Assembly: GCA_013041925.1 (NCBI GenBank)
Contig: JABDRB010000012.1
Coordinates: 248,001 to 312,000 of the forward strand
DNA: 64,000 nt
DNA from: Akkermansiaceae bacterium
Lineage (GTDB): Bacteria > Verrucomicrobiota > Verrucomicrobiia > Verrucomicrobiales > Akkermansiaceae
Reading direction: 5' to 3'
In this document: one piece after another, positions 1 to 64,000 of the stretch
Layout: each line of letters opens with the position of its first letter
Position numbering within the stretch: position 1 is the first letter of the stretch
The notes under the pieces: model-generated
Told to the model about the DNA's origin: nothing
Seen by the model: only the letters and a program-made list of their open reading frames with translations
Databases searched by the model: none
Translations under genes and position numbers: made by a program

Positions 1-1
1 C

Positions 2-247
2 ACACTCGTCTACCTCCACAGCCACGCGTCCGACTCCTTGCGCAAGCTCGCCAACCATGAGCACGTGATCCGCTTTATCAATCAGCTCGAGGCCAACCCG
101 CAAACCGTCGGCGACTACCGCCAGCCCGACCCCCGCGGCCGCATGATCGAGGTCAAACTTCTCGGCCGACAAGCGGTTCTCTTTTTTTCTGACCCCTACG
201 CGAACATCGTAAAAGTCCTCGATATACGCCACGTCGAGGCACGTTAA
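2..247 (+). CDS. RelE/ParE-like toxin family protein, 5'-truncated by window edge
   Basis: The reading frame is open from base 2 with no start codon needed, so the gene begins outside the window; an internal TTG at 38 is probably not the start. The 81 visible residues look like the C-terminal half of a RelE/ParE-superfamily protein: a helix with LRKLANHEHVIRFI, the phrase LEANPQTVGDY, then a beta-rich end with GRMIEVKLLGRQAVLFF and VKVLDIRHVEAR, resembling the strand order and closing VxDIRR-type strand of the family. No antitoxin is visible because the upstream side is missing. It could be a solitary member without toxin activity. The family call is by pattern only. Confidence 0.5.
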   Translation, partial: TLVYLHSHASDSLRKLANHEHVIRFINQLEANPQTVGDYRQPDPRGRMIEVKLLGRQAVLFFSDPYANIVKVLDIRHVEAR

Positions 248-268
248 CCATCAACCTGCCATCACACC

Positions 269-1429
269 TTGAAACTCAACGACGGACACCTTGCCTACTG
301 CACCAATATTCACCCCGCCGAGACGTGGGAGGAAACATGGCAGGCGCTCAAAGCGCACACCCTCGTCGTCCGGGATAAGGTCGCAGCCGCGTCCCCTCAT
401 GCCACCGACTCGGGCTACGCGATCGGCCTACGGCTCTCAGCCATTGCCGCCGAGGAGCTCCTCCAAAACGATCACCTAGAAGCATTCCAACAGTGGCTGG
501 ATGAGGAAAACTGCTACATCTTCACCATCAATGGATTTCCCTACGGGTCGTTCCATGGCACCCGTGTGAAGGAAAAAGTCTACCAACCCGATTGGACATC
601 CGCGGACCGACTGAAATACACCCATGACCTCTTTACCATCATGGCCCAGCTCGTTCCGGATGGGCTCGATGGCTCGGTATCCACCCTACCCGGCTCATTC
701 AAGGAGTTTCAGGCCGATGAGGTGGCCATCTTCAAAAACCTCGAAGCCTGCGCCATAGACATCGAAAAACTATCGCTTGCACACAACTGCGACCTCCATC
801 TCGGTTTGGAACCCGAGCCATTGGGCCACTTCGAAAACACCGAGGAAACACTCGGGTTTTTCGGCCGCTTGCTCGCCAACGTCGATGACCCCGAACTTGT
901 CAAACGACGTATCGGCATCAACTACGACACCTGCCACTTTGCACTCGAATTCGACAGCTGCCACGCATCGCTGGATGCCCTGCGCGCAGCAGGGTTAAGG
1001 ATCTCGAAAGTTCACCTTTCATCGGCCCTCGAGTTCGACCCCGCATCGTCCGACGCGGTCGCGGCCATCCGGGCCTTTGACGAACCCACCTACCTGCACC
1101 AAGTCATCACCCGTAACCACCAAGGAAACATCACCCGCTACAAAGACCTCCCCGACTTTTTTTCCCAGCGAGAATCATCAGACCTCGAGCTTGACCCCAC
1201 GAGCCAAGCACGTGTGCACTTCCATATTCCACTCTACGCCCAGCCCGAGGCACCATTGCGATCGACTCAGAGCCACGCGGTCGATGCCCTTGATTACCTC
1301 AAAAAGCACCCTGATTTCTGCAGCCACTTTGAGATTGAAACCTACACCTGGGGAGTGCTCCCAGATTCCTTGCAGATCCCGATCGAAGATCAGATTGCCC
1401 AAGAATACGCATGGGTGCTCACGAAGTAG
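269..1429 (+). CDS. eboE: EboE-like metabolite traffic protein (TIM-barrel, xylose isomerase-like)
   Basis: A 386-residue protein that begins at TTG 269, 21 bases after the previous stop; no better ATG keeps the conserved N-terminus HLAYCTNIHP. Further recognisable blocks are FTINGFPYGSFHG (about 90), LEPEPLGH (about 180), NYDTCHFALEF (about 218), KVHLSS (about 248) and HFEIETYTWGVLP near the end, which fit the EboE branch of the sugar-phosphate isomerase/epimerase-like TIM barrels. EboE belongs to the ebo clusters, known from cyanobacteria and other phyla for moving a terpenoid or scytonemin-type precursor to the periplasm. No eboA-D or eboF follows here; they could lie upstream outside the window. 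Actual substrate is unknown. Confidence 0.75.
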   Translation: MKLNDGHLAYCTNIHPAETWEETWQALKAHTLVVRDKVAAASPHATDSGYAIGLRLSAIAAEELLQNDHLEAFQQWLDEENCYIFTINGFPYGSFHGTRVKEKVYQPDWTSADRLKYTHDLFTIMAQLVPDGLDGSVSTLPGSFKEFQADEVAIFKNLEACAIDIEKLSLAHNCDLHLGLEPEPLGHFENTEETLGFFGRLLANVDDPELVKRRIGINYDTCHFALEFDSCHASLDALRAAGLRISKVHLSSALEFDPASSDAVAAIRAFDEPTYLHQVITRNHQGNITRYKDLPDFFSQRESSDLELDPTSQARVHFHIPLYAQPEAPLRSTQSHAVDALDYLKKHPDFCSHFEIETYTWGVLPDSLQIPIEDQIAQEYAWVLTK

Positions 1430-1442
1430 CCCCTGCTTACGT

Positions 1443-1760
1443 TCATGACTCGAGGTAAGAACAAACGTATTGGCAAATTCCCTCACCGACATCAATGGTG
1501 AAGCCCGAGTTGGCAGGAACATCAAAGTGCTCACCCGCCGTAAAGCGGTCGCTGCCATCACAACCGTCCAGAGTCACGGCACATTGACCATCAGTGACAT
1601 CCATCCGTTCTGCCTTTTCCGTGCCAAAGTGGTAACTTCCAGGAAAGATCAAACCAAAGCTCTTGGTTGTCCCGTCCTCCAAGGTGATACCATGGGACAC
1701 TACTTTACCGTCAAAATAAACATTTGCTTTCGCCTCAGCCGTTACATTAGAAAATTGCAT
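1443..1760 (-). CDS. ppnP: Pyrimidine/purine nucleoside phosphorylase (DUF1255 cupin)
   Basis: PpnP phosphorolyses several purine and pyrimidine nucleosides to the base and ribose 1-phosphate in the cytoplasm. The 105-residue product starting at the ATG read from 1760 matches the single-cupin family end to end: NVYFDGKVVSHGI, a GSYHFGTEKAERMDV strand pair, the segment DRFTAGEHFDVPANSGF and the terminal CQYVCSYLES, close to the 94-residue E. coli length. The frame is open a further 35 codons upstream, but that stretch has no family similarity and would run into the divergent rluA-side region. It converges with the eboE-like gene, 13 bases apart. No Shine-Dalgarno sequence is visible. Confidence 0.85.
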   Translation of the reverse strand: MQFSNVTAEAKANVYFDGKVVSHGITLEDGTTKSFGLIFPGSYHFGTEKAERMDVTDGQCAVTLDGCDGSDRFTAGEHFDVPANSGFTIDVGEGICQYVCSYLES

Positions 1761-1927
1761 AAACGCACCATCATCCGACCCGCGCATTCGGGCAAGTTTG
1801 AAATGCGTCATCCTAAACCTGTATCCGACAGGATTACCGCCCGCGATTTCCCTCACCTTACCCACTATTTGGCTCGCTGATCTCCGCTGGCTAAGCTAAA
1901 CCTCCACCGACGCCCGAGCTGCACACC

Positions 1928-2644
1928 ATGAAAAAACGCGCTAAAAAATTTAAACCGACTCCGAAAAAATACCATCCGAGGAGTCTGACGCTTCTCTACG
2001 AGGACCACGATATCCTTGTCATCGAGAAGCCGAGCGCGCTGCTGACGATGAGTAACGACCGTGAGCGCGATAAAACCGCTTACGCCTACCTCAACGACTA
2101 CGTCCGCAAAGGTGTCGCCAAATCGAGAAACCGAGTCTTTATCGTTCACCGCCTTGACCGAGAGACGTCCGGCGTCCTTGTTTTTGCCAAACACGCCGAT
2201 GCGCAACGCCACCTGCAAGATGAGTGGGCCCATTTCCAAAAAACCTACTACGCCGTCGTCCACGGACAGCTCACTCAGAAAGAGGGCGTGATCACATCCT
2301 ACCTGGCGGAAAATGGCGTGCACAAAATGTATTCAACCAAGGATAAAAAAAAGGGAAAGTTGTCAAAAACCGCTTATCGAGTCGTCAAAGAATCGCAGCA
2401 TCACAGCCTCCTTCAAATCGAGTTACTCACCGGCAGAAAACATCAAATCCGCGTCCACCTCGCCGATGCAGGCCACCCGGTCGTGGGTGACAAAAAATAC
2501 GGCCCCGGTGAAAAGGGCATTAAACGCCTGACACTCCACGCCGCCTCGATGACCATCACACACCCCTTTTCAAAAGAAACCATGACCTTCAAAACAGAGA
2601 TCCCCCCCTACTTTGAAGCATTCATGAAAAAAAAACCTTCCTAG
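1928..2644 (+). CDS. RluA-family RNA pseudouridine synthase
   Basis: A 238-residue RluA-type enzyme that would isomerise uridines in rRNA or tRNA. The catalytic block VHRLDRETSGVLVFAKH (about 73-90) carries the essential aspartate in HRLDxxTSG; later blocks LLTGRKHQIRVHLADAGHPVVGD and KRLTLHAASM are family signatures. The first 16 residues are strongly basic (KKRAKKFKPTPKK), probably for RNA binding, and there is no S4 domain. It is divergent from ppnP and converges with rnhB. The RluA/RluC/RluD/TruC subgroup, and so the target uridine, cannot be fixed from sequence. Confidence 0.88.
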   Translation: MKKRAKKFKPTPKKYHPRSLTLLYEDHDILVIEKPSALLTMSNDRERDKTAYAYLNDYVRKGVAKSRNRVFIVHRLDRETSGVLVFAKHADAQRHLQDEWAHFQKTYYAVVHGQLTQKEGVITSYLAENGVHKMYSTKDKKKGKLSKTAYRVVKESQHHSLLQIELLTGRKHQIRVHLADAGHPVVGDKKYGPGEKGIKRLTLHAASMTITHPFSKETMTFKTEIPPYFEAFMKKKPS

Positions 2645-2712
2645 CCACTCAGCTAGGCTTCCCCCGCCAGACATCCTACATGCCGAGTCTACGCTCGCTT
2701 ACCTATGCTGGT

Positions 2713-3312
2713 TTAGTCGCACACTCTGGCGACAGGTGCAAAACTCCGTCGGTGGATCGGGCATGGACCATGTTCACGCAGTGCCTCAAGATGCAGCTTG
2801 GTCCCATAACCTTTATGGCGTTCAAAACCGTATTCAGGGTATTTTTCCGCATACGCCAGCATGAGCCGGTCACGCGACACCTTCGCGATAATACTTGCCG
2901 CTGCAATCGAGAGGCTTTTCCCGTCGCCTTTGACGATCCCTTTCGACGCTATGGGGAAAGCCGGGACAGGTAAGCCATCAATCAGACAAAAATCAGGCCT
3001 CAGCGTAAGGGACTCAGCGGCGCGCGCCATCGCCTTGTGCGTAGCATTGAGGATATTAATCGTATCCACCTCCTCAGCATCCGCATAGGCAAGCGACCAA
3101 ACCAGGTCATCCGATGCCGTGAGCTCTTCGTAAAGCTTTTCGCGACGCTTTTCCGTCAGCTTCTTCGAATCGTTTAAAAACTCATGGGAAAAACCATCCG
3201 GAAGGATAACCGCAGAGGCTGAAACAGGCCCAGCAAGGGGGCCTCGCCCCGCCTCGTCAATTCCCGCAACCCAACGAAATCCGTCGTCTTGCATCGCTAA
3301 TTCGTATTCCAT
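2713..3312 (-). CDS. rnhB: Ribonuclease HII
   Basis: RNase HII nicks RNA-DNA hybrids at the ribonucleotide. The catalytic residues are visible in GIDEAGRGPLAGPV (about 17, first Asp-Glu pair), LIDGLPVP, and SIIAKVSRDRLM. The C-terminal YPEYGFERHKGYGTKLHLEAL is the usual family ending, and 199 residues is normal length. I start it at the ATG read from 3312; the frame is open 60 codons further, but that part overlaps the CAP lipoprotein coding end and is unlike RNase HII. A second ATG at 3294 also keeps the whole domain. The 3312 start abuts a 9-bp hairpin, so the true start deserves checking. Confidence 0.92.
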   Translation of the reverse strand: MEYELAMQDDGFRWVAGIDEAGRGPLAGPVSASAVILPDGFSHEFLNDSKKLTEKRREKLYEELTASDDLVWSLAYADAEEVDTINILNATHKAMARAAESLTLRPDFCLIDGLPVPAFPIASKGIVKGDGKSLSIAAASIIAKVSRDRLMLAYAEKYPEYGFERHKGYGTKLHLEALREHGPCPIHRRSFAPVARVCD

Positions 3313-3339
3313 GCTAAGCACGCCCAAAACGTGCTTAGC
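3313..3339 (-). promoter_or_regulatory. Perfect 9-bp hairpin abutting the rnhB start codon
   Basis: GCTAAGCAC at 3313-3321 is the exact reverse complement of GTGCTTAGC at 3331-3339, with a 9-base loop. Read on the reverse strand the second arm ends directly against the ATG of rnhB. There is no T-run, so it does not look like an intrinsic terminator for the upstream CAP gene. It could hinder initiation at 3312 or mark that translation starts at 3294. Confidence 0.45.
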
Positions 3340-3391
3340 CGAAAACCATTTGACCAGCGAAAAAGGGAGCCGAAAGGTCCGGGTCGTCGGC

Positions 3392-3973
3392 TTACCAGCC
3401 GATCGGCTGCACCGAGCGAGGAACTCCTGTGAGTTGTGCTCCGACGCACATGGTGACCAAGGTCGGACCTCCTGGAGCCACACGCACACCAATACCGGTT
3501 AAATCCCACGTCTGAAGCATATGCTTGCGATGCGATGCGCTGCTTTTCCATGCTGTCACGGCAGCTAAAGCTGGATCCCTCGTTCCCGCAGGTGCGGCGT
3601 AGGTCATTTCGCTGAGGTTTTCGATATTATACTTAAGGTAGGCATACTGGGCCCGATTCTCGGATCCAAAATGGTTGGCAGACTGAGAGGATGCCCCCAT
3701 ATAATTACTGTGTTTCTGCGCCAGGGTATTGAGCCCGCGATGCCCACGCATGGCACGCTTGCCTGCTCGGGAACGCTCGCTGTTAACCAGATTAAAGACA
3801 CGTTCCGCGATAACACGTTCACGTGATGACGGAGCAGAAGAAGAGGATGAGCTAGAGGAAACCGTCGCCGATGAGACCGGACTGGCAAGGTTCGATGTGC
3901 AAGACGACACCAAGAGTGCCAGCCCTCCAGAGACAAGGGAATACTTCAACGCTTTCATCGATTTATGTTTCAT
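3392..3973 (-). CDS. CAP (SCP/PR-1) domain lipoprotein
   Basis: A 193-residue predicted outer-envelope lipoprotein. After a lysine-rich start comes a hydrophobic stretch ending in the lipobox LVSSC, then a serine-rich linker containing eight consecutive serines, then a CAP domain: VFNLVNSERSRAG, LAQKHSNYM, NIENLSEMTYA and SASHRKHMLQ contain the His and Glu positions typical of bacterial CAP proteins. CAP proteins are secreted and of mostly unknown function; some bind lipids or act on peptidoglycan. Starts at 3973 or 3958 are both possible (13 more upstream codons are open). It sits just upstream of rnhB on the same strand with 79 bases between. Confidence 0.8.
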   Translation of the reverse strand: MKHKSMKALKYSLVSGGLALLVSSCTSNLASPVSSATVSSSSSSSSAPSSRERVIAERVFNLVNSERSRAGKRAMRGHRGLNTLAQKHSNYMGASSQSANHFGSENRAQYAYLKYNIENLSEMTYAAPAGTRDPALAAVTAWKSSASHRKHMLQTWDLTGIGVRVAPGGPTLVTMCVGAQLTGVPRSVQPIGW

Positions 3974-4186
3974 AGCATTTTGTATATATCTTTTTTTAAT
4001 TAAGGTGTCCATAACTTTTTGAAATATTGGTGTTTTTTAGGAGTTAATTGTTGAGTGCATACCATAGTGAAAAAGTCGGACGAGTCAAAATTTAGTATCA
4101 CTAATCGTCATACAAACGTTTACCGAACGTCATTTTTCCATGAGTTCTTCTTGGCAAACCCCCAATGCGCTGCCTAGCATCGCCTT

Positions 4187-5131
4187 ATGCGAAAGAAAGC
4201 ATTCCTCCAGCTTGCCCTCGGTGGCATCAGCCTTAGCCTTTTGGCTTCTTGTGGTCCTCAATCAGGCGCCCTGCCCATCTCGTCGGGGTCATCCGCGCCC
4301 ATCGGCGTGACAGCAGCCAATACCGAACTGGGTCAAGCCCGCGCCTACCAGAGTGCTGGGAAAACCCGCAAAGCCGTTTCGGCTTACAAAGACATCATCA
4401 AAAGCTACCCATACACCGATGCATCGGGTGAAGCCCGATTTTCTCTGGCAAGGCTGTATGATCAAGAGGGCAATCTCCTCAAGGCGTTCGAGGCATACCA
4501 AGGGTTGATTTCCCAACACCCCGGTAGTCATCGATACGCTACGGCCATTCAACGCCAAGAAACCGTCGCGCACTCAGCCGCCAATGGAATCATCAAAAAC
4601 AACTTCCTCGGCATGAAGACACGTATCAGTCCTGAAAAAACGGAGAAAATGCTCATCCAAGTCCGCGAGAATGCTCCGCGTGCCGTCAGTGCCTCCAAAG
4701 CCCAATTTGCCATCGGTCGAATCTGGCAACAGGAAGGGTATGCGGAGAAATCCATTGCCGCGTATCAGAAGATCAGCACCGATTACGCAACCAGCTCGCA
4801 TGCGCCTGAATCTCTGTATCAGACGGGCCAGATCCTCATCCTCAAATCTGAGCGAGGCAATCAAAACAAAGCCAATGTGAACCGAGCTCGCCACATCTTC
4901 ACCGATCTTATCCAGCGCTTTCCGATGCACCGGCGCGCTGCCGATGCCCGCAAACGACTCGCCATGCTATCTGGGCAGGACATCCAACGCAGCTATGACA
5001 CCGCTGAGTTTTATCAGAAAAAGGGCAAAACCCAATCTGCCATCTTCTATTATCGCGAAGTGCTTCGTATGTCAAAAAGCGGAGCACTCCACAATCAGGC
5101 GAAACAACGCATCACCGAGCTTGGCGGATAA
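4187..5131 (+). CDS. TPR-repeat lipoprotein (BamD/CpoB-like)
   Basis: A 314-residue lipoprotein: signal peptide with lipobox LLASC (Cys22), a Ser/Pro/Gly-rich linker, then repeated TPR helices beginning at about residue 50 (ARAYQSAGKTRKAVSAYKDIIKSYP, with ARFSLARLYDQEGNLLKAFEAYQGLI following) and again near 170-300. The spacing KAxxAYxxIIxxYP is typical of BamD, CpoB/YbgF and related periplasmic scaffolds. It lies directly upstream of lptE and is probably co-transcribed, which fits an envelope-assembly role. BamD identity is not certain: the arrangement is longer and more irregular than the five TPRs of BamD. Confidence 0.72.
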   Translation: MRKKAFLQLALGGISLSLLASCGPQSGALPISSGSSAPIGVTAANTELGQARAYQSAGKTRKAVSAYKDIIKSYPYTDASGEARFSLARLYDQEGNLLKAFEAYQGLISQHPGSHRYATAIQRQETVAHSAANGIIKNNFLGMKTRISPEKTEKMLIQVRENAPRAVSASKAQFAIGRIWQQEGYAEKSIAAYQKISTDYATSSHAPESLYQTGQILILKSERGNQNKANVNRARHIFTDLIQRFPMHRRAADARKRLAMLSGQDIQRSYDTAEFYQKKGKTQSAIFYYREVLRMSKSGALHNQAKQRITELGG

Positions 5132-5192
5132 ATGACAGGTTTGGCAGCTCTTTCCATCCCCCATCAAGGCCGATAATCCACCCACACGAGTC

Positions 5193-5696
5193 ATGCTTAA
5201 ATACACTCTCATCCTCTCCCTATTCCTCGTTTCCTGCGCCGGATACAAGCTGGGTGGAGCGAAGCCAGCTCACCTCGCACACGTTCAAAGCATCCATGTG
5301 CCATTGTTTGCCAACGACACCCTATTAATCAGGGCTGAGTCCTTGGCGACCAACAGCGCAGTTGACGCCATCACACGCGATGGCACCTACCGAGTTGCCT
5401 CGGCTGACACTTCCGATGCGGTCCTCGAAGCCCGCGTCGCAAGCGTCCATTACCGTCAGGTCAGTTCATCACGACGCGACAGCCTACGCTCAGAAGAATT
5501 GGGCATGGAAATCATCATCACCTGGGTCTTGAGGGATGCGCTCGACCCATCACGCGTCCTTGAAAGAGGCACGTCCAAAGGAACCACGCGGTTCTTTGCC
5601 CGTGGTAACCTCCACATCGCGCGAACCAATGCACTCCCCGATGCTCTCCGCCGTGCCTGTGAGTCTATGACCACACGCATCGCCGACGGATTCTAG
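5193..5696 (+). CDS. lptE: LptE-family LPS-assembly lipoprotein
   Basis: LptE plugs LptD in the outer membrane and helps insert lipopolysaccharide. The 167-residue product has a short signal with lipobox LVSC (Cys15) immediately followed by the family hallmark AGYKLGG, then IHVPLFANDTL, an alternating strand DGTYRVASADTSDAVLEARV, and the strand pair IIITWVLRDALDPSRVL, ending in an amphipathic helix LPDALRRACESM. This order fits LptE proteins of Verrucomicrobia and deltaproteobacteria. It is 61 bases after the TPR lipoprotein and 31 before rsmI. The gene supports an LPS-bearing outer membrane. Confidence 0.8.
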   Translation: MLKYTLILSLFLVSCAGYKLGGAKPAHLAHVQSIHVPLFANDTLLIRAESLATNSAVDAITRDGTYRVASADTSDAVLEARVASVHYRQVSSSRRDSLRSEELGMEIIITWVLRDALDPSRVLERGTSKGTTRFFARGNLHIARTNALPDALRRACESMTTRIADGF

Positions 5697-5727
5697 TTTA
5701 TCCTCATCACCCCGACACCCGTCAGCT

Positions 5728-6396
5728 GTGATCCAATTTGTCCCCACGCCCATCGGCAACCGTGCAGACATCACCCTGCGCGCGCTCGATGTCCTGCGTG
5801 AGGCTGACATCATCGCCTGCGAGGACACCCGTCATTCCCGACCACTGCTGAAGCACTACGAGATCGACAAGCCGCTCATTTCCTTGCACGACCACAATGA
5901 AGCTCGCCGACTCCCCGAGCTCATTGCCAAGGCTCAGGAAGGTGTTGAAATCGCGGTCATCTCGGATGCTGGCATGCCACTCATTTCTGACCCCGGCTAT
6001 CGTTTGATCCAAGCTTGCCTCGAGAACGAAGTCCCCTACACCGTCCTACCTGGGCCTTCTGCCGTTCTCACGGCGCTCGCCGGCTCAGGCTTCCCCTGCC
6101 ACTCCTTCAGCTTTGACGGTTTCCTCTCGGTCAAAAAAGGAAAACGGCGCAAGGCCTTGGAAGCCGCCATTGCATCCAATAAGACATCCCTCTTTTTCGA
6201 ATCTCCCCACCGTATTGCCTCAACCTTGGAAATTCTCACCAGCATCAACCCAGAGCTCCCAGTCTGTGTTGCGCGAGAACTGAGTAAGAAATTTGAAACC
6301 TACCATAGAGGTTCAGCATCAACACTCTGGGAATACTTTAAGCAACATCCAGCTAAGGGCGAAATCGTACTGCTGCTGGACACCAGCGGAGTTTGA
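5728..6396 (+). CDS. rsmI: 16S rRNA (cytidine(1402)-2'-O)-methyltransferase
   Basis: RsmI uses S-adenosylmethionine to methylate the 2'-OH of C1402 in 16S rRNA. Family blocks are all present: FVPTPIGNRADIT at the N-terminus, IIACEDTRHSRPLL (about 30-43), VISDAGMPLISDPGY (about 75-90) and LPGPSAVLTALAGSG (about 108-122), then FFESPHRI. At 222 residues it lacks part of the C-terminal domain of the 286-residue E. coli enzyme, which is common in short versions. The start is GTG at 5728; no ATG preserves the first strand. It lies between lptE and the glucosylglycerate module. Confidence 0.92.
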   Translation: MIQFVPTPIGNRADITLRALDVLREADIIACEDTRHSRPLLKHYEIDKPLISLHDHNEARRLPELIAKAQEGVEIAVISDAGMPLISDPGYRLIQACLENEVPYTVLPGPSAVLTALAGSGFPCHSFSFDGFLSVKKGKRRKALEAAIASNKTSLFFESPHRIASTLEILTSINPELPVCVARELSKKFETYHRGSASTLWEYFKQHPAKGEIVLLLDTSGV

Positions 6397-6458
6397 TTCA
6401 TCCATCATGGCATTGTGCGTGCTAGTCATACTCAAGAGAATAAAATACGCACTCGCTT

Positions 6459-7373
6459 ATGCCCCTGTCACCTCCAGATCATCCATCACCAAACTGGCTA
6501 CGCGACATCATCGAACAAGAAAGCCTGCCTTCCTTTTTTGAAGATCTTGCCACGCGTTACTTCATCCCCGTAGCCGCTCAGGTTGCGGCATGGAGGACTG
6601 AGATGAACCGACAACCTCTAATCCTCGGCATCAACGGAGCTCAGGGGACAGGAAAATCGACACTCTCTCTCGTTCTCGCCAAGGCTCTCGAACACCAACA
6701 TCATCTGACATCAGCCGTGCTTTCGATCGATGACATCTATCACACACACGAACATCGAGCCGAGCTTGCAAAATCCATCCACCCGCTTCTTGCCACACGT
6801 GGAGTTCCTGGAACCCACGATATCGAGCTGGGTCTGTCTGTGATCAAGTCGATCAAGGATGGCCATTTCCCCGCCACCCTCCCGTCCTTTGACAAGGTAA
6901 CAGACGACCGCAAACCCGTTGAATACTGGCAACAGCTCGATCAATCGGTGGATGTCTTGATATTCGAGGGATGGTGCGTAGGAGCCCAAGCTGAACCCCC
7001 TGCGCAACTCGCCTCCCCCGTGAACACCCTCGAACAAAAGGAAGACCAACATACTCAATGGCGAACATTTGTGAACCAGCAACTTCAACAAGACTACACA
7101 GAACTTTTTTCTCTGATCGATAAGCTTGTGATGTTAAAAGCACCCGATTTCGAGTGCGTTTATCACTGGCGCGGTCAGCAGGAACAAAAATTGCGCCAAC
7201 GAATAAAAAAGGCTGATCCCCCAAGCAAAATAATGACCGACCAGCAACTCGCTCGTTTCATCATGCACTACGAACGCCTAACTCGATGGATGTTCTCAGA
7301 AATGCCAGGGCGAGCCGACATAATCATCGAACTCAACCAGAATCACCAAGTCAAAAGAACCGCCGGACTATGA
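6459..7373 (+). CDS. D-glycerate 3-kinase-like P-loop kinase
   Basis: A 304-residue P-loop kinase like plant/yeast GLYK (YGR205W type). Walker A is GAQGTGKST (60-68); LSIDDIYHT supplies the Walker B-like acidic pair, and LPSFDK, LIFEGWCVGA and FECVYHWRGQQEQKLR are family blocks. GLYK phosphorylates D-glycerate to 3-phosphoglycerate. Its stop codon overlaps the next start as ATGA, so it is translationally coupled to the phosphatase gene. In this setting it would recover glycerate released from glucosylglycerate and return 3-phosphoglycerate, the acceptor of the synthase encoded two genes downstream. Related kinases act on other small substrates, so substrate assignment leans on context. Confidence 0.8.
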   Translation: MPLSPPDHPSPNWLRDIIEQESLPSFFEDLATRYFIPVAAQVAAWRTEMNRQPLILGINGAQGTGKSTLSLVLAKALEHQHHLTSAVLSIDDIYHTHEHRAELAKSIHPLLATRGVPGTHDIELGLSVIKSIKDGHFPATLPSFDKVTDDRKPVEYWQQLDQSVDVLIFEGWCVGAQAEPPAQLASPVNTLEQKEDQHTQWRTFVNQQLQQDYTELFSLIDKLVMLKAPDFECVYHWRGQQEQKLRQRIKKADPPSKIMTDQQLARFIMHYERLTRWMFSEMPGRADIIIELNQNHQVKRTAGL

Positions 7374-8206
7374 TCGAATCCAAAAAACTCCTGATCGTTA
7401 CCGATCTTGATGCGACTCTGCTCACCGAAGATTACAGCTTTCATAACGCGCGCCCTGCTATCCATGCACTCAAAGACCGTGGGTTCCCCATCATTCTCAA
7501 CTCAAGCAAAACTCTGGCTGAACTGGTCCCCCTTGCACGTGAACTCGACATCCACACACCGATCATTGCTGAAAATGGTGGACACATTGCAATCCCTAAA
7601 GACCTCGACTTGCCCATCAACACTGAGAAATTCAAGCCCCACGGAGAATACCTCACCCAAATCCTCGGGCTTTCGCGTCATCGCATTCTCGAGCATAGTC
7701 ATGCCCTAAGAATACAACACGCCTACAAGTTTGCAGGTTTTGCCGACTGGTCCGCAGAGGAAATATCTCAACATACCGGACTCAGCCTCGAAAACGCAAA
7801 ACTTTCAGCCGACCGCTACGTCACAGAGCCCATCCTTTGGAATGACTCCGAGATAAATTGGGATATTTTTAAACGGAGCATTGAGTCCTTCGGGGGGCGT
7901 GCATTACGCGGGGGCCAGTTCATTCACTTGATGGGAACCACGGATAAAGCGGATGGGTTACGCTACGTCAGAGACATCTATCGCGACTCAACTCCCAACA
8001 CGCAGTGGGTAACCGTCGCCCTTGGCGACAGCGCTAACGACAGAGATATGCTCAATGCTTCAGACATTGCCGTTGTCATACCCCACTCTGACGGTCCACG
8101 TATCAACGACCCAACAGCCCCCCAAGTCATCCACGCGGAACACCCCGCATCCCGTGGATGGAATGATTCAATTCTCGAAATACTCAGCCACCACACTTCA
8201 TCTTAA
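7370..8206 (+). CDS. Mannosyl/glucosyl-3-phosphoglycerate phosphatase (HAD, MPGP family)
   Basis: A 278-residue Cof-type HAD phosphatase of the MpgP/YedP family. Motif I is TDLDATLLT with the two catalytic aspartates; NSSKTLAEL is motif II, and the late block VALGDSANDRDMLNASD contains the motif IV acidic residues. IAENGGHIAIP is typical of the MpgP branch. In this operon the natural substrate is glucosyl-3-phosphoglycerate, giving glucosylglycerate (GpgP activity); enzymes of this branch often accept both mannosyl and glucosyl forms. The ATG at 7370 overlaps the kinase stop by 4 bases, and the fused synthase starts 13 bases after this stop. Confidence 0.85.
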   Translation: MIESKKLLIVTDLDATLLTEDYSFHNARPAIHALKDRGFPIILNSSKTLAELVPLARELDIHTPIIAENGGHIAIPKDLDLPINTEKFKPHGEYLTQILGLSRHRILEHSHALRIQHAYKFAGFADWSAEEISQHTGLSLENAKLSADRYVTEPILWNDSEINWDIFKRSIESFGGRALRGGQFIHLMGTTDKADGLRYVRDIYRDSTPNTQWVTVALGDSANDRDMLNASDIAVVIPHSDGPRINDPTAPQVIHAEHPASRGWNDSILEILSHHTSS

Positions 8207-8219
8207 CCACCAATCCATC

Positions 8220-11204
8220 ATGGGAGACTTCCACCAACACGGCATCGTAACAACGCTTCATCAACTTCATCAAAGATCCCTCGAAAAACTCGAGGAGGAG
8301 CTGATGGAATTCCGTAAGGAGAAACCGATGGCCCTTATCCTGCCCTCACTTTTCTCCGAACTCGAGGGAGCAGCACTACCGAACATCCTCGACCACCTCG
8401 CCCAGGTCCCTTACCTCGATCAAATTGTTGTGGGACTTGATCGAGCGAATAAAGAAGAATTCCAGCATGCTCTCAAGTTTTTTGACCGACTCCCTCAACA
8501 ACCTAACATACTCTGGAATGATGGACCTCGTTTACAAAAAATCGACCGTCTACTCCGAGAAAAAGGACTCGCGCCCAAAGAACTCGGAAAAGGACGCAAT
8601 GTCTGGTATATGTTTGGCTACATCCTGGCATCCCATAAAGCCAAAACCGTAGCGATCCACGATTGTGATATCCTTACCTACGATCGATCCATGCTCGCGC
8701 ATCTACTCTACCCAGTAGCCAATCCGGCATTCAGCTATAAATTCTGTAAAGGTTACTACGCACGCATTGCAAACAACGCCCTCAACGGAAGGGCTTGCCG
8801 ACTGCTGGTCACCCCCCTCTTGCGCGCCTTAAGTAAAGTGTGCGGACCAAACACCTATCTCGATTATCTCGACAGTTTCCGCTACCCACTCGCCGGTGAA
8901 TTTTCACTGACGCGTGACGTGATCGCAGATATCCGTATCCCCTCGGATTGGGGGCTCGAAATGGGGATCCTGTCGGAAATCCACCGCAACTACGCCACCA
9001 ATCAGGTATGTCAGGTCGATATCGCCGAAAACTACGACCACAAACATCAAGACCTCTCACTCAGCGATAAATCACGTGGACTTTCCAAAATGAGCTCCGA
9101 CATCGCAAAATCACTTTATCGTAAAATGGCGACTCAAGGTGAGGTCTTCACCACGGAACGAATCAGAACGATCAAAGCCGCCTACTACCGCATTGCTCTC
9201 GACCTCATCGATAGCTATCACAATGATGCAACGATCAACGGCCTTGATTACGACATCCACACGGAAGGTTCGGCCGTCGAGGTCTTTGCTGAAAACATCA
9301 TGCAGGCAGGCCATGAATTTCTCGACCCCAAACAAGCAATGGACGCCCCATTCATGCCGAGTTGGAAACGCGTCATCTCCGCCGTCCCCAACATCATGGA
9401 AATGCTCGTCGAAGCCGTAGAAAAAGACCAACAAGAACATGGGAAATCATCATCCTATGCCCCAGAACAACACCCCAAGGTAGTTCACCTTCGCCAACGT
9501 ATTGATCAACATGTGCAGTCCATTTACGGTGAAAAAACCCACCACATCACCGATGACATCTTTGACGCCGCCTCGTTAACCGGCAAAGCCATCATCTCCA
9601 ACAACATCCCCAACAAGTGGAACCAAGAGGATGTGATTGCGATTACCTATGCGGATTCCATCAAATGCAAAGGCGAACGACCATTGGTAACGACTCACAA
9701 GTTCTTTAAGTCCAAGCTGAAGCATCACATCAACAACATCCACATTCTCCCATTCTGCCCGTATAGCTCGGACGATGGCTTCTCGATCATCGACTACACC
9801 GAGGTCCATCCTGAATATGGAACCTGGGAAGACGTTCAGGCGTTTCAATCCGACTTCAGGATCATGGCCGACCTCGTCCTCAACCATTGCTCAAGAGAAT
9901 CCACATGGTTCAAGAATTACTGCGAAGACAAGTCACCAGGTAAAGGCTACTTCATAGACGGCAAGCGATTCAACGACCTCAGCAAGGTCATCAGGCCTCG
10001 CAGCTCTCCACTCCTTCACAAGCTGCAGACGGTAAGTGGCGAAAAGGAAGTCTGGTGCACATTTAGCCACGACCAAGTGGATCTCGACTACAGCAACCCT
10101 GAGGTGTTGCTCGATATTATTCGCATCATCAGGCTCTATATTGAAAAGGGAATTTCCATCTTCCGCCTTGATGCCGTGGCATTCCTCTGGAAAGAAGACG
10201 GGACAAACTGCGTCCATCGACCCCAAACGCACGAAATCATCAAACTACTTCGTCTCGTGATCGAGAACCTCGACCCCAGTGCCATTATCATCACGGAGAC
10301 CAACGTCCCTAACAAAGAAAACCTCAGCTACTTCGGTAATGACAACGAGGCACACCTCATCTACAATTTCTCATTACCTCCACTCATGCTTCATGCCTTA
10401 CTGAGCGGCAACTGCAAGCACCTCAACAAATGGATTATGTCGATGCCTCCGGCCCGCCATGGCCGAGCCTACCTTAACTTCATCGCCTCCCATGATGGCA
10501 TTGGCCTACGCCCCGCTGAAGGGTTGCTCTCTGAAGAGGAACAAGAGTCACTCGTGACCACATTACGCACATTCGGTGGCGAGATCTCCATGCGGAGCGC
10601 ACCCGATGGGGAGGTCAAGCCCTACGAAGCCAACATATCGCTCTACAGCGCTATGGCAGGCACCATTACTGGGGGGAAAGATGAATGGCAGGCGCAGCGC
10701 TTTCTCTGTGCCCATACGATCATTCTAGCGCTCGAGGGCCTCCCAGCTATCTACATCCACAGCCTTTTGGGCACGGAAAATGATCATCAAGGAATGGCAG
10801 AGACAGGACAGGCCCGCTCGATTAACCGGCACAAGTGGGACGCGCAGGAACTTGATGCAGCGCTTTCCAATAAAGAGCTTCATCACCAAAAAGTTTTTGA
10901 GGAAATGAAACGCATTATTGCGATCCGCCGAAAGCAGGAGGCATTCCACCCGAATGCCACTCAGTATACACTTCACTTCGGCAATCAGATCTTTGCATTC
11001 TGGAGGGAAAGCACCGACCGTAACCAGTCGATTTTTGCCCTCCACAACATCTCATCTAGCCCACAGACGATCCCGATTGTGGAACTCAATCTGATCGCCA
11101 CGGAAGTATGGCATGACCTCCTGAGCGGAACCTGTTATTCCAACAAAGACACCTCGATCGACTTACCCCCCTACGGGTGTGTATGGATCAGTAACAAACT
11201 TTAA
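8220..11204 (+). CDS. Fusion: glucosyl-3-phosphoglycerate synthase + GH13_18 glucosylglycerate phosphorylase-like
   Basis: One uninterrupted 994-residue frame with two enzymes. Residues about 1-400 are a GT81-type glucosyl-3-phosphoglycerate synthase: MALILPSLFSELEG, GKGRNVWYMFGYILA, the metal-binding region HDCDILTYDR (147-156), YKFCKGYYAR, and GLEMGILSEIHRN. A linker near 400-440 leads to a complete GH13 subfamily 18 (sucrose phosphorylase group) barrel: HILPFCPYSSDDGFSIIDY, MADLVLNH, nucleophile in FRLDAVAFLW (Asp651), acid/base in IITETNVP (Glu693) and SHDGIGLRP. This half is normal full length (about 560). The operon phosphatase and glycerate kinase favour glucosylglycerate phosphorylase (product glucose 1-phosphate plus glycerate) over sucrose phosphorylase; sequence alone does not prove it. 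The frame is open 66 codons upstream, but that part overlaps the phosphatase gene. Confidence 0.88.
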   Translation: MGDFHQHGIVTTLHQLHQRSLEKLEEELMEFRKEKPMALILPSLFSELEGAALPNILDHLAQVPYLDQIVVGLDRANKEEFQHALKFFDRLPQQPNILWNDGPRLQKIDRLLREKGLAPKELGKGRNVWYMFGYILASHKAKTVAIHDCDILTYDRSMLAHLLYPVANPAFSYKFCKGYYARIANNALNGRACRLLVTPLLRALSKVCGPNTYLDYLDSFRYPLAGEFSLTRDVIADIRIPSDWGLEMGILSEIHRNYATNQVCQVDIAENYDHKHQDLSLSDKSRGLSKMSSDIAKSLYRKMATQGEVFTTERIRTIKAAYYRIALDLIDSYHNDATINGLDYDIHTEGSAVEVFAENIMQAGHEFLDPKQAMDAPFMPSWKRVISAVPNIMEMLVEAVEKDQQEHGKSSSYAPEQHPKVVHLRQRIDQHVQSIYGEKTHHITDDIFDAASLTGKAIISNNIPNKWNQEDVIAITYADSIKCKGERPLVTTHKFFKSKLKHHINNIHILPFCPYSSDDGFSIIDYTEVHPEYGTWEDVQAFQSDFRIMADLVLNHCSRESTWFKNYCEDKSPGKGYFIDGKRFNDLSKVIRPRSSPLLHKLQTVSGEKEVWCTFSHDQVDLDYSNPEVLLDIIRIIRLYIEKGISIFRLDAVAFLWKEDGTNCVHRPQTHEIIKLLRLVIENLDPSAIIITETNVPNKENLSYFGNDNEAHLIYNFSLPPLMLHALLSGNCKHLNKWIMSMPPARHGRAYLNFIASHDGIGLRPAEGLLSEEEQESLVTTLRTFGGEISMRSAPDGEVKPYEANISLYSAMAGTITGGKDEWQAQRFLCAHTIILALEGLPAIYIHSLLGTENDHQGMAETGQARSINRHKWDAQELDAALSNKELHHQKVFEEMKRIIAIRRKQEAFHPNATQYTLHFGNQIFAFWRESTDRNQSIFALHNISSSPQTIPIVELNLIATEVWHDLLSGTCYSNKDTSIDLPPYGCVWISNKL

Positions 11205-11236
11205 GGTGAACCGTCGGACAAGCCAACACGAAATAC

Positions 11237-12517
11237 CTAGCGATCCAGCAGAACATCATCCCCTAGGACAACGAGGTCGATACTGCCATCCAAGGTTTGA
11301 TCAAGGAAGGGCGTGTTCTGACTCATCGATTGCATATACTCCGCGCTGAACGTTGTTTCACCCTCAGGATCAAAGAGGATGAATTCGGCTGGACCACCTT
11401 CGACGATAGGCACGGGTTCAAGCCCCATCATCCGGCGGGGTTCGGCAGAGTATCGGTTAATTAACAAACCCCAGCCGAATTCGCCCTTTTTCAAATAGTG
11501 GTGAAACAGAGAAACCAGTGCCGTTTCAAGCCCCGTAATCCCATTCGGGGCGCTGACGAAATCTTGTTCTTTTTCGAATGGCGTATGCGGGGCATGATCG
11601 GTGGCTATGATATCAAACACTCCCTCTTTCAATCCCTCTAATAAAGCTGCATTATCCTCTGCGGTGCGCAGTGGTGGATTCATCTTATAATGGGTATCGT
11701 AGTTACCGATGTCCTCCTCATTAAAAAGCAGGTGGTGTGGGGACACCTCAGCCGTCACCTTCGCTCCCATTTGTTTCCACCAGCGAATGGTTTCCATACC
11801 CATCTTGCTGGAGACGTGCTGAATGTGAAGTCGGGCACCGGTGGCGTGAGCAAGTCGGATGTCCCGATCCATGCAAATCTCTTCGCTACATGCGGGCGTT
11901 CCTTGGATACCCAGTCGATGGCTTACCACTCCTTCATTCAGTGCCCGAGGGCCAGATAACTCAAGCACCTCACAGTGGCTGGCAAAAAAGCAGTCAAATT
12001 CCGAGGCATATTCCATGGCTCGTTTCAGCAGTGACATGTCAGGCACCGCATCACCATCGTCTGTTAGCATTTTCACACCCAGCCCCAACATCCCATCAAT
12101 CCCAGCAAGTTCCTTTCCTTCGCGGCCTTTGGTGATGCAGCCTGATGTGTAAACAGGTATACGAGAGTCGCGTTTGGCAATATCGTAAACCATACGAACC
12201 ATCGCGGCGGAGTCGATTGCCGGAGAGGTGTTTGGCATTAATACCACGCCGGTAACACCCCCATTAATCGCAGCCTCCGTTCCCGACTTGATCGTTTCCT
12301 TGGCCTCCTGACCCGGCTCACGCATGTGAATGTGGGTATCAAACATGGAGGGAGCTAACACCTTACCCGATGCTTCAACAACACGGGCATCATCGGGAAC
12401 CGCGATACCCTGTGCTATTTTCGTAATGATACCATTTTCCACCAACACATCCGCAGTGATCAGGTTATCGTTTTCCTCGCTGGCGATGTTGGCATTTTTT
12501 ATGAGTAGTGATGGCAT
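11237..12517 (-). CDS. pyrC: Dihydroorotase
   Basis: Converts N-carbamoyl-L-aspartate to dihydroorotate, step three of pyrimidine synthesis. The 426-residue length and the block FDTHIHMREPGQE (about 59-71, HxH zinc ligands) identify the class I (PyrC/PyrX, CAD-like) type. Other blocks are VLMPNTSPAIDS, RLHIQHVSS with a metal-ligand histidine, and FDIIATDHAPHTPFEK with the catalytic aspartate. All key ligands are visible, so it looks active rather than a PyrX pseudoenzyme. It is the last gene of the reverse pyrimidine operon, 25 bases after pyrB. Confidence 0.95.
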   Translation of the reverse strand: MPSLLIKNANIASEENDNLITADVLVENGIITKIAQGIAVPDDARVVEASGKVLAPSMFDTHIHMREPGQEAKETIKSGTEAAINGGVTGVVLMPNTSPAIDSAAMVRMVYDIAKRDSRIPVYTSGCITKGREGKELAGIDGMLGLGVKMLTDDGDAVPDMSLLKRAMEYASEFDCFFASHCEVLELSGPRALNEGVVSHRLGIQGTPACSEEICMDRDIRLAHATGARLHIQHVSSKMGMETIRWWKQMGAKVTAEVSPHHLLFNEEDIGNYDTHYKMNPPLRTAEDNAALLEGLKEGVFDIIATDHAPHTPFEKEQDFVSAPNGITGLETALVSLFHHYLKKGEFGWGLLINRYSAEPRRMMGLEPVPIVEGGPAEFILFDPEGETTFSAEYMQSMSQNTPFLDQTLDGSIDLVVLGDDVLLDR

Positions 12518-12542
12518 GATGGCTTACTAGTTATCTTCAATT

Positions 12543-13472
12543 TTATGAGGGGGAATTCTCGTCTGGCTTCAGCCAGTAGAGCACCGCCATCCGCGCGGCG
12601 ATCCCATTTTCAACCTGTTGATCGATCAGGCAGCGGCTATAATTCATGACGTCATCACAAAGCTCGACTCCTCGGTTTACTGGGCCGGGGTGCATGATGT
12701 AGATGCCTTGATCTGCAATACGCTTGAAACGTTCGCGGGTCACCCCATAAAGTTTCGTATATTCCCTGAGACTCGGAAAATACGGCGCATCTTGCCGCTC
12801 CATCTGCACACGTAGCAGGTAAATACTGTCCGGTGCCCATTGCATTGCTTCATCAAAGTTGGTAAAACGCCTGATATCCTCAGGACCGTATTTAGGAACC
12901 AGGGAGCCAGGCCCTAACCAAGCAACCTCCACGCCAAGCTTACGCATCAAGGTTGAGGTGGATCGAGCTACCCGACTGTGTAAAATATCACCCACAATGA
13001 GTATCTTCTTTCCTTCGGGCTTCGGGAAAACTTCACGGAAGGTAAACCCATCAAGCAGCGCTTGGGTGGGGTGGGCGTGGGCTCCGTCTCCCGCGTTGAT
13101 GACACAAGCTTTGGTTTCGCGTGCAATCACCAGCGGCAAGCCCGCCATTTTATTGCGCACAATGATGTAGTCGGTGCGCATCGCTTGGAGGGTGGCAATG
13201 GTATCGCGGACGGATTCACCTTTAACCACAGACGAGTGCGGCACATCAAAATTAGTGACGTCTGCGGACAGTCGTTTGGCCGCGACTTCAAAGGATGACA
13301 GCGTGCGCGTGCTGGGTTCGTAAAACAGAGTAAGCACCGACTTCCCTTTAAGAGCCGGGACCTTCTTCACCGATCGGGTGAACAATTCCTTGAACGGTCC
13401 GGCTTGATCAAGCAAATGCTCGATTTCTCGCCGACTGAGAGATTCAATATCTAATAGGTCCTTGCGCGTCAT
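12543..13472 (-). CDS. pyrB: Aspartate carbamoyltransferase catalytic subunit
   Basis: Transfers the carbamoyl group to aspartate, the first committed pyrimidine step. The 309-residue product shows the carbamoyl-phosphate loop as YEPSTRTLSSFEVAA (the common STRTRxSFE motif has LS here), the HAHPTQALLDGF block, and HPGPVNRGVEL near the end. The start at 13472 (MTRKDLLDIESLS) is the usual family start; the frame is open 18 codons further but those overlap the preceding membrane-protein gene. Even so, pyrB overlaps that gene by 29 bases. No pyrI regulatory subunit is present. Confidence 0.95.
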   Translation of the reverse strand: MTRKDLLDIESLSRREIEHLLDQAGPFKELFTRSVKKVPALKGKSVLTLFYEPSTRTLSSFEVAAKRLSADVTNFDVPHSSVVKGESVRDTIATLQAMRTDYIIVRNKMAGLPLVIARETKACVINAGDGAHAHPTQALLDGFTFREVFPKPEGKKILIVGDILHSRVARSTSTLMRKLGVEVAWLGPGSLVPKYGPEDIRRFTNFDEAMQWAPDSIYLLRVQMERQDAPYFPSLREYTKLYGVTRERFKRIADQGIYIMHPGPVNRGVELCDDVMNYSRCLIDQQVENGIAARMAVLYWLKPDENSPS

Positions 13473-13818
13473 GGGCTGTCTTCTCGAACTGCTCGAGGTA
13501 ATACACGGTCCCGAAGACCAGCACAAGCAATGATATAATCGCTATGATCGCTGCGTGATGACGGGAGCGGGGTTTTTTGAAATAAATGAATAAGTTAATG
13601 ATCTGAGCCGATGCGGCACATGCCAATGCTGGGATGAAGATTTGAGTGACACCTAGTCCTACCCCGGTCAAACACAACAGATAGCAAAGAGTAAGCCATA
13701 CCGGATGCAACGCTTGGGTTTTGATCTCCTGCACAGGTGGTCGGACGGCAAATGCATTGCGCCTACGAATCTGATCAAGATCGTCGGAGCTGCGTTTTTG
13801 ATCCGGAATGCCTGCCAT
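13444..13818 (-). CDS. Small membrane protein of unknown function in the pyr operon
   Basis: A 124-residue protein with a charged N-terminal 40 residues (DQKRSSDDLDQIRRRNAF) followed by about three hydrophobic segments: WLTLCYLLCLTGVGLGV, IPALACAASAQIINLFIYF and AAIIAIISLLVLVFGTVYYL. I do not recognise the family. Its ATG overlaps the pyrR stop (TGATG) and its 3' end overlaps pyrB by 29 bases, so it is translated as part of the pyr operon. That tight coupling suggests a real gene, not a spurious frame. It could be a lineage-specific DUF4190-like membrane protein; no transport function can be assigned. Confidence 0.65.
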   Translation of the reverse strand: MAGIPDQKRSSDDLDQIRRRNAFAVRPPVQEIKTQALHPVWLTLCYLLCLTGVGLGVTQIFIPALACAASAQIINLFIYFKKPRSRHHAAIIAIISLLVLVFGTVYYLEQFEKTAHDAQGPIRY

Positions 13819-14345
13819 CAATCTCTATTTTCTGTCACCTCCACCAAATCCATGCCGTCCGTCTCTTTCAGCTTTACATCAACATAATCAAGCCGCTTGG
13901 TCTCAAGCTCGATTCCTACATAATTCGGGGAAAATGGAAGCTCACGATGCCCGCGGTCGATCAATACGGCCAATTCGATTTTTGCTGGTCGACCATAGTC
14001 CATGAGGGCATCGATTGCCGCCCGAACCGTCCGACCTGTAAATAAAACATCGTCGACCAAGATCACATTCGCCCCATCGACAGCAAAGGGCAAATCACTT
14101 CCCTCCAGCTTCGGATTCGAGTTCAGATGAGCCAGATCATCGCGGTAGAGTGAGATATCAAGCACCCCCATAGGCACGTTGATACCCACTGCGGCCAACG
14201 CCACTAAAATGCGCTCGGCTACTTCGTCCCCCCGACTACGAAGACCGACCAGCACATAATTCTGGTCAAGATTCGCCTCATGGATGGAACGGGTCAGTTT
14301 TTCAACCCCTTGGGCGATGTCCGCCTCTGTCAATGTATTGGACAT
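13818..14345 (-). CDS. pyrR: PyrR: pyr operon regulator / uracil phosphoribosyltransferase
   Basis: A 175-residue PyrR. The PRPP-binding loop VILVDDVLFTGRTV (about 96-109) is the signature; VLVGLRSRGDEVAERI, MGVLDISLYRDDLA and ELAVLIDRGHRELP complete the match. PyrR binds pyr mRNA in a UMP-dependent way and attenuates transcription in Bacillus, and has weak uracil phosphoribosyltransferase activity. Here it is the second gene, after a purE-like gene and before pyrB. I could not see the conserved anti-antiterminator loop sequence upstream, so the regulatory mode is open (translational control or enzyme-only). Confidence 0.92.
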   Translation of the reverse strand: MSNTLTEADIAQGVEKLTRSIHEANLDQNYVLVGLRSRGDEVAERILVALAAVGINVPMGVLDISLYRDDLAHLNSNPKLEGSDLPFAVDGANVILVDDVLFTGRTVRAAIDALMDYGRPAKIELAVLIDRGHRELPFSPNYVGIELETKRLDYVDVKLKETDGMDLVEVTENRD

Positions 14346-14366
14346 AATGAATCGCTACTCATCCCA

Positions 14367-14777
14367 TTAAGCTTGCGCTAGCTTGATAATACGATGGGCT
14401 GCCATAGCGGCATTCATAGGCGCTTTACTGTGAAGCCCCACCGTCGTAGCCGGCACGCCACCAGGGAGTTGACTAATGGAAAGTAACGCATCGATCCCAT
14501 TCAGCGGGCCACCAGGGACGGGCACGCCAATGACAGGCAGTGATGTCTTCATCACCACGACTCCAGGAAGAGCTGCCGCCAGTCCGGCGATGGCTAAAAT
14601 CACAGCCTTTTCACCTGACTCCTCAAGCTTGGCCAAATACTCAATCAACTCGCTGAGATTGCGGTGAGCTGAGAGAACAGTCTCATCATAGCTCACTTCA
14701 TTTTCCTTCAAATAAACGCGGGCAGGCTCCATGAAGGGCATATCATTGGCACTACCATAAATCATAATTACTTTCAT
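14367..14777 (-). CDS. PurE-like AIR carboxylase-family protein lacking one catalytic histidine
   Basis: A 136-residue AIRC-domain protein. PurE moves CO2 from N5-CAIR to make CAIR in purine synthesis. Family blocks are visible: YGSANDMPFM at the N-terminus (usually GSxSD), LSAHRN with His38, AGLAAALPGV (64-73) and PVIGVPVPGGPLNGIDALLS. The block normally AGGAAHLPG has Ala69 where class I PurE has a histidine thought to act in catalysis, and the C-terminal extension of about 30 residues is missing. It may be a divergent true PurE, or a paralogue with a different reaction. It heads the pyr operon, 21 bases before pyrR, with GGGGG close to its ATG. Confidence 0.7.
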   Translation of the reverse strand: MKVIMIYGSANDMPFMEPARVYLKENEVSYDETVLSAHRNLSELIEYLAKLEESGEKAVILAIAGLAAALPGVVVMKTSLPVIGVPVPGGPLNGIDALLSISQLPGGVPATTVGLHSKAPMNAAMAAHRIIKLAQA

Positions 14778-14898
14778 TGCGCCCCCTACGTAGCGAGTGA
14801 AGGCGATATTAGCAAGACGTATCGATACCTAGTGCCATGGATACAGCTGAGGCGAGGAAAGACAATAGAACCATAGCCATTCTTGTCAGACCTCACCC

Positions 14899-14926
14899 AT
14901 ATTAGCGTTTGCCAGATGACCTTCAA
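14899..14926 (-). promoter_or_regulatory. Candidate sigma-70-type promoter for purE-like/pyr operon
   Basis: On the reverse strand, TTGAAG (14926-14921) and TAATAT (14904-14899) are separated by 16 bases, a near-consensus pair 122 bases from the purE-like start. The resulting leader would be about 115 nt, long enough for a regulatory element, but I saw no terminator/antiterminator pair or PyrR-loop consensus in it. Confidence 0.4.
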
Positions 14927-14946
14927 TTGACTAAGTTTTCGGGCCA

Positions 14947-17226
14947 ATGAGCAACCCACACCACCTATTGATCCGGGGTAGCATGTCCTGTTTCCTCTTG
15001 ATTTCCTTGCTCTTTGGATGCTTTGAGACACCTGTCCAGGCACAGCAGGACCCACGAACTCTCGACCCAGCTGATATCTTTTTCCAAGCATGGTTGGAGA
15101 TACAAAAAGCAGAGAAACTCGAAAAAAACTCCCAATTCAGCGAGTCGTGGCAGAAATACCGCCAAGCAGCAAAATACTACGACGCGCTCGACCGGTTCCA
15201 CAAAAATTGGAAACCCAACCTCGTCAAAAACCGGATCAAAAGCACCCATACCTCGATCAAAAACATCGAACCCAAAGTCGCGGCAGAGTTGGCCGGGAAA
15301 AATGTAAAAACCCAGGATCTTGTGGAGGGAGGCGCTAACCCGAAAATCCACCCCTCAAGCCGCCTCCTCGGCACTGGTCAGGTCAAACAGCCTCAAATCA
15401 AGCCAGCGACACCTCGGCCCGTGCCACTCAAACCCACAATCGCCGCCACCGACCCCACCCTCCAGCGTCGACTGCAGAAGCTCGAACGGGACAACCGCAC
15501 ACTGCAACAACTTGAACGCAATAACCGCGGGATCCTGCTCCAACTTGAACGTGATAACAAATCCCTGCGTGACGCTCTCAAACGAGCCCAAGCGACCACC
15601 AAATTCACTCAGGAAAACCGGGCGGAACAGCAGCGTCTCATCGACCTCATTGCCAAGAAAAACCACGAAATTCACACCATGCAGGATATTCTTGCGCGCG
15701 CACCTCTGCAGCAAGATATGGACCGACTCACCCGCGAGAAAAACACCCGCGAACAGGAACTCGCCATTACCGCCCGCGCCGTTAAAGAATCTCAACGCAA
15801 GCTAGTTGAAGCGAAGGGAATGGCCGAAAAACATCGGTCCGAAGCCGACCTCGCCCAGCGACGTGCCGAGAAAATCGAGAAGGACATGCAGGACGAGCGC
15901 GGTATCAACAACCGCGTGATTCGCGAGCTACGCAAGGAACTCCAAACGGTCACATCCCTCCTGAAGAGAACACGTCAAGACCTCGGTGCAGCCAATGACC
16001 GAGTCGCTCAAATGCAACGCCAACTGGACCAATCACAAAGCACCATCAAGGAGCTTACCCAAGAGCGTGATACCCTCAGGATCGAACGTGATGCCCTTGC
16101 CAACATCCTCAAAAAAAGCGATTCCAAGGGCGTGCAAAACCTCATCACCGAGAACATGCGCCTAGGTCGAGAACTTAAAACCTCCATGGATCGACTCAAA
16201 TTTGTTGAAACGAGTCACAACGCGACCAAGGACGACCTGCTCAATGCCAAAAGTGATCTCGCCATCGCTAAAACCCGCATCATGCGATACCAACAAGACC
16301 AAGCGGATCATGGCCGCATGATCCAATCGCTCGAAAGCCAACTGCTCGATGCCAAATTAGCCCTCGAGGTAGCCCGTGCAAACCCAGCGCAAGATGAAAA
16401 CATGGAGGAGATTGAAATCCTCAAAGGTACCGTCAAGCGACTCATTGCCGCTCAGGAACGCCGCCGGATGGGCGAAAAAATACTCTGGGAAACCTACCGA
16501 AAATCTAAGCGAACTATCGCCGGCATGGCCACCGCGATCAAGGACATCCGCAGCACGAAAGTGGAGCTTACCGATGAGGAAAAAAGGCTCGTCTCCGTCC
16601 GTAGCCCTGATAGTGAGTTCAGAAACCCCGATCGTGTTTCACCCGCCCACGCCCGCGCCCACGGTGATGCCCTGCAAAAGGAAATCTACATCTACACGCC
16701 CTTAATGAAACGGGCCTTCGAAAAAGGCCGCTATGAAGCAGCACGCCAAATCCTTCTGGATATGGACGAACGCTTCCCTGGCCACTTCCCCACCCTCTGT
16801 AACCGCGGCGTCGTCGAGCTAAAAACCAAGAACTACCGCGCGGCCATCGACATCTTTAACGAAGCGATCACCATGCGAGAAAACAGCAGCTATGCCCACT
16901 ACATGCTGGGTCTGAGCCAGTATAAAAATAACGATATCGACAGCGCACGCAACGCATTCCAGAGAACTCTCGACATCAAACCAGGTAATGCTCGGGCTCA
17001 TCTCTATCTTGGAAACCTTGCGGGTGCAGGAAGGCGTTACCAACAAGCTGAAGAACATTTTCTGACGGCCATCCAACTTGAGCCCACCGATGCCAATGCC
17101 TACTATAACCTCTCCGTTCTCTACCTCCAGCAAAAGCGTAAAAAGGACGCCATGGAACTCTACCGAAAGGCTCTCGACCACGGCAAAAACCCCAGCCCTT
17201 CCCACGAACAAAAACTCAACAGTTAA
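14947..17226 (+). CDS. Secreted coiled-coil and TPR protein
   Basis: A 759-residue protein of unknown role. It begins with a signal-like segment (MSCFLLISLLFGCFETPVQA, 13-32), so a start at the internal ATG 14983 is also plausible. Then comes a helical region AEKLEKNSQFSESWQKYRQAAKYY, a Pro-rich linker near 150-165, a long coiled coil at about 170-470 that includes a threefold LERDN/LERNN repeat (LQKLERDNRTL, QLERNNRGI, QLERDNKSL), and about four TPRs at 585-750 ending in YYNLSVLYLQQKRKKDAMELY. The layout suggests a periplasmic scaffold, perhaps in envelope or division assembly. It is divergent from the pyr operon. Confidence 0.7.
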   Translation: MSNPHHLLIRGSMSCFLLISLLFGCFETPVQAQQDPRTLDPADIFFQAWLEIQKAEKLEKNSQFSESWQKYRQAAKYYDALDRFHKNWKPNLVKNRIKSTHTSIKNIEPKVAAELAGKNVKTQDLVEGGANPKIHPSSRLLGTGQVKQPQIKPATPRPVPLKPTIAATDPTLQRRLQKLERDNRTLQQLERNNRGILLQLERDNKSLRDALKRAQATTKFTQENRAEQQRLIDLIAKKNHEIHTMQDILARAPLQQDMDRLTREKNTREQELAITARAVKESQRKLVEAKGMAEKHRSEADLAQRRAEKIEKDMQDERGINNRVIRELRKELQTVTSLLKRTRQDLGAANDRVAQMQRQLDQSQSTIKELTQERDTLRIERDALANILKKSDSKGVQNLITENMRLGRELKTSMDRLKFVETSHNATKDDLLNAKSDLAIAKTRIMRYQQDQADHGRMIQSLESQLLDAKLALEVARANPAQDENMEEIEILKGTVKRLIAAQERRRMGEKILWETYRKSKRTIAGMATAIKDIRSTKVELTDEEKRLVSVRSPDSEFRNPDRVSPAHARAHGDALQKEIYIYTPLMKRAFEKGRYEAARQILLDMDERFPGHFPTLCNRGVVELKTKNYRAAIDIFNEAITMRENSSYAHYMLGLSQYKNNDIDSARNAFQRTLDIKPGNARAHLYLGNLAGAGRRYQQAEEHFLTAIQLEPTDANAYYNLSVLYLQQKRKKDAMELYRKALDHGKNPSPSHEQKLNS

Positions 17227-17312
17227 CGAACCCCATGGATGCACGCGACACATAGTGAACCGCGACACACATTTTTCGATTAACAATTACTGATTAACTG
17301 ATAACTACCCGC

Positions 17313-18440
17313 ATGCTCAGCACGGAAGAAAAAGCCCGCTACGCCCGCCATTTCTCTCTTTCTCAAGTGGGACTTGAGGGGCAGGAACGCTTGAAAAATA
17401 GCTCCGTCCTCTGCATCGGAGCAGGCGGACTCGGGTCCCCCTCATCCCTTTACCTCGCCGCTGCTGGCATCGGCCGCATCGGTATTGTCGATCCCGACGT
17501 CGTCGAACTCTCCAATCTGCAACGACAAATCCTGCATGGACAATCGACACTTGGCATCAGTAAACTCGATAGTGCAGAGGCTAGGATCAATGAGATCAAC
17601 CCGCACGTCAAAGTAGAAAAACACGCCTGTCACTTCACCTCAGAAAACGCCCTAACGATTGCAGCCGACTACGATATCATCATCGACGGCACCGATAATT
17701 TCCCCACCCGCTACCTCAGCAACGATGTCGCTTTCTTCTTAAAAAAACCGAACATCTACGCGTCCATTTTCCGTTTCGAAGGGCAACTCAGCGTCTTTGC
17801 CCCACATCTCGGCGGTCCGTGCTACCGGTGCATGCTCCCCGAACCACCCGACCCAGGCTCTGTGCCAAGCTGCGCTGAGGCAGGTGTTTTAGGGGTGCTT
17901 CCCGGCATCTTAGGGAGCCTGCAAGCCATGGAAGCCATTAAACTCATACTCGGCGCGGGCACCCCACCATTAGGTCGACTCATTCACTACGACGCCCTGT
18001 CCACCGCCTTCCGTGAGTTCCAACTCCGCCGCGACCCCGAATGCCCCCTTTGTGGGGAAAACCCAAGTGTCACACAATTAATCGATTACCAGGCATTCTG
18101 CGGCACTCCCGAATGCCAAGTCACAACACCCACGGGGCCCGGAGAAATCTCCGTCGAGCAACTTCAAGAAAAACTCAACACCGGCTTCGGTGGCATCCTC
18201 ATCGATGTCCGTGAAACATGGGAACACGAGGTGGCCAACATCGATACCGCTCGCCTCGTGCCGCTTGCCACTTTCCCGTCGATGCTCGACGAACTCAAAA
18301 CCATGGGCGTCGATACCGAGATTCTGATCCTCTGTAAATCAGGCATGCGCAGCGCCCGAGCTGTCGAATTTCTCTTTCAACAAGGATTCACCAACACCCA
18401 CAATGTCGTTGGCGGAATCGATGCATGGCATCGTCTTTAA
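17313..18440 (+). CDS. MoeB/ThiF-type E1 adenylyltransferase with C-terminal rhodanese domain
   Basis: A 375-residue fusion of the MoeZ/MoeBR kind. Residues 1-250 form an E1-like fold: VLCIGAGGLGSPSSLYLAAAGIG (nucleotide loop), the DPDVVELSNLQRQ block with the key Arg/Asn, DGTDNFPTRYL, zinc cysteines in CYRCMLP and CPLCG, and the reactive-cysteine region SCAEAGVLG. Residues about 275-375 are rhodanese, with the sulfur-carrying loop LCKSGMRSAR. Such proteins adenylate and then sulfurate the C-terminus of MoaD/ThiS-like carriers for molybdopterin, thiamine or thiolated tRNA. Which carrier is used cannot be said; none is encoded nearby. It overlaps or nearly abuts tmk. Confidence 0.88.
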   Translation: MLSTEEKARYARHFSLSQVGLEGQERLKNSSVLCIGAGGLGSPSSLYLAAAGIGRIGIVDPDVVELSNLQRQILHGQSTLGISKLDSAEARINEINPHVKVEKHACHFTSENALTIAADYDIIIDGTDNFPTRYLSNDVAFFLKKPNIYASIFRFEGQLSVFAPHLGGPCYRCMLPEPPDPGSVPSCAEAGVLGVLPGILGSLQAMEAIKLILGAGTPPLGRLIHYDALSTAFREFQLRRDPECPLCGENPSVTQLIDYQAFCGTPECQVTTPTGPGEISVEQLQEKLNTGFGGILIDVRETWEHEVANIDTARLVPLATFPSMLDELKTMGVDTEILILCKSGMRSARAVEFLFQQGFTNTHNVVGGIDAWHRL

Positions 18441-19068
18441 CCCCCATGATCAAGTGACTCATTCTCAAGGAAAACTCATCGTCATCGAAGGGATCGACGG
18501 CACCGGCAAATCCACCCAAGCATCAATGCTCGCAGAAGCCTTGCGCAAGGACGGTCACGAGGTCGTGCAAAGCTTTGAACCCACCAACGGCCCGTGGGGG
18601 CGTAAACTCCGTGAAAGCGCCACATCGGGTCGACTCACTATCAAGGAGGAACTCGATTACTTCCTCAAAGATCGGCGTCAACACGTCGAGCAACTCATCC
18701 TCCCCACCATTCAACGAGGCGGCACGGTTGTTCTCGACCGTTATTATTTCTCAAGCATGGCATATCAGGGGGCACGGGGGATCGATCCGGCAAGCATCCG
18801 TAAGGAAAATGAAGTGTTTGCTCCCCAGCCAGATATCCTCCTGATTCTCGATCTCTGCGTGGACGATGCTTTGGCTCGAGTTGGCGTCCGTGACGGTGAG
18901 GCGAACGAGTTTGAACAACGCGAATCACTCCAGTTCTGCCGCGATCTCTTTCTCAGCCTCAAGGACGAAGACTTTGTCCGCGTCATCGATACCCATGGCA
19001 GCATCTCGGAGGTGCATCAACAGGTCATGTCAGCAATCAACAGCTTCGATGAAGCACTCCCCGATTAA
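18421..19068 (+). CDS. tmk: Thymidylate kinase
   Basis: Phosphorylates dTMP to dTDP. The P-loop is EGIDGTGKST; FEPTNGPWGRKLRE contains the nucleoside-site FEP, and VVLDRYYFSSMAYQGARG is the DRY/H motif; LID-side arginines follow. Start is ambiguous: ATG 18403, ATG 18421 and GTG 18454 are in frame. GTG 18454 gives the most typical N-terminus and lies 14 bases after the MoeB-rhodanese stop, whereas the ATGs overlap that gene. I report the ATG at 18421. Length is 204-221 residues depending on start, all normal for the family. Confidence 0.93.
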   Translation: MHGIVFNPHDQVTHSQGKLIVIEGIDGTGKSTQASMLAEALRKDGHEVVQSFEPTNGPWGRKLRESATSGRLTIKEELDYFLKDRRQHVEQLILPTIQRGGTVVLDRYYFSSMAYQGARGIDPASIRKENEVFAPQPDILLILDLCVDDALARVGVRDGEANEFEQRESLQFCRDLFLSLKDEDFVRVIDTHGSISEVHQQVMSAINSFDEALPD

Positions 19069-19118
19069 GCTCTCCCCCCCCCTTTCCCCCATTCCGCGTC
19101 AAGCCGCTACCCGCATTT

Positions 19119-20300
19119 TCACTTCAACAGTGACTTCGGAACCGCTCGCAAAAAATCGTCCATCATCTGCGCACCTGACTCTAATCGGGCATCGCTCTCC
19201 TGAAAATATTTCGAAGCCACGGGTCGACCATTGAGATAACGCCCACCAAGCATCAAATGGGAACCCTTGACGCGCACAATCCATTGTTTGATCCCCGTGC
19301 GAGGAGGCAGAATGGAGGCAGCCGATTCCACAAGACCATCACATGGCCCCATGACCCGCCCCCATTGCTGCCCCTCCGCCGCTGCGTGGCGAGCGATGTA
19401 GTTAAAATGAGGATCGAGCACTGACCAACCGTCAGACCCATCTGGAATGATCACAAAATTGATCACCTGAATCTTTTTCCTCACCGACTCCGGAAACCCA
19501 TTTCCGGGGTATGCCCAATGATCATAGCCAATGGAGGCGAGGTCGAGGGGTGACATCTTCGGCTTTCGCTCCCTCCAGTTGATGTAGGACCGGAATACCC
19601 ATGCAAGCGGATTTTTACCGACCGCCCCCCAACGGGCGACTTCAGAGCCGCGCATGACTCCAGCAAAATTCGCCCATATTTTAATTTTTGTTAATTCTCG
19701 GGGCGGAATGTGATGCGCTGGCCCATGCCAGAAGTGCACAATATCGGCAGACCCACGCGAAAAACCTAATAAAACCGCCTTGTCGACACGGGGCAACTCG
19801 TCGCGCAGCGTTTGGGCAACCAACAGCGAATCCTCCTGTGCGGTTTTTCGTGAGTCCACATCGATAAAGCGAGCACGAAACCCAAGCGCACACATGCGCT
19901 CAACAGCCCTGCGAATGATGGGCGCCGAGCGTCCCTTACCCTGATTGAAACCCAAAACAAAATAAACCCCAATCCTACTCCTTTCCGCCCTAGGAATGGT
20001 CGCGACCGACCCTGGGTAGACCCTTGTTTTGTCCGCATTCGTCACCATGATACGAGACTCGAGAAACCCACTCATCTCATCTTGTGTCGACAATGCTTTG
20101 ATTAAGCGATCACGCGCTTGAACTCGTCCGACCTCCGTCACCCAGCGCCGAGATTGTTGCAAAAGGTCACCCTGGTCGTCACCAGCTTTGATCAGCGAAG
20201 CCTCCCACGGAACAATCGACAAAGGCGCGCAACCCGCCAAAATAAGCAAGCAACCGCCTAAAAACAAAAAACCACGCACATGTATGAGTCTATTTTTCAT
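19119..20300 (-). CDS. Alpha/beta-hydrolase-like lipoprotein
   Basis: A 393-residue protein with a basic start (MKNRLIHVRG), hydrophobic core and lipobox LILAGC (Cys24). The middle contains an alpha/beta-hydrolase nucleophile elbow GFSRG (179-183) after strand KAVLL, and the preceding IGVYFVLGFNQGKG could form the oxyanion side. Candidate acid and histidine residues are in IPDGSDGWSVLDPHFN and VKGSHLML, the latter well placed for the catalytic His. I do not recognise a characterised family; esterase or lipase activity on the periplasmic side is inferred. Starts at 20315 and 20378 are also open. It converges with tmk. Confidence 0.65.
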   Translation of the reverse strand: MKNRLIHVRGFLFLGGCLLILAGCAPLSIVPWEASLIKAGDDQGDLLQQSRRWVTEVGRVQARDRLIKALSTQDEMSGFLESRIMVTNADKTRVYPGSVATIPRAERSRIGVYFVLGFNQGKGRSAPIIRRAVERMCALGFRARFIDVDSRKTAQEDSLLVAQTLRDELPRVDKAVLLGFSRGSADIVHFWHGPAHHIPPRELTKIKIWANFAGVMRGSEVARWGAVGKNPLAWVFRSYINWRERKPKMSPLDLASIGYDHWAYPGNGFPESVRKKIQVINFVIIPDGSDGWSVLDPHFNYIARHAAAEGQQWGRVMGPCDGLVESAASILPPRTGIKQWIVRVKGSHLMLGGRYLNGRPVASKYFQESDARLESGAQMMDDFLRAVPKSLLK

Positions 20301-20485
20301 CACATCATCAATCATCCTTACAAAAAACGACCCTATTTTCCATCCAGAAATGCAAAAACTTGACCTCATTCCCACCACACTAGCCCCCCGTCAAATGCCG
20401 AGCCAAGCCCCCCCTCCCGCACCCCGCCACCGCGCCCGAACTTCGTGCCCCCCACCCGCTCTGTCACATATCCCCGTCATGGTTC

Positions 20486-20514
20486 TTGACTCAGAGCCCT
20501 CTCACCACTAGCTT
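20486..20514 (+). promoter_or_regulatory. Candidate sigma-70-type promoter for tig-clpP-clpX
   Basis: TTGACT (20486-20491) and TAGCTT (20509-20514) are spaced by exactly 17 bases, 47 bases upstream of the trigger factor ATG. An AAGGAG follows at about 20525, but it is too far from the ATG to serve as its Shine-Dalgarno site. Confidence 0.45.
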
Positions 20515-20561
20515 GCCGCCCCCAAAGGAGAAATCCAAACCATTTTTACCACCCATCCATC

Positions 20562-21902
20562 ATGAACATCACTGTTGATAAACAACCCGAATGCACCGCA
20601 ACGCTTCGCGCAGAATTCCCTGCCGACCACGTCCAGAACGAACGCAAAAACATCGTCAAAGCCTACAGCTCCCAAGCTAAAATTCCAGGTTTCCGTCCCG
20701 GGAAAACGCCCACCTCAGTCATCGAGAAGCGCTTTGCCCGCGACATCAAGGAGGAACTCGAATCCCGTCTCGTCAACGCCGCATGCAGCGAAGCCGTGAA
20801 AAAGGACGAAGACTTGAAAGTGCTCCACTTCAAAAACCCCGAGTCCCTCACCCACGCCGATGACGGAGCTTTCAGCTTTGTCATGCCCATCATTCTCGCC
20901 CCAAGCTTCGAACTCCCCGAATACAAAGGGATCGACGTCAAGGTGCCCTCAGCCAACGCCACCGACGATGAGCTTCAGCGTGAAATCGATGGTGTGCTCG
21001 AGCGCTACGCCGATTACAAAGACATCGATGACCGTCCCCTGCAGTCCGATGACATCGCCGTCATCGATTTCACATCCAGCCTCGACGGCAAACCCCTCGA
21101 AGAAGCCATAGGAAAACCTGCCGGCATCCTCGGCGGCAAAGAAGACTACTGGGTGCAAATCAAGGACGACGCTTTCCTTCCAGGCTTCAGCAAACAACTT
21201 GAAGGCGCATCTACCGGTGACAAGCGTGAGGTGACCTGCTCCGTCGGTGATGACTTCCCCATCGAAGACCTCCGTGGAAAAGATATTGATTTCTCCGTCA
21301 CCATCAAAGGGGTGAAAGAGCAAGACCTTCCCGAACTCAATGATGAATTTGTCGCCGATACACTTCAGTTCGGAAAAGATAAAACCGTCGACGACCTCAA
21401 AGAGCTTATCTCCGAGCAAATCACACAGCAAAAAGGCCAGCAAATCGACGAAAGTAAGGTGAACCAAATCGTCGAGAGCCTCCTGAGCAAAGTCGACTTC
21501 CCACTTCCAGAAGAATTAGTGACGGCTGAAGCGCAAGGCAGCGCCGATGACATGGTCGCTCGCGGCGCCCAAGCCGGCCTCAGCGATGAGGAAATTGCCT
21601 CCCAGCAAGCCGAAATCATCGCCAACGCCCAAATTCAGGCGCGCAACAACCTGAAAACCAACTTCATTCTTCAGGAAATCGCCCAAGTAGAAAAAATCGA
21701 AGTCAGCGACACCGAGCTCTCCCAGCGTATCGCCGCCATGGCTCAACAACAGAAAAAATCCCCCAAGGCGCTCGCTAAGGAGTTACAACGCTCCGGACGC
21801 ATCTCCAACCTCGGCAATTCCATCCTTATCGGGAAGGCGATTGACTTCTTGGTCGACAACGCGAAAGTCGAGGAGGTCGAGCCCGAAACCACCGAGGCAT
21901 AA
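20562..21902 (+). CDS. tig: Trigger factor (ribosome-associated chaperone/PPIase)
   Basis: Trigger factor binds the ribosome exit tunnel and shields nascent chains. The 446-residue product has the N-terminal ribosome-binding domain with the signature loop KIPGFRPGKTPTSVIEKRF (about 44-62; GFRxGxxP contacts the ribosome), a PPIase-like middle at about 155-235 (SDDIAVIDFTSSLDGKP, FLPGFSKQLEGAS), and an all-helical C-terminal chaperone domain rich in Gln and Glu. It heads a tig-clpP-clpX operon with 48 bases to clpP, the classic arrangement linking folding with degradation. Confidence 0.96.
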   Translation: MNITVDKQPECTATLRAEFPADHVQNERKNIVKAYSSQAKIPGFRPGKTPTSVIEKRFARDIKEELESRLVNAACSEAVKKDEDLKVLHFKNPESLTHADDGAFSFVMPIILAPSFELPEYKGIDVKVPSANATDDELQREIDGVLERYADYKDIDDRPLQSDDIAVIDFTSSLDGKPLEEAIGKPAGILGGKEDYWVQIKDDAFLPGFSKQLEGASTGDKREVTCSVGDDFPIEDLRGKDIDFSVTIKGVKEQDLPELNDEFVADTLQFGKDKTVDDLKELISEQITQQKGQQIDESKVNQIVESLLSKVDFPLPEELVTAEAQGSADDMVARGAQAGLSDEEIASQQAEIIANAQIQARNNLKTNFILQEIAQVEKIEVSDTELSQRIAAMAQQQKKSPKALAKELQRSGRISNLGNSILIGKAIDFLVDNAKVEEVEPETTEA

Positions 21903-21950
21903 CCCCCACCACGGGTCTACCCATCAACAACTATCAACTCCCCATTCCAC

Positions 21951-22604
21951 ATGGATTCTACACCCAAGAACAATTACTACATCCCCACCGTCATCGAATC
22001 CGATGGCCGTGGCGAACGTGCCTTCGACATCTACTCACGCTTGCTCAAGGACCGGATCATTTTCATCGGAACCGGCATCGACGATGGCGTTGCCAACTCC
22101 GTGATTGCTCAGATGCTTTTCCTCCAGATGCAGGACCCCAAGAAAGACATCCACATCTACATCAACTCACCTGGAGGATCGGTTACCGCAGGCTTGGCGA
22201 TCTACGACACCATGCAGTTCCTCACCTGTGACGTCAACACCTACTGCATCGGCATCGCCGCATCCATGGGGGCTGTTCTCTTAACCGCAGGAACTCAAGG
22301 CAAGCGGTTCTGCCTGCCCAATTCCCACGTCATGATCCACCAGGTTTCCGGTGGAGCCCAAGGCACCGCAGCCGATGTCGAACGAACGATCGGCTTCATG
22401 TTCACACTCAAAAAACGCCTCAACACCATCCTCGCCAAACACACCGGCAAAAGTGAAAAGCAGGTGGAAAAAGATGCGGACCGAGATAATTACATGTCGG
22501 CAGAGGAATCCGCCGCCTACGGACTGGTCGATAAAGTCCTGCAAAGCCGTAAAGAACTCACCGATGACAATGGTGATAAAAACGGCAAGGATGCAAAGAA
22601 ATAG
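21951..22604 (+). CDS. clpP: ATP-dependent Clp protease proteolytic subunit
   Basis: A 217-residue ClpP. Active-site serine lies in [14 protein letters not shown] and the catalytic histidine in [15 protein letters not shown]; the third residue, Asp, is in the [13 protein letters not shown] region. [25 protein letters not shown] and the oxyanion-side [19 protein letters not shown] are standard. The C-terminus has a charged tail of about 15 residues. It forms the barrel fed by ClpX, encoded next. The start ATG at 21951 has no Shine-Dalgarno sequence. Confidence 0.97.
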
Positions 22605-22632
22605 GACAATAAGAGCATTTTAGGCTATTGTC
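22605..22632 (+). other. Weak inverted repeat directly after clpP stop
   Basis: GACAATA (22605-22611) pairs with TATTGTC (22626-22632) across a 14-base loop, starting at the base after the clpP stop. There is no T-run, so it is not a convincing terminator; it may only protect the clpP mRNA 3' end. The remaining clpP-clpX gap to 22738 shows nothing else. Confidence 0.25.
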
Positions 22633-22738
22633 AGGGCGATGGAGATACTCTAGTGTCTTTCTCCGCCCGTCTCATTAAACGCCTCATCCGCGCCTCATCA
22701 GCGCCTCTTACTCCCCCCCATCATCACCACTCCTATTC

Positions 22739-24013
22739 ATGGCACGCACATCCAACCTCACTATGTGTTCCTTCTGTGGCAAAAGCCACTCGGAGGTCAA
22801 AAAACTCATTGCTGGCCCCGCCGTCTACATCTGTAACGAATGTATCGAAGTCTGCTCATCCATCATGGAAAAAGAGCTCGGCCAAGGCAAAGAATCCATC
22901 GCCGACACACACATCAACCACGGCGATGTCCCAACCCCCGCCAAACTGACCGAAAAACTCAATGAGTTTGTCATCGGTCAGGAGCATGCCAAAAAAGTGC
23001 TCTCGGTCGCCGTTTACAACCACTACATGCGCCTCCGACAGGATCAACTCAACCCCTCACCCGAGTTTTCCGATGTGGATATCGAAAAATCCAATATCCT
23101 CATGCTCGGACCCACAGGATCAGGTAAAACCCTGCTGGCTCGCACCCTTGCAAGTGTCCTCGACGTCCCCTTCACCATCGTTGACGCCACCACCCTCACC
23201 GAGGCGGGCTACGTCGGCGACGATGTGGAAAATATTATCCTGCGCCTCCTCCAAGCAGCCGACTTTGATGTCGAGCGCGCCGAACGTGGCATCATCTATG
23301 TGGATGAAATCGATAAAATCGGTCGCACCACTCAAAACGTATCCATCACCCGTGATGTTTCCGGCGAGGGTGTGCAACAAGCTTTACTCAAAATTCTCGA
23401 GGGCACCGTCTGTAACGTCCCGCCGCAAGGAGGTCGCAAACACCCTCAGCAGGAATACATCCAGGTCAATACCGAGAAAATCCTATTTGTCTGCGGTGGC
23501 GCCTTTGTCGGCATCAGTGATATCATCAGCCGAAGACTCGGCAAACACGTGCTCGGTTTCCACGAAGGCGAGGAAGATGACACAGAAGCCAAGCTCGCCG
23601 CTGAAGACATCTTTCAGAAAGCCGAACCCGAGGACCTCCTGCACTTCGGACTCATCCCAGAATTCATCGGTCGACTCCCCATCATCTCCTCACTGCGCGA
23701 ACTCACCACCAAGGAGCTGATCAAAGTGCTCACCGAACCCAAAAATGCCCTGATCAAGCAGTATTCCAAGTTGCTTGCCATGAGTGGGGTCAAACTCAAG
23801 GTCACCAAAGATGGACTCCAAGCGCTTGCTGAAGAGGCCCTCCAACGTGGCACCGGTGCCCGCGCCCTGCGTGCTATTTTCGAAAAAATCATGCTCAATG
23901 TGATGTATGAAATCCCAGGGCGTGACGACATCGAATCCGTTACCATCAACCGCATGGTCGTCGTGGGCAAAAAACCTCCCATCTTGCGTAAAAAACGCGC
24001 CGATGCCGCGTAA
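22739..24013 (+). CDS. clpX: ATP-dependent Clp protease ATP-binding subunit ClpX
   Basis: A 424-residue AAA+ unfoldase that delivers substrates to ClpP. The N-terminal zinc-binding domain has CSFC (10-13) and CNEC; Walker A is GPTGSGKT (124-131), Walker B is in [11 protein letters not shown], the pore/RKH region is in [17 protein letters not shown], and the IGF-type ClpP-docking loop appears as [10 protein letters not shown], i.e. L/V-G-F instead of IGF. Sensor and C-terminal blocks ([21 protein letters not shown]) are intact. The operon ends with a strong terminator 20 bases downstream. Confidence 0.97.
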
Positions 24014-24033
24014 TACACCACCAGAGACCACAT

Positions 24034-24077
24034 CAACGAAAAAACCCGTATCCTCAAGGATACGGGTTTTTTCGTTG
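24034..24077 (+). terminator. Strong intrinsic terminator after clpX
   Basis: A perfect 20-bp inverted repeat: the arm from 24034 to 24053 and its complement from 24058 to 24077 are separated by the tetraloop TCAA. The inner stem is ACCCGTATCC/GGATACGGGT and is flanked by A6 on the left and T6 on the right, so it could work in both directions. It sits 20 bases after the clpX stop. Confidence 0.92.
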
Positions 24078-24311
24078 CGCGTGAGCTACCCACACGCCTT
24101 GGAATATCGATTATTTAATCTTTCCCTCTCTGTGCTTCTTCAACACAAAGGGGCTGCTGGCTATCGTCTTAACGACGTTGCCCTCAATCAAAACCTCAGC
24201 AACCAGGCCGATCACGTGATCCACTCTATAATATCCTGGTGAAAAGCCCTCAGAAGAACAGAGGATCGCAACTTCATAACCTTGACGACCGTCAAGGTAA
24301 TCGTAGCTACA
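24078..24311. other. Intergenic region with no recognisable gene
   Basis: I see no coding frame with family similarity here. The only structure is an 8-bp hairpin, ACCTTGAC/GTCAAGGT (24279-24298, loop GACC), just beyond the stop of the reverse-strand SHD1 gene. It lacks a following T-run in either direction. Confidence 0.4.
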
Positions 24312-24947
24312 TCATCCACCGCCACCGCGACCGCCACTTCTTGCCGGAGGATCTACCCTTTTTTTATTTTCGCGAATCATCACGACTTCGCTGGTAGTAC
24401 GCGTCTCAGTGTATTTCCCGAAAAGTTTGGGGTAAAGCAATGTCCCTTTCTGAACCTGCGGTGAGTGCTTTGGACCATTTACACTGCTGCTTCCCACACA
24501 ATAATAAAAGCTATAACGCACCTCAAAATCTTCGATTATTTGATCCGACCGATTGTAGACGCTGACTTCATAGCTTCTTGGAGTGGCGCTTCTCCGAATA
24601 AGCCCATCCTTGGAGTGCTCCACCTCACCTTTAATCTCTTTCAAAGATAGCTTAACATCACGACCCACCGCTAAAATAACCGCATGGGACCGGACGTATT
24701 CCTGATCTTCTTCAGAAAGAAGACTCAAAGCAAAACTCGTCGTTTTGCCACTCTTCAGCGTCACACGCACCACCTTTTTGATAGGATCATAATCGAGCAG
24801 CTTGGCTTCAAACGATTTACTCTTATCCTTAGCGCTGTAAAACAACCTCTGCTCAAATGCTGCAGAAGGTAATACATATACCAGAGAAAGAAGGGCAATC
24901 AACGAATACCCAAATATCGGACTGATGGATTTGATGGTAAATTTCAT
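24312..24947 (-). CDS. Secreted SHD1-domain protein
   Basis: A 211-residue secreted protein. After a signal peptide (MKFTIKSISPIFGYSLIALL, cleavage near SAAFE) comes a region like the SHD1 domain found often in Planctomycetes and Verrucomicrobia: RLFYSAKDKSKSFEAKLL, then KVVRVTLKSGKTTSFALSLLSEEDQEYV, whose ending resembles LSEEDQAYI. A second strand-rich part (SYEVSVYNRSDQIIEDFEVRYSFYYCV) follows and the C-terminus is GGRGGGG. Function is unknown. Start at 24947 is preferred over 24986 because it gives a normal signal peptide and has AGGGGGCG just upstream. Confidence 0.6.
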   Translation of the reverse strand: MKFTIKSISPIFGYSLIALLSLVYVLPSAAFEQRLFYSAKDKSKSFEAKLLDYDPIKKVVRVTLKSGKTTSFALSLLSEEDQEYVRSHAVILAVGRDVKLSLKEIKGEVEHSKDGLIRRSATPRSYEVSVYNRSDQIIEDFEVRYSFYYCVGSSSVNGPKHSPQVQKGTLLYPKLFGKYTETRTTSEVVMIRENKKRVDPPARSGGRGGGG

Positions 24948-25127
24948 AGACGCCCCCTCATTAATCGTTTCATCGGCTGAAGTCAAACGTGAAACTCAGC
25001 ACCAAAGTCGGATCACCTCCATGGACGACAGCATGTAAAATATGACCATCGATGCCCGCCACGATAGCAGCAGATACAATCGTTCACACACGCAGGTCGA
25101 ACCTCATCCCCTTGTTGACCCGAGCTA

Positions 25128-25156
25128 TTGACACACCTTGACCCACAAGCTAATTT
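25128..25156 (+). promoter_or_regulatory. Near-consensus promoter of the iclR-type gene
   Basis: TTGACA (25128-25133) and TAATTT (25151-25156) are 17 bases apart. A transcript would start near 25163, about 28 bases before the ATG at 25191. The TTG of the -35 box is also in frame with the regulator gene, so a longer protein starting at TTG 25128 would be a false call. Confidence 0.6.
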
Positions 25157-25190
25157 TGCATTGCCTGCCCACGCCCCGAGCACCTTAGAG

Positions 25191-26003
25191 ATGATGGCCG
25201 ATCACGAAACATTCAAAGACAGCCGCTATAAAGTTCCTAATCTAGAGCGTGCGCTGATCCTCATGGAACACCTCTTGGATCACCCTCAGGGACGATCCGC
25301 CGCCGAACTCACCGAGGATCTTGGCTTCTCAAAAAACAGTGTGTTCCGCATCACCATGACCCTTCTCCATCATCACTTCCTGGTTCGTGATGAAACCAAA
25401 CGGTTCCGACTCAGCAAAAAACTCCTCCTCATGGGCTGCCGCAGCCTAGGTGACACCCGCTTTATCGAACACTCCATGGATGTCATGCGCGCCTGCCGTG
25501 ATGAAATCAAGGAGTCCATCTTCATCGGCACCATCGTCGAAAACGAAGGCGTCGTTATCGAACAAATCCTCGGCTCCCATCCCTTTAAATTTACGATCGA
25601 TTCCGGAGCACGGATGCCCATCCACTGCGCCGCCCCCTGCAAGGTGATCCTCGCCTACCTCCCAGAGCGAGAACGTGACCCGATCATCCAATCCGCCACG
25701 TTTAAACGTTATAACGAAAATACCATCACCAGTCGACGCGCCTACGCCAAGGAACTTCAATCGGTGAAACAGTCAGGCTTCGCTTTCGACCGCGCCGAGC
25801 AAATCCACGGTGCCCACTGTGTCGCAGCCCCCGTCTTCGATCAGTTCGGTTACCCCATCGCCGCCATCTGGACCACAGGACCATCCGACCGCTTACCGGC
25901 GCAGCGCTTTGACGAACTCGGCGCCACTATCCGGAGGTATGCTGATATCATCTCCCTCCGTATGGGACACAAAGCACTCAGCTCGATCCCATCTCCTACC
26001 TAA
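25191..26003 (+). CDS. IclR-family transcriptional regulator
   Basis: A 270-residue IclR-type regulator. The N-terminal winged helix is at about 12-75 (YKVPNLERALILMEHLLDHPQG, SAAELTEDLGFSKNSVFRITMTL), followed by the effector domain with MPIHCAAPCKVILAYLP, FDRAEQIHGAHCVAAPVFD and AAIWTTGPSDRLP, normal for the family. IclR proteins usually sense a small carbon source and bind palindromes in nearby promoters. The next genes, same strand, are a cupin protein, a VOC protein and DhaK/DhaL-type kinase subunits, the probable targets. Its own promoter looks strong. Start 25191 or the adjacent ATG 25194. Confidence 0.9.
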   Translation: MMADHETFKDSRYKVPNLERALILMEHLLDHPQGRSAAELTEDLGFSKNSVFRITMTLLHHHFLVRDETKRFRLSKKLLLMGCRSLGDTRFIEHSMDVMRACRDEIKESIFIGTIVENEGVVIEQILGSHPFKFTIDSGARMPIHCAAPCKVILAYLPERERDPIIQSATFKRYNENTITSRRAYAKELQSVKQSGFAFDRAEQIHGAHCVAAPVFDQFGYPIAAIWTTGPSDRLPAQRFDELGATIRRYADIISLRMGHKALSSIPSPT

Positions 26004-26050
26004 AAGCCACCCGCGATCATGCACCAAACTGATAGAAACTTTTCACATTT

Positions 26051-26093
26051 TTAAGTTCTATATATAAAACTACGTTTTTTATATAGATTTTAA
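26051..26093 (+). promoter_or_regulatory. AT-rich imperfect palindrome upstream of cupin-dhaKL operon
   Basis: CTATATATAAAAC (26058-26070) and GTTTTTTATATAG (26074-26086) are inverted repeats with one mismatch around a 3-base loop. Pairing continues outward to TTAA on both sides, making 20-base arms with a few mismatches. It lies 48 bases after the iclR-type stop and 72 before the cupin gene. It may be a regulator-binding site, or part of a terminator for the regulator gene; the T-run lies inside the stem, which argues against a standard terminator. Confidence 0.45.
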
Positions 26094-26164
26094 CTTCACA
26101 GGTCGACCCATTAGGGGTATAGGGAGATCACTCAATATCGATTCCAACTTAACGAGATTATCTT

Positions 26165-26869
26165 ATGAATCAATTACCCAATCCTACCTTTAGCAGAAGA
26201 GCTTTTGTAGCGGGTGCCTTGGCATCATGTGGCACATCGTTCATCCACGGAGCCCCTTCTATCAATCAAAATTCAACAAACCAACAACCAACGATGCACA
26301 CCAACAAGGACTTTTATAAAGGCAACGAGTTCGACGCAAGCCAAGGCAAACAAGCCTACCTCGACCTCATGAAACGCTTTGGCTACCCCATCTTAGAAAG
26401 CTTCAAGGGCGAACAACTATGGGCCATTGACTTTGGGCTCGGCGATTTCACGCATGCTGGTATGGGGGGCGTTTTCTGGGTCAATGAAAACCACGAGGGT
26501 GGCGGATACTTAGGCCATGAGATTTTCCTCCTCCCCGGGCAAATGATCGTGGAGCATTCCCACGTCAACTGCCAAACCTGCCCCCCCAAACGCGAATCGT
26601 GGCTTGTTCGTCATGGATCCATCTATTCCTTCAGTGTTCAGGACCAACCCAAGGGTTTCCCAAAAGGTATTGAGATCCCCCAATCTCAACGCGAAAGTGC
26701 CACTTGCAACTCCGCCATCCTCGTCCCTCAGGGAGGCACGGATACACTGAATAAAGACGAAGCTAAACATTTCATCATGGCAGGCCCCGAAGGCGCCATC
26801 GTCACCGAGTTTGCCACATTCCACGATAACGATGCACTCCGGTTTTCAAACCCTAACGTGAAATTTTAA
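26165..26869 (+). CDS. Tat-exported cupin-domain protein
   Basis: A 234-residue protein whose N-terminus has a twin-arginine signal (SRRAFVAGALASCG), so it is probably exported folded, with a bound metal. The body has a cupin core: GHEIFLLPGQMIVEHSHVN carries a candidate Glu and two-His metal site, and a second strand set WLVRHGSIYSFSV and HFIMAGPEGAIVTEF follows. The order resembles D-lyxose isomerase-type sugar cupins, which also carry HxH and Glu ligands, but I cannot confirm it. It is the first gene of the IclR-neighbour operon; 12 bases separate it from the VOC gene. Confidence 0.65.
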   Translation: MNQLPNPTFSRRAFVAGALASCGTSFIHGAPSINQNSTNQQPTMHTNKDFYKGNEFDASQGKQAYLDLMKRFGYPILESFKGEQLWAIDFGLGDFTHAGMGGVFWVNENHEGGGYLGHEIFLLPGQMIVEHSHVNCQTCPPKRESWLVRHGSIYSFSVQDQPKGFPKGIEIPQSQRESATCNSAILVPQGGTDTLNKDEAKHFIMAGPEGAIVTEFATFHDNDALRFSNPNVKF

Positions 26870-26881
26870 CCTCATCAACCT

Positions 26882-27196
26882 ATGAAAGAATTTAGCCACA
26901 TCGGCATCCCAACAACCGTCGCCCGCGAAAACGAAATCTACCTCGAAGACGCCAAACTCTACGTCACTGATTTCAACGAAAACGACAACAGCATCGAATG
27001 GCTCCGCTTCGAAAACGACTCACCACTTCCAGAACCGCTCAAAACAACCGCCCACGTCGCCTACAAGGTAGACGATTTAGAGAAGTTCATGGCCACCGGA
27101 GAAACCCTGGTCGAACCCTTTTCACCTATGGACGGACTCCTCGTCGGGTTTATCCTCAATGACGGAGCACCTGTCGAGTTCATGCAAGAAATCTAA
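26882..27196 (+). CDS. VOC (glyoxalase-fold) family protein
   Basis: A 104-residue single-domain protein with the starting strand EFSHIGIPT, the middle strand HVAYKVDDLEKFM and final GFILNDGAPVEFMQ, matching vicinal-oxygen-chelate folds with the metal-ligand positions His6, His58 and Glu near the end. Such proteins bind small metabolites or catalyse isomerisations and epimerisations. Placed between a sugar-isomerase-like cupin and a DhaK-type kinase, an epimerase or isomerase role on a small ketose is possible but inferred. Confidence 0.6.
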   Translation: MKEFSHIGIPTTVARENEIYLEDAKLYVTDFNENDNSIEWLRFENDSPLPEPLKTTAHVAYKVDDLEKFMATGETLVEPFSPMDGLLVGFILNDGAPVEFMQEI

Positions 27197-27218
27197 TCAC
27201 AAAACGAAGGAGAATATC

Positions 27219-28220
27219 ATGATCATGAAAAAACTAATCAACAAGCCAGAGGATCTCACAACGGAACTCCTCGAAGGATACTGCCTCGCCTATTCAGACA
27301 AGGTTCAGCTCGTCAGCGAAAAAATTGTCGTCCGAGCCCATGCAAAACCAGAAGATCAAGTGGCGATCATCAGTATGGGCGGCGCTGGTCACGAACCCGC
27401 CGTCTCCGGCTTCGTCGGCGATGGCATGCTCGATGCCAGTATCGTGGGTGATATCTTTGCCGCACCCGGAGCCCCTAAAGTCTTCGAAGCCCTGCAAATG
27501 TTTAAACGTGATGCAGGTATCCTCCTCGTGGTTCTGAACCACGCAGGAGACGTGATGAGTGCCAACATGGCTATGCAACTCGCCGAGCGCGCCGGAATCA
27601 AGGTGAAGATGCTTTTGACCCACGAGGACATCAGCGCCGGAATCGACACCCCCATCGAAGATAAGCGTGGACTCGCTGGCTGCATCCCCCTTTACAAGGT
27701 CGCAGGCGCGGCCGCCGAGCAAGGCAAGTCGTTGGACGATGTCTACGAACTAGCAAGCCGCTTTGGCGACCAGATGGCCACACTCGCGGTCGCGGTCACC
27801 AACTGCACCCACCCACAAACAGGACAGGCAATCTCCAGTCTCGCCGAGGATGAAATGGAAATCGGCATGGGCCAACACGGAGAGGCCGGCGGCGGCATCT
27901 CGAAAATGCTTAGCGCTGACGACACAGCGGAAAGAATGGTCACCCCGTTGATCGAGGCCACCAGTGCCTCATCTGGTGATACCGTGCAGCTCATCATCAA
28001 TGGTGTGGGTTCGTCCACCCTGATGGAGATGAACATCGTGTATCGCAAGGCATACCAAATCCTCGAAACGCAAGGAATCAAGGTTGCCCCAGGACTCATT
28101 GACAACCTGCTCACCGTTCAGGAGATGGGAGGCTTCCAGATGATCCTCTGCAAACTCGACCCAGATCATATCGGCTACCTCCAAGCACCGTCCAACGCCC
28201 CCTATTGGGTTTCCCGCTAA
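27219..28220 (+). CDS. DhaK-type dihydroxyacetone/ketotetrose kinase, substrate-binding subunit
   Basis: A 333-residue DhaK-family protein. Family blocks are ISMGGAGHEPAVSGFVGDGML (glycine-rich substrate loop), VLLVVLNHAGDVMSANMA-like text near 105, and IGMGQHGEAGG, whose His is the residue that forms the hemiaminal with the ketone substrate. DhaK proteins bind dihydroxyacetone; relatives act on erythrulose or other short ketoses. The start ATG 27219 has the clearest Shine-Dalgarno sequence of the window (GAAGGAG six bases upstream); a second ATG lies at 27225. The frame is open 20 codons further into the VOC gene. DhaL follows after 13 bases. Confidence 0.85.
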   Translation: MIMKKLINKPEDLTTELLEGYCLAYSDKVQLVSEKIVVRAHAKPEDQVAIISMGGAGHEPAVSGFVGDGMLDASIVGDIFAAPGAPKVFEALQMFKRDAGILLVVLNHAGDVMSANMAMQLAERAGIKVKMLLTHEDISAGIDTPIEDKRGLAGCIPLYKVAGAAAEQGKSLDDVYELASRFGDQMATLAVAVTNCTHPQTGQAISSLAEDEMEIGMGQHGEAGGGISKMLSADDTAERMVTPLIEATSASSGDTVQLIINGVGSSTLMEMNIVYRKAYQILETQGIKVAPGLIDNLLTVQEMGGFQMILCKLDPDHIGYLQAPSNAPYWVSR

Positions 28221-28233
28221 CGCCTGACAAACC

Positions 28234-28857
28234 ATGACAGAAAAAATCAACCTCAGCACCGTGCAGGAAATGTTCGCGGCGGCTCTCAGCGCTGTGACAG
28301 CCATCAAGGACGACCTCTCCGCCCTTGATGCGGCCACAGGTGACGGCGACCACGGCACCGCTATTTGTCAAGCCATGTCCGCCATCAACAACAGTGCCCA
28401 ACAAGGAACCCAACTTAAGCAGGCTCTCAATGACATGGGCTTCGCCGCCATGATGGAATCCTGCGGGTCAACCAGCACCCTGATCGGGGCCCTCCTCCTC
28501 GGCATGAGCGATGGCGTAGAAAATGACGAACTTACACCCGCCGAGGTGTCCACCATGTTTTCCGCAGGCCTCGCCAATGTCCAGCAACAAACCAAGGCTG
28601 ACATCGGCGATAAAACTATGATGGACGCCCTCATCCCTGCCGTCACCGCCCTGCAGAAAAATCAGTCCAGCGGACTCAAACCGATGTTCCAAAAAGCTGC
28701 CGAAGCCGCCGCCGATGGCTCCGCCAGCACTAAGGACATGATCGCTAAATTCGGCCGTGCCCGTAACCTCGGCGATCGAGTCATCGGCCACCTCGATGCT
28801 GGAGCCAGTTCCATGGCATCCATCTTCCACGCGTTTTCTAAAAGCATCTCAGAGTAA
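28234..28857 (+). CDS. DhaL-type kinase, ADP/ATP-binding subunit
   Basis: A 207-residue DhaL-family protein. The magnesium-nucleotide site is DAATGDGDHGTAI (30-42) with the conserved aspartates, then CGSTSTLIGALLLGM, GDKTMMDALIPA and the closing GRARNLGDRVIGHLDAGASS. In Dha systems DhaL gives the phosphoryl group to the ketose held in DhaK, and is recharged by the PTS protein DhaM or uses ATP directly. No DhaM or PTS gene is nearby, so an ATP-dependent split kinase is more likely. It ends the IclR-linked operon. Confidence 0.85.
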   Translation: MTEKINLSTVQEMFAAALSAVTAIKDDLSALDAATGDGDHGTAICQAMSAINNSAQQGTQLKQALNDMGFAAMMESCGSTSTLIGALLLGMSDGVENDELTPAEVSTMFSAGLANVQQQTKADIGDKTMMDALIPAVTALQKNQSSGLKPMFQKAAEAAADGSASTKDMIAKFGRARNLGDRVIGHLDAGASSMASIFHAFSKSISE

Positions 28858-28951
28858 CCTCATCTCATAATAGGCTTATTATCAAGTAGGTTACGCGCAC
28901 TGCAGCTCCCATGCTGCCCGTATACCTGATATGTATCATTGCATTTCAACG

Positions 28952-31900
28952 ATGAATCGCCCCCCTAGGCTTTCCGTCCTTCTCAGTGTCTTCACACTGA
29001 CCATACTGACTGCAACCACATCTGCCAAGGAGCTGAACTACGGCACCAAAGATGGCCTTCGTCTCGCGATTCAAGACCTGATTGACACGCACGGAGCAAG
29101 CTACCCCCAAGGGGCCCAATACCTCGAACAACTCAAACACGTTAGCGAAAAAAACGATCTTGCCGCACTTCGTAAAAAGGCACTGATGGCAAACCCTGCC
29201 CTCGATTTCAAAAAACTCCTCATCGTCGAACGCAGGGGTGGCAAAAGATGGCTACCCGCCAACTGGCAATGCAACTCCAGTATACCTCAAACTGGACACC
29301 AAAACCAAATCGCCACTCTCACACTCAAAGACGGATTCATCGAAACCGTCTATCAACCGGAAAATACGAAATTCGTCGGCGACCTCGAACTCCATTACGA
29401 TGCCGGAAAAATCATGTATTCTTCCATAGCAGAAAATGGAGCATGGGCTGTGTTTGAGATGGATCTTCAGAGTAAAAAAACACACCAGATCACCCCTCAA
29501 ATTGCAGATATCGACTGCATGGACCCCTGTTACCTTCCCGACGACCGTATCGTCTTCTCTTCTACGGCAGGTTTTCAAGGTGTCCCTTGCGTCGGTGGCA
29601 GAGACAGCGTTGCCAACCTTCACCTCCTCGACCCTCAAACACAAAAAATTCGCCGTCTCTGCTTTGACCAAGAAAACAACTGGTGCCCTACCGTGCTGCC
29701 AAATGGAAAGCTTCTTTTTCTTCGATGGGAATACACCGACTCATCCCACTATTTCAGCCGGATCCTCATGCACATGAATCCAGATGGCACCAACCAAAAG
29801 GAATTCTACGGCAGTAATTCCTACTGGCCCAATTCCATGTTTTACGCCCGCCCCCTCCCTGGGAGTTCCAACAAATTCATCACCATTGTCACCGGTCACC
29901 ACGGGATTGCACGCGCTGGAGAGCTGATTCTTTTTGATAACAACAAAGGTCGACACGAAGCAAGCGGGGTCCTTCAGCGTATCCCCGGTGCAGGCAAGGA
30001 AGTCAAGCCCGTCATCAAAGATCGCCTCGTTAACAACTCCTTCCCCCTCTTTCTCCACCCTTACCCGATCAGCGATAAACACTTCATCGTATCGATGAGC
30101 CTCAATAAAAAAAACTACGGCATCTACCTCGTCGACACCTTCGATAACATCGTCCCCATCAAGGTGGCAAACAACCATTCCTTCGTTGAGGCCATCCCGC
30201 TGCGCACCACTCAACGCCCCCCTGTCAAACCCGATGTCGTCCGCCTAGACGAGAAAGACGCCACCTTTTACATCCAAAACATCTACGCAGGACCAGGCCT
30301 CAAAGGTGTGCCCAAGGGCACCGTCAAATCCCTCAAGGTCTATAAATACGAATACGCACCTCGTAAAAAAGGTGGTCACTACGCCATCGGCATGGAAGGA
30401 CCATGGGACGTCCGCACCGTGCTCGGCACCGTGCCCATCAACGAGGATGGCTCCGTCATTTTTAAAGCACCCGCCAACACACCCATCGCTTTCGCACCAC
30501 TGGACGCCGAAGGACAATCCCTCCAGATGATGCGTTCATGGACCACGGCTATGCCCGGCGAGGTCGTTTCCTGCGTTGGCTGCCACGAACCCCAAAGCAT
30601 GTCACCCGTCAGTCGCCCCACCATAGCATCCCAAATGCCCCCCCAACAGCTCACCCCATGGCTTGGTGGACCCATACGCGGCTTTAGCTTTCATCGTGAA
30701 ATCCAACCCCTACTCGATCAATACTGCGCCGACTGCCACACCAGTGAACTCGCAAAAAAAGATGGTCGTCCCGACTTCCAAGACATGTCGAAATCCTATA
30801 GCTCACTGCATCCGTATATTCGCCGCAACGGCCCCGAAGGCGACTACCACCTCCTTACACCGCTAGAATTCCACGCCAATACCAGTGAGCTCATTCAACT
30901 CCTCGAAATAGGACATCACCACGTCAAACTAGACCCCGTATCCCAAGAGAAACTCATCACATGGATCGACATGAATGTCCCACTCCATGGAAGTTGGACC
31001 GAGGCAACCCGCGGTAATGCACGTGCTAAACATATGCTCAGTCGGCGGGCCGAAATGAGAAAACTCTACGCGGGCTTGGATATCGACCCCGAAAAAATCA
31101 ACCACCCCTACACGGAACGCAAAACCTACCAAGCACCAACAACATCCACCACCCCGCCACCAGCTGCCGAAACATCACCCCATTGGCCGATCGACTCCGA
31201 CAAAGCCAAGAGCATGCAACACGGCAAACAACCTATCACGCTTGATCTCGGCAATGGCACCACCATGAAGTTCACCTACATCCCTGCAGGCGAGTTCATC
31301 AATGGCGAAAAGAAAAAAATCGTGATCAAAAAACCTTACTGGATGGGAATTACTGAGGTCTCTCTCGATCAATACCGCCGATTTCAGCCCGACTACAAAA
31401 ACGGCGTCTATGACATGCACTACAAGGATCAAGTGGACCGCGGTTATTACATGAACAACCCCGCATTCCCCGTCATTCGCGTGACCTGGAATGATTGCCA
31501 AGATTTTTGCCGTTGGCTTGGTCAAAAGGTGAATCGCATAGTCAAACTCCCCGATGAACACCAGTGGGAGTGGGCGTGCCGTGCAGGCTCAGCCACCCCA
31601 CTCAATTACGGCAAACTGGATGACAACTTCGCCACACACGCCAACCTATCTGACGTCAATATGAAAAAAATGGCGGTCAAGGGAGTAAACCCCAAACCTA
31701 TCAAAAACCCACCTCCATCACTCGATTTCATCCCTAAAGTTGCCAGCGTCGATGACGGAGTGCTACATCTTTCCAAGGTCGGCAACTATGAACCCAACCC
31801 ATGGGGGCTTCACGACATGCACGGCAACGTCGCCGAGTGGACTAGCTCGGATTACAGCCAAGGAAAAAAAACCATCCGTGGTGGTTCATGGCGCGACCGC

Positions 31901-31990
31901 CCCCACCGTGCAGCATCAGGCTTCCGCCTCGGCTTCCCCACGTGGCAAAAAGTTTACAACGTTGGATTCCGAGTTATTCTCGAGGAGTAG
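28952..31990 (+). CDS. HzsA-like / dihaem cytochrome c / SUMF1-like fusion protein
   Basis: A 1012-residue exported protein (signal MNRPPRLSVLLSVFTLTIL, cleaved near TSAKE; ATG 28931 is an alternative start). Residues about 100-520 form a beta-propeller like the HzsA (hydrazine synthase alpha) middle domain, with IDCMDPCYLPDDRIVFSS and FVGDLELHYDAGKIMYSS. Haem motifs CVGCH (541-545) and CADCH (592-596) follow. A Pro/Thr linker leads to a SUMF1/EgtB-type domain (772-1012): FTYIPAGEFINGEKKK, LPDEHQWEWACRAG, HGNVAEWTSS. The usual FGE active cysteines are absent in RGGSWRDRPHRAASGFRLGF. Family members are frequent in Planctomycetes and Verrucomicrobia with unknown function. No anammox role is implied. 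Confidence 0.8.
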   Translation: MNRPPRLSVLLSVFTLTILTATTSAKELNYGTKDGLRLAIQDLIDTHGASYPQGAQYLEQLKHVSEKNDLAALRKKALMANPALDFKKLLIVERRGGKRWLPANWQCNSSIPQTGHQNQIATLTLKDGFIETVYQPENTKFVGDLELHYDAGKIMYSSIAENGAWAVFEMDLQSKKTHQITPQIADIDCMDPCYLPDDRIVFSSTAGFQGVPCVGGRDSVANLHLLDPQTQKIRRLCFDQENNWCPTVLPNGKLLFLRWEYTDSSHYFSRILMHMNPDGTNQKEFYGSNSYWPNSMFYARPLPGSSNKFITIVTGHHGIARAGELILFDNNKGRHEASGVLQRIPGAGKEVKPVIKDRLVNNSFPLFLHPYPISDKHFIVSMSLNKKNYGIYLVDTFDNIVPIKVANNHSFVEAIPLRTTQRPPVKPDVVRLDEKDATFYIQNIYAGPGLKGVPKGTVKSLKVYKYEYAPRKKGGHYAIGMEGPWDVRTVLGTVPINEDGSVIFKAPANTPIAFAPLDAEGQSLQMMRSWTTAMPGEVVSCVGCHEPQSMSPVSRPTIASQMPPQQLTPWLGGPIRGFSFHREIQPLLDQYCADCHTSELAKKDGRPDFQDMSKSYSSLHPYIRRNGPEGDYHLLTPLEFHANTSELIQLLEIGHHHVKLDPVSQEKLITWIDMNVPLHGSWTEATRGNARAKHMLSRRAEMRKLYAGLDIDPEKINHPYTERKTYQAPTTSTTPPPAAETSPHWPIDSDKAKSMQHGKQPITLDLGNGTTMKFTYIPAGEFINGEKKKIVIKKPYWMGITEVSLDQYRRFQPDYKNGVYDMHYKDQVDRGYYMNNPAFPVIRVTWNDCQDFCRWLGQKVNRIVKLPDEHQWEWACRAGSATPLNYGKLDDNFATHANLSDVNMKKMAVKGVNPKPIKNPPPSLDFIPKVASVDDGVLHLSKVGNYEPNPWGLHDMHGNVAEWTSSDYSQGKKTIRGGSWRDRPHRAASGFRLGFPTWQKVYNVGFRVILEE

Positions 31991-32058
31991 ATCGGCATAT
32001 CCTGCCAACTCCCATTCCTCGGTCATTGATGACCGCCCATGAATCACCCTATCGAAAA

Positions 32059-33852
32059 ATGGCATTTTTTTTAACCAAGGCTACGTGCGCCCTCGCCGCG
32101 GTCATTCTTCTGTCGGATTTCAGCGCGGCAACCCCACCTCGGTCCCCCATCGATCTTGCGCTGTCTCCCGATCGTCAAACACTCTATGTCGCCGAGCTCA
32201 CGGGCTCCAGCATCGCCGCTGTCGATACCGACCGTTTACAAATCCGCCAGCGCTTCCCCTTACCGGGAAACATTACCGGACTCGCCATCTACGGTGAGAA
32301 CATCCTCGCGACTTCCTCACACCATCGAGGCGAACTGCTGGAGGTAAACACGACCACAGGCAAGGTCATACGTCGAACCAAAGTCGGCCAAGGTGCATGC
32401 GCTCCCGTCATCGATCACCAAAACCACCGTGCCTACATCTGCAACTACTTTATGAACTCCATCTCCGTGGTGGATCTCAAACATTTTAAGGAAATCACCC
32501 GCGTCCCGGTGCTAAGGCTCCCCACCGCCGCCGCCCTAAGCAAAGACGGAAGCACTCTCTATGTCGCCAATCTCCTCCCAGAAGGACCGAGCAATGTCAA
32601 ATACACCGCCGCCAAAATCAGTGTGATCGATACCGCAACCACCAAGGTCACCCAACACATCGAACTCTCCAACGGCAGTAACGCACTCCGCAGCCTCAAA
32701 ATCTCCCCTGATGGTAAACACCTGCTGGTCACCCACACCCTCGCCCGCTTCCTCGTCCCCACCACTCAACTCGACCGCGGCTGGATCAATACCAGTGCAC
32801 TGACCATCATCGACACCCAATCCACGTCACTCTATGCCACCGTGCTGCTTGATGACATCAGCCAAGGTGCCCCCGGGTCATGGGGTGTGGATATGTCCGC
32901 CGACCAACAACACATCTATGTCGCCCACTCCGGCACGCACGAGCTCAGCGTGATCAATGCCCCCGCCCTGATGCAAAAAATTGCCGCCAAAAAAAACCGC
33001 AGCGAACTCGCCTACGACCTCTCCATCATGTCGGATATCCGAAAACGTATCCCACTCGACGGCAATGGCCCGCGCCCGATTCTCGCTGATGCATCAGGCG
33101 TCTATGTCGCGCAGTATTTCAGTGACGACCTCGTGCATATTGATCTTAGCCACGATGCCTACCCGTCCCGCCATCTGGAGATGACACCCGCACTTAAAAT
33201 CAGTGAGGAGCGCGAGGGAGAAATTCTCTTTAACGATGCCAGCCACTGCTTTCAAAAGTGGCAGTCATGCAACGCCTGCCACCCCGATGCCGGCCGCGTT
33301 GATGGCCTCAACTGGGACATCCTCAACGACGGGATCGGCAACCCGAAAAATGTTAAAAGCCTGCTCTTTTCACACGCCACCCCGCCCACCACCATCACCG
33401 GCTGCCGCGCCAATGCTGAGATCTCTGTCAGAGCTGGCGTTACCCACATTCAGTTTGCCCAGCTCAAGGAATCCCAACTCAAGGCGATCGATACCTATCT
33501 CAAAAAACTTCAACCCGAACCCAGCCCGTATCTCGTCGATGGCAATCTCAGCCAAGCCGCAAAACGTGGTAAAAAAATCTTCGAAAACTCAGGCACTTGC
33601 ATCAGATGTCACAACGGCCCGTATTTCACCGACATGAAAATGCACAATATGAATAATGCGGGCCCCGCTGACCGCACATCCACGTGGGACACCCCTACCT
33701 TACGTGAGGTCTGGAGAACAGGCCCCTACCTCCACGATGGACGAGCAGCCACGCTGATGGACATGCTAAAAAAAGGCAACCACGCTGGCGCAGCGAGACG
33801 CCTCAAAGATCAAGAATTTGATGATCTCATCGAATACGTGCTCTCCCTCTAA
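32059..33852 (+). CDS. YVTN beta-propeller plus dihaem cytochrome c (MauG/CCP-like)
   Basis: A 597-residue exported protein with signal MAFFLTKATCALAAVILL. The first 370 residues repeat a lactonase/YVTN-type propeller (SPDRQTLYVAELTGSSIAAVD, SKDGSTLYVANLL, SADQQHIYVAHSGTHELSVI). The C-terminal part has CNACH (404-408) and CIRCH (514-518), with KMHNMNNAG supplying a possible Met ligand and TLREVWRTGPYLHDGRA as in dihaem peroxidases (MauG, cytochrome c peroxidase). Such fusions are seen near extracellular degradation systems. It follows the HzsA-like gene and is probably co-expressed, so the pair may form one periplasmic redox unit. Start 32029 is possible. Confidence 0.8.
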   Translation: MAFFLTKATCALAAVILLSDFSAATPPRSPIDLALSPDRQTLYVAELTGSSIAAVDTDRLQIRQRFPLPGNITGLAIYGENILATSSHHRGELLEVNTTTGKVIRRTKVGQGACAPVIDHQNHRAYICNYFMNSISVVDLKHFKEITRVPVLRLPTAAALSKDGSTLYVANLLPEGPSNVKYTAAKISVIDTATTKVTQHIELSNGSNALRSLKISPDGKHLLVTHTLARFLVPTTQLDRGWINTSALTIIDTQSTSLYATVLLDDISQGAPGSWGVDMSADQQHIYVAHSGTHELSVINAPALMQKIAAKKNRSELAYDLSIMSDIRKRIPLDGNGPRPILADASGVYVAQYFSDDLVHIDLSHDAYPSRHLEMTPALKISEEREGEILFNDASHCFQKWQSCNACHPDAGRVDGLNWDILNDGIGNPKNVKSLLFSHATPPTTITGCRANAEISVRAGVTHIQFAQLKESQLKAIDTYLKKLQPEPSPYLVDGNLSQAAKRGKKIFENSGTCIRCHNGPYFTDMKMHNMNNAGPADRTSTWDTPTLREVWRTGPYLHDGRAATLMDMLKKGNHAGAARRLKDQEFDDLIEYVLSL

Positions 33853-33894
33853 GACAACCAGCCTATTTTCAGAAAAAATCAGATGCGCCCAGGC

Positions 33895-34821
33895 TCATCG
33901 TTCTTCGTATCGAAGTTTATACACGGACACCTCCCCTTCCATGAACGAGGGGATATAGAGTAGCCCCTTTACCCGATCGAAACCAACGTCCGCTGGCGAC
34001 GTGATATCAATCAACGTCTTCACCACTTGGCGATCCGCGCTCACCGTGCTGATTTTGTTTCCTTTAAAATCAGAAACAAGAAATGAACCATCGGCAAGCA
34101 CTTCGATGCTGTCGAGGTGAGTGAAATGATCCGCCAAACCAAAGGCAACAGGTTCATTCTCCCCCTCGGCGTCCAGTTCATAAAGGTCATGCAAGTCCCA
34201 GCTCACGGCATAAAGTCGCCCCTTATCAAAGGTCAGACCATTCACACTGGCAGGCGCCGGAACTTCACGCTTGGCGCCATCAGTGCCGATACAATAAACC
34301 TTACCCGCACCCGTATCAGACAACCAAACATGCTGACCGTCTGTCGCCAAATCATTGGCTTTTTCAAAACCATCAACCACCTGCACCAAGCCCTGCCCAG
34401 TGGCAAGATCACAACGCATTAATCGTGTATTATCCGTAAAATAGAGATGCCCATCAAGGATACACATCCCCTTCGCCGCATGCATCGGTGCCATCTCAGA
34501 ACTATCAAGCCACCTCAATTTTTCCAGCTTATGATCACTGCCTAATTTTGAGAGGTAGGAGTTTCCATCATCACTCCAGTATGCGTCCGGTCCACTCTCA
34601 ATGTTGGACACCCACACACTATCGCTTCCTGCATCGTAGACCGCGCATTCTGGCACATCAAAGCCAGATAACCTTGTCACCAACTCAGCGGACCAAGCCG
34701 ATGGTGGGGCATCGCCCCGCTTACCATCACCGCTGACCTTTTCCTGACACCCTTGAACGAACAACGGCAGCAACAGCACCACCAACCATCGATATGGTTT
34801 CCCCTTTTTCTGTTTTATCAT
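33895..34821 (-). CDS. SMP-30/NHL-like propeller lipoprotein
   Basis: A 308-residue lipoprotein: basic start, hydrophobic stretch and lipobox FVQGC (Cys25). The body is a beta-propeller with the SMP-30/gluconolactonase flavour: VPECAVYDAGSDSVWVSNIE, HAAKGMCILDGHLYFTDN, KANDLATDGQHVWLSDTGAG, SVNGLTFDKGRLYAVSWD, LDSIEVLADGSFLVSDFKGN. Enzymatic lactonase members keep a Glu, two Asn/Asp and an Arg that ligand a metal; I see Glu in VPECAV, Asn in KANDLA and Asp in LDSIEV at roughly matching places. A sugar lactonase on the periplasmic side is possible, but propeller lipoproteins often lack activity. Confidence 0.65.
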   Translation of the reverse strand: MIKQKKGKPYRWLVVLLLPLFVQGCQEKVSGDGKRGDAPPSAWSAELVTRLSGFDVPECAVYDAGSDSVWVSNIESGPDAYWSDDGNSYLSKLGSDHKLEKLRWLDSSEMAPMHAAKGMCILDGHLYFTDNTRLMRCDLATGQGLVQVVDGFEKANDLATDGQHVWLSDTGAGKVYCIGTDGAKREVPAPASVNGLTFDKGRLYAVSWDLHDLYELDAEGENEPVAFGLADHFTHLDSIEVLADGSFLVSDFKGNKISTVSADRQVVKTLIDITSPADVGFDRVKGLLYIPSFMEGEVSVYKLRYEER

Positions 34822-34935
34822 TGGCTTACCCTACGTCCAAACCACACGGATCTTACAAAAAAAATGCCTCGTCCCCAAACTTTGGTGAAGACCCGATTAA
34901 TCGGCCTCAAATCAATGGTAAATCAATGGTCTTAG
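34822..34935. repeat. Gap with tandem 11-bp repeat and 12-bp palindrome beside tRNA-Leu
   Basis: AAATCAATGGT occurs twice in direct tandem (34909-34919 and 34920-34930), ending six bases from the tRNA 3' end. CCGATTAATCGG (34893-34904) is a perfect palindrome just before it. No gene is visible between the SMP-30-like start and the tRNA. Confidence 0.6.
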
Positions 34936-35022
34936 TGGTGCGCGCGAGAGGAATCGAACCTCCACGTCCGTGAGGACACATGAACCTGAATCATGCGCGT
35001 CTACCAATTCCGCCACGCGCGC
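34936..35022 (-). tRNA. tRNA-Leu(CAG)
   Basis: The reverse strand folds as a class II leucine tRNA. The acceptor stem is GCGCGCG/CGCGCGC, the D-arm contains GGCGGAATTGGTAGACGC, the anticodon arm is CATGA-TTCAGGT-TCATG with anticodon CAG, the long variable arm is GTCC-TCAC-GGAC, and the T-arm is GGAGG-TTCGATT-CCTCT. The discriminator is A, as leucine tRNAs require, and CCA is encoded (34938-34936). The remaining gap to galM (35023-35190) contains a 5-bp hairpin TCGCT/AGCGA at 35166-35179 and no gene. Confidence 0.96.
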
Positions 35023-35190
35023 ACTGAAGACGTGCAAAATGAAACAGCTAGACCACATAATTGCAACCACGATTTTTAAAGTTTTTTACCCTCTCTTCAC
35101 AGCCCCAACCAACACGCCAACTCGAAGCACTCCGGTGATTTTTTTGCTTTCATCGACCGATCATTTCGCTAAAAAGCGACTTAACTAGCA

Positions 35191-36264
35191 ATGCCAACAC
35201 CCACCAGCGATATCCACGGACAAATGAACGGACAAAATGTCCGGCTTTTCACCCTCGTCAATGCCCGTGGCATGCAGGCACAAATCAGCGAATTAGGTGC
35301 CCATCTCATCAGCGTCACCATGCCCGACGAGCAAGGTCACCGCACCGAACTCACCCTCGGCCACGATACCTTCGAGGGCTGGACCCATAATGCGCCCTAC
35401 CTCGGTGCCACCTGTGGCCGCTACGGCAACCGCATCGCCCATGGACAGTTTTCTCTCGGTGACACCTCATTCACGCTCGCCACCAATAACGACCCCGGCG
35501 GCATCCCCTGCCACCTCCATGGCGGCCCAGGCGGATTTCACACCCAGGTCTGGCACGGCGCCCCCATCACCGAGGAAAATCGCCAAGGCGTCAGACTCAC
35601 CCATACGTCTCCCGACGGCGACGAAGGATACCCTGGCAATCTCGATGTCACCGTCACCTACTGGCTCAACGATGAAAACGAACTCAGCTGGCACGCCACC
35701 GCCACCACCGATAAAGCCACTCCAGTCAACCTCATCAACCACACCTACTGGAACCTCAGTGGCCAGCCCGACACCGAGATCACCGACCACCACATTCAAA
35801 TCCACGCCGACTACTTCCTGCCAACCACCCCTGGGATGATCCCGACCGGTGAAATCAGGTCCGTATCCGACACCCCAATGGATTTCACCCGCCCCCAACG
35901 TATTGGAAAAAACATCGACGCCGACTACGAACCACTCCAACTCGGTGCCGGCTACGACCACTGCTGGATGCTGCGTGACCATCACGATGGCAACACCACC
36001 GCGCACACCGCCGCCATCGTCCACCACCCAGGCAGCGGCCGCACCCTCGAAGTCCTCACCAATCAACCTGGCGTCCAGTTCTACACCGGCAATTTTCTCG
36101 ATGGCACCACCCGTGGGCACAACGGCCACTCCTTCCCGCGCCGCTCCGGCCTTTGCCTTGAAACTCAAGGGTTCCCCGATGCACCCAACCATCCGCATTT
36201 CCCATCCACCATCCTGCACCCTGGTGAAACCTACCGCCATGACCTCATCATGAGGCTCAGCTAA
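35191..36264 (+). CDS. galM: Aldose 1-epimerase (galactose mutarotase)
   Basis: Interconverts alpha and beta anomers of galactose or glucose. The 357-residue product has ATCGRYGNRIAHGQF (about 71-86), the histidine-bearing NHTYWNLSG (about 184-192) and the glutamate base in LCLETQGFPDAPNHPHFPS near 330, all standard for GalM. No signal peptide, so cytoplasmic. It is the first gene of the forward gal/fuc cluster and is followed by an SSS symporter and galK, which supports galactose as substrate. Confidence 0.92.
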   Translation: MPTPTSDIHGQMNGQNVRLFTLVNARGMQAQISELGAHLISVTMPDEQGHRTELTLGHDTFEGWTHNAPYLGATCGRYGNRIAHGQFSLGDTSFTLATNNDPGGIPCHLHGGPGGFHTQVWHGAPITEENRQGVRLTHTSPDGDEGYPGNLDVTVTYWLNDENELSWHATATTDKATPVNLINHTYWNLSGQPDTEITDHHIQIHADYFLPTTPGMIPTGEIRSVSDTPMDFTRPQRIGKNIDADYEPLQLGAGYDHCWMLRDHHDGNTTAHTAAIVHHPGSGRTLEVLTNQPGVQFYTGNFLDGTTRGHNGHSFPRRSGLCLETQGFPDAPNHPHFPSTILHPGETYRHDLIMRLS

Positions 36265-36373
36265 ACAGGACTTTTTCTTCTTTATCACCACCCACTTTCC
36301 GAGTATCCACCCATTCAAACACCCGATCACCTGACCTTTTACAACCATCTCACCACCCACCTCACCCATCTCT

Positions 36374-38395
36374 ATGAATACCGCACTGGAAGTCACACTG
36401 TTTATTATCGCCGTCGTAGGAGTCATTGGACTCGGAATCTGGAAATCCAAGGACGGTGATGATGCCGATCATAAAAAAGGCGCCGCCAATTACTTCCTCG
36501 CAGGCCGCGGACTGACCTGGTGGCTGGTCGGATTCTCACTCATCGCCGCGAATATCTCCACAGAACAATTTGTCGGCATGTCCGGCTCCGCCGCAAACTG
36601 GCTGGGAATGTCCATCGCATCCTACGAATGGATTGCCGCCGTCACCCTCGTCGTGGTCGCCTTCTGGTTCCTGCCAAAATTCCTCAAAGCCGGCCTCTAC
36701 ACGATCCCTGAATTCCTTCAATACCGCTTCGATGGCGTTGCTCGTCTCGCCATGGCCATCCCCGCCATTGTCACTCTGGTCTTTGTCACCACATCCTCCG
36801 TTATCTTCTCAGGTGCCAAGTTTGTCTCCGAATACTACCATGACGTCCCCGTCATCAACAACCTGACCGCCATGTGCTGGCTGATCGCTGCCTTTGCCGC
36901 CGTCTATGTCTTTATCGGCGGTCTCAAAGCTTGCGCCTGGACCGACCTCATCTGGGGTGCTGCCCTTATTCTCGGTGGTGCCGTCGTCATGTGGTTCGCC
37001 TTCCAAACGATCACCGATATGCCCGCGGACGAGCTCATCAAAACCAAGGTTGAAAACTCCGAAGCCACCGTAGCCGATCTCGAAGGCGCATCAGCTTGGG
37101 AACGCATCAAGCTCCTCAACGATGGCGTCCGCGGTGAAGCTGAAGCCGCCAATGGCCCGAATGGGTCTGGCGGAAAGTTACACATGATCCGCCCCAAGGA
37201 AGACACCGACATTCCGTGGACCGCCTTGCTCATCGGCCTCTGGATCCCGAACTTTTTCTACTGGGGACTCAACCAATACATTGTGCAACGCACACTCGGA
37301 TCGAAATCGTTGGCTGAAGGCCAAAAAGGTATCGTGTTTGCGGCCATGCTCAAACTGATCATCCCCTTCATTGTGGTTATCCCCGGCATCCTCGCCTTCA
37401 ACCTGTTCTCAGGCGACCTTCACGAGTCAGCCGCTGAGAAAAATGCCAAAGCGCTGGAACAACTGCAGTCCAACCAAACCATTGTCGTCGACGCCTCCTT
37501 TACCGGCCGTCAACCAGATCTCGTTGCCGGCATCCTCGCCACCAACAGCCAACTGGCAAACATGACCCCCGCTCAAGCGACCGAAGCCATCGTGGCCAAA
37601 CGCAAAGAGAATGGCGTCACCGATGCTCCCGCAGTCACAGACACGGACAAAATCAACTACCTCTCCAACCACGCGATCGAGAACAATGACAAACTCTCGG
37701 TGGGTGCCAACCTGGCAGGATACGACTACGATGCCGCCTTCCCTGTGCTCGTCAGAAACCTGATCAAACCCCACCCGCTGATCTCATGGTTCGTGCTTGC
37801 CGCGCTCTGTGGCGCCGTCATCAGCTCACTGGCATCCATGTTGAACTCCGCATCCACCATCGCCACGATGGACCTCTACGCTAAGTTTTCGGGAGAAACA
37901 GATTCCCACAAACTCGTCAAAATTGGTCGAGGCTTCGTTGTCATCTTCGTGCTACTCGCAGCCATGGTCGCACCGAAGCTCGATAACTTCGAAAGCATCT
38001 TCAAGTACATTCAAGAGTTCCAAGGGTTCATTTCCCCAGGTATCCTCGCCGTCTTTATCTTTGGATTCTTCTCACCACGCACCCCACGCTGGTTCGGTGT
38101 CGTCGGCATCGTCACCAACATTGTCGCCTACGCCGCCTTCAAGTGGGTTCTCGGCCCATGGCTTGCCAACAACGGCTGGTGGTATTCCAATGAAATCGCC
38201 TTCCTTGACCGCATGGCCATCTGCTTCTTCATCGTCCTGATTATCGGTATCATCATCACCATCGTTAAGCCGATGCCCAAGCCCGTTGAACTTCCCGTGA
38301 ACAAGGAAATTTGCCTCGAAGGCTCAAAGGGAGCCCGAATCGTGGGTGTCGCCGTATGTGTCTTCACCGTTGCCCTCTACTATATATTCTGGTAA
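36374..38395 (+). CDS. SSS-family sodium/sugar symporter (galactose-linked)
   Basis: A 673-residue SLC5-type symporter with about 14 membrane segments. SSS blocks are visible: NYFLAGRGLTWWLVGFSLIAANISTEQFVG (split here as FSLIAANIS and EQFVGMSG), GLYTIPEFLQYRFD, AVYVFIGGLKACAWTD, and SWFVLAALCGAVISSLASMLNS, with serine/threonine positions of the sodium site. Between the FNLFSGDL and LIKPHPLISW segments lies an insert of about 90 hydrophilic residues, probably outside the membrane. Its place between galM and galK suggests galactose or glucose uptake. Promiscuous transport is common in the family. Confidence 0.85.
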   Translation: MNTALEVTLFIIAVVGVIGLGIWKSKDGDDADHKKGAANYFLAGRGLTWWLVGFSLIAANISTEQFVGMSGSAANWLGMSIASYEWIAAVTLVVVAFWFLPKFLKAGLYTIPEFLQYRFDGVARLAMAIPAIVTLVFVTTSSVIFSGAKFVSEYYHDVPVINNLTAMCWLIAAFAAVYVFIGGLKACAWTDLIWGAALILGGAVVMWFAFQTITDMPADELIKTKVENSEATVADLEGASAWERIKLLNDGVRGEAEAANGPNGSGGKLHMIRPKEDTDIPWTALLIGLWIPNFFYWGLNQYIVQRTLGSKSLAEGQKGIVFAAMLKLIIPFIVVIPGILAFNLFSGDLHESAAEKNAKALEQLQSNQTIVVDASFTGRQPDLVAGILATNSQLANMTPAQATEAIVAKRKENGVTDAPAVTDTDKINYLSNHAIENNDKLSVGANLAGYDYDAAFPVLVRNLIKPHPLISWFVLAALCGAVISSLASMLNSASTIATMDLYAKFSGETDSHKLVKIGRGFVVIFVLLAAMVAPKLDNFESIFKYIQEFQGFISPGILAVFIFGFFSPRTPRWFGVVGIVTNIVAYAAFKWVLGPWLANNGWWYSNEIAFLDRMAICFFIVLIIGIIITIVKPMPKPVELPVNKEICLEGSKGARIVGVAVCVFTVALYYIFW

Positions 38396-38500
38396 ACTGA
38401 GGAACAGCGGGCCTCTGACTCAATCATGGCCTCAACACACGTTGGGGCCATTTTTCTCCCTCCGCCTCCACTGAGGCACAATCCCCCCCCATTTCCTCAA

Positions 38501-38515
38501 CCCCCCTATTTTCCC
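38501..38515 (+). promoter_or_regulatory. C-rich box directly before galK start (shared with fucD and htrA-like)
   Basis: CCCCCCTATTTTCCC runs directly into the ATG of galK. Closely similar boxes directly precede the L-fuconate dehydratase gene (CCCCCTATTTCCCC, 40727-40740) and the htrA-like gene (CCCCCCTAGTTTCCCC, 53935-53950). No Shine-Dalgarno sequence is present at any of the three. The function is unknown. Confidence 0.35.
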
Positions 38516-39739
38516 ATGGACATCAACGCACTCACCCACAAAGCCAAAGTCGGATTTAAAGTCACTTTCGAAAACGATTCCAGCATCGTCGCCGCAGCGC
38601 CAGGCCGCGTCAACCTGATTGGTGAACACATCGATTACTGCGACGGCTTTGTCCTCCCCTTCGCTCTCGCCCAGAACATCGTCATTGCCGCGGCGCCCAA
38701 CGATACTTCCATTGCCCGCTTTGCATCAGATCAAGGTGACGAGATCGTGGAAATTGACCTCACAGGCGACATCCTCGAATCCTCCCCAAAGTGGGCCAAC
38801 TACCCACGTGGCGTCATGCAATACTTCCGCGAGGAAACGGGATGCTCCCTCACAGGCTTCGACGCCTACATCACATCCAATGTGCCCGCCGGCGGTGGTC
38901 TCTCATCATCAGCCGCCTTTGAACTCGCTGTCGCCACATTGCTTGAAGAACTCACGAAAAAAACGCTCGGAACCAAAGAAAAAGCACTGCTCTCGCAAAA
39001 AGCCGAACACCACTACGCCCACGTCCCCTGCGGCATCATGGATCAGTTTGCTTCCGCCTTTGGCGAAGAAAACCACTTGGTCCTCATTGATTGCCAAATC
39101 AGCGAACCTCATCTCGTCCCCTTCGAAAACCCCGACCTCACCGTCATTGTCGCCAACACCTGCGTCTCACATGAACTCTCCGATGGTGGTTACGCTTCGC
39201 GCCGACAAAACACAGAAGACGGATTAAAAATCATCGGCAAAGAAACCTGGCGCGACGTCAGCATGGATGATGTCGAAGCCGCTAAGGAGGAAATGGGCGA
39301 CGTCATTTTCCGTCGATCCCGTCACGTCGTCAGCGAAATCCAACGTGTCAAAGACGCTGTCATGGCCCTCGAAGCCCAGGCATTTGATGCGCTCGGGAGC
39401 TACATGTATGCATCCCATGATTCTCTACGAGACGACTTCAACGTCTCCTGCGAGGAGCTCGACATCATGGTAGACATCGCCAAATCCATCGGCAAGGGCG
39501 GCGGCGTCATCGGCTCCCGCATGACCGGTGGCGGCTTTGGAGGATCAACAGTAACGCTTTGTGAATCATCAAACGCAGACGCCATCATCGCCACCCTGCA
39601 CCAGCAATACAAAACCCGCACCGGAATCACTCCCGAGATCTTCACCTCCAGGCCAAGCCAAGGGGCAAGAATCCTCGAGGGAGCACCACGTGCAGCCCAA
39701 GTCGTTCCGCCGTCACCCGAGTTGGACCCCATCGGGTAA
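38516..39739 (+). CDS. galK: Galactokinase
   Basis: Phosphorylates galactose to galactose 1-phosphate for the Leloir pathway. The 407-residue GHMP kinase has the galactokinase signature GRVNLIGEHIDYCDGFVLPF (shown here as GRVNLIGEHIDYCDG), the ATP loop PAGGGLSSSAAFE, the catalytic Asp region HVPCGIMDQFASAFG, and the third motif MTGGGFGGSTV. The start at 38516 follows a C-rich box; the frame is open 30 codons further upstream but that part is low-complexity proline-rich and unlike galactokinase. galT and galE are not in the window. Confidence 0.95.
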   Translation: MDINALTHKAKVGFKVTFENDSSIVAAAPGRVNLIGEHIDYCDGFVLPFALAQNIVIAAAPNDTSIARFASDQGDEIVEIDLTGDILESSPKWANYPRGVMQYFREETGCSLTGFDAYITSNVPAGGGLSSSAAFELAVATLLEELTKKTLGTKEKALLSQKAEHHYAHVPCGIMDQFASAFGEENHLVLIDCQISEPHLVPFENPDLTVIVANTCVSHELSDGGYASRRQNTEDGLKIIGKETWRDVSMDDVEAAKEEMGDVIFRRSRHVVSEIQRVKDAVMALEAQAFDALGSYMYASHDSLRDDFNVSCEELDIMVDIAKSIGKGGGVIGSRMTGGGFGGSTVTLCESSNADAIIATLHQQYKTRTGITPEIFTSRPSQGARILEGAPRAAQVVPPSPELDPIG

Positions 39740-39864
39740 CTCCCCCCTCGTTATCCATTATCCTAGACAAGGTTCCCCCGTGAACTCGCTCACTGGAAAT
39801 TGATCACACGACCCCATTTCTTTGGGGATTGCTACTCAACGCCAGCTATCATACAGGTTATCCC

Positions 39865-40650
39865 ATGTTACTGCACGACAACGTTATTCTTGTTACTGGC
39901 GGATCAGAAGGGATTGGTTGGGAGTGCGCTAAAGCCTACGCCAAAGAAGGCGCCAAGGTCGCCATCCTAGCTCGCACCAAAGCCAAGGTGGTCAGTGCCC
40001 TCGACAAACTCGGCCCCATCCACCTAGGCCTCCCCTGTGATGTCTCCAGCGATGCCGAGGTCGCCAACGCTCTGACGAAAGTCATCAGCCACTTTGGCAA
40101 ACTCGATGCCATTCACAACAATGCCGGTATCGGAACCCCTGCGAAACCACTCCATGAAACGTCCCCCGATGAATGGGAGAAGCTGATGGATACCAATCTC
40201 AAAAGCATCTACCTTACCACCCGCCACGGCTTCGAAGCACTCAAACAATCCAAGGGGTGCATTCTCAATACCTCATCACTCGTCGGTGTCATTGGCCAGG
40301 AAAACCACGCCGCTTACACCGGCACCAAAGGGGGCGTCAATACCTTGACTAAATCCATGGCACTTGACTACGCCCCCCACGGCATCCGCGTCAATGCCGT
40401 CTGCCCCGCCGGCACTTGGACGCCCATGCTCAGAAAATGGAGCCAAGAGCAACCAGAGAGTTCATCCATCAAACAATACCTCAATGACATCCACCCGCTG
40501 GGCGACTGCCCTGATGGTGATGCCATCGCAGACCCCTGCGTCTTTCTTCTCTCAACCATGGCCCGCTTCATCACAGGCCATATCCTCCACGTCAGCGGCG
40601 GCGCTGAAATTGGCTACCGTCACATCGCTAACACCAAGCGTCAGGACTAA
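39865..40650 (+). CDS. SDR oxidoreductase, probable L-fucose dehydrogenase (HSD17B14-like)
   Basis: A 261-residue classical short-chain dehydrogenase. The NAD-binding loop is VTGGSEGIGWE, NNAGIG follows, the active-site residues are Ser in NTSSLVGVIGQ and YTGTK (YxxxK), and VCPAGTWTPML comes after. The run SSLVGxIGQ, then TKGxVxxLTKxxALDxxPxGIRVN, WTPM and terminal GGAEIGY resembles vertebrate HSD17B14, now known as an L-fucose dehydrogenase. Neighbouring L-fuconate dehydratase and alpha-L-fucosidase genes agree. It would oxidise L-fucose to L-fuconolactone. Alternative: 2-keto-3-deoxy-L-fuconate dehydrogenase. The upstream in-frame ATG 39829 is less likely. Confidence 0.8.
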   Translation: MLLHDNVILVTGGSEGIGWECAKAYAKEGAKVAILARTKAKVVSALDKLGPIHLGLPCDVSSDAEVANALTKVISHFGKLDAIHNNAGIGTPAKPLHETSPDEWEKLMDTNLKSIYLTTRHGFEALKQSKGCILNTSSLVGVIGQENHAAYTGTKGGVNTLTKSMALDYAPHGIRVNAVCPAGTWTPMLRKWSQEQPESSSIKQYLNDIHPLGDCPDGDAIADPCVFLLSTMARFITGHILHVSGGAEIGYRHIANTKRQD

Positions 40651-40740
40651 ACCCTCAGGATCAAGTAGGCAAAGCCACTCGTCACAGCACCACCCCCTCC
40701 AACTCACGTAGAGCTCGTTTCCTTCTCCCCCTATTTCCCC

Positions 40741-41964
40741 ATGATCCAATCCATCAACTTGCGCGATGCCCGATACGATATCGGCACCCAAGCTGGCTCC
40801 GATGCCATCCATCGCGACCCCACCTATTCCTATGCCACCACCTTACTCAAAGACGACTCCGGCCACACCGGCACCGGCCTCGCCTTCACTCTCGGTGAAG
40901 GCAACGATCTCGTCTGCCGTGGGGCAGAATTCCTCGCACGTCACCTCAGAGGGCGCGATATCGAGGACCTGATGGCCCACTTCGGAACCTTCCAAAACCA
41001 ACTCGCCAACGAACAACAATTCCGCTGGCTTGGGCCGCACAAAGGCCTCGCCCACCTCGCCATAGCATCCGTCACCAACGCCTGCTGGGACCTCTGGGCA
41101 AAATCCCGTGGCGTCCCTCTCTGGAAACTCTTACTCGACCTGCCCCCCGAAGCTCTGCTCAACACCATCGACCTCACCTACCTCGAGGACGAACTCACCC
41201 AGGAACAAGCGCTCGCCATTCTTACCGACCATCAAGCCACACGTTGTGCTCGTGAGCCGATCCTAAAAACGGGATACCCCGGTTACGACACGTCGATCGG
41301 CTGGTTCAATTACTCCGATGATGAAATCAAGGAAAACGTCCGTAAATCGGTTGATGCTGGGTTTACAGCCATGAAACTCAAGGTAGGCTCTCCCGACATG
41401 GATTGCGACCTGCGCCGCACGGAAATCGTACGATCAGGGGCTGGCGACGCGGCCACACTCATGGTCGATGCCAACCAGCAATGGTCCATGCCCCGCGCGC
41501 TGGAATTTGGTGAACGCTCACGAGATTGCGACCTCTTTTGGATCGAGGAGCCGACCCACCCGGATGACATCCTGGGTCACGCCACCCTTGCGAAAGCCTA
41601 CGCCCCGCACACCAAGGTTGCCGCTGGTGAACACGTCCCCAACCGCATCATCTTCAAAAACTACTTCCAAGCTCATGCGCACGGCTTCTGCCAAGTCGAC
41701 GCCGTCCGCGTCGCTGGTATCAGCGAGTTTTTAGCTGTTTCCCTGATGGCAAAAAATCGTAACATCCCCATCGTTCCGCACGTAGGTGACATGGGCCAGA
41801 TCCACCAACATCTCGTCCTTTTTAATCACATCGCCCTCGGACACGAGGCCCTCCTCCTCGAACACATCCCCCATCTTAAAAAACACTTCGTCCACCCGTG
41901 TCTCGTTGAAAACGGAGTCTACCAAACACCGCAAGAACCCGGGATGTCATCCGATTTATTATAG
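40741..41964 (+). CDS. L-fuconate dehydratase (enolase superfamily)
   Basis: A 407-residue enolase-superfamily enzyme of the FucD family, which dehydrates L-fuconate to 2-keto-3-deoxy-L-fuconate. Blocks: HKGLAHLAIASVTNACWDLWAK, GYPGYDTSIGWFNYSDDEIK, the catalytic lysine in AMKLKVGS, metal ligands in MVDANQQW, WIEEPTHPDDILGHA and VAAGEHVPNR, and the base histidine in VPHVGDMGQIHQHL. The GYPxYxTSxGWxxYSD stretch is characteristic of FucD rather than other mandelate-racemase members. It follows the SDR by 90 bases and precedes the fucosidase by 19. Confidence 0.9.
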   Translation: MIQSINLRDARYDIGTQAGSDAIHRDPTYSYATTLLKDDSGHTGTGLAFTLGEGNDLVCRGAEFLARHLRGRDIEDLMAHFGTFQNQLANEQQFRWLGPHKGLAHLAIASVTNACWDLWAKSRGVPLWKLLLDLPPEALLNTIDLTYLEDELTQEQALAILTDHQATRCAREPILKTGYPGYDTSIGWFNYSDDEIKENVRKSVDAGFTAMKLKVGSPDMDCDLRRTEIVRSGAGDAATLMVDANQQWSMPRALEFGERSRDCDLFWIEEPTHPDDILGHATLAKAYAPHTKVAAGEHVPNRIIFKNYFQAHAHGFCQVDAVRVAGISEFLAVSLMAKNRNIPIVPHVGDMGQIHQHLVLFNHIALGHEALLLEHIPHLKKHFVHPCLVENGVYQTPQEPGMSSDLL

Positions 41965-41983
41965 CTCCTCTGCTCCGTATCTC

Positions 41984-44323
41984 ATGATCCGATCCGCCCT
42001 TATCCTGTCATCCTCCTGCCTGATTTTGTCACCCCTTCAGGCCGAACACCTGCTCTGGTATCAACAAGCCGCCGCCAATTGGAACGAAGCCCTCCCTGTC
42101 GGCAACGGCCGGATGGGTGCCATGGTTTTTGGCGACCCCAACAATGAACGTATCCAACTCAACGAGGACTCGATGTGGGCCGGTGAACTCAAAGATATCA
42201 AACTCGCCATCGGCACACCCACCGACCTCGCCGAAATACGCCAACTCATCGATGACAATCAACATGCCAAAGCGGATCAGGAAATCGTCAAGCGCTTCTC
42301 ACGCGGCGGAGTCCGACGCTCCCACCAAACACTCGGCGACCTCCACATCCATTGGAAAAACACCCGTCAACCAGCCACCGGTTACCGTCGCCAGCTTGAT
42401 TTAAAAACCGGCATCTCAACGACCACCTGGAAGCGGGGCAATACCACCTTCACCCAAGAAGTCTTCTGCTCAAACCCAGACGAGGCACTCTTGATCAAAC
42501 TCACCGCAAAGGGGACGGAAAATTTGCACTTCGATATCCGCCTCGACCGCCCCCTCGATCAAGGGACAACCACACACCACGTCAAAACTAACACCCACGG
42601 CGAGGTCCACTCCCTCACCATGACCGGCCAAGTCACCCAGGTAAATGCAAAGCTGCAGACCAAGCCAATCAAAGGAATGAAAGGCGTGCATTTCGCTGCC
42701 AACCTCGACGCCGTATCCGATGGTGGAACCATCAATACCTCCAACGACCACCTACAAGTCAAAGGAGCCAAAGCCGTCTATCTCAAACTCACCGCCGCCA
42801 CTGACTTCGGAGGACGCAAAATCAACATCACCCCTAACTCTACCGACAGCGCTACGCTCCCTGAAAAATTTAACACCCTGCGTAGCCGCCACACCCAAGA
42901 CCATGCCGCACTCTACAACCGGTGCCGTCTCGACCTTCCATCGTCCCCTGAACTCGCCAAACTCCCGACCGACCAACGATTTGCACAATTAAGAAATAAA
43001 AGCGACGATCTAGGCCTCGACGCCCTGATCTTCCACTACGGCCGCTACCTCCTCATCGCCTGCTCACGCACCAATGGCAACCCCGCCAACCTACAAGGAC
43101 TCTGGAACGAACACATTCAGGCCCCGTGGAATAACGACTACCACCTCAACATCAACCTCCAGATGAATTACTGGCCGGCCGAGGTCACCAACCTCAGCGA
43201 CACCCACCAACCCGTCTTCACTTGGATGCAACAGCTCGCAAAAAATGGTTCCGTCACAGCCAAAAAACAATACGGCATGCGCGGTTGGGTCGCCCACCAC
43301 GCATCCGAGCTCTTTGCCCAGACGGTTATGAAATCCGCGCGCACCAAATGGGGTGGATGGATCCACGGTGGCGGATGGATGTGCCAACACGTCTGGGACC
43401 ATTACGACTTCACACGGGACACCCACTTCCTGAAAGAAATCGGCTACCCACTCCTCTCAGGACAAGCGCGGTTCTACCTCGACTGGCTCGTTGAAAAAGA
43501 CGGAAAACTCATCTCCTACCCAGAATCATCCCCCGAAAATGGATTCCTCGACGACAACCAACAATACGTCTCCGCCTGCGCCAAAGCCGCCATGGGTCAA
43601 CAAATCATCACCGAGGTCCTCACCAACACGCTAGCCGCAGCCAAGGTGCTCGGTATCAACGACACCCTCACCAAGGAAATCACATCCGCCCTGCTAAAGC
43701 TTGATACAGGCCAGCACATCGGCCCAGACGGTCGACTGCTCGAGTGGGACAGACCTCGGCCCGAGGCCGAAATCGGCCACCGCCACCTCAGCCACCTCTA
43801 CGGGTTTCACCCAGGTACCAGCATTACCCATGAAAAAACACCCCAACTTCTGAAAGCCACAAAAAATTCCATCGACACCCGCGAGAAAAATGGATCCGTC
43901 GGCACAGGCTGGTCACGCGCATGGGCCATCAACATCTACGCTCGCCTCCGCGACGGCAACACCGCCCACTACCATCTGCGCGAAATGTTACGCACCCAGA
44001 CGATGAATAACGGCTTCAACAGCATCTTCGGTATTGAACGCCAAACCTTCCAAATCGAAGCCAACCTCGGCGCCACCGCTGGCGTGGCCGAGATGTTACT
44101 CCAATCACACGGCGGGTTCATCCACCTCCTCCCCGCCCTGCCTCAAGCTTGGCCCAACGGCACCATCAAGGGACTTCGCGCCCGCGGCGGCCACCATATT
44201 GACATCACTTGGAAAAAGGGCAAACTCACTGCCGCCACCATCACTCAGGGACCAGGAGATCTTCCCGCCATCCATCTGCAGGACGCCGCCCTTGAAAATG
44301 ACCCGCGTATCACCATCAAATAA
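41984..44323 (+). CDS. GH95 alpha-L-fucosidase
   Basis: A 779-residue secreted enzyme, signal MIRSALILSSSCLILSPLQA. GH95 enzymes hydrolyse alpha-1,2-linked L-fucose (or L-galactose) by inversion. Family blocks: WNEALPVGNGRMGAMVFGDP, IQLNEDSMWAGE, then NPANLQGLWNEHIQAPW and YHLNINLQMNYWPAEVTN with the catalytic asparagine region, LISYPESSPENGF with the acid-side Glu, HRHLSHLYGFHPG and the C-terminal FIHLLPALPQAWPNG. Full length. Preceded by the fucose-oxidation genes and followed by a transporter and mutarotase, it feeds the same pathway. The ATG 41984 is used; the frame is open 66 codons upstream, inside fucD. Confidence 0.93.
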   Translation: MIRSALILSSSCLILSPLQAEHLLWYQQAAANWNEALPVGNGRMGAMVFGDPNNERIQLNEDSMWAGELKDIKLAIGTPTDLAEIRQLIDDNQHAKADQEIVKRFSRGGVRRSHQTLGDLHIHWKNTRQPATGYRRQLDLKTGISTTTWKRGNTTFTQEVFCSNPDEALLIKLTAKGTENLHFDIRLDRPLDQGTTTHHVKTNTHGEVHSLTMTGQVTQVNAKLQTKPIKGMKGVHFAANLDAVSDGGTINTSNDHLQVKGAKAVYLKLTAATDFGGRKINITPNSTDSATLPEKFNTLRSRHTQDHAALYNRCRLDLPSSPELAKLPTDQRFAQLRNKSDDLGLDALIFHYGRYLLIACSRTNGNPANLQGLWNEHIQAPWNNDYHLNINLQMNYWPAEVTNLSDTHQPVFTWMQQLAKNGSVTAKKQYGMRGWVAHHASELFAQTVMKSARTKWGGWIHGGGWMCQHVWDHYDFTRDTHFLKEIGYPLLSGQARFYLDWLVEKDGKLISYPESSPENGFLDDNQQYVSACAKAAMGQQIITEVLTNTLAAAKVLGINDTLTKEITSALLKLDTGQHIGPDGRLLEWDRPRPEAEIGHRHLSHLYGFHPGTSITHEKTPQLLKATKNSIDTREKNGSVGTGWSRAWAINIYARLRDGNTAHYHLREMLRTQTMNNGFNSIFGIERQTFQIEANLGATAGVAEMLLQSHGGFIHLLPALPQAWPNGTIKGLRARGGHHIDITWKKGKLTAATITQGPGDLPAIHLQDAALENDPRITIK

Positions 44324-44354
44324 CGCAATTTAAGTCTACTCTCTATTATCTGTC

Positions 44355-46238
44355 ATGACGCCTCTCCCATTGCTCGCCACCATGGTAAATTCTGGAAAAA
44401 TCGACACCATTGATGTCGTTATCATCATCGCCTACCTCATCGGCATCGTCGGCATCGGACTCTATGCCGGCACCGTCATGAAAAAGAAAAAGGCAAAAGC
44501 TGGTGGCAGCGAAAGCCGCGACTACTTTCTCGCTGGCGGCACCTTGAAATGGCCGATGATCGGCCTCGCCCTCTTTGCCACCAATATCTCCTGTGTCCAC
44601 CTCGTATCACTCGCCCAGTCTGGGTTCGATACGGGCCTACTCAACGGTAACTTCGAATGGATGGCCGCCTTCACCCTCATCCTCCTCTCATTGTTTTTCG
44701 CCCCATTTTATATCAAATCCAAAGTCGCTACCCTGCCCGACTTTCTGGAAAAACGATACAACCGGACCTGCCGAGACATGCTTGCCGTCTTTTCCCTCGT
44801 CTCGGCCGTCATCGTGCACATCGGCTTCTCATTCCTCACCGGTGGCATCGTTCTGCATGACATTTTTAACGTCAATATCTATGTTGCCATCATCTCAATC
44901 GCCGCCCTGACAGCCGTCTACACCATCGTCGGAGGACTACTCGCCGTCGTCCTAACGGAAACAATCGAAACCATCGTCCTCCTTATCGGTGCCTCCATCA
45001 TCTCATACATCGCCTATCAAAAAATGGGTGGCTGGGACGCCATGACCGAGGTTCTGCACCAAACCAACGAACTCGGGGAAACAGAATCCCACAGGTTGTC
45101 GATGTTACGATCAGCCGATGACCCCGACGGCCTGCCATGGTTTGCCATCCTACTCGGCTACCCCGTGCTCGGCATTTGGTATTGGTGCGCCGACCAAACT
45201 ATCGTCCAACGCGTCCTCGGTGCCAAAGATGAAAACCATGCACGGGTCGGCCCACTCTTTGCCGGCATCGTCAAAATCATCCCCGTATTTATCTTTGTTC
45301 TGCCGGGGCTTCTCGCCTTCACTCTCTTTAAAACGGACAAGCTCGACATGAGCCAGAATATCAAACCTGATCTCGTCGATGTTCGCATTGCTTACGCTCA
45401 GGACAAATTTAAAATCGATCAACCGACCTATCAAAGACTCAGAGACGAAGGCGTGCTTAACCATCTCAAGCAACGCCACCTAACGATCGACCTAAAAGCC
45501 GCCAAAGACAAAAACTTGCTGGACGCCCCCACCCTTGCCGCTGCCAAGGAACTCGGCAAACCAGTCTACGAGACCAAAGGCGTCTACACCGCCATGATCA
45601 CCCAGCTTCTCCCCGTTGGTTTAAAAGGAGTCATCATCGCCGCCCTGATCGCCGCCCTCATGTCCACCGTTTCAGGCGCCCTCAACTCGATCTCAACACT
45701 TGCCGCCTACGACCTCTTCAAACGCTTTAAACCCGAAACTCCAGACCACCAACTCGTTACCATCGGTCGCATTGCCGCGGGCATCGCTCTCGTCCTCGCC
45801 ATCTCACTCGTACCATTCCTGATTAAAGCACCCAGCATCTTTAATGCCCTGAGTAACATCATCGCCCACATTGCAGCCCCCGTTACCTGCGTCTTCCTTC
45901 TCGGCGTTTTCTGGAAACGCGCCAATGCCTTTTCAGCACAATGGACCATGATTATCGGTGCTTTGGCCGGCATTACATGTTACGCGCTTGATATCTCGGA
46001 CCACATCACCGGAAGCTTTATGATGATGGCCTTCTACCTCTTCGTTTTCTGTGTAGTCATCCAGATTACACTCACACTTATAACCAAACACTCAGTACCC
46101 GAATCCAGCGCCCAACTCTGCTGGGACTCACCACTCGACCCCATCCGCCAACCCGGCTGGAACGGTATCGGTAACTACAAATTCCTTTCAGGCCTGCTCA
46201 TCGTGATCATGGTCGTGCTCTATTTCATCTTCCACTAA
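44355..46238 (+). CDS. SSS-family sodium/sugar symporter (fucose-linked)
   Basis: A 627-residue SLC5-type symporter beginning with a helix VVIIIAYLIGIVGIGLYAG. Family blocks are GLALFATNISCVHLVSLAQ, TLPDFLEKRY, AVYTIVGGLLAVVLTE, GIWYWCADQTIVQRVLGAK and GVIIAALIAALMSTVSGALNS. It also has an insert of about 85 hydrophilic residues (FKTDKLDMSQNI to LGKPVYETKG) at the same loop as the galactose-linked symporter, though the two inserts are unrelated in sequence. Placed directly after the fucosidase, 31 bases apart, and before the mutarotase, so L-fucose is the likely cargo. Confidence 0.83.
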   Translation: MTPLPLLATMVNSGKIDTIDVVIIIAYLIGIVGIGLYAGTVMKKKKAKAGGSESRDYFLAGGTLKWPMIGLALFATNISCVHLVSLAQSGFDTGLLNGNFEWMAAFTLILLSLFFAPFYIKSKVATLPDFLEKRYNRTCRDMLAVFSLVSAVIVHIGFSFLTGGIVLHDIFNVNIYVAIISIAALTAVYTIVGGLLAVVLTETIETIVLLIGASIISYIAYQKMGGWDAMTEVLHQTNELGETESHRLSMLRSADDPDGLPWFAILLGYPVLGIWYWCADQTIVQRVLGAKDENHARVGPLFAGIVKIIPVFIFVLPGLLAFTLFKTDKLDMSQNIKPDLVDVRIAYAQDKFKIDQPTYQRLRDEGVLNHLKQRHLTIDLKAAKDKNLLDAPTLAAAKELGKPVYETKGVYTAMITQLLPVGLKGVIIAALIAALMSTVSGALNSISTLAAYDLFKRFKPETPDHQLVTIGRIAAGIALVLAISLVPFLIKAPSIFNALSNIIAHIAAPVTCVFLLGVFWKRANAFSAQWTMIIGALAGITCYALDISDHITGSFMMMAFYLFVFCVVIQITLTLITKHSVPESSAQLCWDSPLDPIRQPGWNGIGNYKFLSGLLIVIMVVLYFIFH

Positions 46239-46252
46239 TCACCCCAACCACC

Positions 46253-46654
46253 ATGATCAAATACATCCTCACCACCATCCTCTGCACGCTGGTCCTGTCA
46301 AACTGCGCCAGCCTCAACCATGAACCTAAACGCTACTGCTGGGTCACCGGACTCAAACCTGAAAAAGCCGACTACTACCGGAAACTCCACGCCGACCCGT
46401 GGCCGAGCGTCACCAAGCAGCTCAAGGATTCCCACATTCAGAATTACTCCATCCACGAGATCGACATCAAAGGAAAAACACAGCTCATCGCCTACTTGGA
46501 ATACACGGGTAAGGATTTTGACGCCGACATGAAAAGATTGGCCTGCGATCCAGAAATCCAGCGCTGGTGGAAGGAAACGGACCCATGTCAAAGCCCACTC
46601 CCCCAAGCCAAAGGTATTTGGGCCGACACCAAGGAGATCTTCTTTCTCAAGTGA
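46253..46654 (+). CDS. RhaM/YiiL-type sugar mutarotase as a lipoprotein
   Basis: A 133-residue protein combining a lipoprotein signal (lipobox LSNC, Cys18) with a DUF718 L-rhamnose/L-fucose mutarotase domain: RYCWVTGLKPEKADYYRKLHADPWPSV holds the histidine and tryptophan of the YiiL active site, and HIQNYSIHEIDIKGKTQLIAYLEY matches the next strands; it ends RWWKETDPCQ. YiiL-type enzymes normally are cytoplasmic. Membrane anchoring would place anomer exchange of released fucose in the periplasm, before uptake by the adjacent symporter (14 bases upstream). Confidence 0.82.
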   Translation: MIKYILTTILCTLVLSNCASLNHEPKRYCWVTGLKPEKADYYRKLHADPWPSVTKQLKDSHIQNYSIHEIDIKGKTQLIAYLEYTGKDFDADMKRLACDPEIQRWWKETDPCQSPLPQAKGIWADTKEIFFLK

Positions 46655-46805
46655 TCACCACTCATCGGCACAGGGAGTTCCCCCGCCTAAAACACTTGCT
46701 TTCCACACGCAAAGGAAACACGGTTATCTTTCGTCCCACCCCACAATAATAGTTCGCTCATGGGCCTCAAAACCCAATGAATAACACATCACTCGCCCAT
46801 CTACC

Positions 46806-47852
46806 ATGCATGCCCCAATCAAAGGAATCTTCGTTCCCAATATAACACCCTATCACGATGACGGCTCACTGAACGAAGCTGAACTACGACGCATCGTCTC
46901 ATGGCTCATCGATCAAGGGGTTTCCGGCATCTACCCAAATGGTAGCATGGGTGAGTTCATCCGCCTTAGCTTCGATGAACGCAAGGAAATCATCCGCATC
47001 ATTGCCGACGAAGTAGATGGACGCATCCCCATCCTCGCAGGCGCCGCAGAACCTAACACCGACCTTGTCTTGGAAATGTGCCACCACTGCGCCGACCTCG
47101 GGTGCCGCGCTGTTTCCATCACCGGCCCCTACTACTTCAAGCCCAGTCAGGAAAGCATCGAAGCCTATTTCCGGGACCTCGCCGCACGCTCACCGATCGA
47201 CATCGTCATCTACAACATCCCAGCATTTGCCTCTGAAATCAGCCTCCCCGTGCTCACCCGTCTGGCACTCGAATGCCCACGGATCATCGGCACCAAGGAC
47301 AGCAGCGCCGACATGTGCCGCTTCCTCCACGTCATCAACTCAATCAAATCGCAGCGCCCTGACTTCAGCGTGCTTGTCGGCTGGGAGGAGCTCTTTATCC
47401 CTGCCATGATGATGGGTGGCGACGGAGGCACACTCTCCACCGCAGGCGTCGCTCCCGAGGTCATCATGAAAATGTACAACGACTGCGTGAACGGTAACTG
47501 GTCGCAGGCCAAGGATTTCCAGTATAAACTGCTTGAGCTTTTCCAAACCATGCTTACCGCTGCCAATTTCCCAACAGGATTCCGCCTCGGCTACGAAGCC
47601 CGAGGATTCACCCCTGGTGGGGTCCGCTTTCCCAACGCCCCAAGCGAAGAAAAAGACCTCGCTGCGATCACTTCAAAAATCTCCTGCCTGCTCAGCGATT
47701 GTGGCTTTGGCGATCTCGCCACATCCTGCAACATCCCAGACTTCCACACCCAGCCAACGTATTCCAGCGCAACTCCCGCCCAACCAACCGCAATGACATC
47801 CAGCGATGTCGAGACCATCGTCCAGAATGCCATAAAAAACCTTAAAGCCTAA
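46806..47852 (+). CDS. DapA-family aldolase, probable 2-keto-3-deoxy-L-fuconate aldolase
   Basis: A 348-residue member of the dihydrodipicolinate synthase/N-acetylneuraminate lyase superfamily. The Schiff-base lysine lies in GTKDSSADM (Lys164), the catalytic tyrosine in VIYNIPAF (Tyr136), and the pyruvate-carboxylate loop in NGSMGEFIRLS. In the fucose cluster its likely job is to split 2-keto-3-deoxy-L-fuconate to pyruvate and L-lactaldehyde. The C-terminal 45 residues (Ser/Thr/Pro-rich, ending MTSSDVETIVQNAIKNLKA) are beyond the usual fold. A 151-base gap precedes it, so it may have its own promoter. True DapA function is less likely given context. Confidence 0.78.
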   Translation: MHAPIKGIFVPNITPYHDDGSLNEAELRRIVSWLIDQGVSGIYPNGSMGEFIRLSFDERKEIIRIIADEVDGRIPILAGAAEPNTDLVLEMCHHCADLGCRAVSITGPYYFKPSQESIEAYFRDLAARSPIDIVIYNIPAFASEISLPVLTRLALECPRIIGTKDSSADMCRFLHVINSIKSQRPDFSVLVGWEELFIPAMMMGGDGGTLSTAGVAPEVIMKMYNDCVNGNWSQAKDFQYKLLELFQTMLTAANFPTGFRLGYEARGFTPGGVRFPNAPSEEKDLAAITSKISCLLSDCGFGDLATSCNIPDFHTQPTYSSATPAQPTAMTSSDVETIVQNAIKNLKA

Positions 47853-47903
47853 GCCGCCGACTTAGCCATCGCCCGCCCCCACGAGGCCCCTGTCAAACAG
47901 TCA

Positions 47904-49154
47904 CTAAAAGTTCATCCGGCCAATGTCCGTGCGTTTCTGGGCACCATCAAAATGAATTTTATCAAGCTCGGCATAAGCAGCATCCACTGCACTGAGGCGG
48001 TCATCACCGCCTGAAACCACGGCTAAAACGCGCCCGCCATTTGTTTCCCACTGGCCATCGGCATTACGCATGGTCCCTGCATGGTAGACGCGAGCATCAT
48101 CAACATGATCCAAGCCGGAAATGACATCGCCACTGCGTGAACTGGCAGGGTATCCGGCACTCGCTAGGATCAGGCAAACGCTCCAGCCTTCATCAAAGCT
48201 GAGAAGGTCTGATTTCAATTCACCCTTTGCTGCAGCAAGACAATAGCTTGCAATATCCCCCTGAACCAAGGGCATAACCGCCTGACACTCAGGGTCACCA
48301 AATCGGCAATTATACTCGATAATCTTCGGCCCGTCAGACGTCATCATCAATCCAAAGTAAAGATAACCACGGTATGGCAGACCATCCTTAACCAATCCGT
48401 CAACTGTAGGGCGAACAATTGTTTTTTCAATGAGCTTGAGCGTCTCGGCATCAATGAGCTGCCGACTTGCCACAGCACCCATCCCACCAGTGTTCGGGCC
48501 TTCATCATTATTACCAATCCGTTTATAATCACGAGCTGGAGTGAAGATCTGATACTCATCATCACACACGGCGGCAAAAATTGACACCTCTGGTCCGACC
48601 AAGCATTCCTCGACCAAAAGCCGCCCCGCGCCAAACTTCCGCTCGACCAGCACCTCATTAAGGAACGCCTCGGCACTCGCCTCATCGGCACACACCGCCA
48701 CGCCCTTACCTGCTGCCAGACCATCAAACTTGAGAACCGTCGGGTAATTGCCATGGATCGCCGCACGTGCTTCATCGATGTCGGCGCAACCCGTGGCGGC
48801 ACCCGTTGGGATGCTGTGACGTAACATGAACTCCTTGGCAAACTCCTTACTCGCCTCCAGTTGAGCCGATTGCTTGTGTGGCCCCCAACAAGGAATCCCG
48901 ACACGTTCACAAAGATTCGCAAGCCCCTCGTCCTTGACCAGGTAACTTTCTTCGCCCGCGATACAAAGGTCAATGGCATGGGTGCTCATCCAATCAATCA
49001 GACTATGCAATCCGTCCACATCCACACTCGCGGCCATAGGGGCAATGGCATCACTACCCGGAAAACAATAAACTTCAGTCTCCACGGGAGACTCCTTCAA
49101 TGCCGTAATCAATGCGTGTTCACGCCCACCTTTTCCAACAACAAGAATTTTCAT
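47904..49154 (-). CDS. purD: Phosphoribosylamine-glycine ligase
   Basis: Joins glycine to phosphoribosylamine in purine synthesis. The 416-residue ATP-grasp enzyme begins MKILVVGKGGREHAL, then shows VLKFDGLAAGKGVAV, RLLVEECLVGPEVSIFA, PARDYKRIGNNDEGPNTGGMGA and EYNCRFGDPECQAVMPL, all family signatures. The frame is open 29 codons upstream of 49154 but those residues are not conserved. It converges with the aldolase gene and is divergent from the ppiD-like gene. Confidence 0.95.
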   Translation of the reverse strand: MKILVVGKGGREHALITALKESPVETEVYCFPGSDAIAPMAASVDVDGLHSLIDWMSTHAIDLCIAGEESYLVKDEGLANLCERVGIPCWGPHKQSAQLEASKEFAKEFMLRHSIPTGAATGCADIDEARAAIHGNYPTVLKFDGLAAGKGVAVCADEASAEAFLNEVLVERKFGAGRLLVEECLVGPEVSIFAAVCDDEYQIFTPARDYKRIGNNDEGPNTGGMGAVASRQLIDAETLKLIEKTIVRPTVDGLVKDGLPYRGYLYFGLMMTSDGPKIIEYNCRFGDPECQAVMPLVQGDIASYCLAAAKGELKSDLLSFDEGWSVCLILASAGYPASSRSGDVISGLDHVDDARVYHAGTMRNADGQWETNGGRVLAVVSGGDDRLSAVDAAYAELDKIHFDGAQKRTDIGRMNF

Positions 49155-49427
49155 CTCGGGAAATGAAGCGAAGCCGAGCCGAAAAAACAAGTGTTTCTCC
49201 GTCGACATCGGTATTTTTTTACATCCCGAGGGGTTGTCCACCCGCCCCTATGGCCATGCATGAGGTCAAATCACCCTTAATCTCGCATCCCCCATCGAGC
49301 CAGCTCTGAGTCAAACTCCTGATTTGCCCGTAAATTTTAGGCTTTAGTATTGCTACATGGGCAATCTCTCACTAAGTTCCCGCGCCTGTCCGCATCTAAG
49401 GACATCAACCTCACTCTTTTATCTGCC

Positions 49428-51173
49428 ATGATCGAAAATATGCGTAAATACACCGTCCTGATGGCGGTCGTCTTCGTCCTGCTTGGCGCAGGATTTTTAT
49501 TCACCATGAACAACGGCACATCTAGCCGTGGCGGCGGCAGCGGACCGACCGTGCTCGAGGTCTACGACCGCGTGCTCGACCAACAGGAATACCGCCGAAT
49601 GGGTGACGCCACCCTGCAACTCGCATCCGATGCCGGTCTGCACAACTACGTTAACTTCCTCATGGTTCCCGACATCCGACAACTGCAACAAGCTATGCAG
49701 CTCATGCGATACGGATACCCGAACTACTACGTCACCATGGGCAGAAACCTGACCACACAAGACTTTAACCGCTTCGTCGCCAACCGCATCATCCTCCAAC
49801 GTGCCATGGATGAAATGGGCATCTACGCCAGCGAGGAAGAAATCACCGAGACACTCAAAACATCCCAACGCTTTGCCCCTGGCGGGAAATACGATGCCGG
49901 CGCCTACTCGACCTTCGTCGAAAAACGTCTGGGGAAACTCGGCATGACCGAGAAATACCTGCGCGAAATCGTCCGCGAAAGCCTCTGCCTGAATCAATTG
50001 ATCAACATCGTTGGAGGCGGCCTGATCCCGCCACGATCCGGCGTCCGCGATCAACTCGAAGCACAGGCACAGACGGTCACCCTAGCACGCATCGTCTTCA
50101 ACCGTGATGACTTTGTCGAAAAGGAAAACCCTACCGAGGAAGAAATCAAAGCCTACTGGGAAGCGCACCAAGATGCGTATCAAACCGAGGAAAAACGGCG
50201 TATCCATTACCTCCTGCTCGATATCCCAGAAGAGGAAAAGAAAGAAGACAACAAATCCGCCGATGCTGCCACTCCGGCATCCACCGACCCAGCAGTCGCA
50301 GCCAAGGATGCCGCGGAAAAAGCCAAAAAAGAAGCCGACGCCAAAGCGGTCAAAGAAGAAGCCCGACTCAAGGCATCCCGTGCACTCAGAAGAGAAATCG
50401 ATGAAATCGCCCAAGAAATTGACGATAATTTCAACGACAAAAAACCGCTCGACCTCGCCGCCATACTCACCAAGCGAAACCACAGCCTAGTCGAAACTAA
50501 ACTCTTCGACAGCCATAACCTGCCCAAAGAATTGGCTGACCTCACCCTGCGCGGCAATGTCAACCGTGGCCGCACCCTGTCGCAGTTGATCTTCTCAACA
50601 CGCCAGTCGACTGACCCCTACGATCTCATCTCCGACCCCCTCCCCGTTGGTGATGATGGCTGGCTCATCTTCACCCTCGAAGAAACCATCACCCCCGTGC
50701 TTTTGGACTACGCCACGGCTCGCAATAAAGCACGCGCCCAACTCATTGCCGAAAATGCGGACAGAAAAGTGAAAGTAGCCACCAAAGAAGCACGGGACGC
50801 CATTGTCGCCATCATGGAATCAGGTAAGACCTTTGATGAAGCCGCCAAGGAAAAAAGTCTGGTGCCCGTCCAGATTGGCCCCTTTTCTGCCACGGGCACG
50901 GCCCCTAAGGACGAGCCTAGCTACCAAGTTTTGCACCGCACTGCCAGCGGTCTCAATCCAGGAGACGTATCCGAGCCCATCGATGAAAACGACCGTTCTC
51001 TCTTCATTTACGTCGATCAACGTGAACTCGAAGACACCGAGGAAAACAAAAACAGAATCGACAACACTCTGAAAGCGACAAAAAGCGACCTGATGATGCT
51101 GACATTCTTAAATTGGATCAACCACCAGTATCAGAATGCTGGGGTTAAAGGCGCCGCCACCGAGGAAGAATAA
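49428..51173 (+). CDS. Membrane-anchored SurA/PpiD-like peptidyl-prolyl isomerase
   Basis: A 581-residue periplasmic folding factor. It starts with a membrane anchor (YTVLMAVVFVLLGAGFLF) not followed by a cleavage site, as in PpiD, then a SurA N-like helical region (about 55-210). A charged Ala/Lys-rich helix at about 265-310 (AAKDAAEKAKKEADAKAVKEE) is a likely long coil. A C-terminal part with TFDEAAKEKSLVPVQIGPFSATG and DENDRSLFIYVDQRE resembles the PpiD rotamase/C-terminal region. A full parvulin active site is not obvious, so chaperone activity may dominate. Stop is 34 bases before metG. Confidence 0.72.
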   Translation: MIENMRKYTVLMAVVFVLLGAGFLFTMNNGTSSRGGGSGPTVLEVYDRVLDQQEYRRMGDATLQLASDAGLHNYVNFLMVPDIRQLQQAMQLMRYGYPNYYVTMGRNLTTQDFNRFVANRIILQRAMDEMGIYASEEEITETLKTSQRFAPGGKYDAGAYSTFVEKRLGKLGMTEKYLREIVRESLCLNQLINIVGGGLIPPRSGVRDQLEAQAQTVTLARIVFNRDDFVEKENPTEEEIKAYWEAHQDAYQTEEKRRIHYLLLDIPEEEKKEDNKSADAATPASTDPAVAAKDAAEKAKKEADAKAVKEEARLKASRALRREIDEIAQEIDDNFNDKKPLDLAAILTKRNHSLVETKLFDSHNLPKELADLTLRGNVNRGRTLSQLIFSTRQSTDPYDLISDPLPVGDDGWLIFTLEETITPVLLDYATARNKARAQLIAENADRKVKVATKEARDAIVAIMESGKTFDEAAKEKSLVPVQIGPFSATGTAPKDEPSYQVLHRTASGLNPGDVSEPIDENDRSLFIYVDQRELEDTEENKNRIDNTLKATKSDLMMLTFLNWINHQYQNAGVKGAATEEE

Positions 51174-51207
51174 CTTCAGCACCCCTCACCCTCCCCCGCA
51201 ACCTGAC

Positions 51208-52764
51208 ATGTTCTATCTCACCACCGCCATCGATTACACCAATGGCGCACCTCACATCGGCCACGCATACGAAAAAGTTCTCGCCGATGTCATTGCACGT
51301 TACCGCCGGCTCTGCGGCGACGAGGTTTACTACCTCACAGGCGTTGACCAGCATGGTCAAAAAGTCCAGCAGACCGCAGAAAAAGAGAATGTCAACCCCG
51401 CCACCTTCGCCCAGCGCAATACCAAAAAGTTCATCAAACTCTGGGAAAAGCTCGACGTCCAATACGATGGATGGGCGGAAACGGTGGACGACCGACACAA
51501 AGCCTGCGTCCAAAAAATCCTGACCCGACTTCACACCGAGGGCCAGATCTACAAAAAACAATACAAAGGATACTACTCCGTCCGCCAAGAACAGTTCCTC
51601 ACGGATAAAGAACGTGGCGAAGATGGAAACTTCGGCCCCGAATGGGGTGAAGTCGAGGAGCGCGACGAGGAAAACTACTACTTCAAACTCAGCGAACACG
51701 CCGCCTGGTTGCGCCAATACGTCGAGGCCAATGATGACTTTGTTATCCCATCATTCCGCAAAGCCGAGGTGCTCAATGCCATCGACCGAGCCGCCGATAC
51801 CGACCTCTGTATCTCCCGCCCAAAGACCCGCCTACGCTGGGGGATCGAGCTTCCCTTTGACTCCGACTACGTCACCTACGTCTGGTTTGACGCCCTGATC
51901 AACTATATCTCATTTGCCGGATACCTCGCTGAGGATGGCAGTAACCTTCCCGAGTTCGAAAAACTCTGGCCTGCCAATATCCACATTCTCGGAAAAGACA
52001 TCCTCGTCCCGTCCCATTCCATCTACTGGCCGTGCATGCTTCATGCCATCGGCTTCACCGATGCCCAAATGCCCTCACTCCTCGTGCACGGATGGTGGAA
52101 TATCAAAGGTGAAAAAATGTCCAAGTCCATCGGCAATGTCATCTGCCCCAGTGCCTTAGCTGAACAGTTTGGCCCCGAGGCCCTGCGGTATTATATGGTT
52201 CGCGATATCATCACCGGCAAGGACTCCAACTTTGATGCCGATCGACTTGTCTCGATCTACAACACCGAACTCGCCAACGACCTCGGCAACCTCTGCAACC
52301 GCGCACTCAACATGAGTAAACGGTCACTCAGCAGCATCATGGAGGCGAGCGCATTCGATGACGACGATTGCACCGCACTGCGCCAGTCGCTCACCCAAAC
52401 CATCGCCAATTACCGCGAATCAATGGACCGTTACGATACCTCATCGGCACTGGCCGCCATCAATCAGCACGTCAGCTTCTGCAACGGTTTCGCCGAACGC
52501 AATAAACCGTGGGAGCTCGCTAAGGACGAGGAACAACGCCCACGCCTCGCCGCCATCCTCTATCACATGGTAGAAAGCTGCGCACAACTCAGCGTGCTGC
52601 TCACACCAGTCACGCCTGAAGCCTGCACCAAGATCCAACACCAACTTCGTTTACCCGATCTTGCTGACAAAAAACTCGCCGACCTCCAGTGGGGCCTCAT
52701 CCCCGCAGATCACGAAATCGGCAAACCCAAGCCCGTGTTTCCCCGTATCCAATTAGACGATTAG
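51208..52764 (+). CDS. metG: Methionine-tRNA ligase
   Basis: A 518-residue class I synthetase. The HIGH motif is PHIGHAYEKV (about 15-24), KMSKS is in GEKMSKSIGNV (about 308-318), and IHILGKDILVPSHSIYWPCML plus LVHGWWNIKG are MetRS-specific. The region YKGYYSVRQEQFLTDKE lacks the zinc-knuckle cysteines, so it is the shorter zinc-free type. No C-terminal EMAPII/Trbp111-like tRNA-binding domain. The start ATG at 51208 gives the usual MFYLTTAIDYTNG opening; longer frames overlap the ppiD-like gene. Confidence 0.95.
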   Translation: MFYLTTAIDYTNGAPHIGHAYEKVLADVIARYRRLCGDEVYYLTGVDQHGQKVQQTAEKENVNPATFAQRNTKKFIKLWEKLDVQYDGWAETVDDRHKACVQKILTRLHTEGQIYKKQYKGYYSVRQEQFLTDKERGEDGNFGPEWGEVEERDEENYYFKLSEHAAWLRQYVEANDDFVIPSFRKAEVLNAIDRAADTDLCISRPKTRLRWGIELPFDSDYVTYVWFDALINYISFAGYLAEDGSNLPEFEKLWPANIHILGKDILVPSHSIYWPCMLHAIGFTDAQMPSLLVHGWWNIKGEKMSKSIGNVICPSALAEQFGPEALRYYMVRDIITGKDSNFDADRLVSIYNTELANDLGNLCNRALNMSKRSLSSIMEASAFDDDDCTALRQSLTQTIANYRESMDRYDTSSALAAINQHVSFCNGFAERNKPWELAKDEEQRPRLAAILYHMVESCAQLSVLLTPVTPEACTKIQHQLRLPDLADKKLADLQWGLIPADHEIGKPKPVFPRIQLDD

Positions 52765-52785
52765 TAGCGGAAACCCGTCAGACGA

Positions 52786-53844
52786 CTAAGATCCTGCGTG
52801 CCTGTCAGAAAGCGCATCTTCCAGCGCAGCGACAACACTCACGACCGTCACGTCATTCTGGCAGCGGTGGTCGATAGGACACGGGGAAAGATAACACGGG
52901 CTGCACGCCACGTGCTCACGCACCACCCGACTCTGCTTTCCTAACGGACGTTTCCACGCTGGTTCATTAGGGCCAAAAATAACCGCCGCTGGCAACCCGA
53001 CATGCGCCGCCAGATGCGGCAACTCACCGTCACATGCCAACAACGCACTGCAAGATCGCAAGGCATGCATTATTTTCTCCCTACCCCAATCTTGCGCGTG
53101 ATTTTTCACATCAGCCCCGAGCATCGTCTCAAGCTCAGCGCAGGCATCATCACGTTTCGGTTTGCCGTGGCCACCCATGCCTAAAATAACCCACTCGACC
53201 TCGTCATACCGTGTATTGATTGTCTCGACGACCTGTTTCATCCTTTCCAACGGCCACCGGTATGACAGTCCATACTCAGAATCAGGCGATAACGCGATAC
53301 GCATCACCTCAGGCGCAGCAAGCAAGGGTGGCGTCTGAAAATGACTCTTCACCAACACATCCCCACCCAGCTTCTTGACAAAATTCAAATAATGCCTGAC
53401 CCGATGCACAATCGGCTCAGGCTTACGAACCACCTCGACCGTGTCCGTCAGGTATTTCTGAAGCCCCGCCGCAGGATAACCAAGCCGCTGCACGACCCCG
53501 ACACGAGCCAAGGCTTTTGCGGCCTCCCCGGACTCCCAAGAAATAGCGCATTCTCCAGCGACATCCTCCAACTTGAGCATTGAGGCAATTTGCCGTGCCG
53601 ATGCCTTGTCTGGGTAGACTATCACCCTATCCAATGCCTCGACCGACTGCCAGATCGCCTGCTGCGACTCCGGACAGAGGACGTGTATCGCCGACTGCGG
53701 CCGAAAACTCGCCAACGCCCGAACGGCAGGAACAGAAAAACAAGCCTCCGCAAAATCCACGGGAGACGCAACACAAAGACACCCGAGGTCAACGGATAAA
53801 GGCGATGGGTCAGCGCATGATTCGGCCTCAGGATGCTTGGGCAT
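52786..53844 (-). CDS. Glycosyltransferase family 9 (heptosyltransferase-like)
   Basis: A 352-residue GT9 protein. GT9 enzymes such as WaaC and WaaF add heptose to the LPS core. Visible blocks: AVRALASFRPQSAIHVLCPE, RIALSPDSEYGLSYRWPLERM, then SALLACDGELPHLAAHVGLPAAVIFGPNEPAWKRPLG and the cysteine-rich end HVACSPCYLSPCPIDHRCQND, the latter typical of GT9 C-termini. The ATG 53844 is chosen; 150 further codons are open upstream but overlap the htrA-like gene on the other strand and show no family similarity. Donor and acceptor are unknown. Confidence 0.8.
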   Translation of the reverse strand: MPKHPEAESCADPSPLSVDLGCLCVASPVDFAEACFSVPAVRALASFRPQSAIHVLCPESQQAIWQSVEALDRVIVYPDKASARQIASMLKLEDVAGECAISWESGEAAKALARVGVVQRLGYPAAGLQKYLTDTVEVVRKPEPIVHRVRHYLNFVKKLGGDVLVKSHFQTPPLLAAPEVMRIALSPDSEYGLSYRWPLERMKQVVETINTRYDEVEWVILGMGGHGKPKRDDACAELETMLGADVKNHAQDWGREKIMHALRSCSALLACDGELPHLAAHVGLPAAVIFGPNEPAWKRPLGKQSRVVREHVACSPCYLSPCPIDHRCQNDVTVVSVVAALEDALSDRHAGS

Positions 53845-53934
53845 GTCCGAAACTATCCACCAGATCGTCAAAATTGAATACCGAATCACAAAAACTTCAC
53901 CAATCCACATTTTCCAGTTTTCAACCCCCACAAT

Positions 53935-53952
53935 CCCCCCTAGTTTCCCCGC
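53935..53952 (+). promoter_or_regulatory. C-rich box before the htrA-like gene
   Basis: CCCCCCTAGTTTCCCCGC abuts the ATG at 53953. It resembles the boxes before galK and the L-fuconate dehydratase gene (C5-6, TA, T or G, TTT, then C3-4). Its role is unknown; TAGTTT six bases upstream of ATG could be a -10 element of a leaderless transcript. Confidence 0.3.
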
Positions 53953-55452
53953 ATGATTAAGCCGCCATTTTACGCCGCGCTGGCGCTGCTTGCCCCGCTC
54001 ACCGCAGCCACAGCACAGCAGAAAAATCCACTCGCGCCACTTCCAGCTCAAACTTCCGCTCTGACACAGAACAATTACGGGTCGATTATTCGCATTGAGG
54101 CTGCCACACAAGTCCCCGACTACCGAGAGCCCTGGAAAGCGGGACGGTTCAGCGGCGGCATCGGCACGGGGTTTCTGATTGGGCATAATCGATTTCTCAC
54201 CAATGCGCACGTTGTCTCCAATGCCCGCCGACTGTTGATCACGGTTCACGGTTCCCCGCGCAAACACCCCGCCAAAATCGTCCATATCGCCCACGATTGT
54301 GACCTCGCCTTACTCGAAGTCGAAAACTTCATGCCGTTTCTGGGCCTCACACCACTCCAAATCGGAAATGTCCCCAAACTTGAAAGTCAGGTCCGTGTGA
54401 TTGGTTACCCCGTCGGAGGAAATCGCATTTCCGTCACCCGGGGAGTTGTTTCCCGGATCGACTTTAATACCTACAGCCACTCGCGCTCCGATCAACACCT
54501 TGTTGTCCAAATCGATGCCGCCATTAACCCAGGAAACTCAGGGGGACCCGTTCTTCAAAATGGCAAGGTAGCGGGCGTCGCCTTCCAAGGACTGCGCTCA
54601 GCCGACAATACCGGCTACATGATCCCCACCCCCGTCGTCAAACGCTTCCTCAAAGACATCGAGGACGGCCACTACGACCAATACGTTGACCTCGGTATCA
54701 ACTCGTTTCCCATGTTCAACCCCGCCATGCGGAAAAAATTTGGCTTGGATCAAAACTCCCCAGGCGTGCTCGTCGCCTCCGTAACTCCCGATGGCCCGTG
54801 CGATGGCGTGCTCAAAAACAATGACATCCTCACCGCCATCAATGGCAACGCGGTCGATGCAGCCGGCAACATCCTCATCGATGGCGAAAAGGTGAATATG
54901 AACGAAATCGTGGAACGCAAATTCTCGGGAGATTCCATCCAACTCAACATCATCCGTGCAGGGAAGCCCCTCAGCGTGTCGTGCACCCTAAAACCCTTCC
55001 CACCAAGCCGTATGTATGCCGCCCAATATGGAGTCAAACCACGCTTCACCACCTTCGCGGGCCTCGTCTTACAACCCCTCGATCGTAACCTCTACGCGGC
55101 CCACAGCTTCACCAACACCCGCGTCCGCCGCCTCTTCACCCACTACGTTGATGAAGCCATTTTTAAACACCGGAAAGACATCGTCATACTCACACGCGTC
55201 CTCGCAGACCCAGTGAATACACACGTCAGCGGTCACGTTGGAACCGCCGTCAAGTCCATCAATGGCGAGAAAGTAACCTCATTGGAACAAGCCCACGCCC
55301 TGCTTCACCCCAAAGACACTCCCGAGTTCTTTATCATCCAATGCGAAGGCATCGAACGCCCGATCGTTATCCCTGGTGACCAAGCCGCCGAAGCCAGCCA
55401 ACGCACCCAGACCAACTACGGCATCAGCACCCCATCACACCTCGATCAATAA
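53953..55452 (+). CDS. HtrA/DegP-like serine protease with PDZ domain(s), catalytic triad intact
   Basis: A 499-residue secreted trypsin-like protease (signal MIKPPFYAALALLAPLTAATA). The triad is complete: His86 in LTNAHVVSNAR, Asp117 in HDCDLALLEVE, and Ser196 in INPGNSGGPVLQNG. A PDZ domain follows at about 255-335 (GVLVASVTPDGPCDGVLKNND), and a second degenerate module lies near 370-480. The layout resembles the Deg subfamily that includes plant Deg7/9-like proteases. It is followed after 26 bases by a paralogue without the triad. Confidence 0.88.
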   Translation: MIKPPFYAALALLAPLTAATAQQKNPLAPLPAQTSALTQNNYGSIIRIEAATQVPDYREPWKAGRFSGGIGTGFLIGHNRFLTNAHVVSNARRLLITVHGSPRKHPAKIVHIAHDCDLALLEVENFMPFLGLTPLQIGNVPKLESQVRVIGYPVGGNRISVTRGVVSRIDFNTYSHSRSDQHLVVQIDAAINPGNSGGPVLQNGKVAGVAFQGLRSADNTGYMIPTPVVKRFLKDIEDGHYDQYVDLGINSFPMFNPAMRKKFGLDQNSPGVLVASVTPDGPCDGVLKNNDILTAINGNAVDAAGNILIDGEKVNMNEIVERKFSGDSIQLNIIRAGKPLSVSCTLKPFPPSRMYAAQYGVKPRFTTFAGLVLQPLDRNLYAAHSFTNTRVRRLFTHYVDEAIFKHRKDIVILTRVLADPVNTHVSGHVGTAVKSINGEKVTSLEQAHALLHPKDTPEFFIIQCEGIERPIVIPGDQAAEASQRTQTNYGISTPSHLDQ

Positions 55453-55478
55453 CCCCCAACACCCCAACTTTCAGAACA

Positions 55479-57002
55479 ATGAAATTCCTCACTTTCATCA
55501 TCACCCTCTTTGCTGTCGCAAGCTGCTGTGATAAAAAATCCTGCACCATCAACAAGGATGCCTCCGCTGATGACTCCACCGTCGTGTTCCACCCCCCTCG
55601 CTCGGTCCAGACATCAGTCGTCCGCATCAACTCAACCCTGCAGACATGGAGCGCCGCCCAACCATGGGACAAATCGGCACCTAAAAAACGGCGCGCTCTC
55701 GGCGCTCTGCTCAGCGACAACCGCGTGCTGACCACGGCCGAGATGGCAACCAATGTGACATACATCGAGCTTGAAAATGCCGATAGTACACGCAGGATCC
55801 CCGCCAAAGTTATCGCCATCGACTATGAAGCGAACCTCGCCCTACTCGAGCCTGACAACGGCGACACCCAAGGGTTTTTCAAAGGATTGAAACCACTCAC
55901 GCTAGGCAGCCCCGCCAAAATTGGCGACGAGGTCAGCGTTTGGCAGCTGGAAGAAAATGGCATGCCCTTGGTCACACGCGCCACGATTCAGGGTGTCGAT
56001 ATCGTGTCCAGCTTCGCCCAAGGTCACTACTTCCTCACCTATGAGGTCAAAGGTTCCATGCAAAGCTCGACCAGCAGCTTCACCCTGCCCGTCATCCGCA
56101 ACAACCAACTGCTGGGATTACTCACCAGTTACAGTGCCAAGGATCAGATCATCGACGTCATGGCGCCAGAAATCATCGCAGCATTCCTCGCTGACACCGC
56201 CGACAAAAAATACGAAGGATTCCCCTCGCTGGGCATTGCCATCAGCAGCACGGTCGATCCCAATTTTCGGACATGGCTGAAACTCTCCGACGATGTCGGC
56301 GGCCTCTACGTCACCCGCATCCGCAAAAATAGCGCAGCGGAAAAAGCAGGCATTGAAAAAGGTGATGTGATCATCCAAATTGACAACAAAGACATCGGCC
56401 GACGCGGTTACTACTCGGACGCCAACTACGGCAAACTTTTCTGGAGTCACCTCATCCGCGGCACCCACAAGGTCGGCGATTCTATCAACCTGACGGTCCT
56501 CCGTAATGGCGATGAGAAAAAAATCACCGCCACGCTAGCCCGACCAGGGAAACGCTTGATTGCATCCCATACGTTTGACCAAGCACCCCGCTACCTCGTC
56601 AAAGGTGGGTTTATTTTTCAAGAACTCACCGCCACCTACCTCAAGGCATTTGGTAAGGACTGGGAAAGCAAGGCCCCACTCAACCTACTCGATGTCATTT
56701 CATCACCGGAAGACTACGAGGAGGGACGCAACAAACTGGTCTTTCTCAGTGCCACCATCCCGACGCCAGCTACGACTGGATACGAACGGCTACGCAACTT
56801 CATCGTCAACAAAGTGAATGGTCAGCCCATTGCGGACATCCCGTCACTGATCAAAGCATTTCAAGCCGCCGGCCCTGATGGACTCCACACCATCGAGTTC
56901 GCCCACGGCCCGCCAAAAACGATCTTCCTCGACGCCACCGCCTCCGACCTCGTCGATACCGAGCTCATCAATCGCGGCATCCCGGAGCTCTCAAGAGACT
57001 AA
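55479..57002 (+). CDS. Catalytically dead HtrA-like paralogue (pseudoprotease) lipoprotein
   Basis: A 507-residue paralogue of the preceding protease with the same layout: lipobox VASC (Cys16), trypsin-like domain, PDZ near 265-345 (GGLYVTRIRKNSAAEKAGIEKGD) and a C-terminal module. The triad is lost: the TNAHVV position reads LTTAEMATN (Glu88 for His), the DLALLE position reads ANLALLE (Asn119 for Asp), and GNSGGP is replaced by KGSMQSSTSSFTLPV. The frame is intact and the PDZ domain well kept, so this looks like selected function without proteolysis, perhaps as a partner or regulator of the active enzyme. Confidence 0.85.
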   Translation: MKFLTFIITLFAVASCCDKKSCTINKDASADDSTVVFHPPRSVQTSVVRINSTLQTWSAAQPWDKSAPKKRRALGALLSDNRVLTTAEMATNVTYIELENADSTRRIPAKVIAIDYEANLALLEPDNGDTQGFFKGLKPLTLGSPAKIGDEVSVWQLEENGMPLVTRATIQGVDIVSSFAQGHYFLTYEVKGSMQSSTSSFTLPVIRNNQLLGLLTSYSAKDQIIDVMAPEIIAAFLADTADKKYEGFPSLGIAISSTVDPNFRTWLKLSDDVGGLYVTRIRKNSAAEKAGIEKGDVIIQIDNKDIGRRGYYSDANYGKLFWSHLIRGTHKVGDSINLTVLRNGDEKKITATLARPGKRLIASHTFDQAPRYLVKGGFIFQELTATYLKAFGKDWESKAPLNLLDVISSPEDYEEGRNKLVFLSATIPTPATTGYERLRNFIVNKVNGQPIADIPSLIKAFQAAGPDGLHTIEFAHGPPKTIFLDATASDLVDTELINRGIPELSRD

Positions 57003-57040
57003 GCACCGTATATCAGCCCGCGCACCAACAAAAAACCGAA

Positions 57041-58882
57041 ATGATTCCGTTACCCATCAAACGACTAAGCACAGGTTTCGTCTGCGCCATGGTCATTCAC
57101 ACAGCCGAAGCCAAAACCATCCATGTTGCAGACCACGGGGTCATTCCGGGTCAAGATGCCACTCTGGCCCTGACGCGCTTGATCCATCATATTGATGGGG
57201 AAAAAAATATCACACTGGTATTCCCCAAGGGAACCTACGATTTCTATCCTGAAAATGCTTCTGATCAATACCGTGCGGTTTCCAATCACGACAACAGCCT
57301 GAAGCGGATAATCTTTTCCTTGGCCGGCAACCAGAAGCTGACCATCGACGGCGGCGGCTCCGATTTTATCTTTCACGGCCGAGTGAGCCCATTCGTGCTG
57401 AATCGTGTCGATGGAGCCACCTTGAAAAACTTTTCGATCGATTGGAAGCGTCCGTTCCAAAGTGAACTTAAAATTGTCGAGCGCAATACCGACGACCGAT
57501 CGTTCATCGTCGAGATCGACCCCGAAAAATACCCCTACGTGATAAAAGATGACCGCTTGTATTTTAAACACTACAATTGGGAGGACCCGTTTGGCGCGAA
57601 TATCGTGTTTGACCCTAAGACAGGCGCACCCATCCATGATACACGCAAGTATTACATCCATCCCAACTCGAAGATCAAAGCCACCGCCGCTGGGAAAAAC
57701 CGGGTGAAAATCGAAAGCCAGATCAGCACACCGCCGCCGGTAGGCACATACATGATCGTCTACGGCGTGGAGCCAACAAGTCGACTTTGCCCCGCCATCG
57801 ATGTGACACACAGTAAGGACGTCGTGATAGAAAATGTGCAGATCTACGCAGCAGGAGGTATGGGGATCATTGCTGAGCGGACAGAAAACATCCACCTAAA
57901 CAACTTTAATGTCACCACGCGCAAGGGTAGCGGCCGACTTGTCTCAGCCCGAGCTGATGCCACCCATTTCATCGGATGCAAAGGTGACATCCTTATCGAA
58001 AACTGCCTCCTGGAACACATGCTTGATGACAGTTCAAACGTCCACGGTGCCTATGTCCGGGTGGAGAAAAATCTGGGAAACAACCAGTTTCTCTGTGCCA
58101 TCAGTCATCCTCAGCAATGGGGGCTGACCTTTGCCGAGGCGGGCGATAAGGTGGCGATGTTATCGCGTGAAACCATCCTTCCATTTGCCAAGACCACCGT
58201 CAAAGCCGTCAAAAAAATCAACGAGCAACGGATTATCATCACACTCAGCTCAACCCCGAAAAATCTCCCTAACGTTCCGATGTCATTAGAGAACTTGTCG
58301 TGGAACGCTAACTTCACCATGCGGAATAACACCATCAAGGAAAACCGCGCCCGCAGTGTGCTGATCACGACCAAGGGTAAAGTCCTCTTGGAGAATAACT
58401 ATTTTTCCTCACACATGAAAGGTATCCTCATCGAGGGGGATAACCATTACTGGTATGAGTCGGGTGCCGTGCAAGACGTAACGATCAGGAACAATGTATT
58501 CAACAACATCGGCTATGCTGGTGGAAGCCGTGGGTATGCCCTCTACGCCTCACCCATGATCAGGAAAGGTCAGCGGATGGGTGAGGGACGCTATCACCGG
58601 AACATCCATTTCACAGGCAATACCGTCAAAAGCTTTAACGGACAGTTCATCTTCGCCCGCTCGGTGGATGGTCTAAACATCACGGGAAACACCTTTGAGC
58701 TCAGCAAAGACTACCCAACCATTGACACCAAGCCCCCCGCTATCGACCTCCACTATTGCGACAACGTCACCGTTGATCAAAACACGATCAACGGTTTTGA
58801 ATCGACCATGAACGTGCGTATCTCATCAGACACTGAACATACTCATGTCTCACCCGGCCAAGGGTTTGTGATTGGGGAATGA
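57041..58882 (+). CDS. GH110 alpha-1,3-galactosidase
   Basis: A 613-residue secreted right-handed beta-helix enzyme. It shows the GH110 N-terminal pattern VADHGVIPGQDATLALTRLI, FPKGTYDFYPE, AVSNHDNSLKRIIFSL, TIDGGGSDFIFHGR, and LKNFSIDWKRPFQSE, then ITRKGSGRLVSARADATHF-like text at about 290 with the conserved aspartates, and parallel-helix repeats (MRNNTIKENRARSVLI, TIRNNVFNNIGYAGG, HFTGNTVKSFNGQF). GH110 enzymes cut terminal alpha-1,3-galactose, e.g. from blood-group B ends or carrageenan fragments. The N-terminus MIPLPIKRLSTGFVCAMVIHTAEA is a signal peptide. It lies 38 bases after the pseudoprotease gene. Confidence 0.85.
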   Translation: MIPLPIKRLSTGFVCAMVIHTAEAKTIHVADHGVIPGQDATLALTRLIHHIDGEKNITLVFPKGTYDFYPENASDQYRAVSNHDNSLKRIIFSLAGNQKLTIDGGGSDFIFHGRVSPFVLNRVDGATLKNFSIDWKRPFQSELKIVERNTDDRSFIVEIDPEKYPYVIKDDRLYFKHYNWEDPFGANIVFDPKTGAPIHDTRKYYIHPNSKIKATAAGKNRVKIESQISTPPPVGTYMIVYGVEPTSRLCPAIDVTHSKDVVIENVQIYAAGGMGIIAERTENIHLNNFNVTTRKGSGRLVSARADATHFIGCKGDILIENCLLEHMLDDSSNVHGAYVRVEKNLGNNQFLCAISHPQQWGLTFAEAGDKVAMLSRETILPFAKTTVKAVKKINEQRIIITLSSTPKNLPNVPMSLENLSWNANFTMRNNTIKENRARSVLITTKGKVLLENNYFSSHMKGILIEGDNHYWYESGAVQDVTIRNNVFNNIGYAGGSRGYALYASPMIRKGQRMGEGRYHRNIHFTGNTVKSFNGQFIFARSVDGLNITGNTFELSKDYPTIDTKPPAIDLHYCDNVTVDQNTINGFESTMNVRISSDTEHTHVSPGQGFVIGE

Positions 58883-58893
58883 TGGAGATAAGA

Positions 58894-61800
58894 TCAAACC
58901 TCCACCATCTCCTTGAGGGCGGTTGATAGCAGCAGGCAGCGGACATTTTCGGAAGCAACGCCGGTGATCTCAACCACCGCTTGGCGGTAAACATTCAGCT
59001 GTTCGGCGTATTTTTTGCGCAAGGAAGATGCGTCCACTCCTTGATCGGTTTTAAAATCAATGATCGTCACCTGCGTGGGTTTTCCGTTTTTGTAAAAGAT
59101 GACCGCACGGTCAATGATCCCGCTGACCCAGAGCCCTTCGTGCTGCGTTTCAAAAGGCTGCTCACTGAGAAGCTGAAAATCGCCGGGATCAGAAGCCGGG
59201 CGTTCAAAGTGAGGACGGATCGATTCTGCCTTGAGGCAATCCCGAACCAACTCCGCTGCAGCTTGATCATCGAGCTCAGGTAACGCGTCAAGCCACGAGA
59301 TTTCCTCAAAGTGCTGGTGAACGATATTACCAAAGCGCATTCCTTTTCCGTGATTAAGCAGCGTGCCGGCTTGGTATTTCTTGGCACCACTCGCCACTTT
59401 TCTCCCCATGCGCGGCTTCCCCGGCTGGAGCTTCAACCCTTCGACTACTTGGTCCACCTGCCCCTCCACCCGTCTGATATCCAACTTTTCTTCTTGCCTC
59501 TCTATCCACTCGCCCGACTCGTAGAGCACGCCGTAGTTTTCGCCCGCGAGAGTCACATCGGATTCAACCGACCGTGCCGTCGCCTCCCGTATCCAATCGT
59601 CATACTTCGGCTTACACATCCACTTATCGTCAACAGGATCAATGATACAATAGGTGGCATGCACGGCACGCGTCAGCGCTACGTAAAGATTGCAGAATCG
59701 TTCATAACATTGATTCGCCTGCCAGCTATCCATCATCGATTTGAGCCCATTGTCAGCTTCACAAATTTCATTGGCTGGCTTTTTAATAATATACGTGGTG
59801 GCACCAAGATCGCCTTTTTTCTCCAAGGCATCGAGCCGACGGGTATCGGTGAATTTGTGGCGACTCCCGAGTTCAGGGAGGATCACGACATCAAAGCCGA
59901 GGCCTTTGCATTTATGCACGGTCATGACCTGAATCATCCCCTCGCGGGTCGTCTCACGGAGCACCCTGGACTCAAGAAAAAGAACCCACTCGTTGAGACT
60001 TCCTCCTTGGACGGAAAAATCATGGGCGGCCGCGAGAATCTCATGGAGCCGTGATTCACCGTAGGCTGAAATGACCACCTGCTCACGCAGTGCTGTGATA
60101 AGGCGGACAACCAAGGACTCGACACCACTCCGGCTCACCTGCTCGGTAAGCCAGCGCCATTGCCTCTCCGCATCATCCGTGGCGCTGAGATCCACAATGA
60201 TCTGATGCAGGGGTGAAAACTCGATATGGAGTCGACCGAAATGATGCGCAGGATTACGCAGCCACCTGAAAAAATCAAGCATCGCCGCGCCTTCTGGGCC
60301 GTCCGAAATCACCGTTTCCGACTCCGATGCCACAGGGGTATCTGGGAGTTCGCTGCGTAAATACTCAACCACCTCGGCGACCTGAGAATTTTTACTCACC
60401 AGAATGGCGCAGGTTAGCCCCTGATTCAGAGGATCAACCTTTTCTATCAGCGACTTCATGCAGTCATAACGCGCGGCCGTTTTTTCATCGGCCGACGACT
60501 CCTTGAGATCGATCTGCGTTTCGAGAACCATGGCGTGACCTTGTTTCTCCTTCGCGGCTTCGTGGGTGTGATAAACCCAGCGGTCGACCGCTTCATCTGG
60601 AAATATCACGCGCAAGCGGTCACTGGATAAATCACAGACAGTGTTCACAAGATCCAACACCCTCTGCGATGATCGAAACGAGAGGTCCATGTCCCAGTCA
60701 GCAAGACGTTCACCGTATTTCTTTTTCAGGTCATCAAAAAGTTTCGGCTCGCCGCCACGCCACCCGTAGATGCTTTGTTTACCGTCGCCGACGACAAAAA
60801 CCGACCTCTCACCACCCGTGTCCTGCATGATTTCATCAACAAGATTGCCCACGGCCTTCCACTGCGGTTGGCTGGTGTCTTGAAACTCATCTAACATCCA
60901 GTGATCATAGCGGGCGTCGAGTCGGTAATCGATCAAGTGACGCGATTCCTCTTCCCAGATCTTCATCGCCCCCTCACCCGCCAAGAGCAGAGTGAGATCG
61001 GAAAAACAAAGCCGCCCCCGACTCCGCACCTGATCGTGGTAGCTCTTTTCATAGGTATTAATAATAGCATGAAGCCCTTGGGTGCGGCGCATCCGAATCT
61101 CGATTTCAGATTTGAGGTAGGCACCGATGAGTTCGGTCATGGCCGCACCGATCTCGAGGGATATCTCATATTTGTTTTTTTCGTCAACCAAGCCACCGTC
61201 GGCGTATTCACTCCACTGAGGAATCGCGCGCTTCAGCTGCGTATTCACTTTAACTGGCGTACCTGGCACGTAGTCCTCAAGTATATCACAAACCGTGATC
61301 CATCCGTCCATATACCTCTTATGTGGAGAAACCGCAGGACCTAATAAATCACGTAATTTCTTGGCAGACTTCCTGATATCTACATTCGGGTAGGGACAAC
61401 CACGGGGCCAAAGCAGACTCTCCCCACCCCATCGTTCGGCCTCTGGTGCCATCAACCAGCGGTTCTGATGTGCTTTGACAAAGTCTTCCAACGTCTTGCA
61501 CAACCTATTTTCCTCCTCGCCCCATGTCGCTTGTTTAAAGGCTTGAAGAAATGCCTCACGCTCCGACTTGCGCGTTTGTTGATTGGAAAAAATGCGGGTC
61601 ATCACGCTCATTCGTTCCGCGGAGATTGCCGCGTCCTCCATCAAATCAAAACCACTCAGACCCAATTCAAGCGCAAAGTTCCTGACAATCCTGACGAAGT
61701 AGCTATCGAGCGTGGACATCGCCAAACGATCCAGAGACGCGATCAGCTCTTCCAGTTTACCTTGAAAAAAGGCGGCGTCCATGATCGGCAGATCGAGCGA

Positions 61801-62082
61801 TGGTCCGGTCACAAGTGCGGGCACCGAATCCGTCCCGCAGATGACTTTCCGGAGTTCGTCGGATAATGCCTTAGCGCCCTGATCATCGGACGCGCCAGCG
61901 GCCAGACGGGTCATAATCCGCCCTGTAAACTCGCCCGCTGCCTTCTTGGTGAACGTCAGCGCAATAATTTTCTCTGGAGCGACGCCCAACACCATCAGGG
62001 CAAGAAACCGGTTCGCCAGTTGCCACGTTTTACCACTGCCTGCCGAAGCACGGATCATTGTACTTTGAATATTACCTCGCAT
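58894..62082 (-). CDS. AddA/RecB-like UvrD-type helicase-nuclease
   Basis: A 1062-residue SF1 helicase with a C-terminal PD-(D/E)XK nuclease. Walker A is ASAGSGKTWQLANRF (13-27); LTFTKKAAGEF, the Walker B DEFQDTSQPQW (motif II), VVGDGKQSIYGWRGGE (motif III), MTVHKCKGLGFDVVILPEL (motif V) and NLYVALTRA (motif VI) follow. Near the C-terminus RFGNIVHQHFEEI and VTIIDFKTDQG supply the nuclease aspartate and lysine. These are AddA/RecB features for double-strand-break resection. No AddB/RecC/RecD partner is adjacent on either side, so the complex is split or differs. It converges with the GH110 gene. Confidence 0.87.
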   Translation of the reverse strand: MRGNIQSTMIRASAGSGKTWQLANRFLALMVLGVAPEKIIALTFTKKAAGEFTGRIMTRLAAGASDDQGAKALSDELRKVICGTDSVPALVTGPSLDLPIMDAAFFQGKLEELIASLDRLAMSTLDSYFVRIVRNFALELGLSGFDLMEDAAISAERMSVMTRIFSNQQTRKSEREAFLQAFKQATWGEEENRLCKTLEDFVKAHQNRWLMAPEAERWGGESLLWPRGCPYPNVDIRKSAKKLRDLLGPAVSPHKRYMDGWITVCDILEDYVPGTPVKVNTQLKRAIPQWSEYADGGLVDEKNKYEISLEIGAAMTELIGAYLKSEIEIRMRRTQGLHAIINTYEKSYHDQVRSRGRLCFSDLTLLLAGEGAMKIWEEESRHLIDYRLDARYDHWMLDEFQDTSQPQWKAVGNLVDEIMQDTGGERSVFVVGDGKQSIYGWRGGEPKLFDDLKKKYGERLADWDMDLSFRSSQRVLDLVNTVCDLSSDRLRVIFPDEAVDRWVYHTHEAAKEKQGHAMVLETQIDLKESSADEKTAARYDCMKSLIEKVDPLNQGLTCAILVSKNSQVAEVVEYLRSELPDTPVASESETVISDGPEGAAMLDFFRWLRNPAHHFGRLHIEFSPLHQIIVDLSATDDAERQWRWLTEQVSRSGVESLVVRLITALREQVVISAYGESRLHEILAAAHDFSVQGGSLNEWVLFLESRVLRETTREGMIQVMTVHKCKGLGFDVVILPELGSRHKFTDTRRLDALEKKGDLGATTYIIKKPANEICEADNGLKSMMDSWQANQCYERFCNLYVALTRAVHATYCIIDPVDDKWMCKPKYDDWIREATARSVESDVTLAGENYGVLYESGEWIERQEEKLDIRRVEGQVDQVVEGLKLQPGKPRMGRKVASGAKKYQAGTLLNHGKGMRFGNIVHQHFEEISWLDALPELDDQAAAELVRDCLKAESIRPHFERPASDPGDFQLLSEQPFETQHEGLWVSGIIDRAVIFYKNGKPTQVTIIDFKTDQGVDASSLRKKYAEQLNVYRQAVVEITGVASENVRCLLLSTALKEMVEV

Positions 62083-62161
62083 GGGATGTCATTGAACCGC
62101 GTGCTATAACATCTTTCAAGTTTTCAGTTTCCTCACAGGTCAATTTACCTTAAAAAAAATC

Positions 62162-62851
62162 ATGCCTGCCGCATTTGAACTCTATGGAATAGGACACGTT
62201 GGGGTGTTAATTTCGATCTCAGCCATCGCATCTCTGATCATCCTCCGATGCAGGAAGAACCAAGATTCGGCCCGTGCCAAATCAGCGCTCACCCTACTCA
62301 CATTCTGCTGTTTTGCCGCCTACCCAATCAATCTGATGGCTTGGGAAACGACGGGACTCGTGCCGACCATGGATGCGGTCATCCCATTCCACCTCTGTGA
62401 CATTGCGGCCATCCTTTGCGGCTTCGCCCTGATCACACGGCACCCACTGCTCTGCGAGCTTTCCTATTTCTGGGGGCTGGCAGGCACCATGCAGGGACTC
62501 ATCACACCGAACCTTGCCTACGATTTCCCCAACCCCGTGTTTTTGTCCTTTTTCAGTCAACACGGGGTCATCGTCGTGACCGCGCTGGTCTTGCCTCTCG
62601 GGCTCGGGTGGAGGCCGCGCTCAGGCGCCGCACTCACGGTATGGGTCTGGATCCTCGTGTATGCTGGGGCCGCCTTTGCCGTCAACCTTGCGCTTGGAAC
62701 AAACTTCGGGTTTCTGATGAGAAAGCCTGCCGGAGCCAGCTTGCTTGATATCATGCCAGGCTGGCCAGGGTATATCGCTTGCCTAATCGCCATCGCCGGC
62801 CTCTTTTTCTTTATCCTGTCTCTCCCCTTCAAGCGCAATCAACAAAAATAG
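62162..62851 (+). CDS. TIGR02206-family (YwaF-like) membrane protein
   Basis: A 229-residue protein with about six or seven membrane segments (GIGHVGVLISISAIASLIIL, FCCFAAYPINLMAW, CDIAAILCGFALI, GVIVVTALVLPLGLGW, VWILVYAGAAFAVNLALG, IACLIAIAGLFFFILSLPF). The conserved cluster PFHLCDIAAIL, with LSYFWGLAGTMQGLITPNL, matches the TIGR02206/YwaF family. Function of the family is not known. It lies between the divergent addA-like gene and ispH, with 42 bases to the latter. Confidence 0.82.
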   Translation: MPAAFELYGIGHVGVLISISAIASLIILRCRKNQDSARAKSALTLLTFCCFAAYPINLMAWETTGLVPTMDAVIPFHLCDIAAILCGFALITRHPLLCELSYFWGLAGTMQGLITPNLAYDFPNPVFLSFFSQHGVIVVTALVLPLGLGWRPRSGAALTVWVWILVYAGAAFAVNLALGTNFGFLMRKPAGASLLDIMPGWPGYIACLIAIAGLFFFILSLPFKRNQQK

Positions 62852-62893
62852 AGCGTGCCATTTGACGGTTTTTAGACTTAGTTCCGGTCGACC

Positions 62894-64000
62894 ATGAGTG
62901 ATTCAACATCCAAGCCAAACCCGCAGAAGAAAAAACGCGTCAACGTTCGCCGTCCCGATGTGATGGAGCTCGTCCAATCCGAGGTCGAACAACATTACCG
63001 GTCATCCATCGTCGAAAAACTTCGTTCGCACGGAGGCGAAATCACCATCGACAATACCACCATCCGCTTGGCCAAGCAATTTGGTTTCTGCTATGGTGTC
63101 GAGCGCGCCATCGACCTCGCATACGCCACCCGCAAGGTGTTTCCTGATCAGCGGATCTACCTGATTGGTGAAATCATCCACAACCCAGAGGTCAACAACC
63201 AACTGCGTGACATGGGGATCGTTTCACTCCCTTGGCGGAAAATGAATGAGGATTACGACCAGCTTACGGTAGAGGATGTGGTCATCGTTCCCGCATTCGG
63301 CGCACCCACAAGCTTTATGGACCGGCTCGGCGAGATCGGCTGCCACGTCATCGATACCACCTGTGGCGATGTCATGAAAGTCTGGCGACGCGTGCGCGAC
63401 TACGCTAAAAATGAGGTCACTTCGATCATCCACGGCAAGGCCGACCACGAGGAAACTCGGGCCACGGCATCAAGAGCTCTCGGAACAGCCAAAAACGGCC
63501 ATTACCTCATCATCCTCACCCTTCAGGACGCCCATGACGTCTGCGACTACATCCGTGGGCAGGGCGACCGCGATAGCTTTATGAAGCAATTCGACGGAGC
63601 CTACTCGGAGGGTTTTGACCCCGACCTTCACCTCCAACGGGTCGGCGTGGCCAACCAAACGACGATGCTGCAAAGCGAAACGGAAAACCTTCAGGAAAAA
63701 ATCCGTGAGGCGGTGATGGAGCGCGATGGTGACCAAGCCAACTACCACGTATTCGACACCATCTGCGGAGCGACCCAAGAGCGCCAAAATGCCCTGTTCA
63801 CCATGCTGGATACCTCCAACCAAAAGCCGATGGATATCCTGCTCGTCGTCGGTGGTTACAACAGCTCAAACACAACCCATCTCGCTGAAATCGGACAAGA
63901 GAACTTACCCACGTTTTTCATCCGCAACGCCCAGTGTATCGAGTCTCTTGAACACATCATGCACTACGATCTGGAGCATAAAGAAGAGATCAAGAGCGAT
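62894..64000 (+). CDS. ispH: 4-hydroxy-3-methylbut-2-enyl diphosphate reductase, 3'-truncated by window edge
   Basis: The last enzyme of the MEP isoprenoid route, making IPP and DMAPP. From ATG 62894 the frame is open for 369 codons to the window end without a stop, so the C-terminus is missing. The [4Fe-4S] cysteines are in FGFCYGVERA (Cys66), DTTCGDVMKVW and DTICGATQERQ; HNPEVNNQL, HGKADHEET with catalytic histidines, and VVGGYNSSNTTHL are typical. The N-terminal extension of about 50 residues (basic, then VMELVQSEVEQHYRSS) and the split spacing fit the long cyanobacterial/plant-like branch, also seen in Verrucomicrobia. Confidence 0.93.
   Translation, partial: MSDSTSKPNPQKKKRVNVRRPDVMELVQSEVEQHYRSSIVEKLRSHGGEITIDNTTIRLAKQFGFCYGVERAIDLAYATRKVFPDQRIYLIGEIIHNPEVNNQLRDMGIVSLPWRKMNEDYDQLTVEDVVIVPAFGAPTSFMDRLGEIGCHVIDTTCGDVMKVWRRVRDYAKNEVTSIIHGKADHEETRATASRALGTAKNGHYLIILTLQDAHDVCDYIRGQGDRDSFMKQFDGAYSEGFDPDLHLQRVGVANQTTMLQSETENLQEKIREAVMERDGDQANYHVFDTICGATQERQNALFTMLDTSNQKPMDILLVVGGYNSSNTTHLAEIGQENLPTFFIRNAQCIESLEHIMHYDLEHKEEIKSD

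Follow-up and report, generated by a model that had tools for sequence, protein, structure and literature searches.

The tandem gene pair

The window, a stretch of 64,000 nucleotides from a 3.28 Mb assembly of an Akkermansiaceae bacterium (Verrucomicrobiota), carries two HtrA-type ORFs that lie 26 nt apart on the + strand. Their features are:

53953..55452, + strand: active HtrA of the DEG9/DEG2 type, 499 aa, with a Sec-like signal, a trypsin-like domain, PDZ, and PDZ_3 (Pfam; match to 4fln, E 1.2e-73)
54208..54210, + strand: codon of catalytic His86, motif TNAHVVS (alignment)
54301..54303, + strand: codon of catalytic Asp117, motif HDCDLAL (alignment)
54538..54540, + strand: codon of catalytic Ser196, motif NPGNSGGP (alignment)
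55453..55478, + strand: intergenic gap, 26 nt
55479..57002, + strand: pseudo-HtrA, 507 aa (Pfam, alignment, structure model)
55479..55526, + strand: lipoprotein signal of the pseudo-HtrA, lipobox VAS-Cys16, lineage-specific
55611..56198, + strand: degenerate trypsin-like domain of the pseudo-HtrA, about residues 45-240 (Pfam, model, fold match)
55740..55742, + strand: Glu88 at the His position, TTAEMAT (alignment)
55833..55835, + strand: Asn119 at the Asp position, YEANLAL (alignment)
56079..56081, + strand: Phe201 at the Ser position, STSSFTLP (alignment)
56199..56546, + strand: PDZ domain of the pseudo-HtrA (Pfam, model)
56547..56999, + strand: PDZ_3 module of the pseudo-HtrA (Pfam)

By domain content and fold, both products belong to the DEG9/DEG2 type of the HtrA/Deg family, with the trypsin-like fold of the pseudo-HtrA assigned by model. 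Over 343 aligned columns, the two proteins share 24% identity (E 9e-25). The catalytic residues and canonical motifs that the original prediction assigned to the first gene are all present, and the Trypsin_2 (95.9 bits), PDZ, and PDZ_3 matches of its product lie above the Pfam cut-off. The second gene is also as predicted: Glu88 and Asn119 occupy the aligned columns, with Phe201 in the third, there is no GNSGGP motif, and the PDZ domain and C-terminal module are kept (PDZ_2, 49.6 bits, and PDZ_3, 81.8 bits, above cut-off). Its Trypsin_2 score of 23.6 bits falls under the curated cut-off of 27.6. With Ser199 at the oxyanion position, the pseudo-HtrA lacks both the triad and the oxyanion glycine of an HtrA enzyme. 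Alignment to solved HtrA structures, a check proposed with the prediction, places both proteins nearest to plant DEG9 and DEG2.

An AlphaFold2 model of the pseudo-HtrA, built on alignment A1 (see below), has a pLDDT of 92.4 and a pTM of 0.87, and residues 1-26 are the only stretch below pLDDT 50. DEG9 and DEG2 rank at the top for this model in both Foldseek and VIA-align, and comparison with DEG9 (5il9) gives a Z of 39.2 and an rmsd of 2.8 over 454 residues. The model thus predicts a complete DEG9-like HtrA whose site is dead. A contig scan yielded one relative of it, 87% identical, in an Akkermansiaceae metagenome-assembled genome; PDZ_3 was not found in any of the 14 well-known control genomes.

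Three genes upstream of the pair is a SurA/PpiC-like peptidyl-prolyl isomerase protein (49350-51173 of the window), a family that lies upstream of 6 of the 106 pair loci described below. The gene directly downstream (57041-58882) encodes a GLAA-B-like beta-helix protein. It has no relative beside any other pair locus and, for this reason, is probably unrelated to the pair.

Conserved loss of the catalytic site

HtrA-type ORFs were read in 117 loci, comprising the window and 116 loci fetched from matching genomes, all sampled within the Verrucomicrobiota. Of the 223 ORFs, 115 are H-D-S. None of the other 108, the pseudo-copies, has the full triad, and single catalytic residues are kept in only a few rows (His in 2, Asp in 2, Ser in 1). 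The His position holds E (50), D (24), Q (12), A (8), S (6), N (3), H (2), or R, T, or W (1 each), so that Glu, Asp, or Gln is found there in 86/108 copies. At the Asp position, N predominates (99, with G in 6, D in 2, and E in 1), and the Ser position is aromatic in 86/108 (F 46, Y 20, W 20, other 22). Conservation of the triad loss in orthologous pairs, another of the proposed checks, holds in 106/106 adjacent pairs, as does the gene order, which is more than chance would give.

Alignment A1 contains 87 of the 108 pseudo-copies. The 21 rows outside it (13 of the 15 from other classes, five from genus g3, two truncated at contig ends, and L047) are mostly more drifted. Asn119 is invariant in A1, and the fair count is therefore 99/108 over all pseudo-copies. 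Pfam finds PDZ_3 in 87/87 members of A1 and recognizes Trypsin_2 in 17/87. The same residue is present in at least 75% of both the active and the pseudo type at 33 columns, including a Pro-Trp near the N-terminus and positions in PDZ and PDZ_3. Another 30 columns, nearly all within the protease domain, are conserved in the active type but not in the pseudo type. Conserved positions specific to the pseudo type are Y312, D314, and G318 in PDZ, G434 and Y435 in PDZ_3, and D115, which lies close to N119 and, like it, is nearly invariant.

A shifted but intact triad, named at the outset as fatal to the idea of a pseudoprotease, is rejected. No column of the protease domain (residues 45-240) contains His in more than 26% of A1 rows, and Ser200, beside Phe201, is not conserved (Ser in 57, Gly in 24, and Thr in 5 of 87 rows). 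The position that is Ser199 in the window is Gly in 17/87 rows and non-Gly in 70/87.

The pseudo-copies most drifted at the three catalytic positions are those of genus g3 (L056, L089-L092, and others; probably Akkermansia), with examples such as A-G-P, R-G-A, and W-G-R; the active partner there stays H-D-S. Pseudo-copies of other classes are also drifted at these positions.

Gene order and co-occurrence

Adjacent active and pseudo genes are present in 106 loci, and in 106/106 the active gene precedes the pseudo gene, with both on one strand. The pseudo start nearest to the active stop lies within 50 nt, abuts, or overlaps in 93/106 pairs; it abuts or overlaps in 43, 27 of these by 4 nt. The remaining 11 loci comprise 9 with only the active copy and 2 with only the pseudo copy. 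Among the former, L058, L059, and L060 are close to contig ends, L057 is the active member of a pair whose genes lie on two contigs of genome G025, and five loci of other classes in the phylum (L161, L162, L164, L165, and L172) have the active gene alone. Both pseudo-only loci (L079 in G025 and L111 in G111) have an active gene elsewhere in the same genome. In G025 and G226, which belong to one genus, and in G111, the two genes are on different contigs, away from the ends, and both are kept. The 20 loci read from outside the class consist of 15 pairs and 5 active genes without a partner.

Searches of 189 genomes of the class with the active query (E up to 1e-30) and the pseudo query (E up to 1e-10) matched the same 94. 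Both members are present in 87 genomes, the pseudo gene alone in 0, and neither in 95, a count that rests on match tables; for 52 of the 87, the pseudo copy itself was retrieved and read. In the other 7 genomes, the only match is a more distant protein of the DEG9 type (E 1e-50 to 1e-60), with GNSGGP in all four that were read. These numbers and the fixed gene order speak for a selected pseudoprotease, genetically tied to the active gene, and to this extent support the original prediction.

Beyond the pair, the neighborhood is not conserved: the commonest neighbor family occurs in only 11/106 pair loci. A larger operon is rejected, as neighbors are common only to near relatives. Distances within the active and within the pseudo protein sets are strongly correlated (r = 0.93, 5565 pairs), which mainly reflects common descent and is no proof of contact.

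Origin and selection

In an unrooted FastTree phylogeny of 229 proteins, a single branch with support of 1.0 parts 109 pseudo proteins from 115 active and 5 distant DEG9-type proteins. The 15 pairs from outside the class, found among 20 loci chosen from matches there, fall on the same sides of this split. Because they do, the simplest reading of the tree is one old duplication followed by inactivation.

Values of dN and dS were obtained by NG86 for 16 pairs of loci; dS was saturated in many, and the values given here are those with unsaturated dS. Between the window and its nearest relative, L061, the active gene has a dN of 0.069 and a dS of 0.981, and the pseudo gene 0.073 and 0.889; the resulting dN/dS is 0.082 for the pseudo gene versus 0.070 for the active gene. 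The corresponding dN and dS are 0.024 and 0.423 (active) and 0.031 and 0.469 (pseudo) for L062-L064, 0.013 and 0.174 versus 0.018 and 0.161 for L078-L080, 0.030 and 0.462 versus 0.075 and 0.545 for L046-L048, and 0.115 and 0.689 versus 0.168 and 0.875 for L076-L077. By domain, the mean dN over ten pairs is 0.039 (active) and 0.081 (pseudo) for the protease domain, 0.091 and 0.124 for PDZ, and 0.098 and 0.102 for PDZ_3. The rate in the dead protease domain is therefore roughly double that in the living one but still below that of the PDZ in the pseudo protein.

Judged by dN/dS, a check proposed with the prediction, the pseudo gene is under purifying selection near the level of the active gene. 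Frequent frameshifts in orthologues, the other finding that might have overturned the prediction, did not appear: a single TAG lies inside one pseudo-copy match (G206), with none in the other pseudo matches listed. Together with a dN/dS of about 0.08 and the complete modeled fold, this sustains the earlier view that the neighbor is not decaying. On the sequence evidence, the pairing of active and pseudo genes has an old origin, is maintained by selection, and persists over much of the phylum.

Export signal and lipid anchor

A simple hydrophobicity rule identifies a signal-like N-terminus in 115/115 active and 106/108 pseudo copies. A lipobox is found in 4/115 active and 23/108 pseudo copies, that of the window among the 23. 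The earlier statement that the neighbor "keeps the signal" is only loosely right: both proteins of the window begin with a signal-like sequence, but only the second has a lipobox; that of the active HtrA is plain Sec-like. Within the genus of the window, a lipobox is present in L061-L064 and L070 and was not found in L065-L069. Given this variation and the overall count, the lipid anchor appears to be an extra, not the shared function. As a general core function it is rejected, and the proposed membrane anchoring is not supported as a general feature.

Further pairs in the same genome

PF13365 matches eight places in the genome of the window (G000). Two of its other contigs carry additional active/pseudo HtrA tandem pairs, L181:5196-7240 on C25 and L182:4670-6934 on C19. 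The first gene of each has TAAHV or TAGHV together with GDSGGP. The second has TKASE or TKWSE, with His replaced by Ser and the nucleophile by Val or Cys, and its PDZ is nested between the first trypsin-like part and the GGP strand. In model m991acae5c516 (L181:5196-6209), the PDZ is apparently inserted before the last strands of the trypsin-like domain. We know of no HtrA protein with this domain order. The nested-PDZ model has a pLDDT of 82.5 and a pTM of 0.69, and its Foldseek matches are HtrA proteases that do not superpose cleanly over the whole length.

A search with the nested-PDZ type gave 79 matches. Fifty ORF records score above 150 bits (loci L193-L242, three genes fetched twice), and at the former His position 48 of them have Ser, one has His, and one does not extend over it; the other 29 matches, which have the His, are active neighbors. 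The type is present in 31/189 class genomes (E up to 1e-30). Within the genome of the window, three of the five catalytic HtrA-type genes have a pseudo-copy directly downstream.

A further DEG9-type HtrA subfamily with GNSGGP was seen in L185, L186, L187, L191, and L192, with no pseudo-partner among the adjoining ORFs read. In G111 (L187), it coexists with a pair of the window type.

Possible roles of the pseudo-HtrA

The pseudo-HtrA is probably a partner or controller of the active enzyme. A non-catalytic partner is suggested because, in the class, the pseudo gene never occurs without the active gene, the scaffold is whole, and the site is replaced in a pattern. Our main proposal, based on sequence, models, and analogy and given a probability of about 0.5, is a two-component HtrA unit of the envelope, made up of a catalytic subunit and a dedicated non-catalytic pseudoprotease that serves as partner or activator. 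Catalysis would fall to the DEG9-type serine protease encoded by the first gene. The pseudoprotease, which has the same domain architecture and is presumably co-transcribed, would reach the same compartment by export and, in the lineage of the window, carry a lipid anchor. It would most likely join or touch the oligomer of the active enzyme as a non-catalytic subunit, its former active site closed by the aromatic residue, and would supply substrate capture through PDZ/PDZ_3 and/or an allosteric push that sets the activity of the enzyme. The most likely role is that of a regulatory or substrate-binding subunit of the active protease. Two observations count against a partner subunit: active copies without a partner in other classes indicate that the active enzyme can work alone, and the drift in genus g3 and in other classes indicates that the remodeled site is not kept everywhere.

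A broader and more tentative idea, which we would not yet favor, is that envelope proteolysis in many Verrucomicrobiota depends on two-subunit HtrA machines, in each of which the catalytic subunit has its own pseudoprotease encoded immediately downstream, and that such pairs arose at least twice with different architectures (DEG9-type and nested-PDZ). On this view, the pseudo site (Glu/Asp/Gln-Asn-Phe/Tyr/Trp) would be no relic but a conserved site remodeled for peptide reading or allostery.

HtrA proteins also act as chaperones, and the pseudo-HtrA could instead act independently in the periplasm, as a chaperone or a peptide-binding protein, taking part in the same stress response without sharing a complex with the protease. 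Besides this known activity, the pseudo PDZ outscores that of its partner against the Pfam PDZ models, the pseudo type has its own conserved residues in PDZ and PDZ_3, and the genes can be separated onto different contigs. An independent protein is hard to reconcile with the lack of any pseudo gene without an active one in the 189 class genomes and with the fixed order of all adjacent pairs, and we consider it unlikely, although it ranks next after the partner reading. Third in order is inhibition: as an inhibitor or decoy, the pseudo-HtrA would reduce the activity of the protease, for example if mixed trimers contained fewer catalytic subunits. A dead subunit would indeed result from an aromatic residue in place of the nucleophile together with the loss of the oxyanion Gly (70/87 A1 rows); the sequence gave no hint of an inhibitory loop, and this role seems improbable. 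A membrane tether for the soluble active protease comes after it and is quite improbable: the lipobox of the window and its near relatives (L061-L064, L070) would fit, but most pseudo-copies, including the congeneric L065-L069, show none.

Neither of the two remaining explanations has much to recommend it. Catalysis through a shifted or new active site might draw on Ser200, a serine in most A1 rows, and on the nearly invariant N119 and D115, but the domain has no candidate His column, Ser200 is replaced by Gly in 24/87, and the oxyanion Gly is mostly lost; it is very improbable. Decay of a functionless duplicate, for which the lost triad and the TAG in G206 might speak, has the smallest chance of all. 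It is contradicted by the dN/dS, the lack of stops in the other pseudo matches listed, and the conserved replacement residues, and it also fits poorly with a fully supported tree split common to loci of several classes.

Comparison with known systems

Active and inactive HtrA modules are joined as a unit in yeast Nma111, where they are fused in one polypeptide. Plant DEG7 is likewise such a unit, and its inactive domain is reported to contribute to trimerisation (PMC3473262). It, too, is a fused polypeptide, unlike the two separate ORFs described here. Plant DEG9 and DEG2 (PDB 5il9, 5ilb, 4fln), the best match in sequence and fold, have the same order of trypsin-like, PDZ, and PDZ_3 domains, but in the alignments they keep the triad; the available part of PMC3473262 makes no mention of a separate pseudo-partner gene for either.

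MamO, as described in PMC4794232, is an HtrA-like pseudoprotease retained with an active HtrA, MamE, a pairing said to be under selection. Like MamO, the pseudo-HtrA has a degenerate triad, an active HtrA partner, and a catalytic loop with a bulky aromatic residue and a residue other than Gly. Unlike it, the pseudo-HtrA has neither the TauE transporter domain nor the di-His metal site: Pfam gives no TauE match in the pseudo protein of the window or in A1 members, and, with no His column above 26% at residues 45-240, no di-His site is conserved in A1. Moreover, the genes described here share one architecture and are adjacent and phylum-wide. The same paper reports that MamO is needed for MamE-dependent proteolysis while its own triad is dispensable, that no physical contact between MamE and MamO was found, and that activation needed the TauE domain of MamO (PMC4794232). 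MamO is the nearest precedent that has been tested, and with Deg7 it speaks for the partner-subunit reading. Since TauE is absent here, the MamO precedent also counts partly against that reading, and neither MamO nor Deg7 shows that the present two proteins touch.

We found no description of this pair in the literature, as far as a coverage short on subscription journals extends. Because Trypsin_2 is weak on the pseudo members, they would pass as PDZ-domain proteins, a blind spot of domain annotation. The pairing of active and inactive HtrA was earlier argued from magnetosome clusters and tied to biomineralisation. Here it occurs outside that setting, over a deep range of the Verrucomicrobiota and with two architectures in one genome, so that it becomes possible to test in other bacteria why HtrA proteins retain a dead sister. 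Thus, while pairs of active and inactive HtrA were already known, what is new is a pair that is unfused, DEG9-type, adjacent, and deep in the Verrucomicrobiota, accompanied by a second pair type.
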